DNA of 64,000 nt, from IMG/VR virus record IMGVR_UViG_3300009788_000006, positions 1-64,000 of that record; one strand, written 5' to 3'. The position numbers were made by a program, and so were the translations under genes. Shown here piece after piece: positions 1 to 64,000 of the stretch; position 1 is the stretch's first letter; each line of letters opens with the position of its first letter. Origin of the DNA: a virus. The notes under the pieces were generated by a model. The model did no database searches. It was not told the DNA's origin and was given only the letters and a program-made list of their open reading frames with translations.

Positions 1-2
1 AG

Positions 3-305
3 ATGGCCATCTACACAGTGCCCCGGGGATTCACCTGCTATCTGACCGGCGCCCGTGTTGACAACGATGCCAACAAGTCCGCGAACTTCACCTGGTGGCG
101 TCGGCAGGCGGCTGACGATACTGCCGCACCTGTTGCCTCTTTCCGACACGTAGGGGAGCAGCGCGGCGTGGCCGGACCGGCCACCTGGCCGATCACGGCG
201 CCGATCGCATTCCCTGAGAAAACGGATATCTGGGTAGAGGCGGCCGGTAACGGTGGCGTAGCGGATGTTGCGGCCCGGTTCGAGTTGGCCTGCTTTCGGG
301 ATTAG
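3..305 (+). CDS. C-terminal part of a virion structural protein
   Basis: The frame is open to the window edge, so the ATG at position 3 may be internal and the true start may lie outside. The 100 visible residues open with a VPRGFTCYLTGARVD stretch and end in a FPEKTDIWVEA segment. This pattern (a 'VPAGKTAYLT' strand, then a beta-rich domain) recurs at the C-terminus of minor virion proteins of tailed phages. The gene stops 11 bases before the next structural gene on the same strand and probably shares its transcript. Exact role in the particle is not known. Confidence 0.55.
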   Translation: MAIYTVPRGFTCYLTGARVDNDANKSANFTWWRRQAADDTAAPVASFRHVGEQRGVAGPATWPITAPIAFPEKTDIWVEAAGNGGVADVAARFELACFRD

Positions 306-316
306 GAGTAAAACCT

Positions 317-1711
317 ATGAGCAAGACGCGAAAACTAGTCAACCGGTCGGCGGCGATCACTACCGCAGTGGTCATCCTTCTGGGTCTCGGCTTCCGATCA
401 TCTGGCCAGACCCGCCCGCCGTCGTCTTACGTAGTAGAGACTAGGGGGCCGTACAACTACCAGAAGGTGCTGGTCAACGCCTTCGACGGCCCGTCCTTGG
501 ACGCCTTCGGTCGCTGGCGGGTTTCGGAGCCGCAGACCCTATTCGATTCGAAGCTGATTGGCGTCGATGACGCGCCGCTGTTCTGGGACGAGCAACTCGA
601 AAGCGGTGGCGGGATCACCGCCTCGACACCGACGGCGGCAAAGCCGTATATTGATTTCACGTCCACGGATGTGACGGCTGGAGTCTTCACCCGGCAGACC
701 CGGATACGGCCGCACTACCAACCAGGGAAGTCGCAGAAGTTTCTGGCCACGGCTGTCCTCGAGCTCGCGTCCGGCACGCTCACAGGTGTCGAGCGCCGCG
801 TCGGGATGTTCGACGACAACAACGGATTCTTTTTCGAGTCTGACGCGGGCGTCATGGGGGTGACTCTCCGCTCGAATGATACCGGTACGCCGGCCGATAC
901 GACGTTTGTTCAGACCGCTTGGAACCTGGATAATATGGACGGCGACGGGGACAAACTCAACCCGTCCGGCATCACCTTGGACGAGACAAAAGCGCAAATC
1001 TACGTTGTCGATTATCAGTGGCTCGCCATCGGCCGGGTCCGATTTGGGATAGAGATTGGCGGTATCTTGACCTACGTCCACCAGTTCAGCCAGGGGAACG
1101 CATCAACAATCCCGTGGACATCGACCCCTAACCTGCCAGTTCGGTATCAGATGGTCACTACGGGCTCGTCGGGCGTTGCCTCGATGCGGGTGATTTGCTC
1201 TGCGGTCATCAGCGAGGGCGGGCAAGATCCGCTAGGGGTGACGACTCAGGTCTCTACCGCCGGCGCGTCAGTGACGACAGCGGTGGAGGATACCCTGTAT
1301 GCGGTCGTCGGTATCCGCCTCAAGTCGACCCATCTTGGCACCGCAGTCAGGGTCATCGACGTAGGGGTACAGATCCACACAGCCGCAGAATTCATCGAGT
1401 GGTGTTTGATGTGGAACCCGACCGTAGCGGACACCTTCGCGTATTCTGGCGTCACGAATTCGTCTCTTGAGAGAGCTCTGGGAGCAACTGCTAATACGAT
1501 CACCGGGGGCTATGTGATGGCCGGGGGCTACGCCGAAACCGGCGGCGGCAACGCCGGCGGCGGGACATCAACTAAGACTCTGGAGACCTCTCTGATGCTC
1601 GGGTCGCTCATCGACGGCACCCAGGACGAGATCGTGCTAGCGGTCCGTGCTATCGGCGGCGTGTCCGCGGTCACCCTCGAAGGGGCGATCAGCGTCAGGG
1701 AGAGCCTCTAG
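317..1711 (+). CDS. Phage virion structural protein, FGRWRVSEPQTLFDSK family
   Basis: A 464-residue protein. Residues 30-330 carry hallmarks of a large phage structural family: DAFGRWRVSEPQTLFDSK, PLFWDEQ, the YQPGKSQ segment, a GMFDDNNGFFFE segment, and VRYQM-VISEGG-type strands. In related phages this protein is a head- or neck-associated virion component. Residues 13-27 (AITTAVVILLGLGF) form a hydrophobic segment, unusual for a virion protein, that could be a membrane or signal segment. Start ATG 317 lies a few bases after GGAGTAA. It follows the preceding structural gene at 11 bases. Family membership is firm; position in the particle is inferred. Confidence 0.75.
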   Translation: MSKTRKLVNRSAAITTAVVILLGLGFRSSGQTRPPSSYVVETRGPYNYQKVLVNAFDGPSLDAFGRWRVSEPQTLFDSKLIGVDDAPLFWDEQLESGGGITASTPTAAKPYIDFTSTDVTAGVFTRQTRIRPHYQPGKSQKFLATAVLELASGTLTGVERRVGMFDDNNGFFFESDAGVMGVTLRSNDTGTPADTTFVQTAWNLDNMDGDGDKLNPSGITLDETKAQIYVVDYQWLAIGRVRFGIEIGGILTYVHQFSQGNASTIPWTSTPNLPVRYQMVTTGSSGVASMRVICSAVISEGGQDPLGVTTQVSTAGASVTTAVEDTLYAVVGIRLKSTHLGTAVRVIDVGVQIHTAAEFIEWCLMWNPTVADTFAYSGVTNSSLERALGATANTITGGYVMAGGYAETGGGNAGGGTSTKTLETSLMLGSLIDGTQDEIVLAVRAIGGVSAVTLEGAISVRESL

Positions 1712-1794
1712 CCGACGGGACGGCGCGAAAGCGATTGTCGTCCAGTCCATCAGTGTTTACCTCACAGTGTCGACGCGCCTCGGGGCCGTCAGAG

Positions 1795-2001
1795 TCAAAG
1801 GATCGCCGACCATCCGACCCACTCGGCCGCTGTCAATTCGAGGAAGGTCTGCTGGGAGCTCATGTTCTGGCTGAGCTTTTCTCGGATTTCGTGGAGGTCC
1901 TCGGACTCTGTGGCGACGAGCACCCGGGATTTTTCTTCCGGGATGCCTTTCCCGGTTCCAGGGTCTGTCGAAAAGCGGTAAGTGATTCTCCAAATGTTCA
2001 T
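1795..2001 (-). CDS. Small protein of unknown function in a minus-strand cassette
   Basis: 68 residues starting MNIWRITYRF, beta-rich at the start and helical in the middle (ESEDLHEIREKLSQNM). Not recognised. The start ATG at 2001 is preceded by GAGAAGGGG and overlaps the stop of the upstream gene as ATGA, which selects it over an in-frame ATG at 2055. It is the last of three minus-strand genes set between two plus-strand structural genes. Together they look like a moron: extra cargo with its own promoter, not part of morphogenesis. Confidence 0.6.
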   Translation of the reverse strand: MNIWRITYRFSTDPGTGKGIPEEKSRVLVATESEDLHEIREKLSQNMSSQQTFLELTAAEWVGWSAIL

Positions 2002-2333
2002 AGCGTCCCCTTCTCGAAGGTGCTCCCCGGTACTCTCCGGGGCCGGGTCGGGCATCTATGCAGAAGCCCGTCAACGCAGATTCTGTCGTTGGTTTCACGG
2101 CATCCAACCTGCGACCCGCCTGCTCGCATCCGAGGCGTGAGCGTCTTGGAAAATAAGGAAGAGCGGAATAGATATTGGCAGCCAGTGCCAGGGTCAATCC
2201 AAATTCCTTGAGGCGGTGATATCTGGCGAGCCGAAAACAGCGGGTGGCCAGTTTCGTAGCTAACCCATATTGCTGGCGCGAAGAAGGCCCCTAAGAGTAG
2301 TAGAGTGCCGAGAATCACTTTCAGCTCTCTCAT
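1998..2333 (-). CDS. Small membrane-anchored protein with a TGxQYL...LTPRM motif
   Basis: 111 residues. Residues 4-25 are a hydrophobic segment (VILGTLLLLGAFFAPAIWV), so the protein is probably anchored in the inner membrane. Residues 43-70 (IWIDPGTGCQYLF...LTPRM) resemble the core of a short family common in phages and plasmids with consensus 'DxxTGVxYL...GLTPxxD' (DUF6440-like, from memory). The C-terminus is basic and may be disordered. It overlaps both neighbours by four bases, so the three cassette genes are probably translationally coupled. Function unknown. Confidence 0.55.
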   Translation of the reverse strand: MRELKVILGTLLLLGAFFAPAIWVSYETGHPLFSARQISPPQGIWIDPGTGCQYLFRSSLFSKTLTPRMRAGGSQVGCRETNDRICVDGLLHRCPTRPRRVPGSTFEKGTL

Positions 2334-2710
2334 CGTCCCGGCACCCGCAAGAACAGCCGCTCCCCCTCGTGGCGCAGGACCTCGGCGCCGACGCTATGCG
2401 CCACAGAGAGCAGAGTGTCCGCTGGCTTGCCGAGCGGTGGCCACAGCCGCAGGGCCTGAAGGCACGACACGAGATCAACCCCGGCAGCTGCGGCCAGGTA
2501 CCTGATCGCCGTGCCGGTGGATCTTGACCCCTGCTCGATTTGCCGGAGGTGGTACTCGTCGAGCCAGTCCGGGCAGCTGTCCAGAGCAGCGGCCCGGTCG
2601 ATCACTTCGCGGCGCTTGATGATGGCGGCCCTTCCTTCGGCAACGCCGCGAGCCGCGAGGAAGAGTTGGGCCATGGACCGCCGATCCGCTACGTCGTGAG
2701 ATTGTGACAT
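2330..2710 (-). CDS. XRE-like helix-turn-helix regulator of the cassette
   Basis: 126 residues. The middle reads as an XRE-type helix-turn-helix: LDEYHLRQIEQGSRSTGTAIRYLAAAAGVDLVSCLQAL, with the usual 'xxIExGxR...xxLAxxxGVDL' spacing. Start ATG 2710 is chosen because a promoter (TTGACG, 18 bases, TACAAT) ends six bases upstream and no ribosome site is present, pointing to a leaderless mRNA. A much longer in-frame ORF reaches back to 3541 but lies antisense to the prohead protease and is rejected. It probably represses the divergent promoter region it shares with the protease gene (inferred). Confidence 0.7.
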   Translation of the reverse strand: MSQSHDVADRRSMAQLFLAARGVAEGRAAIIKRREVIDRAAALDSCPDWLDEYHLRQIEQGSRSTGTAIRYLAAAAGVDLVSCLQALRLWPPLGKPADTLLSVAHSVGAEVLRHEGERLFLRVPGR

Positions 2711-2716
2711 AGCGCT

Positions 2717-2746
2717 ATTGTATCTGGCGCGCTTGGCGCCCGTCAA
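2717..2746 (-). promoter_or_regulatory. Leaderless-type promoter of the XRE-like gene
   Basis: On the minus strand TTGACG (2741-2746) is followed after 18 bases by TACAAT (2717-2722), and the ATG at 2710 lies six bases further. That leaves almost no 5' leader. It overlaps a plus-strand promoter in the same 57-base intergenic space. Confidence 0.65.
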
Positions 2747-2761
2747 GTGCGGGTCTATAAC
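2733..2761 (+). promoter_or_regulatory. Promoter before the prohead protease gene
   Basis: TTGGCG (2733-2738), 17 bases, TATAAC (2756-2761), ATG at 2768. Good -10, weaker -35. It overlaps the divergent XRE-gene promoter, so the cassette regulator could affect capsid gene expression. A GGAG at 2762-2765 sits just before the ATG. Confidence 0.5.
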
Positions 2762-2767
2762 GGAGAT

Positions 2768-3610
2768 ATGGAAACGCACGCGCCTGTGCAGATTGATCTC
2801 CCGTATCTGAAAGCCGACCCGAGCGGCGCCCTGTTCAAGTCGGCCGTCAGCGCAGAGTTCAAGGTTACCGCCGCCGAGGGCATCGTCGAGGGCTACGCCG
2901 CCACCTGGGACCGCGACCTCGGCGGTGACCGATTCGAGAAGGGCGCCTTCCGCGACATCATCAAAGCGGACTTCCCGCAGAACCGGATCAAGATCTACCG
3001 CGAGCATCGTCAGGCGATCGGCCTGCCCGTTGAGCTCAAGGAAGACGGCGAAGGGCTGTTCGTCCGCGCCGAGATCGTCCCGGGGGACACCGTTGACGGC
3101 GATGAGACTCTCAATCTTGCCGACCGCAAGGTCTACGACGCTTTCTCGGTTTGCTGGGTGCCGGATCGCAAGACGCTTCGGATTGAGAACAACGGCGGCG
3201 AGCGAACCCGGGTGATCCCGAAAGTCGCTGCCCTGCCGCACATCGGCATTCTTGCCGATCCAATGAACCCGCAAGCAGTGGTGACCGCGGTCAAGTCCGT
3301 CGAGCCGATCGAAATCCTTGAGCGCCTGGACAAGATCGAGGCGCTGATCAAGCCCGCAGATCCGGTCCAGCTCAAAACCCTGTGGGACCTCGTCGCCGGG
3401 GTCGACGCCCTGGCAGTGCTCGAAGGGATTCGCCAGTGGGGCGAGCTGACGGAAGACGAAGCCGCAATGGCCCGCGAGCTCATCGACCACCTGGTCTCGA
3501 TCACCGAAGAGGCAGAGAAGCGCTTGCCGAGCTGCCGCCAAGAGATCCCCCCGGGTCTTACCGGTCTCTTGGCAAAAATGTCCGATTACGCAAACGACTT
3601 GAGGAACTGA
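2768..3610 (+). CDS. HK97-family prohead protease
   Basis: 280 residues. The N-terminal 160 residues match the prohead serine protease fold (U35/S78): EGYAATWDRDLGGDRFEKGAF, a histidine in KIYREHRQAIG (likely catalytic) and a serine in VYDAFSVCWVPD in the place of the usual nucleophile. The last 120 residues are mostly helical and could act as a scaffold or delta-like extension (inference). It would cleave scaffold segments during head maturation. ATG 2768 is preferred over an upstream GTG because GGAG lies at the right place. The major capsid gene follows after three bases. Confidence 0.88.
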   Translation: METHAPVQIDLPYLKADPSGALFKSAVSAEFKVTAAEGIVEGYAATWDRDLGGDRFEKGAFRDIIKADFPQNRIKIYREHRQAIGLPVELKEDGEGLFVRAEIVPGDTVDGDETLNLADRKVYDAFSVCWVPDRKTLRIENNGGERTRVIPKVAALPHIGILADPMNPQAVVTAVKSVEPIEILERLDKIEALIKPADPVQLKTLWDLVAGVDALAVLEGIRQWGELTEDEAAMARELIDHLVSITEEAEKRLPSCRQEIPPGLTGLLAKMSDYANDLRN

Positions 3611-3613
3611 CCA

Positions 3614-4888
3614 ATGGCAGAACCGAAAACTTTGGAAGAGGCGGTCGAGCTTCAGAACAAGGCGTTCGACGAGTTCAAGCTCGCCGACAAGAAACGAGAC
3701 GACGAGATCAAGGCGCTCGGCAAAGCCAACGGCGAGACGCTTGAGCGCCTTGCGAAGACCGAAGCGGATCTCGAAAAGTCCGACGACGCGCTGAACAAGA
3801 TTCAGGCCGAGCTCGGCGCTTTTGCCGCGATGAAGGAAGAGCTCGAAACCAAGCTCCAGAAGTTCGAGCGCTCAGGGTCGCCGAAGGACGAACCCGTCAC
3901 CTTCGAGGATCAGTACGCCGACGCGTACCAGAAGTGGATGCGTGGCGGCGGTGAGAAGATGCGCGGTCGCTGGAAGATGACGGCCGAGGATCTCGAGATT
4001 CTTGAGCGCGGCGCGGAAGAGAAGTCCCTTTCGACCGACAGCGGTGAAGATGGCGGGTATGCAATGCCGGCCCCGCAGCGAATGGCGATGATCGAGAAGC
4101 TGATTGAGTTCAGCCCAATCGAGGAGCTGGCCAACATCGAAGTGATCTCAATCGGGGATTCCGCCGAGGTTTTGGCAGACGGAGTGCAGGATTTCGCCTG
4201 CGAGTGGGTCTCTGAGAGAGAGAGTCGGGGCGAAACCGCGGCGGCTCAGCTGCGCAGAGTACTCATCACGGCGCACGAGATTTACGCGAACCCGTTCATC
4301 ACCCGCAAGGCGCTGGACGACCCTGCAACGGATTTGGCAGCGTGGATCAATCGCCGCCTCTCGAAGAGGTTTGCCGTCAAAACCGGGACCGCCTATGCAA
4401 TTGGCAGTGGTGACGGGCAGCCCGGCGGCATCGCCACCAACACGGCCGCACAGACAGACTCGGTGGTCTCAGGCCACGCCTCGCAACTCACCGGCGATGG
4501 TCTTATCGACCTCTACTACGACCTCCCTGAGATCTATGCGCGGGCCGCTACTTGGGTCCTTCGCCGAGCCACCCTGCGAGATATCCGCAAGCTGAAGGCG
4601 TCTGGCACCGGCGAGTATCTCTTCACGCCAGCCACTACCGCCACCCCGCCGGCCATCCTGGAGCGTCCGTATCGCGAAGCGCTCGACATGCCCGCGGTCA
4701 GCGCTGGCACCTACCCGATCGCCTTTGGCGACATTGAGGCCGCGTACACCGTGGCACGGCGGCAGGATGTATTCCAGATCCGCGACGCGCTGACCAATAA
4801 GCCGTTTGTCGGGTTCTACACCACGCTGCGCCGCGGCGGCGAGGTTGTGTTGGTCGAAGCGTACCGGCTTCAGAAGATCTCGACGTAA
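3614..4888 (+). CDS. Major capsid protein, HK97 fold
   Basis: 424 residues. Residues 10-87 are a charged coiled coil, the usual scaffolding delta domain removed by the prohead protease. From about residue 139 the sequence follows HK97-type capsid proteins: LSTDSGEDGGYAMPAP, then the paired signature FITRKALDDPATDLAAWINRRLSKRFA and AIGSGDGQPGGIAT, and a C-terminal region ending DVFQIRDALTNKPFVGFYTTLRRGG. A ribosome site lies near 3604. Position directly after the protease is canonical. The exact cleavage site cannot be read from sequence. Confidence 0.95.
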   Translation: MAEPKTLEEAVELQNKAFDEFKLADKKRDDEIKALGKANGETLERLAKTEADLEKSDDALNKIQAELGAFAAMKEELETKLQKFERSGSPKDEPVTFEDQYADAYQKWMRGGGEKMRGRWKMTAEDLEILERGAEEKSLSTDSGEDGGYAMPAPQRMAMIEKLIEFSPIEELANIEVISIGDSAEVLADGVQDFACEWVSERESRGETAAAQLRRVLITAHEIYANPFITRKALDDPATDLAAWINRRLSKRFAVKTGTAYAIGSGDGQPGGIATNTAAQTDSVVSGHASQLTGDGLIDLYYDLPEIYARAATWVLRRATLRDIRKLKASGTGEYLFTPATTATPPAILERPYREALDMPAVSAGTYPIAFGDIEAAYTVARRQDVFQIRDALTNKPFVGFYTTLRRGGEVVLVEAYRLQKIST

Positions 4889-4900
4889 GGAGTCTGGATC

Positions 4901-5809
4901 ATGACAGCAGCAAACACCGAAGGCTTTCAGTACAGCGGCAGTGGGGCCGCGCCGTTCACCCCGTACACCACCGATACCGGGGTGACCGTCTTCCCTGCTG
5001 GTGGGACGGCCCAGATTGACGGAGACCTGGTTCTGAGTGTGGGCGCAACGCTCAAGCCCGAGGGCTCGACCAACGGCATTGATTTCTCGAGCCTTGTGCC
5101 GGGCACCAACACCGACGGCAGCCTGATCAAAGCGGCGACCAACGGCAGCCGCATCCCGTTCTCGACGGCGGGCCAGCGCGGGATGGCCATCTTCATGGAC
5201 AACACCGCGACGTCGGGCACATTCACGGGGATAAGGCTCCGGAGCGGAGTGAATCCCTCCAGCGGCGCCAACTCGGTTGACAACTTGCTCTCGCAGGTCT
5301 CGGTCGAAAGCGGCAAGAATGCGACCACGGTCAACGTGTGTTTCTTTGAGCTGATCCCGAAGGGGACGAACACGATCACCACCGGCCGGGTCCTGCTGCT
5401 GAATGCCGACAGCGCCGCATCACAGACGATGACCACGCAGATCATCGCTCATCTTCGGGTGCATACCCGCGGCGATGAGACCATCACGAACGACGAGATG
5501 CTGCGCATCGAAAACGAGGCCGTCGGCGGCAACGGGCGGAAGCTGGATTCCTACATCCGCGTCATGGAAACCAACCTCAGCGGCGGAATCACCGGCGCGG
5601 ACTACCTCATCGACGGCGGGACTGGAACGTCGCTCCTTGGTACTGCGGTGCTGCGCCTCCCCGATGACGGGACTGTTGCCAACGACACCGACACCGGCAG
5701 CGCTACGGATCTTCAGTTCTCCGACTTCACCGGGTTTCTCACGGTCGTCGTGGGATCGGCAACTCGGTATATCCCATTGCTTACCAACAAGCCGAGCGAC
5801 CTAACCTAA
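4901..5809 (+). CDS. Probable capsid decoration or minor virion protein
   Basis: 302 residues, low in charge and rich in Gly, Thr, Ser and short beta strands, as in decoration or fibre-like virion proteins. The end (SDFTGFLTVVVGSATRYIPLLTN) resembles the terminal strand of domains in other phage structural proteins that finish 'VxVGGTxYYIPxx'. It starts after AAGGAG 12 bases downstream of the capsid gene. Role inferred from composition and position. Confidence 0.55.
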   Translation: MTAANTEGFQYSGSGAAPFTPYTTDTGVTVFPAGGTAQIDGDLVLSVGATLKPEGSTNGIDFSSLVPGTNTDGSLIKAATNGSRIPFSTAGQRGMAIFMDNTATSGTFTGIRLRSGVNPSSGANSVDNLLSQVSVESGKNATTVNVCFFELIPKGTNTITTGRVLLLNADSAASQTMTTQIIAHLRVHTRGDETITNDEMLRIENEAVGGNGRKLDSYIRVMETNLSGGITGADYLIDGGTGTSLLGTAVLRLPDDGTVANDTDTGSATDLQFSDFTGFLTVVVGSATRYIPLLTNKPSDLT

Positions 5810-5823
5810 GCGCAGAGAAATCT

Positions 5824-6018
5824 ATGGACCTCGTCACAACTATCCGGCCCTCCAGTACAAAGCTAACGGGCGAAGAAGGCGGAATCGTGGCCGCCGCTGG
5901 GCAAGTGCTGACGATCGAGACATCGCCCGGAGGTGCCGAAATCTTGCAACAGACCGTCCCGGTCGGGAAACAATGGACGGCACATATCGCGGTGTCGATT
6001 GATGAGGTGGACGCATGA
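5824..6018 (+). CDS. Small virion-associated protein with a VPVGKQWT strand
   Basis: 64 residues, start ATG 5824. The C-terminal VPVGKQWTAHIAVSIDEVDA resembles the 'VPAGKxWxVxISVxIxExxA' ending of many short phage structural proteins. It overlaps the next gene by ATGA, suggesting coupled translation. Function unknown beyond the morphogenesis context. Confidence 0.6.
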   Translation: MDLVTTIRPSSTKLTGEEGGIVAAAGQVLTIETSPGGAEILQQTVPVGKQWTAHIAVSIDEVDA

Positions 6019-6239
6019 CTGCTCTGACGGCGACGCTTGAGGATTTGCAAGCTCGTCTCTTGAAAGTCAAGGAAAGTCACGGGAACGTGCTGGCAAACCT
6101 CCACGCGCATAACGGCAGCATCGAAGAGCTAGAGAGACTGATCACCGCCGAGGCCGAACGGGAACAGGGCGAGGAAGAGACGCCAACCCCCAAGCTCGTG
6201 GCCGCGGCAGCCCCCAAGAGGAAAGCCGCGACCTCGTAA
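6015..6239 (+). CDS. Short coiled-coil protein in the head gene cluster
   Basis: 74 residues, helical, with heptad-like hydrophobic spacing across residues 6-45 and an Ala/Pro/Lys-rich tail. Similar 'MTxLxxxLxxLQxRLxxVxxxxxxVxAxLHAxxGAIxELExLI' proteins occur at this place in other siphophages. Start is coupled to the previous gene (ATGA). No enzymatic motif. Possibly a virion or assembly factor. Confidence 0.6.
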   Translation: MTALTATLEDLQARLLKVKESHGNVLANLHAHNGSIEELERLITAEAEREQGEEETPTPKLVAAAAPKRKAATS

Positions 6240-6274
6240 GGACATCCGACAACCCTTTAGACAGGAGCCTACTG

Positions 6275-6700
6275 ATGGCGATGACAGCTCAAGACCTCGA
6301 ATCAAAGATCAAGGAAGTCCACGCGCTCGCGCCTGTGGCGATTACCACCGACACCACCACCAACGGGGAGATCATCGACACCGCGGGCTGGCGGTCGCTG
6401 ACGTTCATTCCCTACGCCGGCGTCGTGACCGACGGCACCTACACTCCGGCACTCAAACACTCGGACAGCGCGACCATGGTGGGCGAGGTGGTGGTGCCTG
6501 ACGCTGACTTGCTCCCGTCCGGCACTGGCCAGGAAGCCACGGCGGTGGTTTCGGCCACTAACGGGACTTCGAAGATCGGCTACCGGGGCGACAAGCGCTA
6601 TGTCACCTGTGACATCGTCTCGGCGTCAACCAGCTCGGGCGTTGCTGGCTTTGCCGTCCTTGCGATCCAGAGCGGCGCGGTGGATGAGCCGATTGCCTGA
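6275..6700 (+). CDS. Phage structural protein with GYRGDKRYV motif
   Basis: 141 residues, mostly beta. The GWRSLTFIPYAGVVTDGTYTPALKHSDSATM and KIGYRGDKRYVTCDIVSAS segments match a widespread small head protein family in which 'GYxGxKRYV' is conserved. AGGAG lies before ATG 6275. It probably belongs to the head shell or neck; the family has no firmly assigned role that I can state. Confidence 0.65.
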   Translation: MAMTAQDLESKIKEVHALAPVAITTDTTTNGEIIDTAGWRSLTFIPYAGVVTDGTYTPALKHSDSATMVGEVVVPDADLLPSGTGQEATAVVSATNGTSKIGYRGDKRYVTCDIVSASTSSGVAGFAVLAIQSGAVDEPIA

Positions 6701-6810
6701 TGCTGAGTGACGGGAAGGAGAGGCCAGGATTCGCGCTTTCGGCATCCGAGGGCGCAATCACTTCCGACCCGCAACTGATGGAGCTCCAACCAGGAGCAAA
6801 AGGAGACGCG

Positions 6811-7125
6811 ATGGAGACCAAGATTCGAATTCTGAAGCCCTGCGAGGGCTCTTTGGACGGCATCAACGTAACGGCTTTTGCTCCTGGCGAGGAGGTCACC
6901 TGCGCGACCGCCAACGCTCGATGGCTGGCCGGCTATTTCATCAGCGCGGAGTTTGCCGAGATCGCGGCGGAAGCTCCTCAGCCGCAAGAGACTCCGGCGG
7001 CAGAACCCGACCCGGACCCAGAACCGGCGCCGGCGCCGGCTGATGCAACCCCCGAGCCTGTCGCGATTGACCCGCCTCTCGACAAACAACGGCCACCGCC
7101 GAAACGCTGGAAGCGAAAGAAGTAA
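6811..7125 (+). CDS. Hypothetical protein with acidic Pro/Ala-rich tail
   Basis: 104 residues from ATG 6811, chosen for the strong AAAGGAG site seven bases upstream; an in-frame ATG at 6700 overlapping the previous stop would add 37 residues. Residues 1-50 look folded (ETKIRILKPCEGSLDGINVTAFAPGEEV); after that comes a disordered run of Pro, Ala, Glu and Asp and a basic C-terminus ending KRWKRKK. The position between head proteins and the connector suggests a small head accessory protein. Confidence 0.55.
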   Translation: METKIRILKPCEGSLDGINVTAFAPGEEVTCATANARWLAGYFISAEFAEIAAEAPQPQETPAAEPDPDPEPAPAPADATPEPVAIDPPLDKQRPPPKRWKRKK

Positions 7126-7130
7126 TCAGG

Positions 7131-7769
7131 ATGGCGCTTGTAGCTGCGGCAACACTGGCGACCTATACCGGGTCCTCGGATACGGTGACCATCGCCCAGA
7201 TCAGCAGCGCCGTCGAGCTGTGGTTGCAGGGCTGGATTCCTCGCTATCTCGGCACGTCGACCACACTGACCGAGGTCCATGATGGTCCGCAGCGAGACCA
7301 TGCCCGGATCACTCCGCGCGCGAGCAGTGAGCGCCTACGCTCACTCTGGCTACAAGAGGAGATCGCCATCGGCTCTTTGGTGAGCGTCAAGCACCGGACG
7401 ACTCCAGACGCATCCTTTCTGGATCTGTCAGTCGACAGTGCCGGCGATGCCGACTTGACGGATTTCGAGATCCGTGGACCGTTCGCTCACTCCACGAGTG
7501 GCCGGCAGTTGGTCAGGCTCGGCCAGACGTTTCCCAACGGCCGGGGCAACCTGCAAATCAAGTACACGCACGGATACGTGGAAGATGCCGGCCCGGCAGA
7601 TGTCACCTACGCAGTGCTGGCCTTGACCAAGGCGCTGTTGGAGGCGAAGACGGCTGGCAACCTGAAATCTGAGCGAGTCGAGGGCGTGGCCTGGACCTAC
7701 TCGGAGTTAGCGTCCATGCCGGGCGTCAGCGTCACGATGCTGACCGATCTTCGCCGGAGGTCTTTCTAA
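7131..7769 (+). CDS. Head-tail connector / adaptor protein
   Basis: 212 residues. The helical start (IAQISSAVELWLQGWIPRYLGTS), the beta middle with a ITPRASS...LRSLWLQEEIAIGSLVSVKHR stretch, and the ALTKALLEAKTAG helix followed by VEGVAWTYSE correspond to the gp6-like adaptor family that forms a ring under the portal. Located just after the head genes, as expected. It shares one base with the next gene (TAATG). Assignment rests on pattern and synteny, not a search. Confidence 0.6.
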   Translation: MALVAAATLATYTGSSDTVTIAQISSAVELWLQGWIPRYLGTSTTLTEVHDGPQRDHARITPRASSERLRSLWLQEEIAIGSLVSVKHRTTPDASFLDLSVDSAGDADLTDFEIRGPFAHSTSGRQLVRLGQTFPNGRGNLQIKYTHGYVEDAGPADVTYAVLALTKALLEAKTAGNLKSERVEGVAWTYSELASMPGVSVTMLTDLRRRSF

Positions 7770-8356
7770 TGGACAGCGCCGCGGCCATGGCTTCTGTAAG
7801 CCGGTCGATCACTCGCGGCGGCAAGCTTGCCCTCTCGCTCTCTCGTGAGATCGATAAGCTGCACGATCCCGTCAAAGGGGAGCCGGTGCCGCTGGAGGCG
7901 TCTGGCGCTCACCTGATCAGCGCGACCACGCTGACGATCGCCCCACAGGCTACGTGGGCCTTCCGCGGTGCGGTTGAGAGCGGCGCTGCGGTTGCCGTCG
8001 CGGGCCATGCTACGGCCTACGCTACGACTGTCAGAGCGGCTGTGGACGATACGTCGCCCGCCACCCTGGCGCTCACGATCACGCCGGGGCTCGAGGCCGC
8101 GCTTGTGGGCGCTGAGGTCGTCACCATCACCGAGGCTGCGGTGGTCGCTTACGACGCCCGCAAGGTCAGCGATGCCAAGGCCGTGCAGCGCGGCTGGCCG
8201 GTGAAAGCCGGATCGGGCGTCTACCTGATCGACCATGAGGACAAGCGAGTTCCAGACGGTGGGGACATCGCTTCCGGCGCCCATGTCGGCTCCGTGGCCA
8301 ATGTCGACACCGCTCCGTTTCCCTATTCAATTACGCAGATCGGAGGCGCCGCGTGA
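7769..8356 (+). CDS. Possible head-closure (stopper) region protein
   Basis: 195 residues, Ala-rich. The N-terminus is helical (SVSRSITRGGKLALSLSREIDKL) and the rest is beta-rich with repeated Val-Thr strands. Not recognised. It sits between the connector and tail completion genes, the place normally held by head-closure proteins. It overlaps the preceding gene by TAATG and the following one by a GTGA-type junction, so the neck genes form one coupled unit. Confidence 0.45.
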   Translation: MDSAAAMASVSRSITRGGKLALSLSREIDKLHDPVKGEPVPLEASGAHLISATTLTIAPQATWAFRGAVESGAAVAVAGHATAYATTVRAAVDDTSPATLALTITPGLEAALVGAEVVTITEAAVVAYDARKVSDAKAVQRGWPVKAGSGVYLIDHEDKRVPDGGDIASGAHVGSVANVDTAPFPYSITQIGGAA

Positions 8357-8793
8357 ACCGTCGTGAAGCACTGACCACTATTCCGGTGGCAGCTACCGCG
8401 GTTGCGTGGGGCATGAGCACGACCGCCGAGCCCTATCCCGGCAGGATTGAGGCTGGAGACCAAGAGCTCGCCGCCGCCGGCCTATTGCCATGCCGGGTCT
8501 ATATCGATGGCGAATACATCAGAAACGTCACGTGGGTTGAGCCCGCTACCGGCCGGGTCTGCATCATTGGCAAGACTGTCGAGGTGAGAACCGCCACCAA
8601 CCCGAGATGGCACGATCTTTCCGAGGATCAACTGGCTCCTGGATGGCGCGACAAGATCCTCGAAGACCGCCTGCCGACCAAAGAGATCCGAGTCAGCCCG
8701 GCAAGCATTCGCATGGAGCCTCTCCCCTTGTCAAGGACCGATGAGCGTGTCCTTGGGGGCATCATGAACGAGAAGATCGGAGGCGCAGCGTGA
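8353..8793 (+). CDS. Neck-region protein with a twin-arginine-like N-terminus
   Basis: 146 residues from GTG 8353, which overlaps the previous stop. The N-terminus MNRREALTTIPVAATAVAWG has a twin-arginine pair followed by a hydrophobic segment, much like a Tat signal. The middle (LLPCRVYIDGEYIRNVTWVEPATGRVCII) matches short phage proteins with 'CxVYxDGxxxxNxxxxxDxxxG'. Such proteins often lie in the neck gene region. Whether the signal-like segment is used is unknown. Confidence 0.6.
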   Translation: MNRREALTTIPVAATAVAWGMSTTAEPYPGRIEAGDQELAAAGLLPCRVYIDGEYIRNVTWVEPATGRVCIIGKTVEVRTATNPRWHDLSEDQLAPGWRDKILEDRLPTKEIRVSPASIRMEPLPLSRTDERVLGGIMNEKIGGAA

Positions 8794-8819
8794 ACCCACT
8801 AACCTCGAAGGAGACCCAG

Positions 8820-9281
8820 ATGACAGACCCAAAGCCCCAGCCCCAACAGAGCAAGGTAAAGCTGCCGGTCCCGGCCGCAGCGTCAGACAATGGGCTGTCC
8901 CTTGAGCTGACTGACACCGCCTGGCAAGGCCGCCACTTGGCGCTTTCTGGGACGGTTGCAGGGTTGAAGGCTAAGACGGCGGCGCTCTCTCTTGAATCGC
9001 TGTTCTTCAAGACGGCGGCAGGCTGGGTTGAGATGGCTGGCGGCGAGGTGCTCTTCAAAACCTTCACTGCCGTCCCGAAGGGTGTCAACGCCGATGAGTC
9101 AGTGATCCTGACCCTCGCCGAGGACGGAACCTTTTTCGTCCGCAACGATTCCGGGCGTTCCGGGGCCGGCGGCTCTGAGGTCGGGACATGGCTCATGAAA
9201 GTGAAGCACGGGAACAGCACCGCCGAGGTCCAGTTCGAACATGACCCTGACGCCGTCTGCCCGTTGAAACCAACCAGCTGA
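8820..9281 (+). CDS. Hypothetical structural-region protein
   Basis: 153 residues from ATG 8820, preceded by GAAGGAG seven bases upstream; an in-frame GTG at 8790 overlaps the preceding stop and would add ten residues. Beta-rich, with a flexible Lys/Pro/Gln start. No motif recognised. By location it should act in the neck or tail completion. Confidence 0.5.
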   Translation: MTDPKPQPQQSKVKLPVPAAASDNGLSLELTDTAWQGRHLALSGTVAGLKAKTAALSLESLFFKTAAGWVEMAGGEVLFKTFTAVPKGVNADESVILTLAEDGTFFVRNDSGRSGAGGSEVGTWLMKVKHGNSTAEVQFEHDPDAVCPLKPTS

Positions 9282-9288
9282 GAGCTAG

Positions 9289-9687
9289 ATGACCACCTTC
9301 GCCACGCTCCCGGCTGAGATTGACCGCTACATCCGAAAAGCGGTTCCCGCGGCTATTGCCGAGGGCGTTGGCACGTCCGTAGGTGTCGAGGTCGCCGACC
9401 GTGTCCGGGTTTTGAGTGGTCAGAATAGGCGCTCGACGCATGGCAACCGCGGCGAGCCCAAGGCTCAAGACCCCGGTCTCGGCGTCTTCCCACCACCGAC
9501 CCGTACCGAGTTTCGGGCAGAGTTCAAGGGGCTGAAATTCGACGAGCCATCGGCCATCACGCAGGGCGCCCCGCATTCGGCAGCCCGCGAGGCGAAGGAC
9601 GGTGCGGTCCAATCTGGAATCGCGGCAGCCCGTACAGAGTGGAAGCGCCGCGGCGAAGCGGCCGGCAAGGCGGCGACCCGTGGCTAG
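9289..9687 (+). CDS. Possible tail-completion protein
   Basis: 132 residues, basic, helical at both ends. The pattern of an N-terminal helix (IDRYIRKAVPAAIAEGVGTSV), a Pro/Arg-rich middle and a C-terminal helix ending in Lys/Arg is reminiscent of gp10-like tail-completion proteins, which precede the tail terminator as here. No strict motif. The last eight bases overlap the next gene's GTG. Confidence 0.45.
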   Translation: MTTFATLPAEIDRYIRKAVPAAIAEGVGTSVGVEVADRVRVLSGQNRRSTHGNRGEPKAQDPGLGVFPPPTRTEFRAEFKGLKFDEPSAITQGAPHSAAREAKDGAVQSGIAAARTEWKRRGEAAGKAATRG

Positions 9688-10129
9688 CTCACTCATTGGC
9701 ATCGTCCACGACGACTACGCGTCGCGGCTGCTCGCCAACTACAACTCGAGTTTCGTTGCCTGGGACGGCGCCCCGTTCACGGAGCCAACCCCGACCGCTT
9801 CGGGCTCTGCGCCGACGGACTGGATCGTGCCGCGGGTGCTGCGCTCTGAGTCGACACCGTTCAACACCGAGAACGATCAACAGCAAGACGCGCGGATCGC
9901 TGTCTGGATCGCTTTCCAGCCGGAGCGCGGCGGCAAACTCGGCCGGCGTGACGTGATCGCTACCGATCTGGCTGACGCCTTCAGCCTGGCGCGCTCTAGT
10001 GGGGTCAACGCCATGGATGAGCGCTTCGACTTCGTACCGGCCACCGCACCGACGGGATTCGACAAACTGGTCAATCCGTGGGAGTGGGAAGCCATGTTCT
10101 TCAACGCGATGTATACGGAGCAGCCCTAA
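9680..10129 (+). CDS. Tail terminator-like protein
   Basis: 149 residues from GTG 9680. An N-terminal helix, then PFTEPTPTASGSAPTDWIVPRVLRSESTPFNTEN and a beta strand (DARIAVWIAFQPERGGKLGRRDVIATDLADAF), follow the plan of DUF4128-type tail terminators: short helix, Pro-rich target segment, 'xWxxxxVxxxxxxxxxxG', 'xGxxxAxxxADAIAxxF'. Such proteins cap the tail tube and join it to the head. It is followed at once by tail genes (TAATG). Confidence 0.6.
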   Translation: MASSLIGIVHDDYASRLLANYNSSFVAWDGAPFTEPTPTASGSAPTDWIVPRVLRSESTPFNTENDQQQDARIAVWIAFQPERGGKLGRRDVIATDLADAFSLARSSGVNAMDERFDFVPATAPTGFDKLVNPWEWEAMFFNAMYTEQP

Positions 10130-10875
10130 TGCCAGTGCCGCAAACCAAGCAGATTTGTTTCCTCGGCGACGTGCGGATTTCAGAGCACGCGCAAGCGATT
10201 GATGATCGTGCTGGCACCCGAGGGCGGTTGCCGGGTCAGGTCGTTGAAGACATTCGCGCCTATGACGTCCCAGGGCTCTACGAAGACACCGGGAACATCT
10301 CCGGGTTCGTGGCGCAGAGCACGAAGGCGGCTCGTCTCCAAACGTTCGTCGCGAACGCCGACCAGGTAGTTTTTTCGCATGGTGACGGCATCACGCTGGG
10401 TGATATCTACCGGGTCTCAAAGGTCCACCCAATGGGGCACGGACGGAGCTTCCCGGTGCAGCAGATGTTCGATCTGCCGTTCAGCGTTGTCAGCCCGCGC
10501 CACCACGTCCTCGGCTTTCTGAGGTTCTATGACGTGGCCGTAACCGGCGCAGTCAACGGAACAGCGTTTCAGATAGTTGGCGGAATCGCCGCCGGCACCA
10601 AGCTCGTTGTGAACGTTCACCCGTGGTTCCAATCCGGCGGAGCATCGACGGTGGTCCACAAGATCGAAGCCGATTCCGCCAACACTTTCGCGGTGACGCC
10701 GCAAGACTTCGCGCTGACAAACATGACGGATGTTCTCGGAGGCGGCACCGGCGGCGACGCCCAACAGTTGGAGATCGCCGCAACCGAGACCGACGATTGG
10801 TACCGCTACGTCGTGACCAGCGTTACGGCCGGCACGTGGAAGATTGCAGTAACGGTCGCTCTGGTGACCACTTAA
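10129..10875 (+). CDS. Tail protein of unknown role
   Basis: 248 residues, start coupled to the previous stop (TAATG at 10127). Mostly beta and Gly/Thr-rich in the C-terminal half, like tail tube or decoration domains; the first 100 residues contain a LGDVRISEHAQAIDDRAGTRGRLPGQ segment not recognised. Lying between terminator and tube genes, it may be a second tube-like or tube-initiator protein. Function inferred only from position. Confidence 0.45.
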   Translation: MPVPQTKQICFLGDVRISEHAQAIDDRAGTRGRLPGQVVEDIRAYDVPGLYEDTGNISGFVAQSTKAARLQTFVANADQVVFSHGDGITLGDIYRVSKVHPMGHGRSFPVQQMFDLPFSVVSPRHHVLGFLRFYDVAVTGAVNGTAFQIVGGIAAGTKLVVNVHPWFQSGGASTVVHKIEADSANTFAVTPQDFALTNMTDVLGGGTGGDAQQLEIAATETDDWYRYVVTSVTAGTWKIAVTVALVTT

Positions 10876-10884
10876 GGAGAGCTT

Positions 10885-11316
10885 ATGGCCCAAGGAACAC
10901 ACACTTACACCGTCACGTTGACCTCGACGACGCTGGTCGCGACCACGTTCAAACTGGACGGGCTGGCGGACAGCGATGCTCGCGCCCAAGTTCGCTACGG
11001 GGACACTACGATCGACCGGGAATACAACGTACCGGGTCTGTTTTCTGGAGATGTGACTTTCACGTTCATCCCGGATACCGCTGGCGCAACGTCTGTCACG
11101 CAGATGAACACCGCGCTCGAAGCCGCTGAGCTGTTCACTCTGACGGTCAAGCAGGATGCCGTCGGCTCTGAGTCGGCCAACCCATCGACCGACAACCCGA
11201 CGGTGACCTACACCGGCCACATCTTCGAGCATCCCGGCGGCCCGGTGAACGTTGGCGAGATCCGCCAGTATCCGCTGACGATGTCGATCAAAACCCGCGT
11301 CGTGGCAGTAGCCTAA
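10885..11316 (+). CDS. Major tail tube-like protein
   Basis: 143 residues, almost all beta, start after AAGGAG. Composition and strand pattern (TYTVTLTSTTLVATTFKLDGLADSD...VTFTFIPDTAGATSVTQMNTALEAAELFTLTVK...) suit a short tail tube protein, and the gene lies just before the G/GT chaperones and the tape measure, the usual place. It overlaps the G gene by TAATG. Confidence 0.6.
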   Translation: MAQGTHTYTVTLTSTTLVATTFKLDGLADSDARAQVRYGDTTIDREYNVPGLFSGDVTFTFIPDTAGATSVTQMNTALEAAELFTLTVKQDAVGSESANPSTDNPTVTYTGHIFEHPGGPVNVGEIRQYPLTMSIKTRVVAVA

Positions 11317-12245
11317 TGCTGAAGGCATTCAAAGCACTCAAGGTTCGCGGTGTCGAGAAAGTCATCGGTGGTACGCCGAGAGACTGGAAGCTCGAAGGCG
11401 GTGTCTATCTGGAGATCCACGTCCGACCACGGTCCCATCCCAAGGCCAAGGCGTGGCGTGATTATGAGGAGGAGGCGTCTTCTCGGCTGGTCGGCGCCTT
11501 CCGAGAGGGCGCCGCGCGGTCTGCGGCGGCATCGGCTGCCGGCGGATTTCGACGCGGGAAGAATCCGCGATCCGAGGCCGCATTCGCCAAGGGCTTCAAG
11601 GCCGAGCTCGAAGAGGTGAAGATCTCCCGCGAAGACCAGCTTGATGAGCTGCAAAGCGCGCTGGATTGCCAGCGAGAGCATTTGCTCCTCGGAGTCTACG
11701 AGTGCAGCAGTTCTGCCGCCGTGCTCGATCTTTCCCCGCAGATGGACGCGGTAACAGACGCCGACGACGGGGCCGACCTTGAAAGGGCTGAGCGCGCTCT
11801 CGAAGACGCTCTTTCTCCAGAGAAGCTTCTTATGCGCGCTGACGAACCGGAAAAGCGGCGTCAGCTTGCTGATGAAGAGATCAAGGCTCTGTTCACCGCC
11901 CAGCTGCCGGAGGTGCTACCTGGCGAAGAGGCTGCGGTGATCTCCTCTGATTGGTCGCCGCTTTTCGGCCGGGCGACTGTAGCTCAGGCGTTACTCAGGA
12001 TCGTTGCAGATCTCGCGAGACATGGCGCCGAGGGTGAGAAAACCTGCCGTGACAAAGAGGCCGAAGAGGCAAAAAAAGCGCATACTTCTGGGCGCACCGC
12101 AACGCCAAGGCAGGAGACCACCACCGGCAAGCAGCAGCAGCCGACCGAATCAGCCTCTCCGCGTGGAAATGCGGGCAATGCGGTGTCGAGTACCAGCCCG
12201 CCGCCTGCCGCCAGTGTGAAGGATACGACTACAAGTCCCAATTGA
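11316..12245 (+). CDS. Tail assembly chaperone (G-type)
   Basis: 309 residues when read in frame. The N-terminus is charged and helical; residues 55-95 are Ala-rich and basic; the middle is acidic; the last 60 residues are low-complexity Thr/Ser/Pro, typical of DNA normally translated in another frame. At codons 253-254 a run of seven A (12071-12077) gives the slippery pattern A-AAA-AAA in the right phase for a -1 shift. As in lambda G/GT, most product would end here and a minority continue into the T frame. Directly upstream of the tape measure. Confidence 0.7.
   Translation: MLKAFKALKVRGVEKVIGGTPRDWKLEGGVYLEIHVRPRSHPKAKAWRDYEEEASSRLVGAFREGAARSAAASAAGGFRRGKNPRSEAAFAKGFKAELEEVKISREDQLDELQSALDCQREHLLLGVYECSSSAAVLDLSPQMDAVTDADDGADLERAERALEDALSPEKLLMRADEPEKRRQLADEEIKALFTAQLPEVLPGEEAAVISSDWSPLFGRATVAQALLRIVADLARHGAEGEKTCRDKEAEEAKKAHTSGRTATPRQETTTGKQQQPTESASPRGNAGNAVSSTSPPPAASVKDTTTSPN
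12071..12077 (+). promoter_or_regulatory. -1 programmed frameshift site (A-AAA-AAA)
   Basis: Seven consecutive A are phased in the G frame as gcA AAA AAA gcg, fitting the X-XXY-YYZ rule. The -1 frame has a TGA at 12050-12052 and then stays open to 12611, so any shift must fall after 12052; the heptamer is the obvious place. Confidence 0.75.
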
Positions 12246-12613
12246 CCGCCGCTCCTCTGGGCGCCGGCTGGAGGTGCGAGAAATGCCACAGCTACCAGCC
12301 TCCAGCGTGGTGCGAAGGATGCGACCGGAACACCGGAGAGCCGCAGGAAACGCACGACATCCTGCTGCCGAACGATCAGGATCGGGAGCGTGCCCGGTCG
12401 CTGGTCCCAGATCCGGACGAGCGTACCGCAGCCATCTTGCAGGTCTATTACTCGGCCCCGTCACTTGCTATGGGAGGCCGGGATCTGGGCTATGCCGAGA
12501 GAGAAGCCCGGCGCTATCTCGACGAGGACGAGGTGGAGCACCTGTCCTCGTGTCTCTACGCCATCGCATCGGCTAGCGCCGAGGGCGAAGATGACGGACG
12601 ACCGAAAAAGTGA
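12077..12613 (+). CDS. T extension of the GT tail chaperone, double zinc ribbon
   Basis: 178 codons in the -1 frame from the slippery site. Read this way, two similar Cys clusters appear: WKCGQCGVEYQPAACRQCEG and WRCEKCHSYQPPAWCEGCD (each C-x2-C-x8/9-C-x2-C), then a helical C-terminus. A TTG at 12242 could start a shorter product but would lose the first cluster and has no evident ribosome site. The fused product would be about 432 residues. It should assist tape measure folding and tail tube assembly. The zinc ribbons are an inference from the Cys pattern. Confidence 0.7.
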   Translation, partial: SAYFWAHRNAKAGDHHRQAAAADRISLSAWKCGQCGVEYQPAACRQCEGYDYKSQLTAAPLGAGWRCEKCHSYQPPAWCEGCDRNTGEPQETHDILLPNDQDRERARSLVPDPDERTAAILQVYYSAPSLAMGGRDLGYAEREARRYLDEDEVEHLSSCLYAIASASAEGEDDGRPKK

Positions 12614-12620
12614 GTAACCC

Positions 12621-15600
12621 GTGGCTGTCGTAGAGTTCCCTATCCACGTCCCGATCATCCCCAAGACCGGGAAGTACGATGCGGCGATGGCTCGCGTCAG
12701 GGGGCAGTCCAAGAAGACAGAGTCGTCTCTCCGTTCCCTCAAGGGTGTAGCTGGCACCTTATTCGCTGGGTTTACGGTTGCTGCTGTAATTAGCCAGCTG
12801 GGCTTGGCTTCTGCCGCATTTGCGGACTTTGAATTCCGCATGGCCGGGGTCCGAGCTGTTACAAGAGCTCTGCCGGAAGATATGCAGAAGCTCGAGCAGC
12901 AATCGCGAGAGCTCGGACGATCAACGATTTTCACTGCCACGCAGGTTGCGGAAGCCCAGGAGAATCTTGCTAGAGCGGGGTTCGACGTTGCGGAGAATCT
13001 TGCGTCTCTGCCCGCGGTTCTCGATCTTGCGACCTCGAGCGAATTAGGCATGGCGCGGGCAGCTGATATCTCAGCTGGCGCTCTGCGGGGGTTCCAGCTT
13101 GAGGCGTCGCAGATGGGAGACGTCATCGATGTCATGGCGGTCGCTGCCGCCGACAGCAATCAGCGAATCGAAGATATGGGCGAAGCTCTGAAGTTTGCGG
13201 CGCCTGCTGCTCAAGGGCTTGGTATTTCTTTTCGAGACACCACGGCCGCTCTTGAAGTGCTCGCCGACAACATGCTTCGCGGAACGCTCGGTGGAACCGG
13301 TCTGCGGATGTCTTTGCTTTCATTGATTGATCCTACAGGTAAGGCCGCGGGGGTTCTTGACGAGCTTGGTGTATCCGCTGAAGAATTCACAGACACGTTA
13401 AAAGAGGACGGACTGATCGAGGCTCTGAGCCTGTTGAGCAGCGAGACAACAGGGGTCAAGGAGGCTATCCAGATCGCTGGAGCTCGTGGCGGTACTGCGC
13501 TGCAAATCCTGCTGACCAATCTCGATCGCCTTGCCGAGAAGCGCGCTGGCCTCGAAGGTATTACCGGCGCCTCTCGCGAGATGGCCGAGATCAAGATGGA
13601 CACTGCGACGGGCAGTTTCAAAGAGCTTGAGTCGGCGATTGAATCAGCTCGAATTGAGCTTGGCGCCACTATGGCGCCAGCGCTTCGAGAAACTTCTGTT
13701 GAGCTCAAAGCAATAGCGAGAGTCACGGAAGAATGGATCGTTGCCAATCGCGACATCCTCAGAGACCTGATCCAGGTCACTGGATGGACGGTAAAGCTTG
13801 CGGCAGCGTTGGTGTCGGTGCCGATCAAGATCTTTGCTGATGTTCTTGAGCTTGCCGGAGCGATCGGCGAAAGAATTTCCAACCTCGGCGCGGCCGGCGC
13901 TGACATCAGTGGATTGACACAAGGCGCTGAAGAGTTGGCGGCCGCTTATCGCGAGACGGTAAAGGCGATCAAAAGTCAGGACGAGGCGATCATTCAGTCG
14001 AGGGCGGGGGAGCTCTCGGCACAGATTCGCGCGCTGGCGGAGGAATGGGAGACCATTTCGCAAAACATTAGGATCTATGAAGATGACCTCGACGATCTGC
14101 GTAGCACTGAAGGTGCTACGGCCGAGCAGATCGAAGAAAGCGTTACTGCTTTGCGCGCCCAGGCTGTCGCCCTGCGGTTGAATGAACGGGAGTCCGCGGA
14201 GCTCGACAAAATGCTAGCGCTGCTGTTCGAGAGCCTGAACGATCTTGGGGCGGCCGGTAAAGAGATGGGCAAGGGTATTGAAGATGGGGCCGATGCTCCA
14301 GCTATGAGCATCGACGCCTTGCGGAGCCGCATTATTGCACTGCGTCAAGCGATCATCGATTTCGGCTCCACTGAAGTTCAGACCGAGCTGATTGGAGATG
14401 CCGCGCTGCCGTTCGACCCGCGCAAGATGGTCTTCGCTATGAATGCCGCGTTCGATGATCTTGAAATCGATCAAGATGTCTTTTTGCCAACACAGGCGAC
14501 GATGGATCAGCTCGGGGCGCAACTTGAGCAGATGTACCGGAAATCGGGCGAGGAATTGGCGCCAATTTTCCAGCGAGCGGTGGCTGGGCTGGCGCCGATC
14601 CTTGGCGATCTTTTCGGCGGAGACACCGGCGGGCTGGTTGCTGGCATCGAATCGATATTTGGAACCGGTGGCGCTCTTGATGAGCTTCGCATTGCTCGCC
14701 AAGCATTGACCGACATTGAGGCGGCAGGCGTGCCGACTCAAGAGGAATTGGCCCAAGCGCTCGACCGTGTGGATGTTGCTAGCAAGCGTACCGCGGCTGC
14801 CTTTGCTTCCTTGGTCAGTTCATTGGCCAGTTCGTTGCAAGGCTCCACTGGCCAGCAAACCACCGGGGTTCTCGGAGGTCAAAGCGAGGGCACCTTCTCG
14901 GCAGAGGGCGCCGACATCGGCCAAGCGATCGGCGGACTTTTCGGTCCGTGGTGGGGAGTTTTCGGGCAGGTGGTCGGGGGCATCATCGGCGATTTTATCA
15001 AGAAAGGTGCCGACGACGCGGCTGCCGAGCTGCGGTTGATTGACGGCGAGCTCGACGCCAACGTGTTGAATGTTGAAGGCGGGCTCATCGATAGCTTCGG
15101 GCCTTTCGTCGATGCCTTTGCCGACGCGATCAACCAAACCTTGGACATGATCGGAGCGACGCTGGAAACCCTGCCAGCCAATTTTAACATCGAGATTCGA
15201 AGTGGGCAGTGGATCGCGGTGTGGGGTCGAATGTTCGACGCTACGGAAGAAGGCATCCAGGACGCGCTGTCCTTCGCGGTGATTCAACTTTTGACGCAAG
15301 GCGATGTCACCGGTATCGAGCCAGAGGTGAGGCAGGCGTTGACCAGCTTTGTCGGCAACACGCTCGAAGGATTTCAGGAGACGCTTGCTCTTGCCTTGCG
15401 CCTAGTCGACGATCGGCTCGGCCCGGAGGCGGTCCAGATCCGCGACTCTCTCATAGGGATTTTCGCCGACATTCAGGCCGGGTTGAGCGCCGGGATTAGC
15501 GTCGCGGGCGTCACCGAAGGCATCGACGTTTCCGGCGCCTTCGCCGCTTTAGGCCGAACCCGAGACGAGCTCCTCGGCATTGTGCAATCAGAGGAAGAGA

Positions 15601-17600
15601 TCGCCGGTATCAGAATCGACGCGTTCAACGCTCAAATCAGGGTCCAGATGGCACAGCTCGAGGTGATGCTGGCCGAGACTCTTGTTCGCGAGGCTAGCGC
15701 TCAGCAGGTGACAGTCTTTTCGCGCACACAGCTCGATGCGGTAGAGACAGGGGTCCTCCTGATCGACACCCTGTCCGGAGTCACGACGGAAATGGGCACT
15801 ATGGCGGGCGTTGCTCAGACCACACTTGAAGTGATGGAGGCGGCGACCTCTGGGGCAGTCGAGGCGATCCAGGCGGCCCTAGCAGACCTCGAAGGGCTCT
15901 TGATTTCTGACGCCGAGCGGGCGCAGGGTGTCAGGCGCGCCGGGCGCGGGCCGTCCGGGCCATCACCGGACGCTATCCGTGCGGCTCAAAGAGAGCTGGA
16001 GCTGCTTGCGGCGCGAGCAGCGGGGAATGACCAACTGCTAGAGGATCTCCGGGAGCAGTTCGCGATCCAGGATCAGATTCGGAATATTACTGAAGTGCTC
16101 GGCGCCGAGGCTGGCGAATTGGCCCGCGCGCTCATTGAGACCGCGGCGGCCATGGCCGAGGTCCGCGCCGAAACTGAATTGAGGGAGGAGCGTCAGCGGA
16201 CACTCGCCGAGACTACTGCCGAGCTCGCGGAAAGGATGTCCGATCTTGCGGGGTCATTCGACCAGCAGTTCTCGGCTCTTGGCCCATTCGAACAGGCCAC
16301 TGACATTCTGGGCCAGGCCCAGCAGAACATCATTGATTTGGGGCTGAACGTCGGCCAGCTCCAGCTTGAGGCCGCGCTTTTTGGCGGCAGCACTGACGAT
16401 TTGACAGCGGGCCTGGCTGCTCTTGCGCAAGCCCAGGATCAATACAACGACCTGCTTGAGGAGGCTGATGTCTTCCTGCGCAGAGCTGCGACCACGAGCC
16501 TTCTAGATCTCGGCATCTTTCTCGCCGAGGGCATCGGCGACGCCGAGAGGCTTGCCGAGCTTCAGGCCCAGCAGAGCCGGATGGAGCTCCAACTCAAGCG
16601 GCTCGAATTCGAGCTGCTGGTGGAGCAGCTCCGGATCTTCGGTCTGCTCGACGACGAGCTCCAGGGCCTTGTGGATGACATCAATTCGATGTTCGATACC
16701 GCCTTCGAGCTCGGTGACGAGTTCGGCAACCTTGGCAATGAAATCAACAACGCGGCCGGGGCCTTTTCATCCGCCGCGTCGATCATCCTCACCGGCGCCG
16801 ATCTCTGGGCGCAGCAGCTCGCGCAAGGCCAGGCGCTTCTTGATCGTATCCAGCAGGGTCTGTTAGCGCAGCAATCGCCGTTCGCGCGCATCGTGGCCGA
16901 GATGCAAGCGCTCCGCGACGAGGCGATGGAGATCACGGCCGCGGTCTTCATGACCTTGGGGACCAATCTCGCGGACGTGCTCGCGGATATCGATCTGCTC
17001 GAGCAAATGGAGCTCGACGCCGAATTCCAGCGTTTGACGGGTTCGTTGCAGGACTTCTTCCGATCCTTGACTGAGGGGCCGCTCTCTGGTCTCTCACAGC
17101 GTGACCAGGCTGCGGCGGCACAAGCCAGGGTCGAAGAGCTGCTAAGGCTGGCCGCGGGCGGCGAGGGCATCACCCAGCTCCAGCAAGAGGAGGCCATCGC
17201 CGTGCTTGCGGCTGAAGGGCAGAACCTGCTGGCGCTGGCCGGCGGGGTGCTCGGCGCCGGCGGCATCGGCGCGCTAACTCAGCAACTCATCGAGGCCATC
17301 AGCGGCATCCTCGGCGACGGCTTCCCGTTCGGTGGTGGCGGTGGCCCTCTTGGTCCCGGACCCCCGGGAATCCCAGGGCTTCCGGGGGGACCGCTCGGCG
17401 GCGGTGCTCCAGGGGGCGGGCCGCGTGGTGGTGGTGGGCCACTTAGCCCTGGTTCCCCGTTCAGCAGTGACGTGGCGCTCAATATCGCGTCAGCGGCCGG
17501 CGCCCAGAGATCTACGACGAATAGCCTGCTGAGGTCGATCGAGACTGAGCTGATCGAGCTCAACGGCGGGGTGGTCCAGCCGCCGCAGATTGCCCCTTGA
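12621..17600 (+). CDS. Tail tape measure protein
   Basis: 1,659 residues from GTG 12621. Residues 40-260 are the TP901-type tape measure core (RMAGVRAVTRALPEDMQKLEQQSRELGRST, then TATQVAEAQENLARAGF and MGEALKFAAPAAQGLGIS). A hydrophobic Gly-rich segment near 750-800 (IGGLFGPWWGVFGQVVGGIIG) could insert in membranes; the remainder is long amphipathic helix. Near the C-terminus is a Gly-Pro run with collagen-like triplets (PGPPGIPGLPGG). At about 0.15 nm per residue the tail would be near 250 nm. The protein sets tail length and is released during DNA injection. Confidence 0.93.
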   Translation: MAVVEFPIHVPIIPKTGKYDAAMARVRGQSKKTESSLRSLKGVAGTLFAGFTVAAVISQLGLASAAFADFEFRMAGVRAVTRALPEDMQKLEQQSRELGRSTIFTATQVAEAQENLARAGFDVAENLASLPAVLDLATSSELGMARAADISAGALRGFQLEASQMGDVIDVMAVAAADSNQRIEDMGEALKFAAPAAQGLGISFRDTTAALEVLADNMLRGTLGGTGLRMSLLSLIDPTGKAAGVLDELGVSAEEFTDTLKEDGLIEALSLLSSETTGVKEAIQIAGARGGTALQILLTNLDRLAEKRAGLEGITGASREMAEIKMDTATGSFKELESAIESARIELGATMAPALRETSVELKAIARVTEEWIVANRDILRDLIQVTGWTVKLAAALVSVPIKIFADVLELAGAIGERISNLGAAGADISGLTQGAEELAAAYRETVKAIKSQDEAIIQSRAGELSAQIRALAEEWETISQNIRIYEDDLDDLRSTEGATAEQIEESVTALRAQAVALRLNERESAELDKMLALLFESLNDLGAAGKEMGKGIEDGADAPAMSIDALRSRIIALRQAIIDFGSTEVQTELIGDAALPFDPRKMVFAMNAAFDDLEIDQDVFLPTQATMDQLGAQLEQMYRKSGEELAPIFQRAVAGLAPILGDLFGGDTGGLVAGIESIFGTGGALDELRIARQALTDIEAAGVPTQEELAQALDRVDVASKRTAAAFASLVSSLASSLQGSTGQQTTGVLGGQSEGTFSAEGADIGQAIGGLFGPWWGVFGQVVGGIIGDFIKKGADDAAAELRLIDGELDANVLNVEGGLIDSFGPFVDAFADAINQTLDMIGATLETLPANFNIEIRSGQWIAVWGRMFDATEEGIQDALSFAVIQLLTQGDVTGIEPEVRQALTSFVGNTLEGFQETLALALRLVDDRLGPEAVQIRDSLIGIFADIQAGLSAGISVAGVTEGIDVSGAFAALGRTRDELLGIVQSEEEIAGIRIDAFNAQIRVQMAQLEVMLAETLVREASAQQVTVFSRTQLDAVETGVLLIDTLSGVTTEMGTMAGVAQTTLEVMEAATSGAVEAIQAALADLEGLLISDAERAQGVRRAGRGPSGPSPDAIRAAQRELELLAARAAGNDQLLEDLREQFAIQDQIRNITEVLGAEAGELARALIETAAAMAEVRAETELREERQRTLAETTAELAERMSDLAGSFDQQFSALGPFEQATDILGQAQQNIIDLGLNVGQLQLEAALFGGSTDDLTAGLAALAQAQDQYNDLLEEADVFLRRAATTSLLDLGIFLAEGIGDAERLAELQAQQSRMELQLKRLEFELLVEQLRIFGLLDDELQGLVDDINSMFDTAFELGDEFGNLGNEINNAAGAFSSAASIILTGADLWAQQLAQGQALLDRIQQGLLAQQSPFARIVAEMQALRDEAMEITAAVFMTLGTNLADVLADIDLLEQMELDAEFQRLTGSLQDFFRSLTEGPLSGLSQRDQAAAAQARVEELLRLAAGGEGITQLQQEEAIAVLAAEGQNLLALAGGVLGAGGIGALTQQLIEAISGILGDGFPFGGGGGPLGPGPPGIPGLPGGPLGGGAPGGGPRGGGGPLSPGSPFSSDVALNIASAAGAQRSTTNSLLRSIETELIELNGGVVQPPQIAP

Positions 17601-17604
17601 AGGG

Positions 17605-17856
17605 CTACGGCCCCGACAGATTAGACAATGCCGTAGCCAGCGCCTGCGCCTTGGCCTTGAGCTGCTGGCCTGGTACGCCGCGGAGCTTCGTCACTAGCGT
17701 GTCGATCAGCGTCAAGTTGATCTCGAAGCCAGCAGCCAACCCGCCAGGCGGCAGAGTTGTGTCGGACAGGAATTCCAGATCCGCGACGGTAGCCGTGACC
17801 GCGATTTCGGCGAGCTGTTCGGCGCCAGCGGGGATGCCCTGGGTGATCTTGATCAT
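17605..17856 (-). CDS. Short protein at the end of the minus-strand late operon
   Basis: 83 residues from ATG 17856, preceded by GGAG eight bases upstream; an in-frame upstream ATG at 18006 is rejected because it overlaps the preceding gene. Mixed alpha/beta, ends in a helix (QQLKAKAQALATALSNL). Not recognised. It converges with the tape measure gene with four bases between the stops; no strong terminator is visible there. ATGA overlap with the upstream gene. Confidence 0.6.
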   Translation of the reverse strand: MIKITQGIPAGAEQLAEIAVTATVADLEFLSDTTLPPGGLAAGFEINLTLIDTLVTKLRGVPGQQLKAKAQALATALSNLSGP

Positions 17857-18059
17857 GATTCGCTCTCCGTTTCTTCCCGTCGCCGGACTCTTGGCGGGTG
17901 GCCTTGTTGATATTCGATGTAGAGGGAGGCTTCGGCGGGGTCTTCTCCTGGAAGCAGCTTGGCTTCGACCTCCGCGCCGAGCCGCTCTATTTCTGTAGCG
18001 CACCATTCATGAAAAAGGTCCATGATGTACGCGCCGGCGGTTGCTTCAGGGGTTTGCAT
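17853..18059 (-). CDS. Short acidic protein, unknown
   Basis: 68 residues: a helical N-terminal half (YIMDLFHEWCATEIERLGAEVEAKLL) and a charged tail rich in Arg and Glu. Shares one base with the large adhesin gene upstream and four with the gene downstream. No motif recognised. By context a small tail or adhesin assembly factor is possible. Confidence 0.5.
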   Translation of the reverse strand: MQTPEATAGAYIMDLFHEWCATEIERLGAEVEAKLLPGEDPAEASLYIEYQQGHPPRVRRREETESES

Positions 18060-20209
18060 CAGGATTCTTCGTCGATTGCGATCCGGTAGGCCACGCGATA
18101 CTCATCGCCCGCCACCTTGGCGAACATATCGCGGCCAGTCTCAGACGGGCTCAACCGGCCGTGGATGACCGCCAGCTTCTGTCCAACGATATCGTTCGTT
18201 TTCGAGCCGACCACCACCACTTCAGCGCGACGGGCAGCAAGAGCAAGGACGCGGGCGGCCTCTTGCAACGTCAGCCAGACCGTGAAGCTCAGCTGGCGCC
18301 GCGGGTTCCGCCCCGTTCCTGGCTGGACATCTACGTGGCCCATATCTCGCCCCATCGGGCCGCGGGATCCAGAGACACCCTCGAAGAGGCGCGCCGAGCG
18401 CACGGCGATGAAGCCGTCGGCGGTGGCCGGGTCCCATACCCGGATCTTGAGCTCGTTGACATCGGCGGCGGTGTCATAAGGCACCACCACCTTCTGCCCG
18501 TAGAGCTCCGGCAGAGCCTCGAGCCGGGTCTGGCTGTTGGGGACTTCCTGGTCTGTCAAAAACGTCGAGTCCGTGACTGTGAGGTTGAGCGCCTCGGCGC
18601 CGTGGTCAAGGACTCCGTCTGTGGCATCGGATAGGGTATAAGCGAGACGGATACGTGGGTCGAACTCGTTGGACAGCGGCGCGCCGCTGCATAGCGTTTG
18701 CGCCTCGGCCGTGGTGAGGATGCCGCCGACTACGACGACAGGCCCCATGATGTCTACCCGCGCCTCGTTGAAGTTCGGGCTCTGCGCTCCTAGTAGCAGC
18801 TTGGCGACGGCACTTGCGGCAAATGCCGACAACCCTGTTGCTGTAGCCTCCAGGGTGGTACCGGAGTAGAGTTTTAGCTCGCTATTGCGCTCGTCGATTG
18901 TGATCAGGATCGGGCCGTGCCAGGACCCATCAGCGAAAGTAGAGGTCGAGTTCGCTGTTTTTTGCGTAGATCCGCGTGTTGTGGAGATCTGAAGCTTCCC
19001 TGTTGAGAGTATGGTCAGTGCTATGTCGCGAGTGGCGAACACCGGACCCCAAAGCGCCAACATAGCGCTCTGGGGTGTGGGCGGGAATCGGACGCCACCA
19101 AAGACCATCGAGCAATTTTCCAGGATGTCGGCGGTAGCCGCGGTTACGGCATCTGCGTTTGACCCCTCACCGCCGAAGCTGAGCGCCGTTCGGCGTGCCA
19201 TCGGCCCGAAGACGGGCTCTTCCCACCTTAGCGGGGCGAACGGGTTTCTCCGCTCTACCCAGGCGTTCGGTGCCGTACCGGCGTGATTCCCCGCTGCGTC
19301 AGTCAACGTGGTGGTGCCGGAATCGGCAGCCAGCATTTGCCAGCTCATTTGCAGCCCGTCGAACGGGTGGGCGTCGTGCATATCGTCGATGATGGCGTCG
19401 AGCTCGGCCGCCGTCAACTCGGCGGTCACGAAGAATTGCGGGCCGACTTCCAACGCGGTGTAGGTCGGCGACGTTGCGTTATCGTTTCCGATAGTGATCG
19501 TCTCGGTCGATGTCGAGACGTGCGCCGGGATCGTAGCCGAACCCTCGGACGCGAAGTTGCCGCCAGCGACCCGCACGTACAGATTGCCCGTCGTCGAGCC
19601 GTCACAGGTGATGGCCACAGCGAAGATTTGGCCATGGTCGACGCGGGTGGTGCCGGTAATCGTGGTTGCGGCCGCTCCGTTGTAGCGGTGAAAATTCCCC
19701 GTAACCAAGCCGGTGGCGGTGGCGATGCCGATGTACCAGTCCACCGTCGTATTCGCGAATCCGTCGGTGGCGCCAGAGCCGAACCAGGCCAGGAGTGGAA
19801 TCGCCGAGAGCTTAATCTGGGGACGATAGCGGAAGATGCCGAGGTAGGAAAATGCTGCCGAGGTCGTCAAGTCCGCTGAGCTGACGATATCCGTCGACGA
19901 GCCGTCGAGAAAAACCACATTAAGTTCGGCCGGCGCCCCCGCGTCGCAAGTCAGGACCGTCTCACGGGCAGCATTGGCGAAGTCAACCACCGCGCCCCGG
20001 GCGTTGCGGGCGGCTGAGCTCGTGTTCTTTCTCAGGGCTTGGGTGTTCGCCGCGGCCGCGTCGTTTGTCCGCCAGCCGGCGCCGACTAGGTTGTCAAGCT
20101 CAGTGGCCTCGAAGGTTGCGAGCTCGTCCACCGCTTCCTCGGCGGAGTTCTTATGCCAGGTGCCGCCGGTGTCGTCGGGGTGGGGGCGGTAGAGGAGCTG
20201 CCAGGTCAT
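18059..20209 (-). CDS. Large tail/adhesin protein with two LamG-like domains
   Basis: 716 residues from ATG 20209, overlapping the upstream stop as ATGA. Two long beta-rich repeats (about residues 90-300 and 335-560) each contain features of concanavalin/LamG folds: ITCDGSTTGNLYVRVAGG followed by SSTETITIGND-like strands, and GSWHGPILITIDERNSELKLYSGTTLEAT followed by AKLLLGAQSPNFNEARVDIMG. The C-terminal 150 residues form a separate domain (DVNELKIRVWDPATADGFIAVRSA...). It is the first large gene after the tape measure and the best candidate for receptor or glycan binding at the tail tip. The target is unknown. Confidence 0.65.
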   Translation of the reverse strand: MTWQLLYRPHPDDTGGTWHKNSAEEAVDELATFEATELDNLVGAGWRTNDAAAANTQALRKNTSSAARNARGAVVDFANAARETVLTCDAGAPAELNVVFLDGSSTDIVSSADLTTSAAFSYLGIFRYRPQIKLSAIPLLAWFGSGATDGFANTTVDWYIGIATATGLVTGNFHRYNGAAATTITGTTRVDHGQIFAVAITCDGSTTGNLYVRVAGGNFASEGSATIPAHVSTSTETITIGNDNATSPTYTALEVGPQFFVTAELTAAELDAIIDDMHDAHPFDGLQMSWQMLAADSGTTTLTDAAGNHAGTAPNAWVERRNPFAPLRWEEPVFGPMARRTALSFGGEGSNADAVTAATADILENCSMVFGGVRFPPTPQSAMLALWGPVFATRDIALTILSTGKLQISTTRGSTQKTANSTSTFADGSWHGPILITIDERNSELKLYSGTTLEATATGLSAFAASAVAKLLLGAQSPNFNEARVDIMGPVVVVGGILTTAEAQTLCSGAPLSNEFDPRIRLAYTLSDATDGVLDHGAEALNLTVTDSTFLTDQEVPNSQTRLEALPELYGQKVVVPYDTAADVNELKIRVWDPATADGFIAVRSARLFEGVSGSRGPMGRDMGHVDVQPGTGRNPRRQLSFTVWLTLQEAARVLALAARRAEVVVVGSKTNDIVGQKLAVIHGRLSPSETGRDMFAKVAGDEYRVAYRIAIDEES

Positions 20210-20334
20210 GAGCTCGCCTCCGACTGCACCAACTGAAGTGCGACTATGTGCGCCGCAACAAGCCAGAGCGAGGGCGCTATACACGCCATGATCACGATGC
20301 CGAGCAGTCGGTCGTCGAGGTCGTCATCTCTCAT
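20206..20334 (-). CDS. 42-residue membrane protein
   Basis: Starts MRDDDLDDRLLGIVIMACIA: acidic N-terminus, then one transmembrane segment (LLGIVIMACIAPSLWLVAAHIVALQLV). ATGA overlaps join it to both the adhesin gene downstream and the gene upstream, which supports it being real despite its size. Function unknown; single-pass proteins of this kind occur in phage tail/lysis clusters. Confidence 0.55.
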   Translation of the reverse strand: MRDDDLDDRLLGIVIMACIAPSLWLVAAHIVALQLVQSEASS

Positions 20335-20546
20335 GGCTCAACCCTGTCTGCCGGGACACCGTCGATTGTCAAGACACCGCTTTGCGAGTCAAAGGCCAGG
20401 TGATGAGATGCGCCGTCGTCGGCGCGCATGAAGAACGCAACGCCGTTGCAGACAATCTCAAGGCCGCGGTCCGTCCACTTAGCATCCATGCTGTAATCGT
20501 CTCCGGAGATTGTGACATCGACGATGTTGGGATTGAGGTGGGCCAC
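20331..20546 (-). CDS. Small beta-rich hypothetical protein
   Basis: 71 residues from GTG 20546, preceded by GGGGGA about six bases upstream and starting 14 bases after the previous stop; longer in-frame extensions overlap that gene. Sequence reads as one compact beta domain (VDVTISGDDYSMDAKWTDRGLEIVCNGVAFFM). ATGA overlap with the downstream membrane gene. Not recognised. Confidence 0.55.
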   Translation of the reverse strand: MAHLNPNIVDVTISGDDYSMDAKWTDRGLEIVCNGVAFFMRADDGASHHLAFDSQSGVLTIDGVPADRVEP

Positions 20547-20559
20547 TGGAGTTCCCCCG

Positions 20560-20841
20560 TCAGGCTCCGACTTTCTCAAGGCGCCGAGCTGCTGCCCCCA
20601 GCTCAAGGACGTCTGCCTCAGACGGCTCTTGACTCGGCGCGGCGTCATAGATCTCGCGCGCTCGCGCAAGGATCTCCGGAAGCTCATCGCAGACCTTGGG
20701 CATGTCTATTTCGAGCGTCCGGCCGCGCTGATCCGCCTTCGCGGACCCACCCATCACCATGCTCCTGGCCTCTTTTATGCAGTCAATCCACAGGTCATTG
20801 CTGACTTGTTCTATCTTCGACACTAGTCCCACTTCGTCCAT
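20560..20841 (-). CDS. Small helical hypothetical protein
   Basis: 93 residues, mostly helical and acidic (CDELPEILARAREIYDAAPSQEPSEADVLELGAAARRLEKV). ATG 20841 is preceded by a strong AAGGAGG, so it can initiate on its own although the upstream gene ends 47 bases inside it. No motif. Unknown function. Confidence 0.6.
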   Translation of the reverse strand: MDEVGLVSKIEQVSNDLWIDCIKEARSMVMGGSAKADQRGRTLEIDMPKVCDELPEILARAREIYDAAPSQEPSEADVLELGAAARRLEKVGA

Positions 20842-21055
20842 CTGACTTCCTCCTTATCTCTGACAACGGCGGGCCGGCGGCACGACGCTTATTTTGAGAG
20901 CAGATCCAGCACGAACACCAGCGACGGACCCCGGCCATAATTCCGACCGTTCTGGGGTTCGCCTCGATCTCCCAGAGCTGACACAGTCTCCGGGCTCGTT
21001 GCTTCGCCCTGTGCCCCTGTTGCCTCTTGTAGGCTAAGCCTCTGCTGGAACTCAC
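20795..21055 (-). CDS. Short basic protein with a CSCWIC motif
   Basis: 86 residues from GTG 21055, overlapping the upstream stop as GTGA. The core ANPRTVGIMAGVRRWCSCWICSQNKRRAAGPPLSEIRRKSD matches a short bacterial and phage family whose conserved part reads 'NPRxxGxxxxTPxxCSCxMCGNxRRxxGxxT' (from memory); no function is assigned. The Cys cluster may bind zinc. The 3' end overlaps the next gene by 47 bases, which is long. Confidence 0.6.
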   Translation of the reverse strand: MSSSRGLAYKRQQGHRAKQRARRLCQLWEIEANPRTVGIMAGVRRWCSCWICSQNKRRAAGPPLSEIRRKSDGRSGTSVEDRTSQQ

Positions 21056-21276
21056 GGCGCCACCGCCTCTCCCATCATCCGGCGAGCGGCACGCTCTGCG
21101 GTCGACTTCCGTCGGTACGCGCCAAGCCACCAGCCAGGGGAGCCAGGATCGAAGACCGGGTAAAGATCGTCCCCCGACTCGTCGGACTGGTCTCCGGCTA
21201 CGATGACCGGGGCAGCAAGGACGCGGCGGCGCCATTCAGCATAGCCGGGGCTGCTGAGTTCAGTCCTCGCGCTCAT
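21052..21276 (-). CDS. Small hypothetical protein, aromatic-rich
   Basis: 74 residues; ATG 21276 has GGAGAG at a good distance. Contains a DLYPVFDPGSPGWWLGAYRRKSTAERAARRMMGEA segment: strand, turn, then a helix that ends the protein. GTGA overlap downstream, 17-base overlap upstream. Not recognised. Confidence 0.55.
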   Translation of the reverse strand: MSARTELSSPGYAEWRRRVLAAPVIVAGDQSDESGDDLYPVFDPGSPGWWLGAYRRKSTAERAARRMMGEAVAP

Positions 21277-21520
21277 TGGACTCTCCGGCCTCGGACTCGG
21301 GGCAGCGGGTGGTGATCGATGATTTTTGCTCAGTCGTCTCTGACCCCGTTAGGGTCGCTGGCCACCCCAGTTCAGTGCCGCCGATGCTAAGCATTTTCTC
21401 GGGCCAGCCGGGAACTCCGGGAGTACGCGGCGACGTGTTCATTAGCGGCTCTAGTGAGCTGTCGGGCGCTTTGATGCCATCCTTGCGGAGCCTCTCTATG
21501 AGGCGCGGTTTACCATTCAT
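21260..21520 (-). CDS. Hypothetical protein, probably mostly disordered
   Basis: 86 residues from ATG 21520. The N-terminus is basic and helical (GKPRLIERLRKDGIKAP); the middle has Pro-Gly-Trp turns; the end is rich in Ser, Thr and Glu. Overlaps the gene before it by 11 bases. No family seen. Kept because it continues the chain of overlapping genes in one direction. Confidence 0.45.
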   Translation of the reverse strand: MNGKPRLIERLRKDGIKAPDSSLEPLMNTSPRTPGVPGWPEKMLSIGGTELGWPATLTGSETTEQKSSITTRCPESEAGESNERED

Positions 21521-21908
21521 AGAGCGGCCTCGCATTTCGCCGAGAAGACATGAATGCGTCGTATTCAAGAATCGCCGGCTCGCGGTTACTGGGCCGTTTC
21601 GCCCACTTCTTGCGGATTCTTCGTCGCTTGGACCGCGGGAAGCGGTTCTGGATCGTGACGGCATGGCTGACGTAGACTTTAGCGCCTAGAAATCCAGCAA
21701 GCTCTAAGCGGTGCGCAACGGCCGGGTGAGCGAAGTAGGTTCTCGGCGGGTCTGGGATCAATCGAAAGCGGACGGTACCGGAGGCCAGCCCGGCGAGATA
21801 GTCAACAGACTCGGCTGGCGAAGGCGTTGCGCACGACGCACTTTGCATCCATGGGCTGACATCTTTGCCGTCGATAGTGAGGCCAGTGATGGGGGCGATG
21901 ATGCTCAC
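21510..21908 (-). CDS. Hypothetical protein, basic C-terminus
   Basis: 132 residues from GTG 21908, with GGGAGA six bases upstream and GTGA overlap with the upstream stop. The first half is beta-rich (APITGLTIDGKDVSPW, GTVRFRLIPDPP), the second half basic (RFPRSKRRRIRKKWAKRPSN). Not recognised. The domain plan could fit a minor tail protein (inference). Confidence 0.5.
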   Translation of the reverse strand: MSIIAPITGLTIDGKDVSPWMQSASCATPSPAESVDYLAGLASGTVRFRLIPDPPRTYFAHPAVAHRLELAGFLGAKVYVSHAVTIQNRFPRSKRRRIRKKWAKRPSNREPAILEYDAFMSSRRNARPLYEW

Positions 21909-22024
21909 GGCAACATCTCCCAGAGGAATACGGCGAGTATAGCCAAGGCTAACAGGTCGTGCGGCTCCCAGATAAGGTCGCTCCACCGCTTGCCGATCTC
22001 GGGGGCTCCAGGGCGAACTCTCAT
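21905..22024 (-). CDS. 39-residue membrane protein
   Basis: Starts MRVRPGAPEIGKRW; residues 23-37 form one hydrophobic segment (LLALAILAVFLWEML). ATGA and GTGA overlaps link it to both neighbours. Similar in plan to the 42-residue membrane protein at 20206. Function unknown. Confidence 0.5.
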   Translation of the reverse strand: MRVRPGAPEIGKRWSDLIWEPHDLLALAILAVFLWEMLP

Positions 22025-22461
22025 GGCGCCTCCGATCGTTCGACAAGCACCCGTAGGCCGTCCTCACTACCGTCCTCAAGCTTCCAGGACTCGAAGTCGG
22101 CGAAGATCTCAGGGTCACTGAGGTCGACGCGATGCGTAAGCTTGAGCACCCACCCTGGCAGAGAAGGAAGGTGATGGGCTGTCAGCCCGGGGGTGGAGAT
22201 GCTGACAGCGCCGGCGGCCGCCGCCCTAGCCATCAACTCCGCCGGCCCCCATCCGAACCCCGCCGCGATCGCCATCCCTTGCGCGTGGCTCCATTGCCGG
22301 GCCTTGCCGGGGTCGAGAAGCCGCGGCAGGACCCGCTTGTCGAGCCGGGTGCGGCGCTGGAACTCGTCAATCCCGTGCTCAGCCACCAGCTCGGCGGCTA
22401 GGGCCGAGAGCAGCCGGTGGAGCTCCAGGCGGTACGCGCTGACTTTCTCTCCGTGGCTCAT
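22021..22461 (-). CDS. Helix-turn-helix-like protein
   Basis: 146 residues. Residues 15-80 look like a regulator-type helical domain (LLSALAAELVAEHGIDEFQRRTRLDKRVLPRLLDPGKARQWSHAQGMAIAAGFGWGPAELM) with XRE-like spacing but no perfect signature. The C-terminal part is unlike any family I know. A DNA-binding role in a late operon would be unusual. Start ATG 22461; ATGA overlap with the downstream gene. Confidence 0.5.
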   Translation of the reverse strand: MSHGEKVSAYRLELHRLLSALAAELVAEHGIDEFQRRTRLDKRVLPRLLDPGKARQWSHAQGMAIAAGFGWGPAELMARAAAAGAVSISTPGLTAHHLPSLPGWVLKLTHRVDLSDPEIFADFESWKLEDGSEDGLRVLVERSEAP

Positions 22462-22476
22462 GTGGGGATGATACCA

Positions 22477-23115
22477 TTATCGGCCGCGTCCTGTCTTGAG
22501 ACTTTGCTCCACAGAGTCCAAGGACCGCTCAAGATCTTCAATCTTGTCGGCGAACGTCCCCCGCTGACGACGCTCCTCGCAGAGCATCAACACTGCCGCG
22601 GCCAAGCTGCGCTCACGAGCTGTGGCGGTCGGGTCAAACTGCGCTTCCCGGCCGAAGGTTTCCGCTAGCTCGGCAGTCTGGTCGAAGTCGAGCGCCCCGC
22701 AGTCACCACCGTCGATCACGTGAGTATGGTGTGTCCGGATCGGGGATCGGTCCATCGGAGCGCCCGAAGTCTCAACATCTGGAGGCGGCGCATCTTTGGT
22801 TTTCAAGCTCCTGCCAATAGGACTCGTAAGCCTCTCGATGATCGCCAGCAGTTCGCTGGTCTCGGCTGATGCACCAACGAAGGCGGTTTTACAGGCGAGA
22901 TTTTCCTCTTCGGTCAGCTGAGCTCGATCATCGTCGTCGCACGGATCTACAGACCACAGCCTTGGGTAGCCGTCGCTTTTGAATCTCCCCATCGGCTCAC
23001 CGGCTTGGAAAGCAGCGTCTCGGGCATCGTAGGCCGCAACGATCACAGAACAAGGCTTTGCATCTACGCTGCGCTTGACGTGCCACTCGACGAGGTATCT
23101 CCTAGCAGCATTCAT
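22477..23115 (-). CDS. Hypothetical protein, 212 residues
   Basis: Begins with a strand-helix unit (RRYLVEWHVKRSVDAKPCSVIVAAYDARDAAFQ) as in small alpha/beta proteins, then a long acidic linker, then a helical C-terminus (ERSLAAAVLMLCEERRQRGTFADKIEDLERSLDSVEQSL) that could form a coiled coil. Start ATG 23115 overlaps the upstream stop as ATGA. Function unknown. Confidence 0.55.
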   Translation of the reverse strand: MNAARRYLVEWHVKRSVDAKPCSVIVAAYDARDAAFQAGEPMGRFKSDGYPRLWSVDPCDDDDRAQLTEEENLACKTAFVGASAETSELLAIIERLTSPIGRSLKTKDAPPPDVETSGAPMDRSPIRTHHTHVIDGGDCGALDFDQTAELAETFGREAQFDPTATARERSLAAAVLMLCEERRQRGTFADKIEDLERSLDSVEQSLKTGRGR

Positions 23116-23345
23116 TCCAGCGTCTCCGCAATCGCCGCCGCCGTCTCGTCGTCGATCACTCCATCATCGCGCAACCGCACCAACTCGCGGAGCATGTCGG
23201 CCTTCGCAAGCAATAGGCCCAGGTCCGGTCCTTCGTCGTGCGTCGGGAAGATCCTGACTAGAAGCCACGCCACAGCGAAGGCGCCAACGATCAGAACGAC
23301 TATCGCCACCTCGCTGACGGCAACCACTTTCCACAGGTCAGCCAT
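23112..23345 (-). CDS. Single-pass membrane protein with a SHOCT-like C-terminus
   Basis: 77 residues. Residues 7-32 form a transmembrane segment (VAVSEVAIVVLIVGAFAVAWLLVRIF). The C-terminus (ADMLRELVRLRDDGVIDDETAAAIAETL) resembles the short helical SHOCT motif 'LxxLxxLxdxGxIteeEFxxxKxxLL' found at the ends of many membrane proteins. Linked by ATGA to the next gene. A lysis- or envelope-related role is possible but not shown. Confidence 0.55.
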   Translation of the reverse strand: MADLWKVVAVSEVAIVVLIVGAFAVAWLLVRIFPTHDEGPDLGLLLAKADMLRELVRLRDDGVIDDETAAAIAETLE

Positions 23346-23363
23346 CCCGCCTCTCTCTATCCT

Positions 23364-23684
23364 TCATTTCCCCCTCCTTCGCATCGCCAGCCTTCGCTCT
23401 CGTCCGAAGCTCCGCAGCCTCATGTGCTCCAGATAGGCGTCATCCACCGCCCCTATCGGCCACGTCAGGGCAGCCCAGAATAGCAGAGCGCGAAGCTTGA
23501 TTTGGAGCTTGGCCCGCTGCCACCATGACAGCTTCGGGACGTAGAGCTCTAGGGAGAAGGTTGCGGGCGACGTGACCCCGGCAGAATCTACAACCAGGCG
23601 AACCCACTGCGGCGGAGGAGCGTTGGTTGGTGAACCCGGCGCGGCCGGCGTAACTATCGTTCGGGTCACGGTTCGGGAGGTCAC
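23364..23684 (-). CDS. Hypothetical protein with a hydrophobic segment
   Basis: 106 residues: flexible Thr/Pro-rich N-terminus, a short beta part (WVRLVVDSAGVTSPATFSLELYVP), a hydrophobic stretch near residues 64-80 (LRALLFWAALTWPIGAV) and a basic tail ending RRLAMRRRGK. Could be a peripheral or single-pass membrane protein. Not recognised. Four-base overlap with the upstream gene. Confidence 0.5.
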   Translation of the reverse strand: MTSRTVTRTIVTPAAPGSPTNAPPPQWVRLVVDSAGVTSPATFSLELYVPKLSWWQRAKLQIKLRALLFWAALTWPIGAVDDAYLEHMRLRSFGRERRLAMRRRGK

Positions 23685-23881
23685 TGCCGCGCCCCCTTGC
23701 GGATCTTAGCGGGTTGCCAGAATACGCAATCGCGGACACCTGGGATCGAGGTCCCTCTCGCCTCTACAGCCTCATCGCTGACACACCACCAGCTCACCGC
23801 CGCCTGTAGATGGCAACAGTCCGCGCAACAGCGGCGACCAGCGTCGGGGTTCTCTCCGCAAGAGAGTACGTTCTCAATCAT
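23681..23881 (-). CDS. Cys-rich small phage protein
   Basis: 66 residues from ATG 23881. CGENPDAGRRCCADCCHLQ, then SWWCVSDEAVEARGTSIPGVRDCVFWQPA, resembles a recurrent small phage protein type ('CxxCxHFxP...WCxNPEAVAARGTxIPGVxGCPYWEP'). The spacing of Cys suggests zinc or disulfide clusters. A 16-codon GTG reading frame (23878-23928) overlaps both neighbours by four bases and may be a translational link. Function unknown. Confidence 0.55.
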   Translation of the reverse strand: MIENVLSCGENPDAGRRCCADCCHLQAAVSWWCVSDEAVEARGTSIPGVRDCVFWQPAKIRKGARQ

Positions 23882-23924
23882 GGCGGCGCGTCCGTCAGGG
23901 GCTGCATTATGTCTCGAAGGTCGG

Positions 23925-24044
23925 TCACTGCCACTCCCCCGTGTCACCGTTCGCCTCATCTGCACCAAGGCCGTTCGCGGCAGCCGCCTTCATCATTTCC
24001 ATGATGTCTCCAGAGGCAATCGCTCTCTCGGTTTGCCTGATCAA
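23925..24044 (-). pseudogene. 3' part of a small gene in a shifted frame
   Basis: From TTG 24044 the frame reads IRQTERAIASGDIMEMMK and on to a stop at 23925, a sensible acidic helical protein end. It continues the gene at 23956-24177 after a +1 frame change near 24058-24062 (DVDK followed by AITKGLIRQTE). Either the TTG starts a separate 39-residue protein, or the two halves are one gene carrying an extra base or a programmed shift. The stop overlaps the next GTG as GTGA. Confidence 0.4.
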
Positions 24045-24177
24045 CCCCTTGGTGATCGCCTTTGTCTACGTCTAGGCCAGCACCAGACCCCGGCAAAATC
24101 TTTGCCGTCTCTTCTATCTCGCGGATGAACTGACGCGATTCCTCGTTGGCTTTCAGAAGCCCTTCGACAAGATTCAT
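23956..24177 (-). CDS. Small helical protein, possibly the first half of a frameshifted gene
   Basis: 73 residues from ATG 24177, overlapping the lipoprotein stop as ATGA. Residues 1-40 (NLVEGLLKANEESRQFIREIEETAKILPGSGAGLDVDK) look normal; after that the in-frame sequence turns into unlikely residues (ESDCLWRHHGNDEGGCRERPWCR), while the +1 frame looks protein-like. See the shifted 3' part. Not recognised. Confidence 0.45.
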   Translation of the reverse strand: MNLVEGLLKANEESRQFIREIEETAKILPGSGAGLDVDKGDHQGVDQANRESDCLWRHHGNDEGGCRERPWCR

Positions 24178-26015
24178 TCCCATTCTCCTGTGTCGCCAGT
24201 CTCAAACCCGCTTTCGAATATCAAGCCCTCATCCGGCGGCGCCACATGCTCCGGCATCCGGTGCCCGTCGAGCACCCCGAACGCCGCGCGGTAGAAGATA
24301 TCCCCGACGAAGCTCCCGCGGTGAGGGAGGACGTTGCGTGTGCCGAGATCGTTTGCCGGGTACATGTAGCCCCAGTAGTCGACCTGCTGGCCGCTGCACG
24401 GGTCCGTGAACGTTTCGCCCCTCGGTAGCATGGTGATCGTCGGGGCTTGCGAGACGTCGAAGAAGCGCTCGCGGTAACCTCCTGCCAGCCGGCCGGCGCC
24501 GGCGAAGGTGGTGGCGGGCGCGTAGTACACCCATCCCTCACCGTAGGACAGATAGTCTTTGGTCGCGAACGGGGTTCCGGAAACGTCGAAGCTGCCGATC
24601 TGCAATCCTCCGGCGCTGAAGTCGTAGACTTTGACGGTCCGCGTCGGACCCTGGGCGATCACCATCGCGCCCCACAGGCTGACGCCGTCCGACCACAGCG
24701 TGACCCCGCGGGCGGGCTCGGTGGTGCTCCAGATCAGCTCACTGCTGGTCGGGTCTTCGAGGTTGACGCGCCAGAGCTCGGCGGAAAAGCTGGTGCCGGC
24801 GAGCAAGTAGATGGCGCCACCGTGGACCGCGGCGCGGCTGTAGATAGTCGCCTCCAGCGAAGCGAGCTCCCAAAGGACCGCGGCGATGCGGTGACGGGTT
24901 CCGGCCGCCTCGGCGACCTTCCCCTGAGCTTCCTGCGTGGCAACGAGCCATCTCAATATCTCGACGGGTTCCTCAAGTTCTGCGGCTCGGAAAACAGCGA
25001 ACGGGTCGGACGTTCCGCCATCTTCCGAGTCTACATCCGGCGACCCACTTCTGCGTCCGTCGTCTCGAACTCGTAGGGGCTCACTGCGCATCACCTCCTG
25101 TTGTGCGGTCAACGAACTCACTACTGCGAAGGATTCCCCGTCCCCGATCTCGCCCAGCCGCACCCCGCAAGAGCCTGTATAACTTCCGGGGTGTCGCTCC
25201 GGAAGCAGCTGGGCATTTTCAGCTAATTCTGTCAAGTTATCGTCCAGGCACGGCGCCGGCAGCGCCAATGCTGCGTCCGCGTCGTAGACGTGGCAGCCCA
25301 GCACGCCACAGGCGACGGCGTACCGGCCGCCGAGCTCGACCAGGTCCACGGCTGTCGACCGGCTGGCGACGTCCTGGTAGAGGATGCGCAGCCGCTCATC
25401 GGCCGCTGGTGCTTCGAGGCGCCAGAGGGACGCGCCGACGGTGGAACGGCCGGAGGCGGCGATCACGGCTTCGCCAGAGGGCAGATACACGGCTTCGGCT
25501 TCGTCTAGGTAGAATGCGTTTTCGCCATACTCGGGAAAAGCAAGCCAGCATCCGTCTTGCCCCGACTCCTGGCAGATGTTATCCCACCCGGTGGCGTTCC
25601 GAAGTGGCACCGGCCGCCCCTCGATTAGATCGGTTCGCCACACCCCGATCGTGGCGTTTCTCGTGACGATGCATCTCGCGGACGACGGACAAGTAACAGC
25701 CTCGAATAGATCTTCGCGAGTCGTCGAGACCCACTGCGAACGATCTCTCGCCGCCGGCAAAGGCGGGCACTGCGCCCCGGAGCAAAAATCCATAGGTTGA
25801 AACTGAGTCCACAAATCCGCCCCGAGGTGGTGATTCGGCGCCGGCCGCGCCGGGCTGTTGTCGCCACACACTACGCTACTGCTCAGCGGTGCAGTCGCCG
25901 CAGCCCTTCGCAAGTCGCAGGGGCCTTCGTCGAATCCGAGACAGCACCCGGTCAGCACGAGCGCGGTGGCAATGGTCGCTATTCGTCCGACACCTTGCGC
26001 TCCGGCATGCGTCAC
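24174..26015 (-). CDS. Large phage-encoded lipoprotein, host-type surface protein
   Basis: 613 residues from GTG 26015, chosen for GGAGG eight bases upstream. The N-terminus (RIATIATALVLTGCC) is a signal peptide with a lipobox ending at Cys near residue 25, so the mature protein would be lipid-anchored in the envelope. The body is beta-rich with repeated 'GVxLWSDGVSLWG' and 'GGAIYLLAGTSFS' units suggesting a propeller-like fold. The C-terminus GLIFESGFETGDTGEWE matches a motif common at the ends of secreted proteins in some Gram-negative bacteria. Likely acquired from a host; may block superinfection or alter the cell surface, or be virion-borne (inference). Confidence 0.6.
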   Translation of the reverse strand: MTHAGAQGVGRIATIATALVLTGCCLGFDEGPCDLRRAAATAPLSSSVVCGDNSPARPAPNHHLGADLWTQFQPMDFCSGAQCPPLPAARDRSQWVSTTREDLFEAVTCPSSARCIVTRNATIGVWRTDLIEGRPVPLRNATGWDNICQESGQDGCWLAFPEYGENAFYLDEAEAVYLPSGEAVIAASGRSTVGASLWRLEAPAADERLRILYQDVASRSTAVDLVELGGRYAVACGVLGCHVYDADAALALPAPCLDDNLTELAENAQLLPERHPGSYTGSCGVRLGEIGDGESFAVVSSLTAQQEVMRSEPLRVRDDGRRSGSPDVDSEDGGTSDPFAVFRAAELEEPVEILRWLVATQEAQGKVAEAAGTRHRIAAVLWELASLEATIYSRAAVHGGAIYLLAGTSFSAELWRVNLEDPTSSELIWSTTEPARGVTLWSDGVSLWGAMVIAQGPTRTVKVYDFSAGGLQIGSFDVSGTPFATKDYLSYGEGWVYYAPATTFAGAGRLAGGYRERFFDVSQAPTITMLPRGETFTDPCSGQQVDYWGYMYPANDLGTRNVLPHRGSFVGDIFYRAAFGVLDGHRMPEHVAPPDEGLIFESGFETGDTGEWE

Positions 26016-26026
26016 GTGTTGGCCTC
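26012..26026 (-). repeat. 15-base repeated translation start, copy 1
   Basis: tcacgtgttggcctc on the plus strand; on the minus strand it places GAGGCCAACAC before GTG of the lipoprotein gene. An identical copy lies at 26209-26223 before the next gene upstream. Contains CACGTG. Confidence 0.6.
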
Positions 26027-26212
26027 CGATCTGCGCAACCCCTGCGCCTTCCGCCGAAGATTCTGAATCGGCATCCATATGCGGGTCCGCCCGTTGGTCA
26101 GGCAGCCAGGCTCAAGCTGAGGGAATTCCTTGAAAATCCCCGCGCGCTCCTGGCGCTCTTTTTTACCCCTTGCGGTCGCCTCTTCTCTAAGTTGGCACAG
26201 TTTCTTTTTCAC
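26012..26212 (-). CDS. Short basic protein upstream of the lipoprotein gene
   Basis: 66 residues from GTG 26212 (MKKKLCQLREEATARGKKERQERAG), very basic, with no motif. The stop overlaps the lipoprotein GTG as GTGA. Its initiation region shares 15 identical bases with that of the lipoprotein gene (see repeat). Possibly a translational leader for the lipoprotein, or a DNA/RNA-binding peptide. Confidence 0.45.
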   Translation of the reverse strand: MKKKLCQLREEATARGKKERQERAGIFKEFPQLEPGCLTNGRTRIWMPIQNLRRKAQGLRRSEANT

Positions 26213-26223
26213 GTGTTGGCCTC
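26209..26223 (-). repeat. 15-base repeated translation start, copy 2
   Basis: Identical to 26012-26026; covers the ribosome site and GTG of the short basic gene. No other copy was noticed in the window. Confidence 0.6.
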
Positions 26224-26225
26224 AT

Positions 26226-26487
26226 TTAGTCAGGCACCTTGCTGCCGTGCTCTCGCTGCCACTGTTCCATTGTGACCGCAAGCCCAGAAGCCTCGCTGAG
26301 CTTGCCCATCTTGACCCCGTGGGTCCTCGCAAAAGCTACCCACGTCTTGACCAGCGCCGGCGCGAGAATGTCTCGGGCGCGGAGTATGAAGACCGGCTCT
26401 GAATCCTGTGTTTTGTTCCAGGTCGATCTTCTTCATCGCCGTAGACACTTCGAACACGTAACCGCCGCCGGGTCTGTAGTCGTTCAT
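26226..26487 (-). pseudogene. Small phage gene split by an apparent +1 frameshift
   Basis: From ATG 26487 the frame reads MNDYRPGGGYVFEVSTAMKK and then IDLEQNT; after about 26410 the conserved sequence continues in the +1 frame as QDSEPVFILRARDILAPALV, then VKTWVAFARTHGVKMGKLSE and an ending MEQWQREHGSKVPD. That plan ('EPVFVLRAxDxLA...W......MxxWQxxHGxKVPD') fits a known small phage protein type. In frame, the ORF instead ends at 26230 with unlikely residues. Explanations: a base error, a true inactivating insertion, or translational frameshifting. The start overlaps the upstream gene as ATGA. Confidence 0.6.
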
Positions 26488-26945
26488 TCTCCAGCCCCTT
26501 CGGCCCGCGCTTCTTTTGGCCCTTTTTCGTCGACGGGCTCGATCCTGTTGGGCGAGTTGTCGATACAGATGGCGCGGGAAGTCTCGATGCATCGATCGCA
26601 GATGCAAACAGGGTCAGCCATGACAAGAAAAGTAGCCTGGCTCCGTTGGCGGTGACAGAATGAGCAATTATAGAGAGGCTTCTTGATCATCTGGTTATGG
26701 GCGTACGCTGCCCGGCGTAGCACGGCCTCGGCCTTGTAGTTCGGCAACCCGTCGTCGTCGAGTTCCTCGCGAGGATAGACGGCACAGAAGCAACTCCCGT
26801 CCCTGCTCCTTATCGCAGTGCGCCACCACTTGCCGTCCCAAAGCTCCCGCTCGACTCTCCACGGGCCGAGGCCGATGCCCGGGTATTTATCCGGGGCAGC
26901 CTGCGGCGGCAGGTCTTCTTTCGTAATCTCAGGCGGCTTGCTCAT
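26484..26945 (-). CDS. ClpX-type C4 zinc-finger protein
   Basis: 153 residues. Residues 93-125 (YNCSFCHRQRSQATFLVMADPVCICDRCIETSRAI) match the ClpX zinc-binding domain: C-x2-C, about 18 residues, 'VxICxxC'. In ClpX this dimeric domain binds substrates and adaptors; isolated copies occur in phages and could act as adaptors or decoys for ClpXP (inference). The N-terminal 90 residues are unrelated to ClpX, and there is no AAA+ module. ATGA overlap with the next gene. Confidence 0.7.
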   Translation of the reverse strand: MSKPPEITKEDLPPQAAPDKYPGIGLGPWRVERELWDGKWWRTAIRSRDGSCFCAVYPREELDDDGLPNYKAEAVLRRAAYAHNQMIKKPLYNCSFCHRQRSQATFLVMADPVCICDRCIETSRAICIDNSPNRIEPVDEKGPKEARAEGAGE

Positions 26946-27130
26946 GCGCTCATTCTCCTATAGTTGGCCTGCCGTGTTGCCGGGGCGACCGTTGCCCTTT
27001 TGACTTCGTCGAGCACAGAAACCACCATCAGATGGGCATCCGCTCCCTGCTGCGTTGGCGCCACAGCCGCCGAGAGCACGTGATCATCTCGGATCTTGGC
27101 CAGACGTAGCCGCAGGCTTTCGACGGTCAT
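26942..27130 (-). CDS. Small helical hypothetical protein
   Basis: 62 residues from ATG 27130, overlapping the stop of the small lipoprotein gene as ATGA; a longer frame from 27187 is rejected for that reason. Helical (TVESLRLRLAKIRDDHVL...LMVVSVLDEVKRATV). No motif. Confidence 0.5.
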   Translation of the reverse strand: MTVESLRLRLAKIRDDHVLSAAVAPTQQGADAHLMVVSVLDEVKRATVAPATRQANYRRMSA

Positions 27131-27447
27131 GGTACCTTGCTTTCGTGCTCTCGCCGCTCGAAGCACCTCCACCCGCCGCACCACCACGGCTCATCCCGCG
27201 GCGTCCGCATACAGGCCAGCTGGCCGCGCTCCCAGCGGTGAGCCACGCAGGTGATGAGGCGCCCGTCGATTTCAGCAGACATCTCCGTGCCTGCTGCGCC
27301 CCGAGCCCATCCGCCGATTTCCTGGATGCCGATTGTCGGCTCCATGTCGCTGTCGAGGACGGCGAGCCGCAGCACCTGACTGGAGCAGCTAGCGAACAAA
27401 AGGCCGAGGAGGCCAAAAACAACGATACTCCTCCGGGCCTCGTCCAT
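27127..27447 (-). CDS. Small lipoprotein, possible outer spanin
   Basis: 106 residues from ATG 27447 (a GTG three bases earlier is also possible). The start MDEARRSIVVFGLLGLLFASCSSQ is a lipoprotein signal with Cys near residue 21. The rest is Cys/Trp-rich (WWCGGWRCFERRE). A small lipoprotein near a holin-like gene could be an outer-membrane spanin, but no matching inner spanin was found, so this is tentative. Confidence 0.5.
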   Translation of the reverse strand: MDEARRSIVVFGLLGLLFASCSSQVLRLAVLDSDMEPTIGIQEIGGWARGAAGTEMSAEIDGRLITCVAHRWERGQLACMRTPRDEPWWCGGWRCFERREHESKVP

Positions 27448-28016
27448 CACTTCCCCATAAGGGACTCGTCAATCCCGGGGTCTGTTACGTCGATCCCGGC
27501 GAGGCTCGCGTCTTGCGCAATGCATGGCGGCGTCTTGAGCTCTTCGAGAAGACTGGGACCCTGCGGGATGCCGGGCGCCATTCCAGGATGATCCAGCCAG
27601 CGCAGCAACGTCGCACCGGGATTCGTCCCGACGATGATTTTACAGCCGAACTTGCCGCCTCCGATGCCGATCTTGGTGATCAGCGGACGAAGAGTCAGGC
27701 GGGAGACGAAATACTCCCGAAGCGCTATCCTCGCCGCCGCCCAAATCGAAACGCCGGAAGCGGCAGCATATCGGGGGTCAGACAGAAACCCATGAAGAAT
27801 TGGCCCCATGTAGGTCCAATTGGTCACTACAGCCTTTTCAAATCCGACTCCGGTCTCGTAGTTATCGCGCCAGATCTTGGCTAGAGCACTTCCAAGTTCG
27901 GTATCGGGTTCGTGGTTTGGGGGCGGCTCCACTTCGGTTGTACTGAGGGAACCTAGGTCCACGAACTCGAACGCATCCGCCAATCGATCGAAGCGGATTC
28001 CAATTGTGTCGCTCAT
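27447..28016 (-). CDS. Hypothetical protein in the lysis-region cluster
   Basis: 189 residues; ATG 28016 has AAGGAG at good distance. Mixed alpha/beta with an aromatic helix-rich middle (KIWRDNYETGVGFEKAVVTNWTYMGPILHGFL). No endolysin signature (no SAR segment, no amidase or lysozyme catalytic pattern). It lies between the holin-like gene with its terminator and the small lipoprotein gene, so a lysis role is possible from position alone. Confidence 0.5.
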   Translation of the reverse strand: MSDTIGIRFDRLADAFEFVDLGSLSTTEVEPPPNHEPDTELGSALAKIWRDNYETGVGFEKAVVTNWTYMGPILHGFLSDPRYAAASGVSIWAAARIALREYFVSRLTLRPLITKIGIGGGKFGCKIIVGTNPGATLLRWLDHPGMAPGIPQGPSLLEELKTPPCIAQDASLAGIDVTDPGIDESLMGK

Positions 28017-28039
28017 CGAATATCTCCTTCTAGTCTTGG

Positions 28040-28085
28040 AAAAAAGACGGCCGCCGGAACCCAGGGAGGACCAGTCCGGCGACCG
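28040..28085 (-). terminator. Rho-independent terminator after the holin-like gene
   Basis: On the minus strand CGGTCGCCGG pairs with CCGGCGGCCG (ten pairs, one G-U) across an 18-base loop, followed two bases later by six T. It lies between the stop of the holin-like gene (28097) and the ribosome site of the next gene. Confidence 0.75.
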
Positions 28086-28096
28086 GTTTGAGAAGC

Positions 28097-28414
28097 TTAC
28101 TTGTGGCGCGCCGCGGTGGTCATCGGCAACCGGAGCCCGACTCCCTTGCGCTTGTTCCAGATGGCTTTGGCCGCTCCACCGAGGTGCTCAATCGCCTTGT
28201 GTAGCGCGGCAGCGAACGCGCCAAGGAAAAGCGCCAGAGCCGGCGTCACGTTGTCGGCGCCGACCTGGACAAGCATCCAGTTCGCGACCAGCCCGAGCAA
28301 CGGGAGCACGACGGGAACCATCAGCGCTTTTGGGACTTTGCCGACGGCCCAGATCATGATCCAGGCGAGCACGGTGGTCAGACCGGGGATCAGTAACAGA
28401 TTGACCTGTTCCAT
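28097..28414 (-). CDS. Holin-like small membrane protein
   Basis: 105 residues with three hydrophobic segments (about 6-24, 30-50 and 58-73) and a short, strongly basic C-terminus ending TTAARHK, the usual plan of class I holins. TGAGGTG lies before ATG 28414. It is followed by a terminator and preceded by a long non-coding interval. Holin function is inferred from topology; an unrelated small membrane protein remains possible. Confidence 0.6.
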   Translation of the reverse strand: MEQVNLLLIPGLTTVLAWIMIWAVGKVPKALMVPVVLPLLGLVANWMLVQVGADNVTPALALFLGAFAAALHKAIEHLGGAAKAIWNKRKGVGLRLPMTTAARHK

Positions 28415-29003
28415 TTTTTCACCTCAGAAGGTTAAAGCGGCTCCGGTCCACCAGCACGCCCCCGACACAACGCCGAGAGCTTCGCGGTCCATCTGAATCC
28501 AGAGCCGTCAACCAGGAGCCGGAGGAGGAACCCGCTACGACCAAGCGAGACACAACCGATGCGGATACTCCGGCCCCTGGTTCAGGGCTCGGCAATTGCA
28601 GGGAGTAGAGCCGCCAGCTGCAAGCCGGGGCGACAGGCGCCAGCCGTCGCACCATCCGACTGAGCCGGGAAGGTCTCCGGCTTGCAGCTCATGGCTCTGG
28701 TCTCGAATCTCTCGCAGCCCCCGAGGGACTTATGCACGGAATCGCCAGCTAACCTTAGACCAGCCGTTACCGATCTACTCTTCGCTGAACACGCCCCTCG
28801 ATTCCCCACCATGCTAACCGGGGCGGCCGGCTTCTCAACCGTGCCGGGGCCTGCCAAAGATTCGAGAATCCGGCTTCTCGAGGACTTCATGACAGCGACC
28901 CCTGGCTCAGCCAGGATTATGCGATCGGCCACGCCGACGTTACTCGCCATTCGTCCGGTCAAGATTGAGCTTTTGCTCCGGGGCCGGTCTCCGGAATTCC
29001 AGA
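28415..29003. other. ORF-poor, hairpin-rich interval (589 bases)
   Basis: No convincing gene. Many short perfect hairpins: CCCTG/CAGGG (28575/28583), the long stem at 28607-28698, TCGAGAA/TTCTCGA (28862-28881), CCTGGC/GCCAGG (28901-28915), TCGGC/GCCGA (28925-28937). On the minus strand a CATAAT box (28917-28922) abuts the 28901-28915 hairpin, so this could be a structured 5' leader of about 500 bases for the holin-like gene. An independent non-coding RNA is the alternative. Confidence 0.5.
28607..28698. ncRNA. Long stem-loop candidate RNA structure
   Basis: AGCTGCAAGCCGG (28616-28628) is the exact reverse complement of CCGGCTTGCAGCT (28677-28689). Beyond a 3x3 internal loop, AGAGCC (28607-28612) pairs with GGCTCT (28693-28698). 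The loop holds GCGAC/GTCGC and a second AGCCGG (28663-28668) that could pair instead with CCGGCT, so two exclusive folds are possible. Strand not determined. Confidence 0.5.
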
Positions 29004-29180
29004 CTATCGAAACGCCCCGAGAGGCGTGAAATCCTCCCACCGGTTCCGGTACGGGCTGTTCGGCGGATAGTCGCCGCTGATCTTTCGCGCATAGGCCGAT
29101 CTGCGACCAGGGGCGCTCATCGCGCGCTCCTTGGCGGCCTTCCGTTTTGCTCTTTCCTTCAAACGTTTCTCGCTCTTCAT
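29004..29180 (-). CDS. 58-residue basic protein between the non-coding intervals
   Basis: Starts MKSEKRLKERAKRKAAKERA: a strongly basic helix, then a Pro/Tyr/Arg segment (AYARKISGDYPPNSPYRNRW) ending FTPLGAFR. GGGAGA lies seven bases before ATG 29180. Looks like a nucleic-acid-binding or virion packaging peptide; not recognised. It is the only convincing gene between 28415 and 30146. Confidence 0.6.
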   Translation of the reverse strand: MKSEKRLKERAKRKAAKERAMSAPGRRSAYARKISGDYPPNSPYRNRWEDFTPLGAFR

Positions 29181-30146
29181 GCTGTCTCCCTTGGGGATTG
29201 CCGGCCCGTGCTACCGTAGCGGGCCAGCGGTGGGTCGGTTGGGAAGGAGTCACGCCCCTGGTAGCTCGGAGCGGTGAGAAGGCGAGGCCAGGCCCTTGGG
29301 GTCGCGCCTGGAAAACTACCAGGTCTCGGCGGGTCAACGAAACCGCGTGCAAGCCGCAGCAGCGAGGCACCGGATCGATCACTATGGGTAGCTCGCCGAG
29401 GTTGGGCTCGCACACTATCGCCGATGCTTGCGTCGACGATATGCCGGTCGCCCTTTCGCTTGGCGTTGCCGCCAGGCGCGCGCCCAAAGGCCCGCTATTT
29501 AGCTGGCGCTCCAGGAGGCCGCCGCCAACCCTCTCGACCGGAACGGCTGAGAGAGCACATTGCCGACGGCGGTCTGCTGCAACGTCAGAATAGTGACGGG
29601 ATTGCACCGCCCCGCGGTCTCTCACCGCTTGGCCTGGGTTACGACCAGTCCCACGGACACCTCCATCTACGTGCCGCGCGGATAAGGCGCCGTCAGCCCC
29701 GCGCGTACGCCGACCATTGCTCCACCAGGGCGATTTGCCGCTGTCGGTCCTGGTTTCATCGCCTTCACAACGGGCCGCCAGCCTACCGGAGCTTACGCTT
29801 GATCGGTGGTCTCCTCCGGCTCTACCACTCAGCAATGCCAGGCTGTACGGCGACCCTTTCACGCAATGACGCTCCACGCGACCGCCGCTGGCAGGGAGGC
29901 TTTTCCCATGCAATCCGCGGCGGTCGCGTGCAACGTCAGTCATGCCGCCGCCCAATCGATTGGATTCGTGCGGGCTGGTGTGTAGGCTCCAGTCTAGCGA
30001 CCCCTCGCTCCCACAGGGAACGTCGCAAGCCTCCCAGTCAGCCTCGGGGCTTTCGAAGGTACAAGTCTTGCCGAGGTCCGGCGGTGACCCATCAAGTGCC
30101 GCTATTCCGTCGACGCGAATCACGGCCGCTACGTGTGTCCAGATAC
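29181..30146. ncRNA. Candidate large structured non-coding RNA (about 950 bases)
   Basis: No convincing gene, but dense complementary segments: GGCCCG/CGGGCC (29203-29225); CCTGGTAG/CTACCAGG (29257-29264/29316-29323) enclosing CCAGGC/GCCTGG; CTCGGCG/CGCCGAG (29325-29331/29394-29400); CCGCCG/CGGCGG (29519/29567) enclosing CTCTC/GAGAG with inner CCG-GAA-CGG; CGTCA/TGACG (29583-29598); ACCAGG/CCTGGT (29724/29749); CCGGAG/CTCCGG (29786/29814); a 14-pair stem (29875-29888/29917-29930); CCTCGG/CCGAGG (30042/30071). This resembles the ornate large RNAs of phages (GOLLD/ROOL-type size class), without claim of identity. Strand unresolved. Confidence 0.5.
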
Positions 30147-30488
30147 TCACGGGTCAACTTCTTCATCTGGTTCTGGGGCAGGCCCGAGAACACTGACTCG
30201 GTCGCCGGGCTTCAGCACGCACTCAGGGCATGGAATCAACGTATCGAATTGGCGATCCGGATCCCGGACGATGAATAAGAAACCGCACTGAGGACACTTC
30301 TTCTTTCTTGTGGGCCGCTGCGGGAATTCGGCGCGCGTCTCCCACCCCAGATCCGCAATCACGAGCCCCCGGACGTAGGCCGAGAACGTCATCTCTCTGA
30401 CCCGGGCCTCTCTCTGTGCATTGCGCAGAATACCGCTCGGCATACTGACGCTGGTCTTGACCGCGGGTCCGTTGGGGTTCGTCGCCAT
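30147..30488 (-). CDS. Ribbon-helix-helix regulator with a zinc ribbon
   Basis: 113 residues. Residues 10-50 (AVKTSVSMPSGILRNAQREARVREMTFSAYVRGLVIADL) fit the RHH/CopG fold (a basic strand, then two helices). Residues 62-92 (KKKCPQCGFLFIVRDPDRQFDTLIPCPEC) form a C-x2-C...C-x2-C zinc ribbon. A TTGACA box and a -10-like element lie directly before ATG 30488, together with repeated TTTTCACACC sites that may be its own operator. Probably an autoregulated repressor. Confidence 0.7.
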   Translation of the reverse strand: MATNPNGPAVKTSVSMPSGILRNAQREARVREMTFSAYVRGLVIADLGWETRAEFPQRPTRKKKCPQCGFLFIVRDPDRQFDTLIPCPECVLKPGDRVSVLGPAPEPDEEVDP

Positions 30489-30495
30489 GCCCTGT

Positions 30496-30525
30496 ATCTT
30501 TTCACACCGCGGGCCGGGGTGTCAA
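30496..30525 (-). promoter_or_regulatory. Promoter of the RHH/zinc-ribbon gene
   Basis: TTGACA (30520-30525, minus strand), 18 bases, AAAGAT (30496-30501), ATG at 30488. The -10 is weak. The leader would be very short. It overlaps the putative operator repeats. Confidence 0.5.
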
Positions 30526-30541
30526 GAACTATTTTCACACC
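30499..30541. promoter_or_regulatory. Putative operator with repeated TTTTCACACC
   Basis: TTTTCACACC occurs at 30499-30508 and 30532-30541, 33 bases apart (about three helical turns), with an inverted GGTGT at 30519-30523 between them. The sites flank the -35 of the RHH gene, as expected for cooperative RHH binding. Confidence 0.5.
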
Positions 30542-30577
30542 TTCGCCCGTTCTGCCCGTGTGCTACCATCGCCACCC

Positions 30578-31018
30578 ATGGCGGACGATCCCATCCAGAT
30601 AGCACTCCTCGAAGAAGTCAGGAAGCTCATCGAAGCAAAGTTCGCGGCGTCCCAGGCCGCCTCGGAAGCGGCAGTGGAAGCTTCCGAGAACGCTACGACC
30701 GCCGTGGCCGTGATGGGCAAGCAAATCCAAGGCGAGCTCCACGAGCTATCAGACCGGCTTCTGGAGCTTCTCGCGATGATCCGGGAAGACAGGGCACGGG
30801 AGGGAGCGTCAGCTTCGGGTATCGAGGCCATCGCGACTGCCTTCAAAGCCGCCGGCGCCGACCGCGAGAGAATCGGCAAGATCGAAGGCCGCCTCGACGG
30901 CGAGACGCTCCGCTTAGACGGACGCATCGGCAAGCAAGCGATACAGTTGGTAATCATCTGGGGCTTTATCGTCATCTTGGGGCTCAGGGTAGCTGCCGAA
31001 ATCCTGGGAATTCCCTAA
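30578..31018 (+). CDS. Coiled-coil membrane-anchored protein
   Basis: 146 residues from ATG 30578. A long charged helix with heptads fills residues 5-110 (IALLEEVRKLIEAKFAASQAA...), and the C-terminus is one transmembrane segment (AIQLVIIWGFIVILGLRVAAEIL). The plan (cytoplasmic coiled coil, C-terminal anchor) recurs in small phage proteins of unknown function. Divergent from the RHH gene, so possibly under its control. Confidence 0.55.
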   Translation: MADDPIQIALLEEVRKLIEAKFAASQAASEAAVEASENATTAVAVMGKQIQGELHELSDRLLELLAMIREDRAREGASASGIEAIATAFKAAGADRERIGKIEGRLDGETLRLDGRIGKQAIQLVIIWGFIVILGLRVAAEILGIP

Positions 31019-31032
31019 CCTTAGTCCTTTTC

Positions 31033-31064
31033 GCTTGCGGCCCGGGCAAGCATTCTGCTAAGAT
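31033..31064 (+). promoter_or_regulatory. Leaderless-type promoter with internal palindrome
   Basis: TTGCGG (31035-31040), 18 bases, TAAGAT (31059-31064), ATG at 31073 with no ribosome site. GCTTGC/GCAAGC (31033-31038/31046-31051) is an inverted repeat over the -35 and spacer, a likely operator. Confidence 0.55.
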
Positions 31065-31072
31065 TCCCGCCC

Positions 31073-31288
31073 ATGAAAAGGGACAGGGCGGCCGAGTACT
31101 TCAGCGGGCTTCGAGCTCACCTAGAAGAGTACCGAAGTCGCTACTCCGAGCAGAATGGAGAGATAGCTGCCGCGCTTGACCGGCTCCAAGAGATCCAGAG
31201 CCAGCACGGTACGGCCTCCACACCTGAGGACCGCCACCAGGTCCACGAGAGTCTGCGCTGTTTCATCGCGTGGCTTGAAGGGCTATAG
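31073..31288 (+). CDS. Small helical protein, probably leaderless
   Basis: 71 residues, helical throughout (EYFSGLRAHLEEYRSRYSEQNGEIAAALDRLQEIQSQHG...LRCFIAWLEGL), charged. No Shine-Dalgarno; the promoter -10 ends eight bases before ATG 31073. No motif recognised. Could be a dimeric regulator or anti-regulator (speculative). Confidence 0.55.
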   Translation: MKRDRAAEYFSGLRAHLEEYRSRYSEQNGEIAAALDRLQEIQSQHGTASTPEDRHQVHESLRCFIAWLEGL

Positions 31289-31308
31289 CGCGGACTCCCA
31301 GCACCAGG

Positions 31309-31797
31309 ATGGACGCCGAGGGCTTCAGGGTTGCGCGCCAGCACCGGCGCGGTCAGAATCGTCAGGTGCCTATTGAGTTCAAAATCATCACCGCCGTTCT
31401 CGCACTTGGCGCCGGCCTCAGTCTCACCTCCTGGCCGTGGTCCTGGACTCGCTGGCTGTGGTCGGCCACCTGTATCTGTGCGGCGCTGACCTTCGCTCGG
31501 CCGGTGATCGAGGCGCTTGGCGGTGTCGACCCGGTCATCCCGCGCTGGGCTCTGCTGGTGCTCGGCCCCGCGTCTATCGCGACACTGCTCGACATCTGGC
31601 GCCGGACATCTCGACGGCTGCCGCGCCGCCTGACACTTGCTGCCGCTGCGGCGCTCAGCTGCGCCCTTGTGGCCTGGCCGTTGTACGCCGTGGCGCCGAA
31701 GACGGCGGCCGTGCTGTGCTATCTGCCGCTCTGGGTTCTCTTCGGGTCCGTGATACGGTGGAGGCTCATCCCACCAAAGGAGAAAGTCCATGCCTGA
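31309..31797 (+). CDS. Four-helix membrane protein
   Basis: 162 residues from ATG 31309 (a GTG further in, before PIEFKII, is an alternative). Four hydrophobic segments at about 24-44, 48-68, 80-97 and 110-155, with Arg-rich loops (WRRTSRRLPRRL). No known family. It overlaps the next gene by eight bases. Possibly an envelope-modifying or exclusion protein. Confidence 0.5.
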   Translation: MDAEGFRVARQHRRGQNRQVPIEFKIITAVLALGAGLSLTSWPWSWTRWLWSATCICAALTFARPVIEALGGVDPVIPRWALLVLGPASIATLLDIWRRTSRRLPRRLTLAAAAALSCALVAWPLYAVAPKTAAVLCYLPLWVLFGSVIRWRLIPPKEKVHA

Positions 31798-32200
31798 CCC
31801 CGCCTTTTACGCCGCCGCCCTTATCGATCGCATCGAGGCCCGCGGAGTCAACGTCGACGTCCCCGCCCAGGACCTTATCTTCGGCTACGCCACCACGCTC
31901 CACGCCGAGCTCGAGGAGCACTGGGACGGCGCGTCCGGCAAGGCGGTCCGTGCCGGGATCGACGACTACGCCTGGCTCCCCGCTGTCACCGCCCGGCAGG
32001 TCTTCGAGTTCTTTTTGATGATGGGCGCCAAGTCGGAGCGGCTGCGCCAAGCCGAGCTCGCGTCGGCCCTCTCTCAGCACCGAGACGAGGTGGCGAGACT
32101 CGAGGAAGGCGGGAATGATCTCGGGGTGCTCGAGCAGCTAGCCGCGACTATCACCGCAGTGGGTCCGACGGGGCTCTGCTTTTCCGACCCCGGTCCCTGA
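31790..32200 (+). CDS. Hypothetical protein, 136 residues
   Basis: Good ribosome site (AAAGGAG) before ATG 31790. Helical and acidic (FYAAALIDRIEARGVNVDVPAQDLIFGYATTLHAELEEHW...). Not recognised. Ends eight bases before a tRNA gene in the same direction, so the tRNA may share its transcript. Confidence 0.55.
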   Translation: MPDPAFYAAALIDRIEARGVNVDVPAQDLIFGYATTLHAELEEHWDGASGKAVRAGIDDYAWLPAVTARQVFEFFLMMGAKSERLRQAELASALSQHRDEVARLEEGGNDLGVLEQLAATITAVGPTGLCFSDPGP

Positions 32201-32208
32201 CCACTTCA

Positions 32209-32284
32209 GCTCCGATAGCTCAGCCGGAAGAGCGGCTGCCTCGTAAGCAGCGGGTCGGCGGTTCGAATCCGTCTCGGAGCTCCA
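32209..32284 (+). tRNA. tRNA-Thr (CGT)
   Basis: Complete cloverleaf: acceptor GCTCCGA/TCGGAGC, D-arm GCTC/GAGC, anticodon stem GCTGC/GCAGC with loop CTCGTAA (anticodon CGT at 32242-32244, reading ACG), T-arm with GTTCGAATC, and encoded CCA at 32282-32284. Confidence 0.95.
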
Positions 32285-32293
32285 GGATTATAG

Positions 32294-32524
32294 TCAAGGG
32301 CGGGCCGTCCTTGGCCTGCGGATCGAAACAACCCGGCCGGTACGGTACGCCTCGAACGTGTCGCGGGCGATTCTCATCGCTTCGTCGAGCATGTCCATCT
32401 CTTCGTGGCTGGCACTCGGGGCGACTTGAGCTACCGACCGGCCTACTGCTGAGCACTCTCCAGGGGTCTTCGCTCGCTTCGCTTGGGCGAGAACTAATTC
32501 GGCCTTGCTGCTAGGCGTAGACAT
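32294..32524 (-). CDS. Small hypothetical protein at the operon end
   Basis: 76 residues, helical, Ser/Ala-rich start, Arg-rich end (RTGRVVSIRRPRTARP). Starts 14 bases inside the upstream gene. It ends ten bases from the convergent tRNA-Thr gene. No motif. Confidence 0.5.
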   Translation of the reverse strand: MSTPSSKAELVLAQAKRAKTPGECSAVGRSVAQVAPSASHEEMDMLDEAMRIARDTFEAYRTGRVVSIRRPRTARP

Positions 32525-32798
32525 CTTCGTCCATGACCCCGGCGAGCGTCGAGCTCATCCCTGACCCCGGCGGTGGAACTGGCGCGGCGCGCATCCGCAA
32601 CAGATCGCCCATCAGGTTGGCCGGCAGACCCTCCGACGCGCGGACCTGGTTGCCGTCCTGGTCGACGGCCGGCTTCTCGGTGCGGTAGCAGTCGAGGGCG
32701 CCGCAGAAGAGCCCGGTCCCCGTCCAGAGCCGCGACTGCCGGGAGTGGCAGAATGGGCAGAACGGGTGCATCAGGGCGAAGATCTCGAAGTGGCTCAC
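32511..32798 (-). CDS. Zinc-ribbon-like protein
   Basis: 95 residues from GTG 32798, overlapping the previous stop as GTGA. HPFCPFCHSRQSRLWTGTGLFCGALDCYRTEKP has a C-x2-C...C-x4-C cluster as in small zinc ribbons. The rest is unremarkable. One of many small zinc-binding candidates in this operon. Confidence 0.55.
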   Translation of the reverse strand: MSHFEIFALMHPFCPFCHSRQSRLWTGTGLFCGALDCYRTEKPAVDQDGNQVRASEGLPANLMGDLLRMRAAPVPPPGSGMSSTLAGVMDEDVYA

Positions 32799-33340
32799 GG
32801 CGTCACCTTCGCTGTTCTCTTTTCGTAATCGGCAACACAGCACCAGCCGCCCACCGGCTGACCGAAGCCTCTCCCGCAGACTCCGAGCCGCAAACCCGGC
32901 TGTAGTGACGGATCATCTTCCGCGTTCGTCACCCGCGTCTCGGCCCACCAGCGGCAGCTTTCGCAGTTCTCGATCGCCTTCGCGGAACCACCATGCGCTC
33001 GCCCCGCCTGTCGCTCGATCCATCCAAGGAAGTCTCGGACGCCCTTCCGCCATTGCGGCCCGTGGGCTATATCTCTCTGGTTCACAAGGCTCCAGCCTTC
33101 TTCGAGGACCCGTTCAACGGTTAGGCCCGGACTCGCGCCCCGGCCCTGCTGGATCTGATCGAGAGCTTGCTCCGCCTTTCTCCCAATTTCGTGGGCGACT
33201 GGCGCCAGCACGGAGCTCCTCAAGATGCTGAGCGCTGACCGAACGATCTCGAACGACACGGCGACCTCGGTAGCATCTTCAGCGGCGGCGGTCCGCCGCG
33301 CGATCGCGTCGAGCTCCTGCCGGGACATCTTGGTCTTCAC
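32795..33340 (-). CDS. Hypothetical protein with C-terminal Cys cluster
   Basis: 181 residues from GTG 33340 (GTGA overlap). N-terminal 120 residues are helical; the end (CESCRWWAETRVT...LRLGVCGRGFGQPVGGWCCVADYEKR) resembles short phage Cys motifs of the type 'CxxCRxW...GxCxxxxP...W(C)CxxY'. Probably zinc-binding. Function unknown. Confidence 0.5.
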   Translation of the reverse strand: MKTKMSRQELDAIARRTAAAEDATEVAVSFEIVRSALSILRSSVLAPVAHEIGRKAEQALDQIQQGRGASPGLTVERVLEEGWSLVNQRDIAHGPQWRKGVRDFLGWIERQAGRAHGGSAKAIENCESCRWWAETRVTNAEDDPSLQPGLRLGVCGRGFGQPVGGWCCVADYEKRTAKVTP

Positions 33341-33702
33341 TCCGCTACCTCCGTTTCGGTTTCAAGCTCGAGCTCCACAAGACGGCCTCCGCAGAACGGG
33401 CAGAACTTCATCCCGTTCTCGGTCGGCGTCTTTCCGTCGATGATGCTATAGGCATCGCCGCAGCCGGTGTCCCAGCCTAAGTCGTCATCGTCGCCCATGC
33501 GGTTCCACTTGCAGACGGGCCGGCTGCCCTTGTCGAGCAGACGCCGCAAAGCTACGCCCTGGGTCTTTAGCCGTTCCGAGCGGGGCTCGGTGATCTCCTC
33601 GGGGTCGAGCCAAGCTTCGCGGATCAGGGTCGCTGCCGCCCCCATCACAGCGCGGTACATGGCGGCGGACCCCCCGAGCTCTGGTACTGGAATCGTGTTC
33701 AT
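33337..33702 (-). CDS. Hypothetical protein with zinc ribbon
   Basis: 121 residues; the ending DTGCGDAYSIIDG...MKFCPFCGGRLVELE pairs a Cys with a C-x2-C, as in phage zinc-ribbon proteins. N-terminus helical. ATGA overlaps on both sides. No known role. Confidence 0.55.
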   Translation of the reverse strand: MNTIPVPELGGSAAMYRAVMGAAATLIREAWLDPEEITEPRSERLKTQGVALRRLLDKGSRPVCKWNRMGDDDDLGWDTGCGDAYSIIDGKTPTENGMKFCPFCGGRLVELELETETEVAE

Positions 33703-33902
33703 GGCATGGTCCCCTTCGAGGACGGGGCGGGGTCGCCGAGTCCTTTGAGAAGCTGGTTGAATTCCTCCACCTCTGCGGCTCGTTTCTCGCGCATCTCGTA
33801 GCTTTCCAAGATGTCCACAACCACCGGAGTTTCACAAACCGCGCAGAGCGTTCCGAGCTTCTTGGCGTTGTACAGAAGCCGCAGCCAGGGCAAGCCGTAC
33901 AT
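33699..33902 (-). CDS. Small protein with a CxxC motif
   Basis: 67 residues from ATG 33902 (GLPWLRLLYNAKKLGTLCAVCETPVVVDILESYEM...). One C-x2-C suggests a half zinc site. Upstream in-frame extension to 33986 overlaps another small frame and is not used. No ribosome site is evident, so it may depend on coupling. Confidence 0.45.
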   Translation of the reverse strand: MYGLPWLRLLYNAKKLGTLCAVCETPVVVDILESYEMREKRAAEVEEFNQLLKGLGDPAPSSKGTMP

Positions 33903-33909
33903 AATTTCA

Positions 33910-33996
33910 TTACGGCGCCACCTCCGCCTCTTTGTCCCGGATCTTGATCGTAGTGGTTTCACCGACCAGAATGGTAATCCGTGCATCGATCTTCAT
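33910..33996 (-). CDS. 28-residue peptide
   Basis: MKIDARITILVGETTTIKIRDKEAEVAP: one beta-hairpin-like peptide. Its stop is followed at once by an ATG (TAATG). It ends eight bases before the next gene in the chain. Real status uncertain; included because it fills an otherwise empty gap in reading direction. Confidence 0.3.
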   Translation of the reverse strand: MKIDARITILVGETTTIKIRDKEAEVAP

Positions 33997-34020
33997 CTAA
34001 TGGCATGAGCAAGAGGGGAC

Positions 34021-35034
34021 CTATCCGGCTGCCGTTTCCCAGATGTCACACTGTCGGTTCTCATCATCGACGAACTTGTTCTCAGCAGCAGCCTGGACGT
34101 AGATTTCCGACTGGTCGTAATAGCCCGGCTTGAGCTCCCAACCCATCCCGATGCGACCGAGAGATACCGCAGAATATGGCACGGAGCCAACACCGTGAAA
34201 CGGGTCAACCACGATCTCCCCAGGGTTGGTTTTCAACTGGATGGCGCGCTCGCACACGTCGAGCGGAAGCGGGTGCGGGTGAGCCGGGCTGGCGCCGCTG
34301 AAGGTCTCATCGTCCGGATCGGTGTATTTCGGCAGGCAGCGATCATAGCGGATATCTCTCCAGTCTCCGGCCGCGTACCTCTGCCAGATCCATTGTGAGT
34401 AATCATTGTAGATCTGGTTGCCTTCCATGCCCTGGCGAGCCAGAAGCTCGGCGGGAATCTTCTCTGACCCTGAATAGTTGAGCAACCCGGTAGGATGTTC
34501 GACTGGCACCGGATTCTCTCCGGGTTTCCGGAATACTAGCACCTGGTCGCACACAGCGACGCCAGCCGCTGCGCTGTCCTCGCAAAGGTTCTTGTGGAAT
34601 AGAGCCTTGACCATCGTGGCGTTACGGACGACAAGGGCGTTGCGCCAGATGACATGTCGGCCGCCGTAGATCCATCCGACCCGTTGATATAAGCGGATGA
34701 TGTCGCCGGGAAAGTCAGTGTACGTGTCGGCTCCGCTATTATCGTTGACGATGTCGCAGCAGTGTGGCATAGACACGCGGCCCGGCATAGTGATCCGGAA
34801 CATCTCCTGAACAAAATACTCGAAGTGCTCAAAGAACTCCTTGTAGTTGGCTGAGTTAGAGAGGTCCCGCGGATCACTGCCGTAGTGATACAGTGCGCCC
34901 CGCCCCTCGCTGGCGAACGGTGAAGAGTAATGAGTGAAATGGACGGACTTGTCTGGAAGGTCTTTCATGCCCTCAACAGCGTCGCCGCAGTAAAGGGCGA
35001 ACTTGTCAGTGACGAGCTGCTTTGCTACAGCCAT
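34021..35034 (-). CDS. DNA methyltransferase, beta-class N4/N6 type
   Basis: 337 residues. Catalytic motif IV near residue 37 reads HYSSPF (variant of SPPY/SPPF) and the AdoMet-binding motif I comes late (VVDPFHGVGSVPYSAVSLGRIGMGWEL, near residue 285), the order of beta-class amino-methyltransferases. It would methylate exocyclic amino groups of adenine or cytosine; the target site is unknown. It starts ten bases inside the helicase gene. No restriction endonuclease was found beside it, so an orphan, anti-restriction or regulatory role is likely. Confidence 0.8.
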   Translation of the reverse strand: MAVAKQLVTDKFALYCGDAVEGMKDLPDKSVHFTHYSSPFASEGRGALYHYGSDPRDLSNSANYKEFFEHFEYFVQEMFRITMPGRVSMPHCCDIVNDNSGADTYTDFPGDIIRLYQRVGWIYGGRHVIWRNALVVRNATMVKALFHKNLCEDSAAAGVAVCDQVLVFRKPGENPVPVEHPTGLLNYSGSEKIPAELLARQGMEGNQIYNDYSQWIWQRYAAGDWRDIRYDRCLPKYTDPDDETFSGASPAHPHPLPLDVCERAIQLKTNPGEIVVDPFHGVGSVPYSAVSLGRIGMGWELKPGYYDQSEIYVQAAAENKFVDDENRQCDIWETAAG

Positions 35035-36488
35035 GCCGGAACCTCCATTCCCTGGGTGTAAATGTCTGGTTGACTGACGCCCTCGGCGTCGTTCATATAA
35101 CCGACCAGCTTTCCGAACATGTAATCGGCGCGCTTCTGCTTTGCGAGAAGATTGGACAGAACTCGCGACTCCCCGGAGGTGGTGATCAGGTCCACGATGA
35201 CCTCATGCGCCTGACCGAAGCGCCAACATCTGCGGATCGCCTGGTACCACGCCTCGAAGGAATTCATGGCGCCGAGGAAAACCATCCGGTGACAGTTCTG
35301 AAGATTGAGCCCCCACGCGCAGATTTTCGGCTTGGTGATCAGGACGCGGATCTCTCCGTGCTCAAATGCCAGGATCGCCGCTTCCTTCTGGATGTGGATG
35401 TCACCCTTTGGAGCTCGCCATGCAACCGTGCTTCCATACCGAACCGCCTGGCCGGCTACTTCGACAGCGCCAGGAATTACCTGGACAAGGTGTTCTCCTT
35501 CGGGGTTCAGCTCGCACCAGATGATCGCCTGCTCTTTGTGGTCGGTGAGCTCGGCCGCCTTATCGCACCGTGCCACCATTGTTGTGCGGCGCTCCGCCCG
35601 TTGCTCACTCACCCCGCGGGCTTGGGGTGGAATAAGCAAACGCTGGCCGTCCCCATCGATCAAGGGCTTTTCACACTTGACGCCGTGCTCTCGCTGTATC
35701 AGTCCTGGCAGCTCATAGAGGTGGTCTTCATGCGGAAATCCGAGTTCGCCAGGCTTGCGGGCGCTCCGCGACCAGCTCGAAACGAATTTCCAGAACGGCT
35801 CTTCGGCGTGACCGCGAAAGCGCCACCCTTGAGCGTGCATGTCGGCTCTGCCGCTGTGCCGTTGTCCCTTTGACCATCGCGCGATTGTCGGCCCGTCGAC
35901 TTGTCGGAAGAAGCGTTCCTTGACCTGATCTTCGCGCAGTCGCCCCAGCGCCTCAGAGAAAGTGCCGAGCTCGATAAACGCGTTTGGCGCCGGCGTCCCG
36001 CTGTAGAGCGATCGATACCGGACCCGGTTCATCATTCTTTGGATTAGGCGGCGTGTCTTACCGATCACGTTCTTGAGGACGGATCCTTCATCGATCAGAA
36101 TGCCGACGAATGCGCTGGCGTCGAAGTGCTGGAGACGCTGGAAGTTCGTGACCACCACGCGGGGGCCTGGCGGGTACTTGCCGTCGATAGAGCGGACCGC
36201 GTCAATGCCGAACTTCTCGGCCTCAAGAATCGTTTGGTGCGAAACGGCGAAAGGCGTTGCCAACAAAACAGGTTTGTTCGTGTGTCTTACGACATTATCC
36301 CCGACTGTGAGTTGTATTGCGCTCTTGCCCAAACCACATTCTATCAGGTTCGCCGCGCACCCCTCGGCGAGTGTCCACTCGACTAGATGATTCTGGAAGT
36401 CATAGAGGCAGTCCGGCATCCAGTAAGGGGCGAACCCGTCACCGGCCGGCAGTTGCAACTTGCGGGCTACGAAGTCCCGATAGCTCAT
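35025..36488 (-). CDS. SNF2/superfamily 2 helicase
   Basis: 487 residues. Walker A ECGLGKSAIQ (52-56), motif Ia-like TPFAVSHQT, motif II LIDEGSVLKN (DEGS in place of DEAH/DEAD, about 133-136), motif III SGTPAPN, and motif VI QAIRRCWRFGQ near the end. Phage proteins of this kind often precede DNA methyltransferases, as here, with overlapping ORFs. Likely a DNA-translocating ATPase acting in replication, recombination or a methylation-coupled process. ATGA overlap with the upstream gene. Confidence 0.8.
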   Translation of the reverse strand: MSYRDFVARKLQLPAGDGFAPYWMPDCLYDFQNHLVEWTLAEGCAANLIECGLGKSAIQLTVGDNVVRHTNKPVLLATPFAVSHQTILEAEKFGIDAVRSIDGKYPPGPRVVVTNFQRLQHFDASAFVGILIDEGSVLKNVIGKTRRLIQRMMNRVRYRSLYSGTPAPNAFIELGTFSEALGRLREDQVKERFFRQVDGPTIARWSKGQRHSGRADMHAQGWRFRGHAEEPFWKFVSSWSRSARKPGELGFPHEDHLYELPGLIQREHGVKCEKPLIDGDGQRLLIPPQARGVSEQRAERRTTMVARCDKAAELTDHKEQAIIWCELNPEGEHLVQVIPGAVEVAGQAVRYGSTVAWRAPKGDIHIQKEAAILAFEHGEIRVLITKPKICAWGLNLQNCHRMVFLGAMNSFEAWYQAIRRCWRFGQAHEVIVDLITTSGESRVLSNLLAKQKRADYMFGKLVGYMNDAEGVSQPDIYTQGMEVPAWL

Positions 36489-36997
36489 TGCCCGTCCGCT
36501 GAGGGCCGAGCCACCCGCTCATCGGGCCGCGACTTGATCACCGACCAGCGCCGAGCAACTACCGCTTGCCAGTCGAAACCAAGTCCGTCAATATCAGCGG
36601 CCAGCCCTTCGAAAACGTGAGTGGCAGCCCGCTCGAGCCCGTCGAGCACTTGCCGCAACGGCACTGCTCCAGCACCATCCTGCCCTGACTCGTGGATTAG
36701 CTGGCGGTCAAGATCTAGCGAAACCAGGCGGCAGAGAGCTACAGTAGTGACCAAAAAGCCATCCGCTTCGCACCTAACCGCTCTCCCGAGTCGACCGCAA
36801 TAAGCCGCCAACGCTATGAAAACGTCGGCCGCTTCCTCGGCCTTGAGAGGCGGAAGAGCAGCTGACAACATCTCGCCGAGCTCGCCGACCGCTTTCATTA
36901 GGGCGTGCTCCGGGAAGCACTCGAAGTGCTCCAGGTGCCAGGCGAGGACCTCGGCCTGAAACTCTGCAAGATCGACTGTGGTAGGCTTGGATTCCAT
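36485..36997 (-). CDS. MazG-like nucleotide pyrophosphohydrolase
   Basis: 170 residues. The N-terminal helix (FQAEVLAWHLEHFE) leads to GELGEM (E39-x2-E42) and EEAADVFIAL (E55-x2-D58), the ExxE...ExxD metal-binding pair of the MazG/all-alpha NTP pyrophosphatase fold. The C-terminal 80 residues are helical and unlike MazG. It may hydrolyse nucleotides or (p)ppGpp-like molecules to sustain phage growth. Start ATG 36997 follows a GGAG-type site. Substrate unknown. Confidence 0.6.
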   Translation of the reverse strand: MESKPTTVDLAEFQAEVLAWHLEHFECFPEHALMKAVGELGEMLSAALPPLKAEEAADVFIALAAYCGRLGRAVRCEADGFLVTTVALCRLVSLDLDRQLIHESGQDGAGAVPLRQVLDGLERAATHVFEGLAADIDGLGFDWQAVVARRWSVIKSRPDERVARPSADGQ

Positions 36998-37086
36998 TTG
37001 GCAGCTCCTTTGCCGGTGGGTGGCGCCGTGGCGGTGACTCGTCTCGGCGCTCTTGTATTCTACCCGCTAGCGCAGTCGGTTGCAAG

Positions 37087-37479
37087 TCACCCCGACGGAC
37101 AAGCCAGGTCCCTGAGATCGCCCAGCAGCACTTCGCCGAAGCCGACCAGATCCTCGTCCTCCGGGGTCGTCCCCCAATACCAGAACACCTGATCCGGATC
37201 ACACTCGGCGGTCCCGTCCATGACCTGGAGCGCGAAGCCTAGGAGCTCGACCTCTCGCCGGGTCTTCATGCGGTCGTCATCGCGGCGGATGGCGATGAGC
37301 TGCTCCAGCCTATTCCGGTCCGGGACTTCGCCGCTATCGGCACCGCGGGCGCCGGCCAGGTCGAAGGGCTCCGTGTTGGCCGTCCAGGCGAAGCCCAGCA
37401 TTTCACCGACGGCGTCCGTCCAGCGGCGGAGTAGGACGATGCGGCGCTGGCCGCATCCGGGGGTAAGCGAGGTGGTCAT
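37087..37479 (-). CDS. Hypothetical protein, 130 residues
   Basis: Alpha/beta, acidic in the second half (GTTPEDEDLVGFGEVLLGDL). No family recognised. ATG 37479 lies one base after the stop of the preceding gene. The following 89 bases to the MazG-like gene hold nothing I can identify. Confidence 0.5.
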   Translation of the reverse strand: MTTSLTPGCGQRRIVLLRRWTDAVGEMLGFAWTANTEPFDLAGARGADSGEVPDRNRLEQLIAIRRDDDRMKTRREVELLGFALQVMDGTAECDPDQVFWYWGTTPEDEDLVGFGEVLLGDLRDLACPSG

Positions 37480-37683
37480 TCAGTAATTCTCCGATGAGGT
37501 AACGATCACCCGCAGCACCTCGGTAGCAGCGCTTACAAGGGCCGACGGGTGAGCCTTCGCCTGTCCGTAGAGATAGGCGCCAAGCTCGTCGAGCTCATCG
37601 TCAGATAGCTTCGGCAGCCAGGCAAGCGCAGAGGCGAGCTCTGAGGCGATAGCGGCGGGGAGGTTGTTGGGGTCGGGCATCAT
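37480..37683 (-). CDS. Small helical protein
   Basis: 67 residues from ATG 37683 with GGAG seven bases upstream; a longer in-frame ORF reaching 37917 overlaps the SWIM gene and is rejected. Sequence MMPDPNNLPAAIASELASAL then ALAWLPKLSDDELDELGAYL is a helical unit resembling short phage proteins that end 'LSDxELxxLxxYL'. Function unknown. Confidence 0.5.
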   Translation of the reverse strand: MMPDPNNLPAAIASELASALAWLPKLSDDELDELGAYLYGQAKAHPSALVSAATEVLRVIVTSSENY

Positions 37684-37694
37684 CTCAAATCTCC

Positions 37695-38279
37695 TCAGAT
37701 TCCGAACGCTGGATTGTTGTCGTCCTCGGCCCGGACGAAAGCGCCGTCGGCACGGTCGCGGGCGACCGAGGCGGCGAGGTTGCGGAATGCCTGGCTGGTA
37801 GGCTGGCCACAGTCCGCGCAGAAGCCGTTGACCGGTAGGTGGTTCCCTTGCTCGCACCCGGCGATCCGGCGGGCCAGCAGGACGCCTACTTTGCCGGCCG
37901 TTGGAGACTCGCGCCAACCCGCGAAGACGTCCACGTCCTCGAGCTGGTTCGTCGGATCGTTGATGAGCTCGGCCAGCGCCAGCAGGCCGTGATAGCAGAT
38001 TCCGTACCTACCGCTCTCGCACGGGCAGCTCAGGCGGTTCGCCCGGTTGCGGGTCGCGACCGTGACCGGGTAGGTCTTGGCGCTCCCCTTGACGGCGACT
38101 GTCCGGCAGCGGACCCCGAGTTTGAGAAGCAGATCCAACGTGGTGTTGGCGATCGAGTCCAGCGTGGCCGTCTCGGGCGTGCCGAGTGCGCCAACGAGTT
38201 CCGGGTGGTCTTCGGTTCGATCGCAGAGCGTCTTCAGAAGTTGCTCGAGGGCGCTGGCCTGGTTGGCGCTGATCTTCAT
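37695..38279 (-). CDS. SWIM zinc-finger protein
   Basis: 194 residues from ATG 38279 (GGAG upstream). Residues 82-105 (RLSCPCESGRYGICYHGLLALAEL) fit the SWIM signature C-x-C-x(n)-C-x-H. A second cluster near 145-165 (CEQGNHLPVNGFCADCG) is zinc-ribbon-like. SWIM domains bind DNA or proteins and occur in some recombination and helicase systems. Start of the N-terminal part (ASALEQLLKTLCDRTEDH) is helical. Likely linked to replication or recombination. Confidence 0.65.
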   Translation of the reverse strand: MKISANQASALEQLLKTLCDRTEDHPELVGALGTPETATLDSIANTTLDLLLKLGVRCRTVAVKGSAKTYPVTVATRNRANRLSCPCESGRYGICYHGLLALAELINDPTNQLEDVDVFAGWRESPTAGKVGVLLARRIAGCEQGNHLPVNGFCADCGQPTSQAFRNLAASVARDRADGAFVRAEDDNNPAFGI

Positions 38280-38367
38280 GGTCGTCTCCTCGGTTGGTCG
38301 GTCTCCGTCAGCCCTCCGTGAGGACTCGCGGGGGCCGGTCAAGCGGATCGAGGTCGGGTAGCAGGGG

Positions 38368-38381
38368 CGGCCTTTCGGCCG
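38368..38381 (-). other. Hairpin with GAAA tetraloop in an intergenic gap
   Basis: On the minus strand CGGCC-GAAA-GGCCG. It lies in the 110-base gap between the 38390-38755 gene and the SWIM gene. No T-run follows, so it is more likely an mRNA-stabilising or processing element than a terminator. Confidence 0.5.
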
Positions 38382-38389
38382 GCCGTCTG

Positions 38390-38755
38390 CTAACTGAATT
38401 GAGCATCAAGAAGGTCGCGCCGTTCTAAGTACGGGCGGCCATTGTCGCGACAGAAGTCGCCGATCATCGACGGGAGTTTCGAGAATTCCCGCCAGTCTGC
38501 CGGTCTGTTGCCAGGGCGTCGCATCTTCAGTGCGTCCAGCGCACGATAGACTAGGGAATAATCGACCCGGTTGGCCTTGCGCCAAGCCTTGGTGACCATG
38601 TCAGCCCAGTAACTTGGCGCCTTCGTCCGTTTGATGATGGCGGCGAGCGCGTTCCCGGGCATGCCTTTCAGGGCTTGCTCGTCGACCGTGCCGTCCTCGC
38701 CAAGCAGAAGCGCGATACCCTCGGGAGTCATGTTCGTGATGTCGAAAGTCTGCAT
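38390..38755 (-). CDS. Hypothetical protein, 121 residues
   Basis: Helical, basic in the middle (AIIKRTKAPSYWADMVTKAWRKANRVDYSLVYRALDALKMRRPGNRPADWREFSKLP). A DNA-contacting role is possible from charge alone. ATG 38755 follows a 350-base non-coding region rich in repeats, so it may be the first gene of a sub-operon. Not recognised. Confidence 0.5.
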   Translation of the reverse strand: MQTFDITNMTPEGIALLLGEDGTVDEQALKGMPGNALAAIIKRTKAPSYWADMVTKAWRKANRVDYSLVYRALDALKMRRPGNRPADWREFSKLPSMIGDFCRDNGRPYLERRDLLDAQFS

Positions 38756-39103
38756 TGTGCTCTCCAGATTCGCAGGAGCGGTTGATCCCGCCCCTCCTAT
38801 CCGACCTCGATTCGTTCGTGGCCCTTATTCTCGCCTACCAAGACTCGAAGCATGGCTGCCGGCGGTTTCGGGTGAGTTGTCAAAGGGTTCTTTCTCGGTC
38901 GCCTATTAGAACTTGCAAACCCTATGCCAGAATTATGAACACAGCCCCATGAAAGGTTGGTGGGCCTTAAACGTAAGCATGTCACCACTTACGCCGAATG
39001 CCGCCGGGCCAGAGGCCCGGGCCGCTGACCCGGAATGTCCAGAATTCCGTACATTGTATCCACAATTCTGGACACGGGCCGATAAGCGCTTACGGGTCAA
39101 CAC
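38756..39103. promoter_or_regulatory. Non-coding regulatory or origin-like region with repeats
   Basis: Contains an inverted repeat GTCCAGAATT (39037-39046) / AATTCTGGAC (39064-39073) around a minus-strand TACAAT box; CGTAAG/CTTACG (38972-38977/38988-38993); TAAGCGCTTA (39083-39092); a direct repeat GTCAMCACTTACG at 38981-38993 and 39096-39108; and a TTGACA at about 38878-38883 (minus strand). A third CAGAATTCTGGA-like site lies at 39123-39135. Looks like an operator region, possibly an origin. No gene seen. Confidence 0.5.
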
Positions 39104-39337
39104 TTACGAGCCCTTGATTTGTTCAGAATTCTGGATCAGAGGTGAGTCGAGCGCGCGGAGTAGGTTGAGCACGGCCACGGCCGATCCGAGGTTGTCGCCC
39201 TGCTCCCAGGCCCACAGCCTGGTGCGGACGATGTCCAGGTCAACGGCAGCGGCCTTAGAGCTGCGCCCCGTCGCTTGTCGTAGGCTGCGGATGTGGGCGC
39301 CGAGGTCCTTGGGAGTGATGTCGTGGTGTGTTTTCAT
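39104..39337 (-). CDS. XRE-type transcription regulator
   Basis: 77 residues from ATG 39337. LGAHIRSLRQATGRSSKAAAVDLDIVRTRLWAWEQGDNLGSAVAVLNLLRALD is a standard XRE helix-turn-helix ('lGxxIRxLRxxxgxSxxxxAxxlgvxxxxlsxwExGxxxpsxxxxxxlxxAL'). Its 3' end runs into the repeat region, so it may bind the AATTCTGGA sites next to it. Probably a regulator of the replication operon. Confidence 0.7.
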   Translation of the reverse strand: MKTHHDITPKDLGAHIRSLRQATGRSSKAAAVDLDIVRTRLWAWEQGDNLGSAVAVLNLLRALDSPLIQNSEQIKGS

Positions 39338-39380
39338 GGTCTCAGGTGATTGCAAACCGCGTGCCGCGGACGAAAGTCCA

Positions 39381-39659
39381 TCATTCATCGCGACCACGGA
39401 AACCGAACACCGAATCGGCGCCGACCAGCTCCTGCGGCGAGCCCAGCCTCGCCTCCAGATATTCGTGAGCACGGCAGAATGTTGCACCCCTCATTGGGCG
39501 GCAGCGACACTGCCTCAGAGTCCAACTCATTTCAAAGCCGCTCGGCGTCCTACCGGTCCTACGCAAGCAATCACGCTCCGCGACCTCGGCCGGACAGAAT
39601 CCCTCTTTCGGGTTATCTACACTGCTACAGGCGGACTCATATGGACCATAGATGCCCAT
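39381..39659 (-). CDS. Hypothetical protein with a Cys cluster
   Basis: 92 residues from ATG 39659, sharing one base with the preceding stop (TGATG). LRQCRCRPMRGATFCRAHEYLEARLG resembles 'CRCxxxxxxxFCxxH', a short treble-clef-like pattern seen in phage proteins. Function unknown. Confidence 0.5.
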   Translation of the reverse strand: MGIYGPYESACSSVDNPKEGFCPAEVAERDCLRRTGRTPSGFEMSWTLRQCRCRPMRGATFCRAHEYLEARLGSPQELVGADSVFGFRGRDE

Positions 39660-39973
39660 CAGAGCTCCCTCGGCGGCTCTGGCCGCCGCGCCTCGGCCAG
39701 CGTCAGTGGCACGGAGAGCACGGAAGCTTTCCGCCGACACATCTCGGTGAACATCGCGTCGAAGAGACCGCCGGGAAGATGGGTAGCAAGGGCGTCAACA
39801 ACCTCGGCCGCTTTGCCATGATAGGCACCGCGAGCGAAATCCCCCGGGCGGTCCCCCTGCCACAGATCCGGATCGGGGACTTCTTCGTCGAAGCGCAAGA
39901 TCAGGTTCGCGGGCTCAGGGTCGCCGGGGAGCTGCTGGGCTTTCCAGCTATGTAGCTCGTGAGTCTCGGTCAT
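39659..39973 (-). CDS. Hypothetical protein, 104 residues
   Basis: Alpha/beta: a beta start (HSWKAQQLPGDPEPANLILRFDEEVPDPDLW), then a helix (GKAAEVVDALATHLPGGLFDAMFTEMCRRKASVL). Similar small proteins occur in phage replication clusters. It starts 26 bases inside the NinB-like gene. Role unknown. Confidence 0.5.
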   Translation of the reverse strand: MTETHELHSWKAQQLPGDPEPANLILRFDEEVPDPDLWQGDRPGDFARGAYHGKAAEVVDALATHLPGGLFDAMFTEMCRRKASVLSVPLTLAEARRPEPPREL

Positions 39974-40451
39974 TTGCTTCTCCTTTTGCTGCGCGGTCGG
40001 CTGCTTTCCACCACGCTCTGAATTCAGGGTCGGGGTCCGGGATCTGCCACTCCAACCGCTCGCGAGCTATCAGCCGGACACTTTCGACGTACTCGTAGAA
40101 GGCGGTCGAGTTGAGCTGGGCCGTGGACGGGTCGTCGATCACGGTTACCTTCCGGTCCATCACCACCTCTTGCCGGGCCGTAGTCGGCAGTAGCGTATCC
40201 CGGAAGTGCGCGTGGATCGCATCACAGGACGCGGCCGGCATGCCAGCGGCATCAAGCCCGCGCTGGAATTCTGGATAGACCAGGCCCCACAGGTAGGCAT
40301 TAGCTTGCAGGCTCCGGACCGGCGGGCTGATCGTGATCGCCACCGGGCGGCCGGCGTAGAGCTGGAGCTCGTCGTTGATCTGATCGACTGTCGACTGCGG
40401 AAGCTCGCCCTGGCCGCTGACGAGGCAGATCTTGGTGACCCGCTGGGGCAT
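39948..40451 (-). CDS. NinB-like recombination protein
   Basis: 167 residues from ATG 40451, sharing one base with the HNH gene stop. The region VAITISPPVRSLQANAYLWGLVYPEFQRGLDAAG ... IHAHFRDTLLP resembles the NinB/YbcN group, whose signature is 'RSxxQNxxxWxxL' followed by a helix and a small metal site. NinB binds single-stranded DNA and takes part in recombination. The ending LEWQIPDPDPEFRAWW is as seen in several phage homologues. Assignment from pattern only. Confidence 0.55.
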   Translation of the reverse strand: MPQRVTKICLVSGQGELPQSTVDQINDELQLYAGRPVAITISPPVRSLQANAYLWGLVYPEFQRGLDAAGMPAASCDAIHAHFRDTLLPTTARQEVVMDRKVTVIDDPSTAQLNSTAFYEYVESVRLIARERLEWQIPDPDPEFRAWWKAADRAAKGEANDRDSRAT

Positions 40452-40813
40452 CAGACTACCGCCTCCGCTGCAACTTTCCCGCACTCTTCCTGGAGTGCAG
40501 AGATCCTGCCGAGCAGCTCGCGAACGTCTGTAACGGCCACCCCGAGGCGGCGCTCGATGTCCTCTCGCCACTCCCTGACGGCCTCGGGGTCTAATGGTCT
40601 CGGTGCGTGTCCGCGGCCGTGGCAGTCCTCACAGAGAGTCTCGAGCAGTCGCGGCGGCGTATCCCATGGATCTGAGCCGACGTAGCTTCGGTGGTGGACA
40701 TGCAGCGTCTTGTCCTCAGCCCCACACTGCCGGCATTTCCACTCGTCCCGGCTCATGACTTCGAGGCGGACCCGTTGCCACCTGGGATCGAGAAGCTTGT
40801 CGGCGTAGGTCAC
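40451..40813 (-). CDS. HNH endonuclease-like protein
   Basis: 120 residues from GTG 40813 (GTGA overlap). YADKLLDPRWQRVRLEVMSRDEWKCRQCGAEDKTLHVHHRSYVGSDPWDTPPRLLETLCEDCHGRGH holds the HNH zinc cluster: C-x2-C, LHVHH, and C-x2-C-H. The 'DPRWQxxRLxxMxRDxxxCxxC' lead-in is common in phage-encoded copies. It may cut DNA during packaging, recombination or host takeover. Located between the helicase and NinB-like genes. Confidence 0.75.
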   Translation of the reverse strand: MTYADKLLDPRWQRVRLEVMSRDEWKCRQCGAEDKTLHVHHRSYVGSDPWDTPPRLLETLCEDCHGRGHAPRPLDPEAVREWREDIERRLGVAVTDVRELLGRISALQEECGKVAAEAVV

Positions 40814-42129
40814 TGTCTCGGCTCCGGCTGCCGGGCGACATCTGCGAACCTCATCAGCTCTCCGATCCATCCTACGTGGCACGTTCCGGCCGGCACGCCG
40901 TCTCGATTCTTCCGGATGATAATTTCGGCAACTCCGGGATCTTCAGACTCGTCGACCACTGAGGTGATGAACGTCATCAGAACGACATCTGCATCCTGGC
41001 CAACCGCGCCGCTGTATTTGAGATGGACCAGTAGCGGCCGATCCGCCTTCTGCCCTTCGTTGGCCAGCTGGTGGAGAAGGACCACGGCCACGTCGAGCTC
41101 TTTGGCGGCCAGCTTGCAACGGCGGGCAATCCGGGAGATTCGAATCTCTTGATTTTCCTTCGGGTCGCTGGTCTCGATCAGGCTCAGATAGTCGATCGCC
41201 AGCACCTGTATCTCTCGCTCAGCCTTGAGCCGGCGAGCCCTGGCGATGATAGCGTCGATCGTCTGAATCGGAGTGTAATCGACCCAGAGCGGCATATTCA
41301 TCAGCGTATTCCGAGCCGCGTCGATCCGCTGGCGCTGATCGGCCGACAGCTGCGCTGTCTGGATCGACCGGTGAGGGATTCCGGTGACCTGAGACAATAG
41401 GCGTCCGGTGATCTGAGCTCTAGACATCTCGAGCGACACCATCGCGCACGGGTGGCCGGCGAGCGCCGCGGCGCGGAGCATTCCGAGCGCCAGCGATGTC
41501 TTGCCGTGACCGGTGATGCCGCCGATGACGTAGAGATGGCCGGGCAGTAGGCCGATGATCTCTTCGTCGAGGGCGTGGATGCCGGTAGAGATCCCGACCC
41601 TCTCTTCGGGTCCGCGGTCCAGCCTCAAGTCCTCGAAGCCGTCGGCCGCGTGGACATACTCGAAGCTTCGCGCGTCGGTCTCCAGATCGAGGAGCTCGGC
41701 GCCAGCCCTTCCGATCGTCTCCGATACGTCCGTACCGTTCTGGGCCGCGGCCGCAAGCCGGGAGCCCATTTCGATCAACTGCCGGCGGCGCCATCGGTCG
41801 AGGATGATCGTAGCGTAGCGCTCGAGCCCGCCGAGGTCGGGGAGGTCGAGATCAAGCCCGGCGAGGTAGGCCAAGCCGCCCACCTCTTCGAATTTCCCCG
41901 CGCGCTCGATCTCGGCTTGCAGTGTCCGGAGGTCGATGCCGCGGGCGCCCTCGGCATGCTCGACCCAGATATCCCACATTGCTCGCCAGATGATCTTGTG
42001 GCGGTTGGTGTAGAAGTGGCGCTCATCGAGATGGCCGGCGGCGATCGAGATATCTTCTGGGCGCAGAAGACAGCAGGCGAGCACGGCGCGCTCCGCCTCT
42101 TCGGCGTGGGGTAAGGATTCGGGATTCAT
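40810..42129 (-). CDS. Replicative DNA helicase (DnaB family)
   Basis: 439 residues. N-terminal domain (AEEAERAVLACCLLRPEDISIA) and the RecA-like core: Walker A GGITGHGKTSLALG, VSLEMSRAQITGRLLSQVTGI, RIDAARNTLMNMPLWVDYTPIQTI, Walker B-like VLAIDYLSLIE, and DVAVVLLHQLANEGQKADRPLLVHLKYSGAVGQDADVVL with HQ/GxxxxDA motifs. This is the hexameric helicase that unwinds DNA at the phage fork. The initiator gene upstream overlaps it by four bases. Confidence 0.92.
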   Translation of the reverse strand: MNPESLPHAEEAERAVLACCLLRPEDISIAAGHLDERHFYTNRHKIIWRAMWDIWVEHAEGARGIDLRTLQAEIERAGKFEEVGGLAYLAGLDLDLPDLGGLERYATIILDRWRRRQLIEMGSRLAAAAQNGTDVSETIGRAGAELLDLETDARSFEYVHAADGFEDLRLDRGPEERVGISTGIHALDEEIIGLLPGHLYVIGGITGHGKTSLALGMLRAAALAGHPCAMVSLEMSRAQITGRLLSQVTGIPHRSIQTAQLSADQRQRIDAARNTLMNMPLWVDYTPIQTIDAIIARARRLKAEREIQVLAIDYLSLIETSDPKENQEIRISRIARRCKLAAKELDVAVVLLHQLANEGQKADRPLLVHLKYSGAVGQDADVVLMTFITSVVDESEDPGVAEIIIRKNRDGVPAGTCHVGWIGELMRFADVARQPEPRQ

Positions 42130-43118
42130 ACCAGCGGCTCTGCCGCGAACTCCGGCGGCGGTTTACGGTCGGCAGTCGATGGTGGGCGGGCCTTTCGTCT
42201 CTCCGCGGCGCTCGGCGGTCGTTGCCGCGCGCCGAGAGAGGACTCGGCCATCCGGCCGGCCGTGCCGTCGGTGATCGCCCTATTCAGGATCTTGTTGACG
42301 TAGGCGGTTGATTTGGCGTCGCCGTTCTCGCAGATATACCGGAGGTCGGCCAGTAGCTTCTCGTGTGGAATCTTGGCGCGGCGGTACTTCGCCACCCACC
42401 CGCGGGCGCGGTCGGCGTCGGCCCGGTTCGGCATCCCGCTACCGCCGAGGAAAGACCCGGTCATCGGATCGCCACCCCCGGAGAGGACGGACAGGCACTC
42501 GGCGCCGCGTTCCATGTCCGTGAGCTTGGCGGAAAGATCGCGCGCGGGAGGCGCCGCTCCGGCTCCCTCTTCCTGCTCTTGTTCCTGATCCTGATCCTGC
42601 TCCTGAGTGCAGGCCCCGTCTAACGGGGCGTCTAACGGGGCGTCTAACGGGGCGTCTAACGCTCCCAGCAGGTAAGGGTAGGACGGTCCGTGGCGATCGA
42701 TAAAAGCGCGATAAAGGCCGCTTCCGTGCGCTTCCGCGAGCAACTGGCGCACGAGAGGCAGCCGCGAATCTTCCTTCTTGCCGTCATCGTGCCGCCGGGC
42801 TGGGTCTGCTCCGAACTCATGCCGGAATAAGTCCAGAACCCACACCCACTCCGTCTTCCGGTCGTACCGTATGAGGCCCCGTTCCCCCAGTAGAGACAGG
42901 GCGTCATACGCCCCGTCTAACGCCCAGTCTCGGTCCGCCATCACGTAGCCGACGGGAAGGAAGAACAACCCGATAGCGTTGCCGTGCGGGCAGCTCACCA
43001 GATAGCCGGCGAGGCTCTGGGCTCGAAGGTTCTGGATGTCTTCGCCGCGGATCGACCGGCCGAAAGAGCCGGTGTGGAGACGTGGACCGACCTTGCAGTA
43101 GGGTCTACCTCTCGCCAT
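42126..43118 (-). CDS. Replication initiator-like protein with internal repeats
   Basis: 330 residues. The N-terminal 120 residues look like a winged-helix initiator domain (QSLAGYLVSCPHGNAIGLFFLPVGYVMADRDWALDGAYDALSLLGERGLIRYDRK), the C-terminus binds a helicase in comparable phage proteins (RARGWVAKYRRAKIPHEKLLADLRYICENG). In between are LDAPLDAPLDAPLDG and a Gln/Glu/Asp run, encoded by 12-base DNA repeats. Gene order initiator-DnaB resembles lambda O/P. Probably recruits DnaB to an origin inside its own gene. Confidence 0.7.
   Translation of the reverse strand: MARGRPYCKVGPRLHTGSFGRSIRGEDIQNLRAQSLAGYLVSCPHGNAIGLFFLPVGYVMADRDWALDGAYDALSLLGERGLIRYDRKTEWVWVLDLFRHEFGADPARRHDDGKKEDSRLPLVRQLLAEAHGSGLYRAFIDRHGPSYPYLLGALDAPLDAPLDAPLDGACTQEQDQDQEQEQEEGAGAAPPARDLSAKLTDMERGAECLSVLSGGGDPMTGSFLGGSGMPNRADADRARGWVAKYRRAKIPHEKLLADLRYICENGDAKSTAYVNKILNRAITDGTAGRMAESSLGARQRPPSAAERRKARPPSTADRKPPPEFAAEPLV
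42617..42664. repeat. Tandem 12-base iterons inside the initiator gene
   Basis: CGTCTAACGGGG occurs three times head-to-tail from 42617, with a fourth, diverged copy (CGTCTAACGCTC) at 42653-42664; a further CCCCGTCTAACGCC copy lies at 42911-42924 in the same gene. In lambda the origin iterons lie inside gene O, so this is a strong origin candidate. The neighbouring TCCTGA/C hexamer run (about 42566-42606) adds low complexity. Confidence 0.7.
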
Positions 43119-43122
43119 TGGT

Positions 43123-43380
43123 TCAACTCGCGGACGGAATGCTGTACAGCATCGGTTTCCTGCCGGGCTGGTCCTCCCGGTCGAGAAGCCCTATTTCCCA
43201 CAATCTGCCGAGTCGCATAGCCGCTGCGGTCCTACTGAGACCGAGTCGCTGGGCAAGATCCCCCGTTGTCCTCGCACCCGTCTTGACCGCGTCGAGGGTT
43301 TCTTGGGTCGTCGCGCGCTCCTCGACTGACCGAAAACCCATCTTGCGCGAGCAGACTTCAAACGCTCTTTGAGTATCCAT
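43123..43380 (-). CDS. Winged-helix regulator
   Basis: 85 residues from ATG 43380, selected because a promoter ends seven bases before it; an upstream ATG at 43416 lies inside that promoter. ETLDAVKTGARTTGDLAQRLGLSRTAAAMRLGRLWEIGLLDREDQPGRKPMLYSI is a MarR/IclR-like winged helix. It is the last gene before the initiator and may control it. Leaderless mRNA predicted. Confidence 0.75.
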   Translation of the reverse strand: MDTQRAFEVCSRKMGFRSVEERATTQETLDAVKTGARTTGDLAQRLGLSRTAAAMRLGRLWEIGLLDREDQPGRKPMLYSIPSAS

Positions 43381-43387
43381 AACGCCG

Positions 43388-43416
43388 AGAATATCCCGTC
43401 TTGTAACGTCTGTCAA
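43388..43416 (-). promoter_or_regulatory. Leaderless-type promoter of the winged-helix gene
   Basis: TTGACA (43411-43416), 17 bases, TATTCT (43388-43393), then seven bases to ATG 43380. Consensus -35; no ribosome site fits between the -10 and the ATG. Confidence 0.8.
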
Positions 43417-43432
43417 GAGGCTAAGTGACCCA

Positions 43433-43618
43433 TTACCCTCCAGTGATCACCGCCGACTTGAAAGGCCGGTAGCTCCTCGCCGCCGTCAGCGCTTTCGCCG
43501 CCGCCTTCATGCTTGAGAACCTCTTCGCGTCCGCTTCGGTCAGCGTCTGGCCAGGGACCCGTCTTCCGTGCAGCGGCGCCAGCCAGACACCGGGCTCGAG
43601 CTCGACGATGTAGCTCAC
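43433..43618 (-). CDS. Small conserved phage protein (VWLAPL...AKRFSS type)
   Basis: 61 residues from GTG 43618, overlapping the RHH gene stop as GTGA. SYIVELEPGVWLAPLHGRRVPGQTLTEADAKRFSSMKAAAKALTAARSYRPFKSAVI fits a short phage family ('YxxxLxPGVWLAPWxGDPGRTLxxxxAxxFxxxxxAxxALxxARxYRPF'). No known function. The neighbouring RHH gene suggests an early operon. Confidence 0.65.
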   Translation of the reverse strand: MSYIVELEPGVWLAPLHGRRVPGQTLTEADAKRFSSMKAAAKALTAARSYRPFKSAVITGG

Positions 43619-43839
43619 GGCGCCACCTCGGCCGTTGCCGCCGGCGTCGCTGGGCGGTCCAGTCGGGCGAGCCGACGAATCTCCTGGTTGCATCGCCAGG
43701 CTTCCCACTCTTTGCAGTGGGCCTCGTAGACGGCGAGCGCTCGCTCGATAACGGCGCCGTGGCTGCGCCCTTGGTCGGCGGCGATCCTGGATAGGACACC
43801 GTGCGCCGACTCGGGGATTCTGACTTGCTTGGTGCTCAT
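43615..43839 (-). CDS. Ribbon-helix-helix (Arc/CopG-like) protein
   Basis: 74 residues from ATG 43839, six bases beyond the -10 of its promoter; another ATG at 43845 touches the -10 and is less likely. STKQVRIPESAHGVLSRIAADQGRSHGAVIERALAVYEAH is a typical RHH strand plus two helices. Probably a transcription repressor in the replication region. Confidence 0.75.
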   Translation of the reverse strand: MSTKQVRIPESAHGVLSRIAADQGRSHGAVIERALAVYEAHCKEWEAWRCNQEIRRLARLDRPATPAATAEVAP

Positions 43840-43845
43840 CCTCAT

Positions 43846-43874
43846 AGCGTATTCCTATGTCGGCCAGTTGTCAA
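43846..43874 (-). promoter_or_regulatory. Leaderless-type promoter of the RHH gene
   Basis: TTGACA (43869-43874), 17 bases, TACGCT (43846-43851), ATG at 43839. It overlaps the 3' end of the upstream gene. Confidence 0.75.
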
Positions 43875-44158
43875 CCGTTTCGGATTCCGGCAGCGGTTTT
43901 TTTACCGGTCCCGAACTTGATCTCGGCCATCGGCTCGCCGAGGTAGTTCAGCGTGTCGGCGTAGGGCACGAGATATCTCAGGCGCTCGGTCCGGTAGACC
44001 CAGCCGTACCCCCGGCCTCGGTACCACCGCATGACCAGCACGTCCCCGTCGATGATCGCCCGGACTTCGTAGGGTAGCCGGGGCACCCCGAAGCGCAGCC
44101 GGTCGCCCGGCCGGATCTTGTCGACGTCGGAGGCGGTGAGCTGGCGATAGGTGGCCAT
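43871..44158 (-). CDS. Hypothetical protein, beta-rich
   Basis: 95 residues: IRPGDRLRFGVPRLPYEVRAIIDGDVLVMRWYRGRGYGWVYRTE looks like a small beta-barrel (SH3/Tudor-like) domain. Shares one base with the upstream stop (TGATG). Its last codons overlap the -35 of the next promoter. Not recognised. Confidence 0.5.
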   Translation of the reverse strand: MATYRQLTASDVDKIRPGDRLRFGVPRLPYEVRAIIDGDVLVMRWYRGRGYGWVYRTERLRYLVPYADTLNYLGEPMAEIKFGTGKKTAAGIRNG

Positions 44159-44373
44159 CAGGCCAAGGGGTAGACATAATCAGGACCCTCGGCTCCGCAT
44201 GCTGGGCAGACTACCCGGGCGGAGCAAGGCACGCCGACAGCGAAATGCGTCACCGGATCTTCGACAAGCCGCGGCTCATAGCCGCAAAACGGGCAACGCC
44301 GAAGAGCGGTCAGATCGCGAAGACGGTCGGCCTCTGCTTTCTTTGCCGCCAAGAGCTGGGCGATGCCGATCAT
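44158..44373 (-). CDS. Lar-like double-CxxC zinc protein
   Basis: 71 residues. RRCPFCGYEPRLVEDPVTHFAVGVPCSARVVCPACGAEGPDYVYPLA matches the layout of Lar-type restriction alleviation proteins ('PCPFCGxxP...VxCxxCGAxGP'). In Rac and related prophages Lar relieves type I restriction. The resemblance is in the zinc pattern only, so a related zinc protein of other function is possible. ATGA overlap with the upstream gene. Confidence 0.5.
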   Translation of the reverse strand: MIGIAQLLAAKKAEADRLRDLTALRRCPFCGYEPRLVEDPVTHFAVGVPCSARVVCPACGAEGPDYVYPLA

Positions 44374-44573
44374 GTTCCGTCACTCCTGCCGGTCCAGTTC
44401 GCGCACGGCTCTAGGCGATCTTCACGGATGCGGACCCAACCCTCGGAGCAGGTGTCCGGGTAGCTGAACAGCCGGCGCTCGCAGTCCTCACAGGTGCCGC
44501 CGACCCCGGGCTCGAAACGGGCAAACGCCTTGCCCTTGGCGATGAAGTATGCAGCGAGGTCACCCGTTGGCAT
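44370..44573 (-). CDS. Small zinc-ribbon-like protein
   Basis: 67 residues from ATG 44573 (AAGGAG six bases upstream). GGTCEDCERRLFSYPDTCSEGW... has C-x2-C followed by further Cys. Helical start (LAAYFIAKGKAFARFE). Unknown function. Confidence 0.5.
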   Translation of the reverse strand: MPTGDLAAYFIAKGKAFARFEPGVGGTCEDCERRLFSYPDTCSEGWVRIREDRLEPCANWTGRSDGT

Positions 44574-44808
44574 CTTCACTCCTTCGCTCAAGCAAATTCT
44601 CATCGGTCAGGCGGCCGGTCTTGGCATAGTGTCTTTGTGCCTCACTGACATCGCCGTGACGGGGACACACTCCCTTTTCGAGACGGAACCAGCAGCGTCC
44701 GACCGAAACGCCGTCGGCAGTTCTCAAAAGAATAGCGCAGTTTCCTGGAGCTATCGCGGAATCTTTTCCAACGCCGCGGCCGCCAGCAAGCTTTTTGCTC
44801 ATGATCAC
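44560..44808 (-). CDS. Hypothetical protein with Cys/His residues
   Basis: 82 residues from GTG 44808 (GTGA overlap) or ATG 44802 (MSKKLAGG). CWFRLEKGVCPRHGDVSEAQRHYAKTGRLTDENLLERR has a possible zinc site (C...C-x2-H) before a helix. Overlaps the next gene by 14 bases. No family seen. Confidence 0.45.
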   Translation of the reverse strand: MIMSKKLAGGRGVGKDSAIAPGNCAILLRTADGVSVGRCWFRLEKGVCPRHGDVSEAQRHYAKTGRLTDENLLERRSEDANG

Positions 44809-45017
44809 AGCCCCCGCTCTCGCCGAAGATCAGCAATCCGCTTCTCGGCCCGCTCGCGGAGTTCTAGGACAAGCACGGTCTGTCGCAGGTCGCTAAGGTC
44901 CCTCAGGATTGTCGAGGCGACCTCAAGGCCGATCTCGACGCCTTCGTCCACGTAGGGCCGCATCGCGTCCCGGATTGCGGTGTCGATCTTGTCGTCCGCT
45001 GGGGTGGTCATGGACAT
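44805..45017 (-). CDS. Coiled-coil-like hypothetical protein
   Basis: 70 residues from ATG 45017 (GGAG seven bases upstream). Helical with leucine spacing (IGLEVASTILRDLSDLRQTVLVLELRERAEKRIADLRRERGL). It overlaps the stop of the upstream gene by ten bases. Function unknown. Confidence 0.5.
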   Translation of the reverse strand: MSMTTPADDKIDTAIRDAMRPYVDEGVEIGLEVASTILRDLSDLRQTVLVLELRERAEKRIADLRRERGL

Positions 45018-45151
45018 ATGCACTCCACCAGGACGGTACGATGGCACGCGGGGCACCGGCGCTCACGAGCCCAGTCGGGCGAGGGTAGGCCGGCGGCCCG
45101 GTAGCGAGCCACTGCGGCCTTCAGGTGCTCGAGCAGCTCAGCCGGGGTCAT
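45008..45151 (-). CDS. 47-residue zinc-motif peptide
   Basis: MTPAELLEHLKAAVARYRAA, then RRCPACHRTVLVECICP: a helix and a compact C-x2-C...C-x-C end. ATG 45151 overlaps the RecT-like stop as ATGA. Too short for most gene finders but well placed in the operon chain. Confidence 0.5.
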   Translation of the reverse strand: MTPAELLEHLKAAVARYRAAGLPSPDWARERRCPACHRTVLVECICP

Positions 45152-46173
45152 CGCTTTCCGGCTTTCATCTTGCCAACCTCAGCCAACAGCTTGCCGCGGG
45201 TCATGCTGTGTGCCTCCCAGGTGTCCGGCGGACCCATGCGCTCGACGAACGCTGGCCAGTCGACGCCGGCGCCAGTGCAAGCGGCGCGGATCTCCTTCTC
45301 TAGATCAACCTCTGTCGCGGCTGCTGGCTCAACTTCCGCCGGGGGCTCGGCGGCCTTCGCCAGAATCTTGATAGCTGCGTCAAACTTCGCGGGGTCCAAG
45401 TCGCCGAGCCCCTTGCCGCTCTTCAGCAGATCCTCAGCCACAAGAATCTCGACGGCGTCAGAAGCAGCCAGCTTCGGCGCGTTCTGCGCCAGCCACGCGG
45501 CGATGGACGGAGCACCATTCACCGCGACCACCTCCACGTCGATGACGGTATCCACCTCCCCTTCGGGCAGTGATGACCCGGTTAGGTGCGTCATGATCGC
45601 GTGATACATCTTCCGCTCGGCCTTCCCGAGAATCGCATCGGAGCCCTGGTATTTATTCACCTTAACGGCAAACGTCCTCTTGATGTGGTCAGCGCGGCCG
45701 CTGATCTGCCATTCTGCCTGGTAGTCCACCAGCGCCCCGCCGTCCTTCATTCGGGGCACCGACGGCTGCATGCGCAGGCCGGACAGACCGGGATGCTCGG
45801 CAACCTTGCGGCGCAGGCCATTCTTGGCGCCGTAAAAGTTCCCGGCGATAATGTTGAACTCGTTGTTCGTGACGCGAAAACCGTTCAAGGCGGCGGTGAT
45901 CACCACTCGGCGGACCGCGGTGAGCGGATAGCCACCGTCCTTGTCCTTGTCAGTCCGAAAGCCGAGAATCGACCCCTGGAGCGGCATCACCAGCTCTTTC
46001 ATCGTCTCGTCGTCCAGGGCCTCTTCAAGGGCCTTGATCCCGCGAGCACACCGGAGCATACCGGAAAACGGTCCGCCATCCTCCACCGTCGCTAGCTGGT
46101 TGTCCGTGGCGATCTGGTCCAGCTGTGCCGCCCGGTCATCGAGTTTCGCAAGAGCCGTGGTCGTCATATCCAT
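45148..46173 (-). CDS. RecT-like single-strand annealing protein
   Basis: 341 residues. The segment RRVVITAALNGFRVTNNEFNIIAGNFYGAKNGLRRKVAEHPGLSGLRMQPSVPR corresponds to the core of phage annealases of the RecT group ('GLxxxxxxFxIIxGxxYxTKxGLxxxxxxxxG'), followed by KYQGSDAILGKAERKMYHAIMTHLTGSSLP. The C-terminus is acidic and helical. Beside a RecE-like exonuclease gene (ten-base overlap) it forms a Red/RecET-type recombination pair. Confidence 0.75.
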   Translation of the reverse strand: MDMTTTALAKLDDRAAQLDQIATDNQLATVEDGGPFSGMLRCARGIKALEEALDDETMKELVMPLQGSILGFRTDKDKDGGYPLTAVRRVVITAALNGFRVTNNEFNIIAGNFYGAKNGLRRKVAEHPGLSGLRMQPSVPRMKDGGALVDYQAEWQISGRADHIKRTFAVKVNKYQGSDAILGKAERKMYHAIMTHLTGSSLPEGEVDTVIDVEVVAVNGAPSIAAWLAQNAPKLAASDAVEILVAEDLLKSGKGLGDLDPAKFDAAIKILAKAAEPPAEVEPAAATEVDLEKEIRAACTGAGVDWPAFVERMGPPDTWEAHSMTRGKLLAEVGKMKAGKR

Positions 46174-47045
46174 ATCCTTTCTTCATGTTTCCGCCGCCAC
46201 CACGCCGGGAGGCTAGCGGACTGTGATTCATCAGCAGCGCGGCGCCACCATTTATCGTTCTCATAGCACCAAGACAGCTCGGCCAAATCCCTGCCAACTT
46301 GTCGCCGGGCGATGGCGATATCCTCGGCGTCGATCTCGAAGCATCCCCACTCGTAGGGCGGCTCCTTCGACGCAACGAGGTGGAAGATCTTCTCGGCTGG
46401 CAACCCGGTAGCGGACTCGAAGCCGAGATCATAGAGGCCAAGCTGATAGATGCCGCCGAAGCGTGCCAGCCCGTCGCCGTAGCGTTCGGCTGGCGGAATC
46501 GGCCGACCGTAGCTCTTGATGTCGGCGAACCAGGCATCGCCGCGAAGGTCATGCTTCGACCGGCATTCTAGCCCGCTCTCGTGCCGCCAGAACACCTCGG
46601 CCTCTCGTGCCGTAGCGGTCCGGATGAGGTCGGCGGCTTGTTCCTCCATCGGCGTTCGAGGTGTGAGGAGGGACAGGTACAGATTCAGGGCCAGGGCGCG
46701 CTCATGGGCAAGGATCACCCCGCCGGGTCCGTGCTCTGCTACAGCGGCGTCCCAGGTGGCGCCTTGTCGGCGGCCGAGCGGCTTGCCGCGGTATTCTACC
46801 GTGGTCAGCCGGGACCGGCCGATAGGACTCTCGCCGGGTTGGCCATCGAGCCCCCACCCTTCGACCATTTCATGCAGCGCGATCCCGATGGCCAGATTCG
46901 CGTCCGCTTCTCGTGGCGGCAGATCGCGGGTCACGTACCGGCCGCGGTAGATCAAAGGTCCATCATCACGGAAGCACGCGAGCGCTGTTGACCCGATCGC
47001 GGCCGATGAATAGTAGCCGCCTTGGCTGCTCCCGGTGGTCGCCAT
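46164..47045 (-). CDS. RecE-like exonuclease (PD-(D/E)XK)
   Basis: 293 residues from ATG 47045. GLECRSKHDLRGDAWFADIKSYGRPIPP gives the D...D-x-K metal site, preceded by an acidic/His segment (NLAIGIALHEMVEGWG). FHLVASKEPPYEWGCFEIDAEDIAIARRQVGRDLAELSWCYENDKWW matches the C-terminal part of RecE-type exonucleases (DUF3799-like). It would resect linear duplex DNA to give 3' strands for the RecT-like annealase encoded next. Confidence 0.75.
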   Translation of the reverse strand: MATTGSSQGGYYSSAAIGSTALACFRDDGPLIYRGRYVTRDLPPREADANLAIGIALHEMVEGWGLDGQPGESPIGRSRLTTVEYRGKPLGRRQGATWDAAVAEHGPGGVILAHERALALNLYLSLLTPRTPMEEQAADLIRTATAREAEVFWRHESGLECRSKHDLRGDAWFADIKSYGRPIPPAERYGDGLARFGGIYQLGLYDLGFESATGLPAEKIFHLVASKEPPYEWGCFEIDAEDIAIARRQVGRDLAELSWCYENDKWWRRAADESQSASLPAWWRRKHEERIWI

Positions 47046-47410
47046 CAGGCGGCATCCTTCGCGCACGGCGGGCAGATCAGCACGCCGTCCACGTCGACGC
47101 GTTCCTCGGCATGGCGGCCGCACGCCGGGCACAGTAGCTCCAGCGCTCGCGCAGCCTCGGCCTGGTGGAAGAAGACCGCAACGTGTTCGCCACGTGATAT
47201 GGCCAGGGCTTGCATGTCCGCCATCTGCCAGCGGAACGGGAAGCAATCGGCAGCCCCTACAAGCCAAGCCCTGGCGAGATTCGAGAATCTGGCCGCCGAC
47301 ATTCCGATCTTGGCGGCGTATGCCACGTCGGTGACGCACCCGCTACGCTCTCGACTCGCACGGAGCAGGGCCGACAGCTCGGCGCTGGTCTTGTCTGCCC
47401 ATGTCATCAT
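47045..47410 (-). CDS. Hypothetical protein with helical and zinc parts
   Basis: 121 residues. The N-terminal half (LSALLRASRERSGCVTDVAYAAKIGMSAARFSNLARAWLVG) resembles a helix-turn-helix; the C-terminus (LELLCPACGRHAEERVDVDGVLICPPCAKDA) is a double C-x2-C zinc ribbon. Possibly a DNA-binding regulator or recombination accessory protein. Shares one base with both neighbours. Confidence 0.5.
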   Translation of the reverse strand: MMTWADKTSAELSALLRASRERSGCVTDVAYAAKIGMSAARFSNLARAWLVGAADCFPFRWQMADMQALAISRGEHVAVFFHQAEAARALELLCPACGRHAEERVDVDGVLICPPCAKDAA

Positions 47411-47754
47411 CAGTAGTCTCCAAACATGGCTTTGAATACCTTATGGCGCCCATAACTCTCTTTGAGAGAATCCGCCATCTGGGTGACCATAGCCTCCGAA
47501 AGCATCTCGGAAATCGTGCCCGCGCACTTGACCGCCGACGACACTAGGGAATCCTTGTTGGAACTCAGGGCCTCCTCGATCTCTGGGACCAGGTTTTCCG
47601 CGCACCACTCGGTAACAGTAGTTCGCACCTGGTCTGCAACGTCGCTTCTGAGCCCTTCAAGCATCGACTGCCGTAGCTCCGCTTTGAGGCTTTCCACGAT
47701 TGACGGAGTGGCCTCGGCCAGCATTGTCGTGACTTGATCTTCGGTTAGTTTCAT
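47410..47754 (-). CDS. Helical hypothetical protein
   Basis: 114 residues, nearly all helix (TTMLAEATPSIVESLKAELRQSMLEGLRSDVADQVRTTVTEWCAENLVPEIEEAL...), possibly a bundle or coiled coil. ATGA overlap with the gene upstream, one-base overlap downstream. Second gene of the replication operon. Confidence 0.5.
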   Translation of the reverse strand: MKLTEDQVTTMLAEATPSIVESLKAELRQSMLEGLRSDVADQVRTTVTEWCAENLVPEIEEALSSNKDSLVSSAVKCAGTISEMLSEAMVTQMADSLKESYGRHKVFKAMFGDY

Positions 47755-48119
47755 GAGCCCGTCTCGAGAATCTCGTCGGTTTCGTCCTCGATAAAACCGA
47801 ACGGGTTATGTCCTGAGATCGTGAAGGAATCGAATGGTGTCCATTTGTCTCTGATGTTGCGACCAGCGCTTTCGATGGCCACAACGACGACCGGGTCAGC
47901 CGAGACCTCCTTGCAGTTCTCAGCGGAAAGCTCAAGGGAGATATCGGAGTGCTTCCCGGAGATCTCACCGAACCAGATGGTCCACCCATAGAGTCTTTCA
48001 ATGTCTTCGACATGGGCCGTGAACAGAGCTTCGACGCCGAAACCCCTCCCGGAGTCTTCGTCGATGCGGTACAGACGCCGCGGGGTGTCGTGCTGGTTCT
48101 CAGCTTCCTTGCTGCTCAT
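47751..48119 (-). CDS. First gene of the replication/recombination operon
   Basis: 122 residues; beta-rich middle (GFGVEALFTAHVEDIERLYGWTIWFGEISGKHSDISLELS), no known family. The promoter TTGACA-N17-TAAGAT lies 43 bases upstream and the leader carries a CCGGC/GCCGG hairpin and an AAAGGA ribosome site. Position first in a 14-kb operon suggests an early role. Confidence 0.55.
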   Translation of the reverse strand: MSSKEAENQHDTPRRLYRIDEDSGRGFGVEALFTAHVEDIERLYGWTIWFGEISGKHSDISLELSAENCKEVSADPVVVVAIESAGRNIRDKWTPFDSFTISGHNPFGFIEDETDEILETGS

Positions 48120-48161
48120 CTGTGCTATCCTTTCCCCGGCAAGTTTAGCGCCGGAAGTTGA

Positions 48162-48190
48162 ATCTTACACGACCCGCTTGCCTTTGTCAA
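48162..48190 (-). promoter_or_regulatory. Strong sigma70-type promoter of the replication operon
   Basis: TTGACA (48185-48190), 17 bases, TAAGAT (48162-48167) on the minus strand. The transcript leader to ATG 48119 is about 35-40 bases and includes a hairpin (48137-48153). Confidence 0.8.
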
Positions 48191-48198
48191 ATGCTATC

Positions 48199-48630
48199 AT
48201 GAAACCCTCGTCGCTCATCCGCAAAACCGGCCTCAAAGCCCGCAAGCCGTGGCGCCCCAAGCGCAAGCCGGTCCGGCGCCGCAACCCCGAGCGCGCGGCA
48301 GCTGCCCTACTGAGTGACTACGGCCCGCCAGAGCGTCGCGAGTGGTTCACCTCGCAACCGTGCGCGTTCTGTCAACGTGAGGACGACACCATCGTCCAGG
48401 CCCACGTCCGCGGCAAAGGACGGCCGGGCTGTGAGCGGGAAATCGTACCGGCGTGCTTCCGGTGTCACCTGCTGATGCATGAGGGGATCGAGAGCTTCGC
48501 CGCGGGGCAGGAGGTGACGGTGGAGGGGTTGCTGGAGCTCTCCGAGCGCTATGCGCGGGACTGGGGCGTCAACCCAGAAGGCGAGAACGTCCACCGCAAC
48601 CCACCCCAAGCGTCATCGACACGAAGATGA
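48199..48630 (+). CDS. HNH nuclease-like protein (Ref/DUF968-like)
   Basis: 143 residues from ATG 48199. A basic N-terminus (LIRKTGLKARKPWRPKRKPVRRRNP) precedes CAFCQREDDTIVQAHVRGKGRPGCEREIVPACFRCHLLMHEGIESF, an HNH cluster with C-x2-C, a central AHV, and C-x2-C-H. The plan resembles phage Ref-like or DUF968 nucleases. No clear plus-strand promoter; it lies back-to-back with the replication operon promoter. Confidence 0.65.
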   Translation: MKPSSLIRKTGLKARKPWRPKRKPVRRRNPERAAAALLSDYGPPERREWFTSQPCAFCQREDDTIVQAHVRGKGRPGCEREIVPACFRCHLLMHEGIESFAAGQEVTVEGLLELSERYARDWGVNPEGENVHRNPPQASSTRR

Positions 48631-48670
48631 AGACCACGACCAGCCAGGCTACTATTTCTATACAGCTCAT
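48569..48670 (-). CDS. 33-residue membrane peptide, antisense to the HNH gene end
   Basis: MSCIEIVAWLVVVFIFVSMT then LGVGCGGRSRLLG: one transmembrane segment. AAAAGGAG lies eight bases before ATG 48670. It overlaps the last 62 bases of the HNH gene on the opposite strand. A stretch upstream (48671-48740) is open without a start codon and ends with an ATGA junction to this ATG. Confidence 0.45.
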   Translation of the reverse strand: MSCIEIVAWLVVVFIFVSMTLGVGCGGRSRLLG

Positions 48671-48755
48671 CCGGTATCTCCTTTTCCTTCTTTCTCGCAA
48701 GCGTCCAGAAACTCGCCGAGGGCTATGCGGTGGGGTGGGACGTCTTAGCTGTCGA

Positions 48756-49466
48756 TCAGTAGGCTATGCCTTCGTTCTGTGTTTCGTTGACCTGCTCCCA
48801 GAATACCTTCTTCTCCTCTTTGTAGCTCCATGAGGGATGTACCGTCATGGCCCAGGCGCCCTTGGACCCTGGGTGGATATCAGAAGGAACGTCCTCGATC
48901 TTACTCTGCCGGATCGCCGCCAACATGCAAGCAGGGCAGCCTTCGCAAAAGTTCCGCAGCTGATCGAGCTCTGCCTGGGTTCCCTTGCTAAGCACCTTGA
49001 CCGCGTCGACCACTGGACCGCCGTGACCAGTGCCGGATACTCCGCACATCCCGCACTTGCGGTTCGGGTTGGCGGTGCAATGCTCCTGGTGGCGGGACAT
49101 CGAAGCGGCCGAGCAATTCGACTTTCGGCAGAATCCGCAATGGTAGCGCCAAACACGCTCGCGGCGCACGGGCACGGCCGCCACCTTCCCGTCAGAGGGT
49201 AGTACTTTCAGTTCGCGATCGAGCGCTGCACGAAGCCGGCGCCGAGCGAGGTAGAGCAGAGGGCGGACTGTCTGCCGCTCCGCGAGCGGTAGCCGGCACA
49301 GATCGCACGGGCCATCATCGTACTGATCTATCTCGAGGCGCGCCGCCTCGCGGCATGGCATATCGTCCTCGGACTCGTTGCGGCAGCCCGCCGGTCGCAT
49401 CGCGTAGCGGACGCGCTCCAGCGTCCGCACGGTCAGCGCTAGAGAAAGAATTGATTCGGCGTTCAT
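48756..49466 (-). CDS. Zinc-finger protein, 236 residues
   Basis: Several Cys/His clusters: GPCDLCRLPLAE; YHCGFCRKSNCSAASMSRHQEHC (C2H2-like); NRKCGMCGVSG; FCEGCPACML. Such an array suggests several zinc sites and nucleic acid or protein binding. The remainder is basic and helical. ATGA overlap with the next upstream gene. Unknown function. Confidence 0.55.
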   Translation of the reverse strand: MNAESILSLALTVRTLERVRYAMRPAGCRNESEDDMPCREAARLEIDQYDDGPCDLCRLPLAERQTVRPLLYLARRRLRAALDRELKVLPSDGKVAAVPVRRERVWRYHCGFCRKSNCSAASMSRHQEHCTANPNRKCGMCGVSGTGHGGPVVDAVKVLSKGTQAELDQLRNFCEGCPACMLAAIRQSKIEDVPSDIHPGSKGAWAMTVHPSWSYKEEKKVFWEQVNETQNEGIAY

Positions 49467-49726
49467 GGCCCGACGCTTCCTTGATCTCGCGCTCGGGCGT
49501 CGGCCGCCAGCTGCAAAGCGATCTGGGCGTACCCGTTAATTTTGACCAGGTCGACCAAGCCGCCGACACCGTCGAGATTCTCAGGCCACTGGTCGGCATA
49601 GAACGCGGCAACGATGTGTAGCAGGTCGGCGATCGTGACAGGTCGCTCCGCCTGGATATCGAGTTCTCCCGACCAGTCGGAATTGTGGTGAACTCGCAAG
49701 TCGTCATCGATAGTCAGCGTATGCAT
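49463..49726 (-). CDS. Hypothetical protein, 87 residues
   Basis: Starts with a beta-hairpin segment (HTLTIDDDLRVHHNSDWSGELDIQ) and continues as helices (TIADLLHIVAAFYADQWPENLDGVGGLVDLVKINGYAQIALQLAADARA). The start shares a base with the stop of a broken-looking frame upstream (TAATG). Not recognised. Confidence 0.55.
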   Translation of the reverse strand: MHTLTIDDDLRVHHNSDWSGELDIQAERPVTIADLLHIVAAFYADQWPENLDGVGGLVDLVKINGYAQIALQLAADARARDQGSVGP

Positions 49727-49927
49727 TATTTTCTATCCTTGTCTGGATCGTAGGGGAATCGGTCATCTGGAATAAGATGCGCCCACGCTCCGCCGCTGTT
49801 GCCAGCGGTCCAGGTGCAACCGTGCGTAGAACAGCGAAAAGTGGGTCGCGGCGGGGTCTTTGATATAGTCGTCCCCGACGTACTCTGCTCCCGAGCTCTG
49901 ATGTCGGCTACAAGTGTTCAGCTTCAT
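49726..49927 (-). pseudogene. Small zinc-motif gene without a usable start (frame-shifted)
   Basis: The frame ending at TAA 49726-49728, coupled to the next gene as TAATG, reads TFRCSTHGCTWTAGNSGGAWAHLIPDDRFPYDPDKDRK: a compact conserved-looking ending with a C-x4-C pair. Upstream this frame has no ATG, GTG or TTG before a stop near 49920. ATG 49927 (MKLNTCSRHQ...) is in the frame one base away and ends at 49763 with unlikely residues. Either an indel, an unusual start, or frameshifting. Confidence 0.45.
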
Positions 49928-50012
49928 TGGAACCCACTCCTGGGAGCAAGATCGAGATGCCAAGGCAAAGGATGATGAATCCTGCGAATTGAGACCTGTA
50001 GCGCTTCGTCAT
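49908..50012 (-). CDS. 34-residue membrane peptide
   Basis: MTKRYRSQFAGFIILCLGIS then ILLPGVGSNEAEHL: basic start and one hydrophobic segment. ATGA overlap with the upstream gene supports it. One of at least five tiny membrane peptides in this window. Confidence 0.5.
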   Translation of the reverse strand: MTKRYRSQFAGFIILCLGISILLPGVGSNEAEHL

Positions 50013-50428
50013 GGCCGCGCCCCTGCCTCGTAGAGAAACGCCGCCGTCTCAGCATAGGCAGCGTCGAAGTGATGGAGCGCCCACAGCTCGAAGCAGCGCG
50101 GGAGCGCCTTCCCGTCTTCCGGGTCGCGGCCGTTGCTGGCGACCCACTCGGCCTTGATTGCAGAGATCCAGGCGAGCCATTCTTCGGTTCCCATCTCGCT
50201 ACACATGCCGAGAAACTCATCAGGGACGCCGTCTAGCGGTGGGCCGGCGTTGCCCATCTGCCCGGCCGCCATGTCCCGGAGCCGATCGGCCAGCCGCAGT
50301 CCGGCGCCAATGGCCGCGAGCTCGGCGGTCGAGCCGTGCAGGCGATCGACCTCGATGCTGAGCTTCTGGTTTGTTTCCTCGGCCGCGGCGATGCGGTCGG
50401 CGAGTGATGCTTTGCTGGTGTTGCTCAT
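50009..50428 (-). CDS. Hypothetical protein, 139 residues
   Basis: An N-terminal coiled coil (SLADRIAAAEETNQKLSIEVDRLHGSTAELAAIGAGLRLADRLRDM) followed by a helical region with EEWLAWISAIKAEWVASNGRDPEDGKALPRCFELWALHHFD. No catalytic motif. ATGA junctions on both sides. Confidence 0.55.
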   Translation of the reverse strand: MSNTSKASLADRIAAAEETNQKLSIEVDRLHGSTAELAAIGAGLRLADRLRDMAAGQMGNAGPPLDGVPDEFLGMCSEMGTEEWLAWISAIKAEWVASNGRDPEDGKALPRCFELWALHHFDAAYAETAAFLYEAGARP

Positions 50429-50631
50429 GATTCCTCTCCTGTGTCGTTGAACTTGACGCGCACTTCGATAGCTGTCGACGAGGTGTCGGTGTATTCTCCG
50501 CGCAGAGCAACCAGCAGCGGCAAAGCCCGATTGACGACCGTTGCCGGGGATTCATCCTCGCCGTGGCACCTGACGACAATCCGCGCGGTACCGTTGCGAA
50601 ACAGGTCTACGGACAGACGCGGGTGCTTCAC
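50425..50631 (-). CDS. Small alpha/beta hypothetical protein
   Basis: 68 residues from GTG 50631 (GTGA overlap). Strand-helix-strand plan (LSVDLFRNGTARIVVRCHGEDESPATVVNRALPLLVALRGEYTDTSSTAIEVRVKF). Unknown. Confidence 0.5.
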   Translation of the reverse strand: MKHPRLSVDLFRNGTARIVVRCHGEDESPATVVNRALPLLVALRGEYTDTSSTAIEVRVKFNDTGEES

Positions 50632-50786
50632 GTCACCCCGCCCCAAATCTTGTAGACAACGAACAGGGCGGCGAAAACCATCACGACCACGGTCGGACAG
50701 CCGATCTTGACGAATGCCCACATCATGCGCTGCTGATCGCGCACAATCTTCTGAGTTTCCTCGAACTGTCTATCGAAGCCGTCCAT
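50628..50786 (-). CDS. 52-residue single-pass membrane protein
   Basis: ATG 50786 has AAGGAGG at good distance. MDGFDRQFEETQKIVRDQQR is a soluble helix, then residues 23-48 are a transmembrane segment (WAFVKIGCPTVVVMVFAALFVVYKIW). Function unknown. Confidence 0.55.
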   Translation of the reverse strand: MDGFDRQFEETQKIVRDQQRMMWAFVKIGCPTVVVMVFAALFVVYKIWGGVT

Positions 50787-50815
50787 CGGCTGGCCTCCTT
50801 CTTTGGGATTCGGCG

Positions 50816-51403
50816 TTACTCGGCAGGAGAGATTCCGTAGTGCTCCGGCGTACGTTTTTCGGCTATGTCTTCTTGTGTGGCTTTGCTCAGTGCGGCCCGC
50901 ACGTCGCGCACTAGATAGCACTTTCCTGCTATCTGGAGCTGTCGCGCGCCATGCTCCACGTTGAGATGTGAACTCTCGTAGCCTTTGAAGACACCGCGCA
51001 ACGGGACGGCGTCTTTCCAGCCATCGCCGATGTAGACCAGCTCGAATTCCTCTTCCATGACGGCGGCGAGCCCTAGCGTGATGTCGACGTAGTCGCTGCC
51101 AGCCTCTCCGAGCTGTCTATAGATGCCAGGAGCGTCCTCGCCTGGGACATCTTCCGTCTCGGCATAGTCGCCGATGATGGCGATCCTGTCGCCACTCCAC
51201 CGCCCGACGAACCGCGCGGGATTGCCGCGTCCTTCCATATAGTCACCGCCCCCTCGGCCCGAAGATGCCGAGAGCAACAGATGGAGCGCGCTCGCGACGC
51301 TCCCTTCGCCGTGTTGTTCGAGCAGCTTCGCGCCACATCCGAGGAGGTAGTTGTCGAGGTACTCTTTCTTGTCCAGGTTGACTGCTTTGTGGTACTGGCC
51401 CAT
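50816..51403 (-). CDS. Hypothetical protein (GQYHKAVNLDKKEYL type)
   Basis: 195 residues from ATG 51403 with GGAAGAGG upstream. MGQYHKAVNLDKKEYLDNYL followed by LGCGAKLLEQ is a recognisable start of proteins found scattered in actinobacterial and phage genomes ('MGQYYxxVNLDKxExxxPxxLGxGxKLxE', from memory), with GRWSGDRIAIIGDYAE later. No enzymatic function is known to me. Own promoter TTGACT-N17-TATGCT upstream. Confidence 0.6.
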   Translation of the reverse strand: MGQYHKAVNLDKKEYLDNYLLGCGAKLLEQHGEGSVASALHLLLSASSGRGGGDYMEGRGNPARFVGRWSGDRIAIIGDYAETEDVPGEDAPGIYRQLGEAGSDYVDITLGLAAVMEEEFELVYIGDGWKDAVPLRGVFKGYESSHLNVEHGARQLQIAGKCYLVRDVRAALSKATQEDIAEKRTPEHYGISPAE

Positions 51404-51458
51404 GATCCTCTTCCTTTCACGGTGTTCCGGCCGGCGCCCATCGCCAGCCGATGGGAAA

Positions 51459-51487
51459 AGCATAAACCAAATCGGGGGCGAAGTCAA
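51459..51487 (-). promoter_or_regulatory. Minus-strand promoter, divergent pair at 51.5 kb
   Basis: TTGACT (51482-51487), 17 bases, TATGCT (51459-51464). The leader to ATG 51403 is about 50 bases and holds a ribosome site. Confidence 0.7.
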
Positions 51488-51498
51488 GAAGAAAGTTG

Positions 51499-51527
51499 TT
51501 GACAATTTCTTCGCTACACGGTACAGT
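51499..51527 (+). promoter_or_regulatory. Leaderless-type plus-strand promoter at 51.5 kb
   Basis: TTGACA (51499-51504), 17 bases, TACAGT (51522-51527), seven bases, ATG 51535. Consensus -35. Confidence 0.8.
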
Positions 51528-51534
51528 CTTACCC

Positions 51535-51825
51535 ATGAACGGGAAAACAATCACCTTACAAGAGCTCCGCGCTCTGGCATTGGAGCGGGATTACGTCCTC
51601 AAGTCGCTGCCGCCGACGGTGCTCGCGACACGCGACGCGGTCCTCGCCGGAGCATGCACAGCCTCAAAGCTGGCGGCGAGCGCCGGCATCCTTCGCAGTA
51701 CCGCGTCGGAGCGGCTGCGGGCGGCAAAGCGCCTCGGAGTGCTCGACGCCGTCAAGCCACCGGGGCACGAAGAGATGATCTACATGGAGCCGCGGCAGAC
51801 ACCAGAAAGGGACGAAAAATGCTAA
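51535..51825 (+). CDS. Helix-turn-helix regulator, probably leaderless
   Basis: 96 residues from ATG 51535. TRDAVLAGACTASKLAASAGILRSTASERLRAAKRLGVLDAVKPPGHEEMIYM is a winged-helix-like unit. The promoter ends seven bases upstream, leaving no ribosome site. An in-frame ATG at 51496 lies inside the promoter. First gene of a nine-gene plus-strand operon; probably its regulator. Confidence 0.7.
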   Translation: MNGKTITLQELRALALERDYVLKSLPPTVLATRDAVLAGACTASKLAASAGILRSTASERLRAAKRLGVLDAVKPPGHEEMIYMEPRQTPERDEKC

Positions 51826-52088
51826 GGCCGAGACCATGGAAGCACAGAATCGACGTCGCTGACGCCTGGAAGACGCAAAAATTCAAGGCTGTGGCGACGT
51901 CCGCTAAGCAGCAACTGGGGCGACTTCAGAGCCAACACTTCAACGACGATTCGACGCTCGCCGAGCTCATCGACGAGCTCGAAGCCATCGCCCACTGCTG
52001 GGACTCCACCGTCGACGATTTCGACGACGTCTGGGGTCAGCTCTACGACTGGGCTGACCGCGAGCGGGTATGGCTGGGGACGGTATGA
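51819..52088 (+). CDS. Helical hypothetical protein
   Basis: 89 residues from ATG 51819, overlapping the preceding stop. Helical and acidic (LQSQHFNDDSTLAELIDELEAIAHCWDSTVDDFDDVWGQLYDWADRERVW). No motif. ATGA overlap with the next gene. Confidence 0.5.
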   Translation: MLRPRPWKHRIDVADAWKTQKFKAVATSAKQQLGRLQSQHFNDDSTLAELIDELEAIAHCWDSTVDDFDDVWGQLYDWADRERVWLGTV

Positions 52089-52540
52089 TGGACACCCCCT
52101 ACGCCGAGGATCTCAACTACTGGAAGACCAGCCGTTCCGACGCGGACACCTGGCTCGAGAAAGCCGAGCGCGTCGTGGAAGGCTACGGCGCTACGGTCAC
52201 CCACCGCGCCATGTTCCGCGAACACGGCCGGGAGGCCATGTTGCTCCAGTTCGAGATTGACGGCGAAGCGTTCCGTTTGGCTTGGCCGGTGCTCGAATCG
52301 AAGACCGGCGACGAACGATCAGCACGTCGGCAAGCGGCCACGATGCTCTATCACGATGCGAAGGCGCGCGGGTTGCTCTTGGCCGTCTTCGGGGCGCGTT
52401 TTGCGTTCCTGGCTGAGAAGATGCTCGCCGATGGTCGGACCGTGGCGCAGTTGGCGGACGTCGAGCTGGACGATCAACTACCAGCGCTGATGACGACGGG
52501 CGATGGTCCGCGGCTTTTGGCGACGATCGGAGGGGAGTGA
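52085..52540 (+). CDS. Hypothetical protein, 151 residues
   Basis: Alpha/beta: VVEGYGATVTHRAMFREHGREAMLLQFEIDGEAFRLAWPVLESK, then AARRQAATMLYHDAKARGLLLAVFGARFAFLAEKMLADGRTVAQL. Similar 'xxxFxxxGxxxMLxFExxGxxFRLxWPVL' proteins occur in phage genomes with no known function. Start ATG 52085 overlaps the prior stop. Confidence 0.55.
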   Translation: MMDTPYAEDLNYWKTSRSDADTWLEKAERVVEGYGATVTHRAMFREHGREAMLLQFEIDGEAFRLAWPVLESKTGDERSARRQAATMLYHDAKARGLLLAVFGARFAFLAEKMLADGRTVAQLADVELDDQLPALMTTGDGPRLLATIGGE

Positions 52541-52541
52541 A

Positions 52542-52970
52542 ATGGCGGGACCGCTCAACTCATTGCCGGATCTGTCGTCGGGCTGCTGGTATGACGACGA
52601 CAACGAACAGGACGGCGACCTTGCCGGCGGCGCTCAGGTAGCCGACGTTCGCGGACCTCTGCCGCGAGACCTCGACACCGGCTGGCAGACCTGCCTGGCG
52701 GCCCTCGGTGAGCGGGCGGCATTGGCCGAGCCCTTCACCGGGCTGCCGGCGCCGACGGACTCCGGACTCACAGAATCCGGGATCATCCTCGTGTGGGACG
52801 ACGGCGTCCGGTATTGCGAAGTCGAGTGCGTTGGTGGCGACGTCTACGAGTGGTTCTACCTGGATCGACCTACGGACGCCTACCATGGCTCTGAGGGCGC
52901 CGCTGATGAAGCTGTGCAAGGCGTCACCGAAATGCTGACCGCGGCCGGATTCATCGCGGAGAAACCATGA
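52542..52970 (+). CDS. Hypothetical acidic protein
   Basis: 142 residues from ATG 52542, after GGAGGGGAG. Acidic N-terminal half, then a beta part (SGIILVWDDGVRYCEVECVGGDVYEWFYLDRPTDAYHGSEG) and a short helix. Overlaps the next gene as ATGA. Not recognised. Confidence 0.5.
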   Translation: MAGPLNSLPDLSSGCWYDDDNEQDGDLAGGAQVADVRGPLPRDLDTGWQTCLAALGERAALAEPFTGLPAPTDSGLTESGIILVWDDGVRYCEVECVGGDVYEWFYLDRPTDAYHGSEGAADEAVQGVTEMLTAAGFIAEKP

Positions 52971-53641
52971 ACGATCAGAACTGGCTGGCGTCCCACAGCC
53001 TCACCGCCCGCCTAATGAGCTTCGCCAAAACCGTGCGGCAATATGAGGACGGGTCGAAGACCGTCACCCGGCGCGGTGGCCCGGAACCGACGTGGCAAAT
53101 CCTGCGACCTGGCGATCTCGTCCGGGGTGTGGAGTGGTCGCCGCGAGTTGGGCGACGCTACGTGTGCGAAAAGTGCGGATCTTTGGGCGGAGCCAAGTTT
53201 CACCCGGGCTCAGTGGCGCTATGCGGAGGAGAGTGTCCAGATTCCGGCCAGGTTAGGTATCGCTTGCCTCGCCGGCTCGGTCTTGCGGTCATCCTCGACG
53301 TCCGTGAAGAGAGCCTAGGCGACATCACCGCCGAGGAGGTGGCGCGGGAGGGGTTCCCAGATCTGAGCCCATCCGGATTCATCCTTCTCTATACTGGTTT
53401 CAAGGTGACCTGCGCTTACTCATCAAAGCCGGGGCCGATTCAGCGAGCCCTCAACTGGCGCGTCAACCGGATCGAATTCGCGCGGATCATCGACCAGGAC
53501 GGCGAGCGAGTCGTCAGGATGCCGCGCTCTGACGGTCCCCTGCGGGTTACGTGGTCTTTCCGCGGCATGGTTGGAAGAATCGGCGCTCTCGACGCGGTCA
53601 GCATGGCGCGGCGGGGTGTATGGACAACGGAGGCAACATGA
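52967..53641 (+). CDS. ASCH-domain-like protein
   Basis: 224 residues. SFAKTVRQYEDGSKTVTRRGG... LRPGDLVRGVE, then LAVILDVREESLGDITAEEVAREGFPDLSPSGFILLYTGF and VNRIEFARI match ASCH/PUA-like folds that read 'F..t..Q...G.KTVTRR', 'LxxGDxVxaVe', 'VxxVRxExLxxItxeDvxxEGFP...F'. A C-x2-C pair (YVCEKCGSLGG ... CGGECPDSG) is inserted. ASCH proteins bind RNA or modified bases. Partner of the DUF5131 gene next to it. Confidence 0.65.
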   Translation: MNDQNWLASHSLTARLMSFAKTVRQYEDGSKTVTRRGGPEPTWQILRPGDLVRGVEWSPRVGRRYVCEKCGSLGGAKFHPGSVALCGGECPDSGQVRYRLPRRLGLAVILDVREESLGDITAEEVAREGFPDLSPSGFILLYTGFKVTCAYSSKPGPIQRALNWRVNRIEFARIIDQDGERVVRMPRSDGPLRVTWSFRGMVGRIGALDAVSMARRGVWTTEAT

Positions 53642-54657
53642 GCGACACGAGTATCCAGTGGGTTCACCTTCCTGGCCACGTCCCCGTCAGCTGGAATCCA
53701 ATCCGCGGATGCTCTCGCGTCAGCCCCGGGTGCGGCGGTGGCACCCCCGGAGGCGGGGGCGGCTGCTACGCCGAGTCCATCGCCGGCCGGTTCTGTGGAC
53801 CTGGCCAGCCCTTCGAGGGGTTCGCCACGCGGACCAAGGCTGGCGCTCGCTGGACGGGCAAGGTCGAGCTCTTGCCAGCCAAACTGGCCGAGCCGCTGTC
53901 CTGGCGCAAGCCCCGCTGCTGTTTCGTCAACTCGATGTCGGACCTGTTCCACGAGTCGCTGAGCTTCGAGGAAATCGCAGCCGTTATCGGGGTGATCGCC
54001 GCTTGCCCAGAGTCGAAGTTCCTTACGCTGACGAAACGCTCGGCGCGGATGCTGGAGTGGTTCGAGTGGATCGGGGAATCGGCATGGCCAGCAGGGCATC
54101 TTGCTGAGCGAGCCAGGTCGCTATCTCAAGAAGTTCGAAACAGGGTTCGCTTCATTGACGAAAGGGTGCCGGGATGCAGAGCTGGTGAAGTTGGATGGCC
54201 GCTCCCGAATCTCTGGCTCGGAGTCTCCACCGAGGATCAGCAGCGGTGGGACGAGCGCGTTCCAGACCTGCTGAGGTGCCCGGCGGCAGTGCGGTTCGTA
54301 AGTGCCGAGCCCCTGATTTCCAGTATCCGGCTATGGGGTTGGTGTGAAGGGTGCGGCGCGGCGGTCGATCCCGGTGATTTCGTTTCCGGGGGTCATGCCA
54401 TCGCCGTTCCGCCAGATGGCGACGCAGAACTATGCGGTCCGGTGAAGTTTCCGGATCAGGTTATTGTCGGCTCTGAATCTGGCCCCGGAGCCCGGCCGAT
54501 GGACATCGAGTGGGTGCGCTCGATCCGCGACCAGTGCAAAGCGGCTGGCGTCGCTTTTTTCATGAAGCAGCTCAGCACGTCCAGCGGGAAGAAGATCACC
54601 GACCCGGAGAAGTGGCCGGAGGATCTGCGGATCAGGGAGTGGCCCGATGGGCATTGA
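53638..54657 (+). CDS. Phage Gp37/Gp68 family protein (DUF5131)
   Basis: 339 residues. SIQWVHLPGHVPVSWNPIRGCSRVSPGCGGG...CYAESIAGRF, then WTGKVELLPAKLAEPLSWRKPRCCFVNSMSDLFHESLSFEEI, LTLTKRSARMLEW, NLWLGVSTEDQQRW, VRFVSAEPLI, VIVGSESGPGARPM, FFMKQLS: every block of the Gp37/Gp68 (DUF5131) family. The usual CDxCYA Cys set is interrupted here by a Gly-rich insert (CGGGTPGGGGGCYAE). Family function is unresolved. Confidence 0.85.
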   Translation: MSDTSIQWVHLPGHVPVSWNPIRGCSRVSPGCGGGTPGGGGGCYAESIAGRFCGPGQPFEGFATRTKAGARWTGKVELLPAKLAEPLSWRKPRCCFVNSMSDLFHESLSFEEIAAVIGVIAACPESKFLTLTKRSARMLEWFEWIGESAWPAGHLAERARSLSQEVRNRVRFIDERVPGCRAGEVGWPLPNLWLGVSTEDQQRWDERVPDLLRCPAAVRFVSAEPLISSIRLWGWCEGCGAAVDPGDFVSGGHAIAVPPDGDAELCGPVKFPDQVIVGSESGPGARPMDIEWVRSIRDQCKAAGVAFFMKQLSTSSGKKITDPEKWPEDLRIREWPDGH

Positions 54658-55120
54658 CCCTGCCAGCCTCGGCCCGGCCTACAAAAAGGCTCTGGCGGCA
54701 AAGCGAGATTCTCAGCACCCGAAGCGCGGCAATAGCGGCCTGGAGTGGGAGTTCCTGTGCCACCTTCGCCAGCTCGGGGTGCCGGAAGCGTTGCGGGATC
54801 AGCGACTGCCGGAGCTCGGTAAGCACGAAGCTGACTTTCTGTGGACGGATACCCACTTCTACCCGACCGCGGATTACAAGGGTCCGGACATCCGTTCACT
54901 GGCGGTCTTCATCGACGGCGGAGCGCACGGGATCAAGGGCCGATACGACGCCACCCTGCGCTGTGTCAACCTCTGTCACCTGCTGTTGCCGCCCACCTAT
55001 ACCGTCCTGCGCTTTGGCCACGGGCAGATCGAGATGGGCGCTCGGGTGGTCAAAGCGTGGTGGGACGGCGATGTCGACAAAATGGTCCATCTGATCAGAC
55101 AGCGAAAGGCTAAGCCATGA
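54647..55120 (+). CDS. Vsr/DUF559-like endonuclease-fold protein
   Basis: 157 residues. LEWEFLCHLRQLGVPEALRDQRLPELGKHEADFLWTDTHFYPTADYKGPDIRSLAVFIDGGAHGIKGRYDATLRCVNLCHLLLPPTYTVLRFGHGQIE follows the Vsr/PD-(D/E)XK layout: an acidic strand (EADF), a second acidic strand (LAVFIDG), then a His and a helix and 'VLRF'. It probably cuts DNA or is a degenerate homing-type nuclease. Starts 11 bases inside the DUF5131 gene. Confidence 0.6.
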   Translation: MGIDPASLGPAYKKALAAKRDSQHPKRGNSGLEWEFLCHLRQLGVPEALRDQRLPELGKHEADFLWTDTHFYPTADYKGPDIRSLAVFIDGGAHGIKGRYDATLRCVNLCHLLLPPTYTVLRFGHGQIEMGARVVKAWWDGDVDKMVHLIRQRKAKP

Positions 55121-55287
55121 AACGGGGCCGGGCCGCAGCAAGCCACCAGGGACCGCTGTACGCCCTCAGAGGGGCGACCTACCCTACCGACTGGACTGGG
55201 AAGAAAGATCACCACAAGGCTGCCCTGGCGGCCGTCTGCTATGCGGCGGCGGTTTGGCGCGGCGAAACCGGCGGAGGTACGCCATGA
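55117..55287 (+). CDS. 56-residue hypothetical protein
   Basis: MKRGRAAASHQGPLYALRGA, then TYPTDWTGKKDHHKAALAAVCYAAAVWRGE: basic start, then a helix. ATGA overlaps at both ends. Too short for a family call. Confidence 0.5.
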   Translation: MKRGRAAASHQGPLYALRGATYPTDWTGKKDHHKAALAAVCYAAAVWRGETGGGTP

Positions 55288-55610
55288 TCAAGCTCAACCT
55301 GAATTCGGAATACGCTTCGGCCCGTCTTGCCCTGATGGCCTTGCGCGTCGAACTCGAACGCGTTGCCCTGCTGGAGTTCGACCCCGGCGCCGTTCCCGGG
55401 TCAGTGCTGGTCGACTTCAACCGCCACTGGCCGGATGGTTGGTATTGGGACACAGAGGGGCTCTGGGATGAAGATGACAAGGGGAACACCAGCCTTGAGC
55501 GCGGCCGTCTCTACGACACCCAGGATTGGTTTCTCGTGGACGATGACGGGGCCGAGGAGGAGCTAAGCAGTTTTATTCAGCGGTTCATTGAAGGGCAGGG
55601 GACCGACTGA
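55284..55610 (+). CDS. Hypothetical protein, acidic C-terminus
   Basis: 108 residues, ATG 55284 in ATGA overlap with the previous gene. Helical start (NSEYASARLALMALRVELERVALLEF), then an aromatic and acidic part (NRHWPDGWYWDTEGLWDEDDKGN...DWFLVDDDGAEEE). Last gene of the plus-strand operon; it ends 11 bases before a convergent gene with no evident terminator. Confidence 0.5.
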   Translation: MIKLNLNSEYASARLALMALRVELERVALLEFDPGAVPGSVLVDFNRHWPDGWYWDTEGLWDEDDKGNTSLERGRLYDTQDWFLVDDDGAEEELSSFIQRFIEGQGTD

Positions 55611-55621
55611 TCGATAGGTGC

Positions 55622-55849
55622 TCACAACCCGATGCCGAGGGGCGCGTCCTCGTCGCAGTCCTCGCAGACCTCTTCCAAGGTGACGAGGCCGCGGAACAGG
55701 CCGCCGCGGTCGGTCGTCTTGTAGCACTGCGGGCACCATCGGGCGGGGCGCCGCATCGACTGGGACAGCGGCACGAGGGCTGCGCGGTACAGCCAGATGA
55801 AGCCGAGTGCCATCATCAGGGTGCCGATCCAGATTCCGGCGGTGGTCAT
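55622..55849 (-). CDS. Membrane-anchored zinc-ribbon protein
   Basis: 75 residues. Residues 3-25 form a transmembrane segment (AGIWIGTLMMALGFIWLYRAALV); the rest has WCPQCYKTTDRGGLFRGLVTLEEVCEDCDED, a C-x2-C...C-x2-C ribbon. ATGA overlap with the gene upstream. Unknown role at the membrane. Confidence 0.55.
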   Translation of the reverse strand: MTTAGIWIGTLMMALGFIWLYRAALVPLSQSMRRPARWCPQCYKTTDRGGLFRGLVTLEEVCEDCDEDAPLGIGL

Positions 55850-56529
55850 GATTCACCGCCGCGCAGAACCTTAGCGGCGCCAGGCCCGCCAGCGGCCAGC
55901 GTGCGAAGCTTGCCGCGCGCGGGCACGGAGTACACCCGCCAGCCATCAGGCCAGCGGTGCTTGCGCGCCTCGCCCCATTCCCTGGCCTCGTCTTGAGACA
56001 GAAAGACGCGGTGCGTGTCCCACCATTCGACGATGCTCTCGGAATCGGTCTCGACGAGCTCGTGGTATCCCAGTGGGGTAGGATCGTCATTGGGCTCGTC
56101 CTCCCACACGTAATACTCTCCGTCGTAAACAACGCCAGGGGGGATGTATGCCAGAAACCACCGCCGGGTCTGCAACAACGCCAGCGGCTCATCGGTGGCG
56201 GTCCTTGCTCGCTCGTGATCGCGCTGGGATTCGTAGATCGCCGGGTGGTATTCGATCATCTTTTCCGGTCCGCAGTGGCTGGTGCGGCTCCAGGCGTCCT
56301 TGAGCGTGTAGATGCCGGCCGTGTCGAATCCAACATAGCCGCCACCGTTTGGGCCCCAGTACCATCCGTGTTCACTGCTCCAGATCCGCACCAGCTTCTC
56401 GCCGTGCTCGGCGAGGATCGACGGGCGGGCTCTTCCCTCGTCGTCCTGGCAGGTGTCGCCCTTGATCGTCTGATGAAGGATTCTGGTGTCGTCAGGCCAG
56501 GCGAGAGAGGTGGCGGGGTCGGCGCTCAT
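55846..56529 (-). CDS. Hypothetical protein, 227 residues
   Basis: Rich in Trp, Tyr and acidic residues (IWSSEHGWYWGPNGGGYVGFDTAGIYTLKDAWSRTSHCGPEKMIEYHPA ... RRWFLAYIPPGVVYDGEYYVWEDEPNDD). The middle resembles small DUFs that read 'GYxxxxxxAGxYTxxEAxxxxxH..PEKxxxxh'. Function unknown. ATGA junctions. Confidence 0.5.
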   Translation of the reverse strand: MSADPATSLAWPDDTRILHQTIKGDTCQDDEGRARPSILAEHGEKLVRIWSSEHGWYWGPNGGGYVGFDTAGIYTLKDAWSRTSHCGPEKMIEYHPAIYESQRDHERARTATDEPLALLQTRRWFLAYIPPGVVYDGEYYVWEDEPNDDPTPLGYHELVETDSESIVEWWDTHRVFLSQDEAREWGEARKHRWPDGWRVYSVPARGKLRTLAAGGPGAAKVLRGGES

Positions 56530-57008
56530 GGCTTGGCCCCCGGCAGGTCGTCAACCGACAGCACCAACGCGCGACAGAATACCTGGACGCCCGCCATCAA
56601 ATCGAAGTGGTGGCCGATGTCTCCGGGCGCGGTGATGAGCCAGGATTCCCGGGTCGGCTTCGCCCACCACCGGGCGGTGATCTTGACCGACCCGCCGAAG
56701 CGCGTTCGGACCCAATCTCTCACAGCGAGCTTGGTCGTTTCATCGTTCTCACCCGCGAGGCGGCCGGCCAATTCGGAGATCTCCGGGACCACACCGCCTC
56801 TGCCGATCATGAATACGGGGCGGGCGCCGCTACCGATGTCGTGACTGTCGACTCCGTAGACTCTGACGCTGTCATCCGAGACGATGACGAACAAGCCGGC
56901 ATCTTTCCACCTCTGCTGTTCTTCGGCCGATGGGCGGAGCGGGTACTGACGGCCGTCGAGCTCGGCGGCGGTGATGGCTGCGGTGTCGAGGGGTTCGGTG
57001 TCGCTCAT
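56526..57008 (-). CDS. Paralogue A of a repeated accessory protein
   Basis: 160 residues from ATG 57008. MSDTEPLDTAAITAAELDGR then QYPLRPSAEEQQRWKDAGLFVIVSDDSVRVYGVD... aligns along its length with the protein at 62219-62695 (shared: xxxITAAxxAAxLDGxxYPxxPSxxxxxxWKxAxLFVI, xxIYGVD, ARxxVKIxxxW, ESWLITAxGxxGxxFxxMxxGxxFCRxLVLxVxxxPA). No function known. The two genes probably arose by duplication or repeated acquisition. Confidence 0.55.
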   Translation of the reverse strand: MSDTEPLDTAAITAAELDGRQYPLRPSAEEQQRWKDAGLFVIVSDDSVRVYGVDSHDIGSGARPVFMIGRGGVVPEISELAGRLAGENDETTKLAVRDWVRTRFGGSVKITARWWAKPTRESWLITAPGDIGHHFDLMAGVQVFCRALVLSVDDLPGAKP

Positions 57009-57316
57009 GACGCCACCATAAACTGCTGGACGCACCACCCCATGGCGAGGATAAGAAGCGGATACCATATCGAGTGTAGCGTCGCCTTGATGATTGATTC
57101 CCACAGGTCGCTGCCCTCCGGCGTGTCGATGTATTGGTGAGTGAGATACGCGATCACGATGGCCACGCCGATAGCTGCTGGCAGAGCGAGCGCGGGCAGA
57201 CCAAAGGTCGGGACCATGAACCAGCCCCACAGCTTCGACAGAACCCAACCGTTGAAGATGGCCTGAAACGGCGTGATCAGGATAGCAAAAAGGCACCCGG
57301 ATGCCGTCTTATTCAT
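57005..57316 (-). CDS. Small membrane protein, about three helices
   Basis: 103 residues with hydrophobic segments near 8-32, 38-62 and 80-100 (LFAILITPFQAIFNGWVLSKLWGWFMV; LPALALPAAIGVAIVIAYL; IWYPLLILAMGWCVQQFMV). ATGA overlaps on both sides. Could be a second holin-like or superinfection protein; not recognised. Confidence 0.5.
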   Translation of the reverse strand: MNKTASGCLFAILITPFQAIFNGWVLSKLWGWFMVPTFGLPALALPAAIGVAIVIAYLTHQYIDTPEGSDLWESIIKATLHSIWYPLLILAMGWCVQQFMVAS

Positions 57317-57612
57317 GTCGCCCTCCGGAGTATCTCTTCGAGAGTCGCAATCAGCTCCGCGCTGTCGTCCGCGCGCATATTGCCGGCGGTCTCAGGGTCA
57401 ACGAGCGCGGCCAGCCACAAAGGGCTGTCGCCGAGGTTGATTGCGGCCACCAAGGAAATGCCGAGTGCCTGAAGCTCTCCCTCTTCGTAGTTGTCAAAGC
57501 GGTTTTGGCGGAACCCTCGCCGCCCTTGGAGCTCTTCAGCCACCGCAACCGCTGCGCGCTCCGAGGCAGACTTGGCCCCGGCCGGGAACATCTCGTCGTG
57601 AATCCAACTCAT
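57313..57612 (-). CDS. Hypothetical protein, 99 residues
   Basis: Helical and acidic (SERAAVAVAEELQGRRGFRQNRFDNYEEGELQALGISLVAAINLGDSPLWLAALVDPE...). No motif. A GGAGGACGAC sequence precedes ATG 57612. Downstream of a strong stem-loop at 57646-57750. Confidence 0.5.
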   Translation of the reverse strand: MSWIHDEMFPAGAKSASERAAVAVAEELQGRRGFRQNRFDNYEEGELQALGISLVAAINLGDSPLWLAALVDPETAGNMRADDSAELIATLEEILRRAT

Positions 57613-57645
57613 GTCGTCCTCCGTTTTTGTCGTTCCGTTCTGTCG

Positions 57646-57750
57646 CTCACCACTACCAGAGGCCCCGGCTCGGTGACTCGGCGTGGGTCCTGGCGGGATT
57701 CTGGGGTCTGCGGGGGTCTTGGCAAGGCCGAGGCCCCTGATGGTGGTGAG
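57646..57750 (-). ncRNA. Extended stem-loop in an intergenic gap
   Basis: Ends CTCACCAC (57646-57653) and GTGGTGAG (57743-57750) pair perfectly, and on the minus strand the stem continues after one mismatch through about ten more pairs including two G-U, closing near 57665/57731. Fewer mismatches on the minus strand suggest that RNA is the functional form. It occupies nearly all the 150-base gap between two genes. No T-run, so a terminator is less likely. Confidence 0.45.
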
Positions 57751-57762
57751 CGGGTTGGTGAT

Positions 57763-58047
57763 TTACGCGCCGGCGAAGAATTCCTCGCGGGCCTTCTCCG
57801 TCATGAACTCTGGCCGAGCGAAGTGCTTTGGCTCGTTCTCATCAAGCCACGCCAGCGTCTCCGCTTTGGCGGTGAGCATCGCGCCCACCTTGAACTTTTC
57901 GTCATAGTCGCCGATGTCTTTGCCGAAGATCGCGACGAGCTCGGGGCAATTGCCGCCATTGATCATCGTTTCAATTACCTTCTCGGCCTCTTTGGGCCAG
58001 AGCCCCTTACTGGCCAGTTGCTCGGCAATCCAATCCCTGGTCTTCAT
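57763..58047 (-). CDS. Hypothetical protein, 94 residues
   Basis: From ATG 58047 in ATGA overlap. TRDWIAEQLASKGLWPKEAEKVIETMINGGNCPELVAIFGKDIGDYDEKFKVGAMLTAKAETLAWLDENEPKHFARPEFM: helical, fits small phage proteins with 'WixxxLxxxGLWPxEAxxVix' but no function is known to me. Confidence 0.55.
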   Translation of the reverse strand: MKTRDWIAEQLASKGLWPKEAEKVIETMINGGNCPELVAIFGKDIGDYDEKFKVGAMLTAKAETLAWLDENEPKHFARPEFMTEKAREEFFAGA

Positions 58048-58253
58048 TTTGAATTTCCTTTCCCGGTTGAATTGTCGACCACCACCGCCCTCAGCCCTTC
58101 GAGACGCTGGCGGATGTCTATGATCAGCCCCGTGTCGCCGGCCTCGATCGCGGCATCCAACACCGCGAATATCGGGGCGGCGGTTCTTCGGGCGGCGGCT
58201 TGGGCCTGGAGCAGCAGCCACGCAGCGTCGGATTCGGTCTGTCGGTCTTTCAT
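58044..58253 (-). CDS. Small helical protein
   Basis: 69 residues from ATG 58253. SDAAWLLLQAQAAARRTAAPIFAVLDAAIEAGDTGLIIDIRQRLEGLRAVVVD. ATGA overlaps on both sides; second gene after the 58.4-kb promoter. Unknown. Confidence 0.5.
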   Translation of the reverse strand: MKDRQTESDAAWLLLQAQAAARRTAAPIFAVLDAAIEAGDTGLIIDIRQRLEGLRAVVVDNSTGKGNSK

Positions 58254-58405
58254 AACTGCGCCTCGTCTTCGTCGTCGAGATCGGTCAGGAGGTCCCACGG
58301 CTCTAAATGGTACCCGCACTCTGGCGGGGGATCGGTGTCGAGGATTTTGTCCGCGAGCATCGCGGCGTAGTCGAGGGCGTCTTGTTCTGTGGCGGTGAGG
58401 ATCAT
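58250..58405 (-). CDS. First minus-strand gene from the operator-controlled promoter
   Basis: 51 residues from ATG 58405 with GGGAG eight bases upstream; a longer in-frame frame reaching 58510 runs through the promoter and is rejected. MILTATEQDALDYAAMLADK, then acidic (DDEDEAQL). Repressed operon leader gene; function unknown. Confidence 0.55.
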   Translation of the reverse strand: MILTATEQDALDYAAMLADKILDTDPPPECGYHLEPWDLLTDLDDEDEAQL

Positions 58406-58442
58406 GGCTTGTCTCCCTTGGTCGTTCACTTGATCTGAAGAC

Positions 58443-58471
58443 AGTATAGGCAACGGCTTGCCGCATGTCAA
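58443..58471 (-). promoter_or_regulatory. Strong operator-controlled minus-strand promoter
   Basis: TTGACA (58466-58471), 17 bases, TATACT (58443-58448). Operator copy 1 (58449-58462) fills the spacer and copy 2 (58472-58485) abuts the -35. Confidence 0.85.
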
Positions 58472-58519
58472 GGCAATTCCTTGCCCTATGTCGTTGGTCT
58501 TTTCGGGCAACGGGTTGCC
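58449..58519. promoter_or_regulatory. Three operators GGCAA-N4-TTGCC
   Basis: GGCAACGGCTTGCC (58449-58462), GGCAATTCCTTGCC (58472-58485) and GGCAACGGGTTGCC (58506-58519): one 14-base dyad in three copies, centres 23 and 34 bases apart, lying across two divergent promoters. The plan recalls the lambda right operator. Confidence 0.8.
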
Positions 58520-58543
58520 TTATGGGGCGAGGTGCGGTATTGT
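58515..58543 (+). promoter_or_regulatory. Leaderless-type plus-strand promoter at the operator region
   Basis: TTGCCT (58515-58520), 17 bases, TATTGT (58538-58543), six bases, ATG 58550. Operator copy 3 covers the -35. Confidence 0.7.
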
Positions 58544-58549
58544 CGACGG

Positions 58550-58882
58550 ATGAAGAACGCACGCAGCACGCTTACCGCCCCGATCTCCTTTCGAGCTCTC
58601 CCGGTAGAGGATCGCGATTACGATTACGCCCGTCGAGCGCTTGACGCAGCTCTCCCGGTTCGGCAGTGGGTCGTATCCTTGGCCTGGTGGCCCATCGGCA
58701 AAGTCCTGTCGTTCACAGATCCCTGGGTCGGCAGGATCTACAGGGTCAAGCGGGTCAACTCAGCGCGGTACGAGATAGTGCCGTGGTCTGAGCGCCTTGG
58801 CCGCCAACGCAAGAACGAAAACCCGCGCGCGGTGAACTCCATCCCGGGTTACTGGGAAACCGAATCCGGATACGACGGATGA
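58550..58882 (+). CDS. Hypothetical protein next to the operator region
   Basis: 110 residues from ATG 58550, six bases after the promoter -10, so probably leaderless. Basic, with RRALDAALPVRQWVVSLAWWPIGKVLSFTDPWVGRIYRVKRVNSARYEIVPWSERLG: a beta-rich part that may be a small barrel. ATGA overlap with the HTH gene suggests joint control. Confidence 0.6.
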   Translation: MKNARSTLTAPISFRALPVEDRDYDYARRALDAALPVRQWVVSLAWWPIGKVLSFTDPWVGRIYRVKRVNSARYEIVPWSERLGRQRKNENPRAVNSIPGYWETESGYDG

Positions 58883-59151
58883 AGAGCATCCGAGACATCC
58901 TCCGGCCGGCCGCCTTGGCCGAACTCAACCGCGACGGTCGCCGGCATCGTCTCGCCCGCATCTGGCGCGAGTACCACGGCCTCACCAACGAGGAGGCCGC
59001 AGCGATCTGCGGCGTGGAGCCCTACAGCTTCAGCCGCTTTGGGACCCACCGACAGCGACCGGAAGCGGGGCGGCTGGTGGCCAAGGGGATCGGGCTCGAC
59101 AGCAGCACCCGGCCGTGGAAGGCGGCGGTCGCTGGCACCATCCTAGCGTAG
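58879..59151 (+). CDS. Helix-turn-helix protein, candidate repressor
   Basis: 90 residues. NRDGRRHRLARIWREYHGLTNEEAAAICGVEPYSFSRFGTHRQRPEAGRLVAKGIGL has the layout of a helix-turn-helix (LTNEEAAAICGV, then the recognition helix EPYSFSRF). Being expressed from the operator region it is the leading candidate to bind the GGCAA-N4-TTGCC sites. Its stop codon lies inside a tRNA-like element. Confidence 0.6.
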   Translation: MKSIRDILRPAALAELNRDGRRHRLARIWREYHGLTNEEAAAICGVEPYSFSRFGTHRQRPEAGRLVAKGIGLDSSTRPWKAAVAGTILA

Positions 59152-59207
59152 CTCAGACGGCAGAGCGCTCGGAGAGGTCGCGGGTTCGAGCCCCGCCGGA
59201 CCTACCA
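59142..59207 (+). tRNA. Degenerate tRNA-like element (no anticodon arm)
   Basis: A good D-arm (GCTC/GAGC, 59151-59166), a perfect T-arm (GCGGG-TTCGAGC-CCCGC, 59180-59196), an acceptor 3' strand CGGACCT, discriminator A and encoded CCA (59205-59207). But only 13 bases lie between D- and T-arms and the 5' acceptor strand does not pair, so this is not a functional cloverleaf. A deleted tRNA, a tRNA mimic, or a remnant of an attachment site are possible. Confidence 0.6.
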
Positions 59208-59642
59208 GCAAGCGGGAGGGGCGCACCTCGGGCTCTTCCCCCGGTTAGGGGTTGCCTGAGACCACGCAGAGGGTGAGAGCCTTCGACTATTCCCGTTGAC
59301 CAGGGTGCGGGCCGTGTCGCTCGCTAACTGAGCACAGAGCCTGGATTTCCGCCGAACCTCTCGGCCGGTCAGGTGAAACCGGCATCCCCGCGACGCAAGA
59401 CGCAAGCGCGTCCCCGTCTCCTCTGCGTGACTTTGTCCGGCCACCGCGCGCCGACATCTTTGGGAGTATCTTTTCCCCGCCTGCCCAGTTGGTGACCCGG
59501 TGGGCTGGTTTCGCGTAACCCGGGATACCGGCTGTCCGGTGCGGCTGCACCCCTGCTCGGCCACCGAAGAGGCGGAGCGCTTGTGAGAAGCTCGAGGGGT
59601 GGGCGGCTGGATCTTCGCCGCCTGCTGTAATCATGGGATCAG
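59208..59642 (-). other. ORF-poor interval downstream of a promoter
   Basis: 435 bases without a convincing gene although two overlapping minus frames are open (59202-59564, 59287-59634). The promoter at 59643-59670 reads into it. Hairpins include GGCGGC/GCCGCC (near 59604-59624), ACCGG/CCGGT (near 59531) and GCCGG/CCGGC (near 59372). It could be a non-coding RNA or a poorly conserved leaderless gene starting at ATG 59634. Confidence 0.4.
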
Positions 59643-59670
59643 TCTATACGACTCCGCCCCGGCTTTGCAA
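59643..59670 (-). promoter_or_regulatory. Promoter of the TTGCAA-N16-TATAGA type, copy 1
   Basis: TTGCAA (59665-59670), 16 bases, TATAGA (59643-59648) on the minus strand, with CCGG on both sides of the -35. Same architecture as 60472-60499. An ATG lies eight bases downstream of the -10. Confidence 0.6.
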
Positions 59671-59751
59671 CCGGAGCGGCGACGATGATTACAGAGGCAG
59701 CCCGGAATCCAAGCGGGCGGATTTCATCCTACCGCGCCGAGGTAGTGCGGG

Positions 59752-60417
59752 TCAAGCGTGACCGGCGAAGCTAAGAATCTTCCGCATCTCCGCCGCCGAT
59801 TCCGGCCGGTTGCCCTGCTGACAGGAGACAGAATAAGCGTCGAGAACCCGCTTCTTCCCGTAGTCTATGTAGAGCGTTTCTGGATCGAACGCCATCGGCT
59901 GACTTTCTGGGGTCGCATCGCGGAATCCCAGGACGCGGCGCTCCTCTCTCTGGGCCGTGAGTTGAATCTCGTCGAAAGTCTCACGCGGCAACATTTCCCG
60001 AGCCTTCTCACAAAAACACCGAAAATACAAAGACCTCCGCTCACTTCGCTTCTTTTGGATCGCCTCATTCACCAGGGCGATAGAGGCTCCGATCTCTAAG
60101 GCTTTCTCGGGGTAGTCGACTTGCAGGCCGATCAACTTCCGGCGGATTGTCGTCAGCTTTCCAAGGTCGGCGCCGGTCATTTCTTCCTTGACGGACGGAA
60201 GCCACGTCGGGGCCTTTTTCGCCGCCATGAGCCGCCGGAGCTCCTTAGTTTGGTGGGCAGTCACCATCGCGGCGTGCTTCACTCTCGACCAGTGCGGGAA
60301 ATCAGCCGTGCCCTCGCCGTCATTCCCGGCACACCGCTCCTTCTTTCTAGCCTTGCAGGATGGACACTCGAAGCCAAGAGTTTGAATCTTGACGGCATAA
60401 CGACTATGTTCGGCCAC
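59752..60417 (-). CDS. Hypothetical protein with N-terminal zinc motif
   Basis: 221 residues. The start AEHSRYAVKIQTLGFECPSCKARKKERCAGNDGEGTADFPHWSRVKHA has C-x2-C...C...H, as in small phage and actinobacterial proteins with 'CPxCxAxxxxxCxxxxG...xHxxR'. The remainder is helical and basic. Its promoter (60472-60499) has the same plan as that at 59643. Confidence 0.55.
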   Translation of the reverse strand: MAEHSRYAVKIQTLGFECPSCKARKKERCAGNDGEGTADFPHWSRVKHAAMVTAHQTKELRRLMAAKKAPTWLPSVKEEMTGADLGKLTTIRRKLIGLQVDYPEKALEIGASIALVNEAIQKKRSERRSLYFRCFCEKAREMLPRETFDEIQLTAQREERRVLGFRDATPESQPMAFDPETLYIDYGKKRVLDAYSVSCQQGNRPESAAEMRKILSFAGHA

Positions 60418-60471
60418 GTTTTCTCCTTACGGGCGCCGGCGAAGTTCTTTCCTCGACGGCGTCAGCGTAAT

Positions 60472-60505
60472 TCTATACGACTTGCGGCCGGTCTTGCAAC
60501 CGGCC
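60472..60505 (-). promoter_or_regulatory. Promoter of the TTGCAA-N16-TATAGA type, copy 2
   Basis: TTGCAA (60494-60499), 16 bases, TATAGA (60472-60477). The -35 sits in a 20-base dyad, GGCCGGT-cttgca-ACCGGCC (60486-60505), a probable operator. Confidence 0.6.
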
Positions 60506-60515
60506 GCGAGTCAAG

Positions 60516-60592
60516 TGGTGGCCCCGGCGGGATTCGAACCCGCAATAACCGGATTTTGAGGCCGGCGCCTTTTCCGTTTAGACCACGGAGCC
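60516..60592 (-). tRNA. tRNA with CAA anticodon (Leu by code), short variable loop
   Basis: Acceptor GGCTCCG/CGGGGCC (one U-G pair), D-stem GTCT/AGGC, anticodon loop CTCAAAA in a CCGG stem with a C-U closing mismatch, T-arm GCGGG/CCCGC with TTCGAAT, encoded CCA at 60516-60518. The anticodon reads UUG. A bacterial tRNA-Leu normally has a long variable arm; here it is only about five bases. Confidence 0.8.
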
Positions 60593-60594
60593 AT

Positions 60595-60682
60595 TGGTGC
60601 CAGGGGTAGGATTCGAACCTACGATGGGATCTTTCGAGACCGGATTTACAGTCCGGCGCTTTCACCGCTCGGCCACCCTGGC
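60595..60682 (-). tRNA. tRNA-Tyr (GTA)
   Basis: Acceptor GCCAGGG/CCCTGGC, anticodon stem CCGGA/TCCGG with loop CTGTAAA, a long variable arm as expected for tRNA-Tyr, T-arm with GTTCGAATC, encoded CCA at 60595-60597. Two bases separate it from the next tRNA. Confidence 0.92.
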
Positions 60683-60688
60683 TGAAGT

Positions 60689-60763
60689 TGGTAGACCCCT
60701 TCGGATTCGAACCGAAAATCTTCAGATCCTAAATCTGACCGTTGCCATTTAGCCTAGAGGTCC
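60689..60763 (-). tRNA. tRNA with TAG anticodon (Leu by code), short variable loop
   Basis: Acceptor GGACCTC/GGGGTCT (two G-U pairs), anticodon stem TCAGA/TCTGA with loop TTTAGGA, T-arm TTCGG/CCGAA with TTCGAAT, encoded CCA at 60689-60691. The D-stem pairs poorly and the variable loop is short, so identity as tRNA-Leu is by anticodon only. First of the three-tRNA transcript. Confidence 0.7.
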
Positions 60764-60775
60764 TGAAACGCGAAA

Positions 60776-60801
60776 CGGCCCCCGGAGTCATCCAGGGGCC
60801 G
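60776..60801 (-). terminator. Stem-loop between the RHH gene and the tRNA cluster
   Basis: CGGCCCC/GGGGCCG, seven pairs with a 12-base loop, followed on the minus strand by TTTCGCGTTTC. A weak rho-independent terminator or a tRNA-processing structure. Confidence 0.45.
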
Positions 60802-60900
60802 CAAGCTCTCTCGCTGATCTGCCGCGCTTACACGGCGACGCCCCTGGCGAATGCCAGCGGATACAAGCCGGTGAGGAGTAAGCGTTGCATGCCCGAGACC

Positions 60901-61353
60901 CTATCTGAGGTTGCTGGCGGTGTCAAACACGGCCCCGCCGGTGTCACCCTTGTCTTCCCAGGTGGTAGGCTGATCTGGCGCGGTTGCGCCGGCTCTCTCC
61001 TTGCGCGCCTTCTCGGCCCGGTAGAGGAAGATCCCGGCGTCCACCCGCTTCTCGAGGGAACGGGGAAGGTCCTCGCCTGTCTCAGAGTCCCTGTAGAGCA
61101 TCGGGGTTGTAAAGCCGGGGTCGTTGCCAATTTCTTTGCTTCTGCTGTACAGGTAGATCCTGCCGTCGATGTTCGCCCGAGGGAACCCGGTCTGGGAATC
61201 GATAGAGATGGTAGCGGGGTCCGCGGTCTTGGCCAGCTTTTCGTCGAGGCGGTTGCCTAGCCATCGGTTCACAAGCTCGGTTACGCTGCAATCCTCGGCA
61301 GCAGCCTCCGTCTTCAGCCGGGCGTGTAGGTCGTCGTCAATCCGTGGCCGCAT
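60901..61353 (-). CDS. Ribbon-helix-helix-type protein with C-terminal extension
   Basis: 150 residues from ATG 61353 (AAGGAG upstream). MRPRIDDDLHARLKTEAAAE followed by DCSVTELVNRWLGNRLDEKL is an Arc/CopG-like RHH unit. The C-terminal 100 residues contain a beta part (ATISIDSQTGFPRANIDGRIYLYSRSKEIG). The leader holds TTGGT/ACCAA (61362-61380), a possible operator. Promoter TTGACA-N17-TACCAT upstream. Probably a regulator. Confidence 0.65.
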   Translation of the reverse strand: MRPRIDDDLHARLKTEAAAEDCSVTELVNRWLGNRLDEKLAKTADPATISIDSQTGFPRANIDGRIYLYSRSKEIGNDPGFTTPMLYRDSETGEDLPRSLEKRVDAGIFLYRAEKARKERAGATAPDQPTTWEDKGDTGGAVFDTASNLR

Positions 61354-61379
61354 GGTGTCTCCTTGGTTATTATGGACCA

Positions 61380-61408
61380 ATGGTACACCGGAACCACGGC
61401 AATGTCAA
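61380..61408 (-). promoter_or_regulatory. Promoter of the RHH gene at 61.3 kb
   Basis: TTGACA (61403-61408), 17 bases, TACCAT (61380-61385), followed by a short inverted repeat in the leader. Confidence 0.7.
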
Positions 61409-61746
61409 GCCCTCGCCGCGACCTCTCCCGCCGCCGGCAGCCACACGGACAGCGACCGGCCGCAAAAGCACCGCGCGCTGTAGACCCGGCGTCCGTCATC
61501 GACCCGGAACATGGGGACCCCGTTCAGGCACTCGACCTCGATTGCGGCGCCGCAGCACTCCGACTTGCCGAAAAGATCCGTCTCGAGATAGGCCACGGGA
61601 GCGTGACGCGCGATGGCAGCCCATGTCGTCTCCCTGTCCGGGATCGGTATCCGCGCGGGTGCTCCCCGTCGCTTGCGGCTGGCCTTCTTCATTTTGGAGC
61701 TGCTCCCCTCTATCGCCGCTGCTTCACTGTTCGATCCTATAGCCAT
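61405..61746 (-). CDS. Basic zinc-motif protein
   Basis: 113 residues from ATG 61746 (GGGGCGGG upstream), overlapping the preceding gene by 23 bases. A basic segment (KMKKASRKRRGAPARIPIPDRE) precedes a region with Cys pairs: SECCGAAIEVECLNG...SARCFCGRSL. Likely zinc-binding, possibly nucleic-acid-binding. Confidence 0.5.
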   Translation of the reverse strand: MAIGSNSEAAAIEGSSSKMKKASRKRRGAPARIPIPDRETTWAAIARHAPVAYLETDLFGKSECCGAAIEVECLNGVPMFRVDDGRRVYSARCFCGRSLSVWLPAAGEVAARA

Positions 61747-62137
61747 CCCGCCCCAGGGCTTCTTGCAGAAAGCAGAAGCCGACATTGCTGCCTAGCCACT
61801 GAATCATCGTGGCGACTAACCGGCGTTCTCGTCGAGTCAGCGGCAATTCGAATCCCGGCATGTTCTTCATCAGCATGTCGGGTAAAGACCGCGGGCGATG
61901 TTCGTGATAGCCCTGGTCGTTCTCTGCCCGCCACTGTTCGGCGAAGGCGCGCTCGAGAAGCGCGTGCTCGCTCCAGGTTCGACGTTCGAAGTATCCAACG
62001 TGTTCATCTGACGCCTGACAGTCGTGCGCCCAGGGCATTCCGTCAACGCGCTTGGCAACATCTTTGCCGCACCGAGGGCAGCTAATGCGCTTTAGTGGGC
62101 CGCCTTGGCGGGCGGTTGCTGTAGAATCTGTGCTCAT
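61724..62137 (-). CDS. Hypothetical protein with N-terminal zinc ribbon
   Basis: 137 residues; AAGGAGG lies before ATG 62137. RISCPRCGKDVAKRVDGMPWAHDCQAS has C-x2-C...H-x-C. The remainder is helical (WSEHALLERAFAEQWRAENDQGYHEHRPRSLPDMLMKNM). Expressed from the extended -10 promoter at 62199. Unknown function. Confidence 0.55.
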   Translation of the reverse strand: MSTDSTATARQGGPLKRISCPRCGKDVAKRVDGMPWAHDCQASDEHVGYFERRTWSEHALLERAFAEQWRAENDQGYHEHRPRSLPDMLMKNMPGFELPLTRRERRLVATMIQWLGSNVGFCFLQEALGRDGYRIEQ

Positions 62138-62166
62138 CGTTCGATCCTCCTTGATCGTTCGGTGGT

Positions 62167-62207
62167 GGGTCGCTGGCTCTTCACCGGCCAGCGGCCCGAT
62201 TATAGCA
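62167..62207 (-). promoter_or_regulatory. Extended -10 promoter plus hairpin, copy 1
   Basis: TGC-TATAAT (62199-62207) is followed by an imperfect dyad GGGCCGCTGGC/GCCAGCGACCC (62167-62197). A similar arrangement, with 18 identical bases, lies at 63823-63861. Either an operator or a hairpin at the RNA 5' end. Confidence 0.65.
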
Positions 62208-62218
62208 CGCGGTAGTAG

Positions 62219-62695
62219 CTAGGTGCCGGCCGGAAAGTTAGCGACGGTGAGCACCAGCCCGCGGCAGAAGATCTCACCGTCCTCCATGATGTTGAACGCT
62301 GCCCCGCCGACGCCTTCTGCCGTGATCAGCCAGGACTCGCCGGACGGTGGGCACCACGTCGACTCGATCTTGACGGCGTTGCGTCGAGCAGCAAGCCAAG
62401 GTTCTACCGCCGCCACCACCTGGTCGTCGCTTGCCCAGTCGTCGAGCTCGCCGCTTACCTCGCTCCAAGGCCGACAAGGTCCGGCACGTCCCAGCAAGAA
62501 AGATCCCGGGCCGCCCACCTCTTCGCGGTCGACTCCATAGATCTCGACGAGATCATCGGAGGCTCCGCAGATCACGAAGAGGTCGGCGCCTTTCCACGCC
62601 TCCTGGTCTTGTCGGGACGGATTGAAAGGGTACGCCGCTCCGTCGAGGGCGGCGGCCACGGTTGCGGCAGTGATAAGATTCTCAGTGTCGGGCAT
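62219..62695 (-). CDS. Paralogue B of a repeated accessory protein
   Basis: 158 residues; GAGGAG precedes ATG 62695. Aligns throughout with the protein at 56526-57008 (ITAATVAAALDGAAYPFNPS, WKGADLFVI, EIYGVDREE, ESWLITAEGVGGAAFNIMEDGEIFCRGLVLTVANFPA). Function unknown. Having two copies in one phage suggests a useful dose or diverged specificity. Confidence 0.55.
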   Translation of the reverse strand: MPDTENLITAATVAAALDGAAYPFNPSRQDQEAWKGADLFVICGASDDLVEIYGVDREEVGGPGSFLLGRAGPCRPWSEVSGELDDWASDDQVVAAVEPWLAARRNAVKIESTWCPPSGESWLITAEGVGGAAFNIMEDGEIFCRGLVLTVANFPAGT

Positions 62696-62756
62696 CGGTG
62701 TCTCCTCGTAGACGTTGATGTGGCGGGTTGCGGTCTCAGCCGCTGCCCGTCTTCCG

Positions 62757-62765
62757 ACTATAGCA
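62757..62765 (-). promoter_or_regulatory. Extended -10 promoter (TGC-TATAGT)
   Basis: TGCTATAGTCGGA on the minus strand, overlapping the stop codon of the RNase H-like gene and about 60 bases before ATG 62695. Shares TATAGTCGGA with the promoter at 63947. Confidence 0.6.
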
Positions 62766-63243
62766 CATTCTGCCCGGACAGAACGGCATCCCTGTTCGAA
62801 GCCTCTGCTATCTCTTGAGCTCTTTCTTCATTTCGCCGCCTAGTGCCGAGATCAGCCGTTGCTGGCACTTTCGCCCCGTGGACTAGAGCGTCAACGGCCG
62901 CCAGGTTCCATCGCGGAGTCCAGCGGATTACGATCGCCACCGCCCGGCCATGGACCAAGGCGCGGACACGGTTCTCTACCGAACCCGAAGGACCGCCGGT
63001 CGCCACTCTTTCGGCTGAACCCTGGCAGTCGGTCCACGCGGTCACAGAATCCGGACCGAGCTGGAGAGCTGCCAGGATGCCTCTCTCCAGCGCCCCGAGC
63101 TCGGCAACGTCGCTGGAAGCTCGCGGGGCAAGGCGCAGGCCGTGAGAAATCACCGCCCCGTCTGAGTCGCGGACGATGAACGCGGTATAGGCATTGCGCC
63201 CAACGGTGCCCGCATCCACGTCCACATGTAAGTCAGCAGTCAT
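62758..63243 (-). CDS. RNase H-like protein
   Basis: 161 residues. LHVDVDAGTVGRNAYTAFIVRDSDGAVISHGLRL, then AELGALERGILAALQLGPDSVTAWTDCQGSAERV and NLAAVDALVHGAK follow the RNase HI plan: a first acidic strand (DVDAG), a Glu in the first helix (ELGALERG), an Asp after the second strand (TDCQ) and a final Asp (AAVDAL). It could remove RNA primers or act on hybrids in phage replication. Metal-site residues appear complete. Starts 11 bases inside the HTH-like gene. Confidence 0.65.
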   Translation of the reverse strand: MTADLHVDVDAGTVGRNAYTAFIVRDSDGAVISHGLRLAPRASSDVAELGALERGILAALQLGPDSVTAWTDCQGSAERVATGGPSGSVENRVRALVHGRAVAIVIRWTPRWNLAAVDALVHGAKVPATADLGTRRRNEERAQEIAEASNRDAVLSGQNVL

Positions 63244-63463
63244 GATGTACTGCCGGTAGCTCCTCCAGCCGCTTGCAGTGGTCCCAAATCAGCTCGCCCA
63301 GAGTAGGGAGACTGACTCCCCACTTGCGAGCCAGGCCACCGAAGGTCAGGCCGCGCGTGTGGATCTCGTGGCAGAGGATCTCGCCGAAGCTTGCGCCGCA
63401 ATCGGTTGGGTGGTCAGCGTACTGCCGCTCGATCTCGTCGCGGAATATCTCCAGAAATGCCAT
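63233..63463 (-). CDS. Small helix-turn-helix-like protein
   Basis: 76 residues. EIHTRGLTFGGLARKWGVSLPTLGELIWDHCKRLEEL reads as a helix-turn-helix (LTFGGLARKWGVSLPTLGELIWDH). Start ATG 63463; no obvious promoter of its own. Possibly a regulator of this right-end cluster. Confidence 0.55.
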   Translation of the reverse strand: MAFLEIFRDEIERQYADHPTDCGASFGEILCHEIHTRGLTFGGLARKWGVSLPTLGELIWDHCKRLEELPAVHHDC

Positions 63464-63511
63464 TGCTTCACAGGTCTTCGCGGTGCTGAAGCTGATGGGG
63501 CGAGATGGCCA

Positions 63512-63799
63512 TCACAGCTTGCCGTACTGAGCATCCAGCGGATTATCCCAGCCGGCCGCTAGAGAGTCGGCCGAGGACAGCGCCGCTTGCTCGACAATCC
63601 GTTCGTGCTCTTGCTCGATGAGCTCTTGCTCTGAAAGGTCGCGTGGCGCTTCTCTTTCCGGGTGACCTTCGCGAAAGAAGTTGGCGATCATTTCCGGCGT
63701 CTGAGGCCAGCGGTTGGCTTCGCCGAACCACTCGCCGCCGTCTGCGTCCTTGAACCCGTGCCAGATGAGGTCCGGCCAGTCGCTATGTCTGGGGTTCAT
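63512..63799 (-). CDS. Hypothetical protein, 95 residues
   Basis: ATG 63799. Aromatic N-terminus (SDWPDLIWHGFKDADGGEWFGEANRWPQTPEMIANFF) and an acidic helical end (LSEQELIEQEHERIVEQAALSS). Expressed from the CATAAT promoter at 63856. Not recognised. Confidence 0.5.
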   Translation of the reverse strand: MNPRHSDWPDLIWHGFKDADGGEWFGEANRWPQTPEMIANFFREGHPEREAPRDLSEQELIEQEHERIVEQAALSSADSLAAGWDNPLDAQYGKL

Positions 63800-63822
63800 A
63801 AGGCTTCTCGATCGGTGGTGAA

Positions 63823-63861
63823 GGGCTGCTGGCTAATTCACTGGCCAGCGGCCCGATTATG
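63823..63861 (-). promoter_or_regulatory. -10 element plus hairpin, copy 2
   Basis: CATAAT (63856-63861) followed by GGGCCGCTGGC/GCCAGCAGCCC (63823-63854, one mismatch). Shares ggccagcggcccgattat with copy 1 at 62186-62203. It lies just downstream of the tRNA-like element. Confidence 0.55.
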
Positions 63862-63864
63862 CTA

Positions 63865-63939
63865 AGAGGGCGGGGTCGGACTCGAACCGACATTTCCCCG
63901 TTAGAGGCACATGCCCATTACCATGTTGCTCTCGCCCTC
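63865..63939 (-). tRNA. Aberrant tRNA-like element
   Basis: A perfect acceptor stem GAGGGCG/CGCCCTC and T-arm GTCGG-TTCGAGT-CCGAC, but two extra bases lie between T-stem and acceptor, the D-arm is non-standard and the anticodon stem pairs poorly (loop region CCTCTAAC). CCA is not encoded. If the loop is CTCTAAC the anticodon would be CTA; this cannot be decided by eye. An extended -10 promoter lies eight bases upstream. Confidence 0.5.
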
Positions 63940-63946
63940 GACTCCG

Positions 63947-63955
63947 ACTATATCA
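63947..63955 (-). promoter_or_regulatory. Extended -10 promoter of the tRNA-like element
   Basis: TGA-TATAGT followed by CGGA on the minus strand, ending eight bases before the 5' end of the tRNA-like element at 63939. Confidence 0.6.
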
Positions 63956-64000
63956 CACCGCCACCCCCAACAGAATCAGGCTCTTCTCAAATCCCCGGCG

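Follow-up and report, generated by a model that had tools for sequence, protein, structure and literature searches.

A possible structured RNA in two domains, about 1.5 kb long and GOLLD- and ROOL-like in scale only, on the minus strand of a tailed phage genome

The GOLLD and ROOL RNAs form cages of unknown purpose. GOLLD is phage-borne, more than 800 nt long and elaborately folded, with domains joined by a linker able to carry genes such as tRNAs; ROOL is a large RNA of phages and prophages, often found near tRNAs; the function of both is unknown (PMC12286853). In Staphylococcus phage K (Herelleviridae), long non-coding RNAs were seen by RNA-seq and likened to GOLLD and ROOL by their tRNA proximity and abundance (PMC9241854). 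An earlier note had suggested a large structured RNA, a member of such a class or a new one, at positions 29181–30146 of another phage genome. This remains the best-supported reading of the locus; however, it applies to the minus strand, extends to about 28430, and comes with no detected membership in GOLLD, ROOL, or any other Rfam 15 family.

The window, that is, the whole stretch of DNA analysed (64,000 nucleotides), comprises bases 1–64000 of the 82,021-base virus record IMGVR_UViG_3300009788_000006. An exact 123-base terminal repeat (1–123 and 81899–82021 of the whole record) and a second IMG/VR contig, IMGVR_UViG_3300024265_000238, which is 100% identical and bridges the junction of the genome ends, indicate that the genome is circular and complete, with a length of about 81.9 kb; the record itself states no completeness. 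Capsid, portal, and tape-measure genes identify a tailed phage. The interval 29181–30146 forms the central part of the genome's longest stretch lacking a coding-like frame, and the largest low-coding gap by codon score amounts to 2145 bases, counting a weakly scoring 113-aa gene. Minus-strand genes flank the region, downstream from 28414 to 26484 and directly upstream at 30488–30147. The features are, from upstream to downstream:

30147–30488, minus strand: 113-aa gene opening the minus-strand gene run; codon score positive, though weak
29959–30150, minus strand: truncated 5' half (codons 1–64) of a phage gene, homologous to the N-terminal part of phage proteins of 127–137 aa
28582–30150, minus strand: 522-codon open frame, from the truncated gene through nearly all of the structured region
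29385–29955, minus strand: best part of domain A (z −5.0 in synonymous shuffles)
29867–29939, minus strand: hairpin 1, 21 pairs with one G.G mismatch, −53.5 kcal/mol, containing a 14-pair stem
29504–29588, minus strand: hairpin 2, a paralogue of hairpin 1
29271–29628, minus strand: multi-branched domain predicted from base-pair probabilities; inverted repeat I4
29004–29180, minus strand: 58-aa basic ORF (MKSEKRLKERAKRKAAKERA...) separating domains A and B; its ribosome-binding site is plausible and its codon score weakly positive
28430–29003, minus strand: domain B, fold z about −5
28643–28929, minus strand: imperfect 287-nt palindrome in domain B, arms 28643–28723 and 28845–28929, 70% over 87 nt
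28607–28698, minus strand: 20-pair hairpin in domain B; among 852 windows of 200 nt, the one containing it is the most stable
28097–28414, minus strand: 105-aa membrane gene after domain B, holin-like by eye

The 113-aa protein has a ribbon-helix-helix-like N-terminus (by eye) and a CxxC..CxxC zinc ribbon (weak family matches). A tRNA-Thr gene (CGT) lies at 32209–32284 on the opposite strand, about 2.2 kb from the region, and a cluster of three tRNA genes (60516–60763) is 30 kb away from the structured sequence. The tRNA-Thr closes a plus-strand run among the minus-strand genes (30560–32284), divergent from the structured region and composed of coiled-coil/membrane, membrane, and 136-aa genes. 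Farther along the minus strand, a 634-aa gene (24174–26078) has a lipoprotein-like N-terminus and no family match, and is large for an uncharacterised phage protein.

The search for known families, suggested with GOLLD, ROOL, and other large RNAs in mind, gave no match. Rfam 15 yields nothing relevant at the gathering level, or at E<=10 for 28400–30600, the sub-threshold hits being irrelevant. The GOLLD model (RF02032) has no match in the 82-kb genome or in 28400–30600 at E<=10, with no GOLLD positive control having rung. The ROOL model (RF03087) has no match anywhere in the genome; as a positive control, it scores 130.4 bits on the ROOL of L. salivarius pMP118. No homologue of the region was seen by DNA or translated search in phages, plasmids, viral contigs, and 85,000 species genomes, nor were relatives found via both neighbouring genes, the 58-aa ORF, or the 522-aa frame. 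Since no RNA homologue was found, there is no covariation support. The capsid protein retrieves only the same phage (100%) or relatives with at most 36% identity, hence too distant for RNA homology. Two pattern searches gave chance matches that were discarded: a degenerate repeated-hairpin pattern matched once, inside genes of an unrelated phage, and a hairpin with a variable interior matched once, inside a tail-assembly-like gene.

The complementary segments that had drawn attention to the interval are present. CCTGGTAG at 29257–29264 pairs with CTACCAGG at 29317–29324, one base away from the position first given, and the 14-pair stem is found exactly as described, at 29875–29888/29917–29930. 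Taken as a whole, however, the segments do not exceed chance: counting perfect Watson–Crick stems within 250 nt over 29181–30146, we find 16 with at least 7 pairs vs. 16.5 in dinucleotide shuffles (60), and 4 with at least 8 pairs vs. 4.7. The 14-pair stem is beyond chance (one stem of at least 12 pairs vs. 0.0, seen in none of 60 shuffles); it grows to 22-nt arms with one G.G mismatch, that is, 21 pairs, at 29867–29938.

Fold stability separates the strands. Against shuffled controls, the whole interval is clearly stable on the minus strand (z −3.8) and hardly so on the plus strand (z −1.7), which reverses the slight lean toward the plus strand reported from wobble pairs. For 29181–29960, z is about −3.9 on the minus and −2.1 on the plus strand. 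The strongest structure is found beyond the interval originally considered, at 28430–29005 (minus about −4.9, plus −3.4), and further shuffle runs for domain B gave −5.2 and −4.9 on the minus strand, −1.9 and −1.7 on the plus strand. Both domains are more stable on the minus strand than 60 of 60 shuffles, and the minus strand folds better than the plus strand across the whole of each. Equal-length control windows (n=32) range from −3.2 to +1.7 on a pooled scale, and other low-coding stretches (n=11) from −2.3 to +2.1, with one exception, 59152–59727 (−3.6, minus strand). Treated with the same method, the validated ROOL of L. salivarius pMP118 shows a z of only −1.5, hence a low z is neither required for nor proof of this class of RNA. 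Helix lengths in the region resemble those in shuffles, and the enrichment of GNRA tetraloops, tried as a strand test, is not significant.

The exceptional stretch belongs to a second low-coding gap of 600 bases on the minus strand (59152–59751, z −3.6), about 0.8 kb from the three-tRNA cluster and adjoining a weak tRNA match at 59145–59204. Its position suits RNAs of the GOLLD/ROOL type better than that of the main region; it has no Rfam match.

Within domain A, the predicted multi-branched part is closed by 29628–29609/29288–29271 (17 pairs, predicted) and encloses several branches, including a predicted 21-pair helix, 29494–29472/29311–29289. Hairpins 1 and 2 are alike in both outer arms, with unrelated tops; five pairs differ between them, two of the changes being compensated and three broken, which is weak evidence. 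In domain B, base-pair probabilities place a helix at 28867–28851/28717–28701 inside the 287-nt palindrome, and perfect Watson–Crick stems are enriched (15 with at least 7 pairs vs. 7.1; 2 with at least 10 pairs vs. 0.1).

Extra stability in general can stem from quasi-palindromes, and the signal of domain B is in part that of the 287-nt imperfect palindrome. The stem enrichment and the palindrome are what would be expected of a DNA-level element (a replication origin, or a packaging or recombination site), whose palindromes act as DNA while the RNA fold is a by-product. The location in the largest low-coding gap of a circular genome also agrees with such an element, as does the segment 28501–28700, the most stable 200-nt window among 852 scanned, which is stable whichever strand is folded (−5.9 and −5.2). 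We consider it quite unlikely, however, given the better folding of the minus strand over whole domains, the lack of iterated binding sites in the region, and the position of the main GC-skew switch, which is elsewhere, near 20 kb.

The statement that the interval holds no convincing gene is largely borne out by the codon score, which is non-coding over the largest gap of the genome; from 29960 to 28430, codon use of the phage's own genes is seen in no frame, save for the 58-aa ORF, which adjoins the start of the interval and has no homologue that we could find. It fails for codons 1–64 of the antisense open frame (29959–30150), which are a true, truncated gene. The GTG start of this gene overlaps the stop of the 113-aa gene (GTGA), and its first 60 or so codons show 44% identity to two phage proteins of 127–137 aa. 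These full-length homologues carry on with a WGDLRDY motif and then some 70 further residues, while nothing resembling the WGDLRDY half, sought also as a possible second exon, turns up in any frame of the complete genome. The homology ends near 29983, and the structured sequence starts near 29955. The protein family (WTHVA...GSEGSL...WGDLRDY) has no Pfam model and no confident PHROG. Longer members occur in L084 and L085; in the L084 homologue (L084:89–526), a TGA stands in frame close to the start (ATGTGACAATGGACTCACGT), which might mean that the true start is downstream or that the phage recodes TGA.

That the gene breaks just before the conserved WGDLRDY motif, where the structured RNA starts, could point to an intron-like mobile element, either degenerate or of a novel type, whose loop holds the 58-aa ORF. 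We regard this as very improbable, as the complete genome lacks a downstream exon, and the region gives no group I or group II intron match at E<=10; group-II-D1D4-1 (RF01998) in particular is absent, while its positive control rang.

The concern, raised from the outset, that the 522-codon antisense frame might be translated proved apt: its lack of stops goes far beyond what chance allows, yet the sequence it would encode resembles a random translation. Codons 66–522 (457 codons) contain 0 stops vs. 12.5 expected (sd 3.3; minimum of 4 in 2000 dinucleotide shuffles), and the other two frames have 22 and 18 stops; a Poisson estimate of the zero-stop probability is about 4 in a million. This argues against simple decay, and for ribosome passage or a very young protein. 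The frame might be translated, either because the truncated gene became fused to a once non-coding stretch and now yields a chimera whose C-terminus arose de novo, or as a stop-free path on which ribosomes shield the transcript from Rho-dependent termination ahead of the downstream genes, the RNA structure then being a property of the mRNA. That it continues exactly from a real gene, whose GTG start is translationally coupled, fits this explanation, and so do a mild surplus of G in the first codon position and a period-3 signal of 3.0, barely above the stop-free null (95% point 2.6). However, the codon score is −0.11 per codon vs. +0.05 to +0.39 in accepted genes, the amino-acid make-up is within the random-translation null, the 522-aa translation has no match in Pfam or phage records apart from homologues of codons 1–64, and the 58-aa ORF occupies another frame.

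The structure also exceeds what the frame explains. Synonymous-codon shuffles (40), which leave any protein encoded by the frame unchanged, give z of −5.0 for 29955–29385 and −5.6 for 29003–28585 on the minus strand, with none of the 40 as good, hence the 522-aa frame does not account for the stability. The same procedure in four real genes gives z from −1.2 to +1.8, the linker 29385–29200 shows no excess stability, and the plus strand yields −4.3 (A) and −3.4 (B). Altogether, we judge a translated frame, as the explanation of the locus, to be unlikely.

A decaying spacer left by the loss of the 3' half of the old gene, in which template-switch quasi-palindromes in GC-rich DNA produced functionless hairpins, is in our view rather improbable. 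It would agree with the truncated gene next door and its missing half, with the duplicated hairpins and imperfect inverted repeats, and with the failure to find conservation anywhere. Nevertheless, decay should have brought stops into the open frame, which has none in 457 codons; the two domains beat shuffles, whereas nearly all other gaps do not; and 1.5 kb of dead DNA is unusual in a compact phage genome.

The explanation we favour, tentatively and at a little less than even confidence, is an orphan structured RNA, about 1.5 kb long and in two domains, on the minus strand from 29960 to 28430, GOLLD/ROOL-like in scale only. It rests on the stability of both domains beyond shuffles, control windows, and synonymous shuffles; the first rank of 28501–28700 in the 852-window scan; the preference for the minus strand; the absence of a codon signature; the random-like amino acids; and the duplicated hairpin that keeps both outer arms. 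Domain A (29955–29385, with the multi-branched part to 29271) and domain B (29003–28430) would be joined by a weakly folded linker with the 58-aa basic ORF. The RNA is likely to be part of a minus-strand transcript running from before 30488 into the membrane-protein gene at 28414; in the infected cell it would then fold, like GOLLD and ROOL, to give a stable particle, perhaps one that includes the 58-aa protein. Its transcription, processing, protein binding, and any function are what we infer; the excess stability, the strand preference, the position, the missing coding signature, and the lack of a match to any known family are observed.

Several results weigh against a structured RNA: the lack of homologues and covariation; the low z of ROOL itself; the plus strand, which is also somewhat stable (−2.1 for A and −3.4 for B), as in a DNA palindrome; the GNRA tetraloops, not enriched, and the shuffle-like helix lengths; the lack of a convincing promoter or terminator signal of the region's own; and the hairpin paralogues, in which broken pairs outnumber compensated ones. 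Above all, the stop-free frame suggests ribosome passage, and it is chiefly this frame without a coding signature that keeps us from giving a free-standing structured RNA even odds. A more specific version, which we think improbable, would be a new class of large phage RNA in two domains whose sequence extends a truncated gene in the 3' direction without stops, letting ribosomes pass into and along it and so coupling translation to RNA folding, protection, or assembly.

If true, the structured RNA would represent a third, unrelated class of large folded phage RNA and would help to show what such classes share; the unusual tie to a stop-free frame and a gene cut short provides concrete, testable predictions on transcription and translation. 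Should the locus prove to be a dead spacer or an element acting as DNA, it would still caution that shuffle-based stability alone does not identify such RNA.

Among known systems, group I and group II introns share with the candidate a structured RNA that breaks a phage gene and has a small ORF inside, but the candidate has neither a core match nor a second exon. The phage K RNAs are in fact transcribed, whereas transcription of the candidate is a prediction; no DNA similarity of the region to them was found, and the ROOL and GOLLD models likewise find nothing in phage K. The candidate differs from ROOL in having no model match and in being more stable than the pMP118 ROOL (z −3.9/−4.9 vs. −1.5). 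From GOLLD it differs in the absence of a covariance-model match and of covariation evidence; as to tRNA neighbours, the cluster is distant, but the lone tRNA-Thr gene lies about 2.2 kb away on the other strand. The likeness to GOLLD consists in the location in a phage genome, here a complete one, in a candidate length of about 1.5 kb against more than about 800 nt, and in predicted elaborate folding with domains joined by a gene-bearing linker.

Follow-up and report, generated by a model that had tools for sequence, protein, structure and literature searches.

Three perfect copies of the dyad GGCAA-N4-TTGCC lie in a short control region of a tailed phage, and we read them, with a probability of roughly 0.58, as operators of a small phage-encoded dimeric repressor, most likely the protein encoded at 58879, which would tune leftward transcription as well as its own. 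"The window" denotes the whole stretch of 64,000 nt that was analysed, which covers most of the virus record (82,021 bp in total). The terminal 123 bases are the same at both ends of the record, and a near-identical contig (IMGVR_UViG_3300024265_000238) reads across the joint with only one copy of this repeat, matching 300/300 bases upstream and 299/300 downstream of the joint. The phage genome is therefore complete at 81,898 bp and circular or circularly permuted. It can be recognised as a tailed phage by its structural genes, a DnaB-like helicase and a terminase; among phage records, all matches to the terminase and the helicase were below 60% identity. Gene predictions (145 genes) came from a simple caller built for this analysis. 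The features concerned are as follows.

58443..58471, minus strand: minus promoter, TTGACA-N17-TATACT (-35 at 58466-58471, -10 at 58443-58448; 11/12 to consensus)
58449..58462, no strand: putative operator O1, GGCAACGGCTTGCC, within the spacer of the minus promoter and flush with its -10
58472..58485, no strand: putative operator O2, GGCAATTCCTTGCC, abutting the -35 of the minus promoter; O1 to O2, 23 bp start to start
58506..58519, no strand: putative operator O3, GGCAACGGGTTGCC, overlapping the -35 of the plus promoter by 5 bp; O2 to O3, 34 bp start to start
58515..58543, plus strand: plus promoter, TTGCCT-N17-TATTGT (-35 at 58515-58520, -10 at 58538-58543; 8/12 to consensus)
58550..58882, plus strand: 110-aa gene, no family above chance; its stop overlaps the next start (ATGA)
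58879..59151, plus strand: 90-aa putative Xre-like HTH protein, candidate repressor, with weak profile matches
58250..58405, minus strand: 51-aa gene, first of the leftward operon, with a GGGAGA ribosome-binding site
55622..58405, minus strand: leftward run of small genes, convergent with a rightward gene ending at 55610
71982..72010: second 11/12 promoter, TTGACA-N17-TATACT, without dyads; paralogue of the minus promoter

The first-pass annotation had described three such dyads at this place, and all three proved perfect. They are the only perfect copies in the 82,021-bp record and fall inside 71 bp, whereas 0.075 copies per genome were expected from 200 first-order Markov shuffles; the scan of the full genome suggested in the first-pass annotation thus gave no further perfect site. 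Three one-mismatch dyads (23319, 45182 and 77572) all lie within predicted genes. With up to two mismatches, the window held 49 matches versus 31 expected, and looser matches therefore carry little information. We also employed a motif-free test, accepting any 5-nt arms, loops of 0-8 nt and at least three same-arm dyads in a row no more than 80 bp apart. O1-O3 formed the only such cluster in the genome, and none arose in 60 shuffles. A stem-loop or terminator reading of the dyads was rejected: the dyads are not followed by T-runs, and O1 is part of a promoter spacer. At the sequence level, several similar operator-like dyads between divergent promoters were found, as in a lambda-type immunity switch. 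The best reading is that the clustered dyads serve as operators for a phage repressor, which would shut the leftward early operon and its own promoter.

The minus promoter, previously described as near-perfect, matches 11 of 12 consensus bases, and the placement of one dyad in its spacer and another against its -35 was upheld. Only two 11/12 promoters occur in the genome (0.15 expected), so that by consensus match the minus promoter is one of the phage's two strongest. The dyad assigned to the -35 of a divergent plus promoter is indeed there as O3, though this promoter reaches only 8/12 and would be weak by itself. ATG 58550 begins 6 nt after the plus-promoter -10, in agreement with the leaderless gene proposed earlier. 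Genome-wide, this spacing was found at 8 of the 145 predicted genes, versus 0-5 at each of the other spacings between 0 and 49 nt. Because of this enrichment, leaderless starts look common in the phage; the 58550 gene is probably leaderless. One report puts leaderless transcripts at nearly one-quarter of mycobacterial transcripts (PMC4633059).

The second 11/12 promoter resembles the minus promoter from the -35 up to the start codon, leader included (local score 34.5; next best place in the genome, 18.5). Its region, 71982-72052 (L033:7982-8052), carries the same ribosome-binding leader ahead of a 49-aa frame. Thus one copy of this promoter bears operators and the other copy none. In the genome scan for perfect and one-mismatch sites, no dyads were found at the promoters 48162, 61380 and 71982; the first of these (48162-48190) is likely the replication promoter.

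Leftward, the 51-aa gene starts about 30 nt downstream of the expected start site of the minus promoter. The four leftward genes nearest the promoter, this one included, had no Pfam match, and no Cro-like HTH was found among these four genes of the opposing arm. Rightward, the HTH gene sits in the plus-promoter operon, joined to 58550 by the ATGA overlap; each of the two genes scores best as coding in its own frame, and the coding score of 58550 is positive in its own frame only. Profile searches with the 58550 protein gave no family, toxin or DNA-binding signature and no relatives were found, leaving it an orphan; its fold model was poor, with no significant fold match. Elsewhere in the neighbourhood, 59145-59204 resembles a tRNA remnant with D and T arms and a 3' CCA and almost no anticodon arm, its 5' end overlapping the end of the HTH gene; a reading of this piece as an attachment site was dropped, as its 33-nt 3' part had no exact match in species genomes. 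About 550 bp (59205-59751) hold no convincing gene. A structured RNA in 59140-59640 was likewise discarded, since folding was no better than in shuffles on either strand, and Rfam matched nothing there except the tRNA-like piece. The predicted proteins at 56526-57104 and 62219-62695 look alike by eye, a possible duplication.

The HTH gene reported at 58879 is present, although its family assignment is weak. Its matches were to HTH_31 (E 0.0079, 16.9 bits, below the cutoff of 27), to the PHROG transcriptional repressor phrog_2328 (E 7e-4, a weak match) and to the MqsA-family HTH TIGR03830 (E 0.0016, 18.2 bits, below the cutoff of 61.8), and a search of the whole genome with PF01381 (HTH_3) returned nothing at E <=10. 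The single-sequence model is all-helical with low confidence (pLDDT 56); its best PDB matches were two restriction controller proteins, both non-significant (top C.Esp1396I, E 0.93). Blastn of 57000-60000 and a search with the 58879 protein gave no match in phage records. In species genomes, 592 stretches matched the peptide pattern and none was confirmed. The one IMG/VR match to 58879 (L004) was rejected because it lies in an unrelated 418-aa gene. No relatives keeping the 58550 and 58879 genes were found, and hence no conservation of dyads with these genes was seen; a terminase relative (L035, 41%) shares a few scattered proteins and has neither the dyads nor the 58879 gene. The proposal that 58879 encodes the repressor thus stays plausible, on weak profiles, a pLDDT of 56 and no found relatives. 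On these weak profile matches and the low-confidence model, the 58879 protein is likely the dyad binder.

The same dyad occurs in other phages, in two kinds of place. Scanning IMG/VR for two GGCAA-N4-TTGCC dyads 5-15 bp apart, we obtained 28 stretches, and most of these arrays look like origin iterons. As a side observation, the arrays in L005, L017, L021, L023, L027, L032 and others are mostly spaced 21-24 bp within replication-initiator genes, a shared iteron word across diverse phages. L012 is of another kind: its dyads at 5282 and 5307, with a one-mismatch copy at 5341, are flanked by an HTH repressor gene on one side and a small divergent gene on the other, and its longest ORF is probably over-extended. 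A second scan with gaps of 16-29 bp gave 13 stretches, 11 of them new; in three of the 11 (L126, L127 and L133) the dyads sit in the gap between divergent HTH genes of the Xre type. For L127 and L133 this intergenic placement rests on Pfam-supported genes, the longest-ORF rule putting the dyads inside overlapping frames. A tyrosine integrase was found in the records of L126, L127 and L133 but not L012 (3/4), and an M78 peptidase gene in those of L127 and L133, with none found in L126. A BLASTP comparison, made for L012 only, showed no similarity between its regulators and 58879, and the L012 repressor had no match in phage records.

Promoter geometry was then compared by searching for TAnnnT starting 0-3 nt after a dyad in the window and in 39 loci with 103 dyads. 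The minus promoter of the window, L126, L127 and L133 have a candidate -35 at a distance of 17-18 bp, which matches 6, 3, 5 and 5 of the 6 consensus bases, respectively. At the other loci with TAnnnT the -35 matches no more than 3/6, and that of L126 is no better than these. In L126, L127 and L133 the spacer dyad lies one base from the -10, a start codon follows 6-7 nt further, and the gene is a small HTH gene. Searched in IMG/VR by itself, the spacer-operator promoter pattern was found in three stretches (L117-L119), versus about one expected by a rough estimate; in L117, as judged by eye only, an HTH reading frame may lie on the opposite side. The dyads at the divergent HTH genes of L012, L126, L127 and L133 well support, as independent sequence cases, a repressor-operator geometry. 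The view that the arrangement is typical of such switches is thereby backed both by the shuffle statistics and by independent phage immunity regions using the same dyad.

Other explanations were weighed against this reading. The dyads could be operators bound by another factor, namely the 51535-51825 protein, the 60901-61353 protein, the 58550 protein or a host regulator, which we regard as possible though rather unlikely. The three phage proteins are all encoded in the same genome. The 51535-51825 protein is winged-HTH-like, with weak HTH matches; the start of its gene is of the leaderless type, 7 nt past a -10 that is paired with a perfect TTGACA -35. The 60901-61353 protein has weak matches to Arc-like ribbon-helix-helix repressors, and its gene lies behind a TTGACA-N17-TACCAT promoter. 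Neither the 51535 nor the 60901 promoter, however, has a perfect or one-mismatch dyad, and 58550, the only one of these candidate phage genes to adjoin the dyads, encodes a protein without a DNA-binding signature. In favour of another binder, the motif of the Pf4 repressor, SSRGGGCAAYADYTTCCTSGH, shows that a different phage repressor can read a distantly similar site; this Pf4r motif, similar to the dyad and not the same, was the closest one printed in the literature consulted (PMC8402870, as far as that source presents it), and among the top matches listed no phage operator with exactly GGCAA-N4-TTGCC was found.

A role as origin iterons, bound by a replication initiator as this dyad is in many other phages, would agree with the first IMG/VR scan, in which 27 of the 28 two-dyad stretches have the dyads inside the longest ORF and six of the 10 longest ORFs scanned belong to replication-initiation families (one, in L012, is a transcriptional repressor and three had no match). 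In contrast, the dyads here lie between genes, at uneven distances of 23 and 34 bp, and are tied in position to two promoters, whereas the iteron-like arrays mostly have 21-24 bp spacing and lie in ORFs; moreover, a profile of the initiators' N-terminal regions found no convincing relative in the phage (best E 0.04). We consider iterons very improbable. Least probable of all is a toxin-antitoxin-like pair, with the toxin encoded first by 58550 and its HTH partner 58879 autoregulating through the dyads. Such a pair would be consistent with the overlap of two small genes, the second encoding the HTH protein, and with the weak TIGR03830 match of 58879, but 58550 matches no toxin family and has a poor model without a significant fold match, and a pair of this type needs no operators on a divergent strong promoter.

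Under the preferred reading, repressor operators bound by the 58879 protein, we infer binding, the binder's identity, cooperativity and repression from the sites, the promoter sequences, the gene order and the dyads at other phages' regulators. With O1 occupied by a repressor dimer, the spacer of the strong minus promoter would be filled and polymerase kept out, and O2, 23 bp from O1, would give a second site for possible cooperative binding. Repressor bound at O3 would silence the plus promoter, which makes the repressor and its upstream partner 58550. Accumulating repressor would turn the early leftward genes off and then limit its own synthesis; such a circuit probably tunes early transcription. 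Against this reading, in the integrase-bearing contigs the promoter with the spacer dyad drives the HTH gene, whereas here it drives a 51-aa protein in which no HTH was found; the 8/12 match of the plus promoter and the weak HTH assignment also count against it.

The first-pass annotation had also raised a choice between two states, while noting that no integrase was visible. The latter observation extends to the complete circular genome, in which neither tyrosine (PF00589) nor serine (PF00239) recombinases were matched, nor a ParA-type partition ATPase (PF13614; the search covered the ParA type) nor the M78 peptidase (PF06114); integrase or ParA-type partition genes outside the window did not turn up. 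Neither a second operator region nor dyads at other early promoters were found, perfect sites being present only here and one-mismatch sites lying in genes. Repression at this locus would silence the run of small genes ending at 55622, with replication not obviously included. Because no recombinase, ParA or M78 was found, the operators occupy one locus only and the other strong promoters lack dyads, the choice between two states was not borne out: a two-state life cycle or lysogenic role is possible and unsupported, and nothing in the genome requires it. The complete genome yielded nothing that lysogeny would need, so the region is most likely an early promoter pair of the ordinary kind under repressor control. 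Two candidate precedents for an immunity repressor in a phage lacking an integrase (PMC10986025 and PMC5721134) were set aside, as both phages have serine integrases according to the parts of these sources consulted.

In lambda, three similar operators (OR1-OR3) lie between the divergent promoters PR and PRM, and the promoter of the regulator, leaderless-like, is weaker than the early promoter opposite it. The phage here likewise has three similar dyads between divergent promoters and a weaker, leaderless-like regulator promoter, but has no second operator region, no integrase and no two-domain CI, and no HTH was found in the Cro position. Staphylococcus phage Phi11, as described in PMC3991615, also has three operators between divergent promoters; it differs in being temperate, in its divergent cI and cro and in the 15-bp length of its operators. 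As an arrangement, then, three operators between divergent promoters are already known from lambda and Phi11. L126, L127, L133 and L012 are alike in having GGCAA-N4-TTGCC dyads at divergent HTH genes, with the spacer dyad beside the -10 in the first three; they differ in their recognisable Xre genes, in the integrases in the records of L126, L127 and L133 and in the M78 peptidase of L127 and L133. C.Esp1396I, according to PMC3758141, is a small HTH dimer that acts at three operators, which lie upstream of two sets of regulated genes; it is comparable in its small HTH protein and operator number but using GACT-based C-boxes and linked to a restriction system; because the 58879 model is weak, we claim no kinship.

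A broader interpretation, which we hold to be distinctly doubtful, is that GGCAA-N4-TTGCC is a recurrent operator word reached independently by unrelated phages and placed in the spacer against the -10, and that this integrase-less phage keeps a switch of the immunity type whose repressor belongs to an undescribed family. If true, it would mean that the phage controls superinfection or persists in a carrier state without integrating, with possible cross-talk with prophages using the same word. On the evidence at hand, the locus is a putative repressor-type operator cluster in a phage without sign of integration, tied to the regulator regions of other phages by its dyad and its promoter geometry. 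If the proposed binding is true, the locus would offer a compact switch open to testing and a means of finding regulator genes even when their products have diverged beyond recognition.
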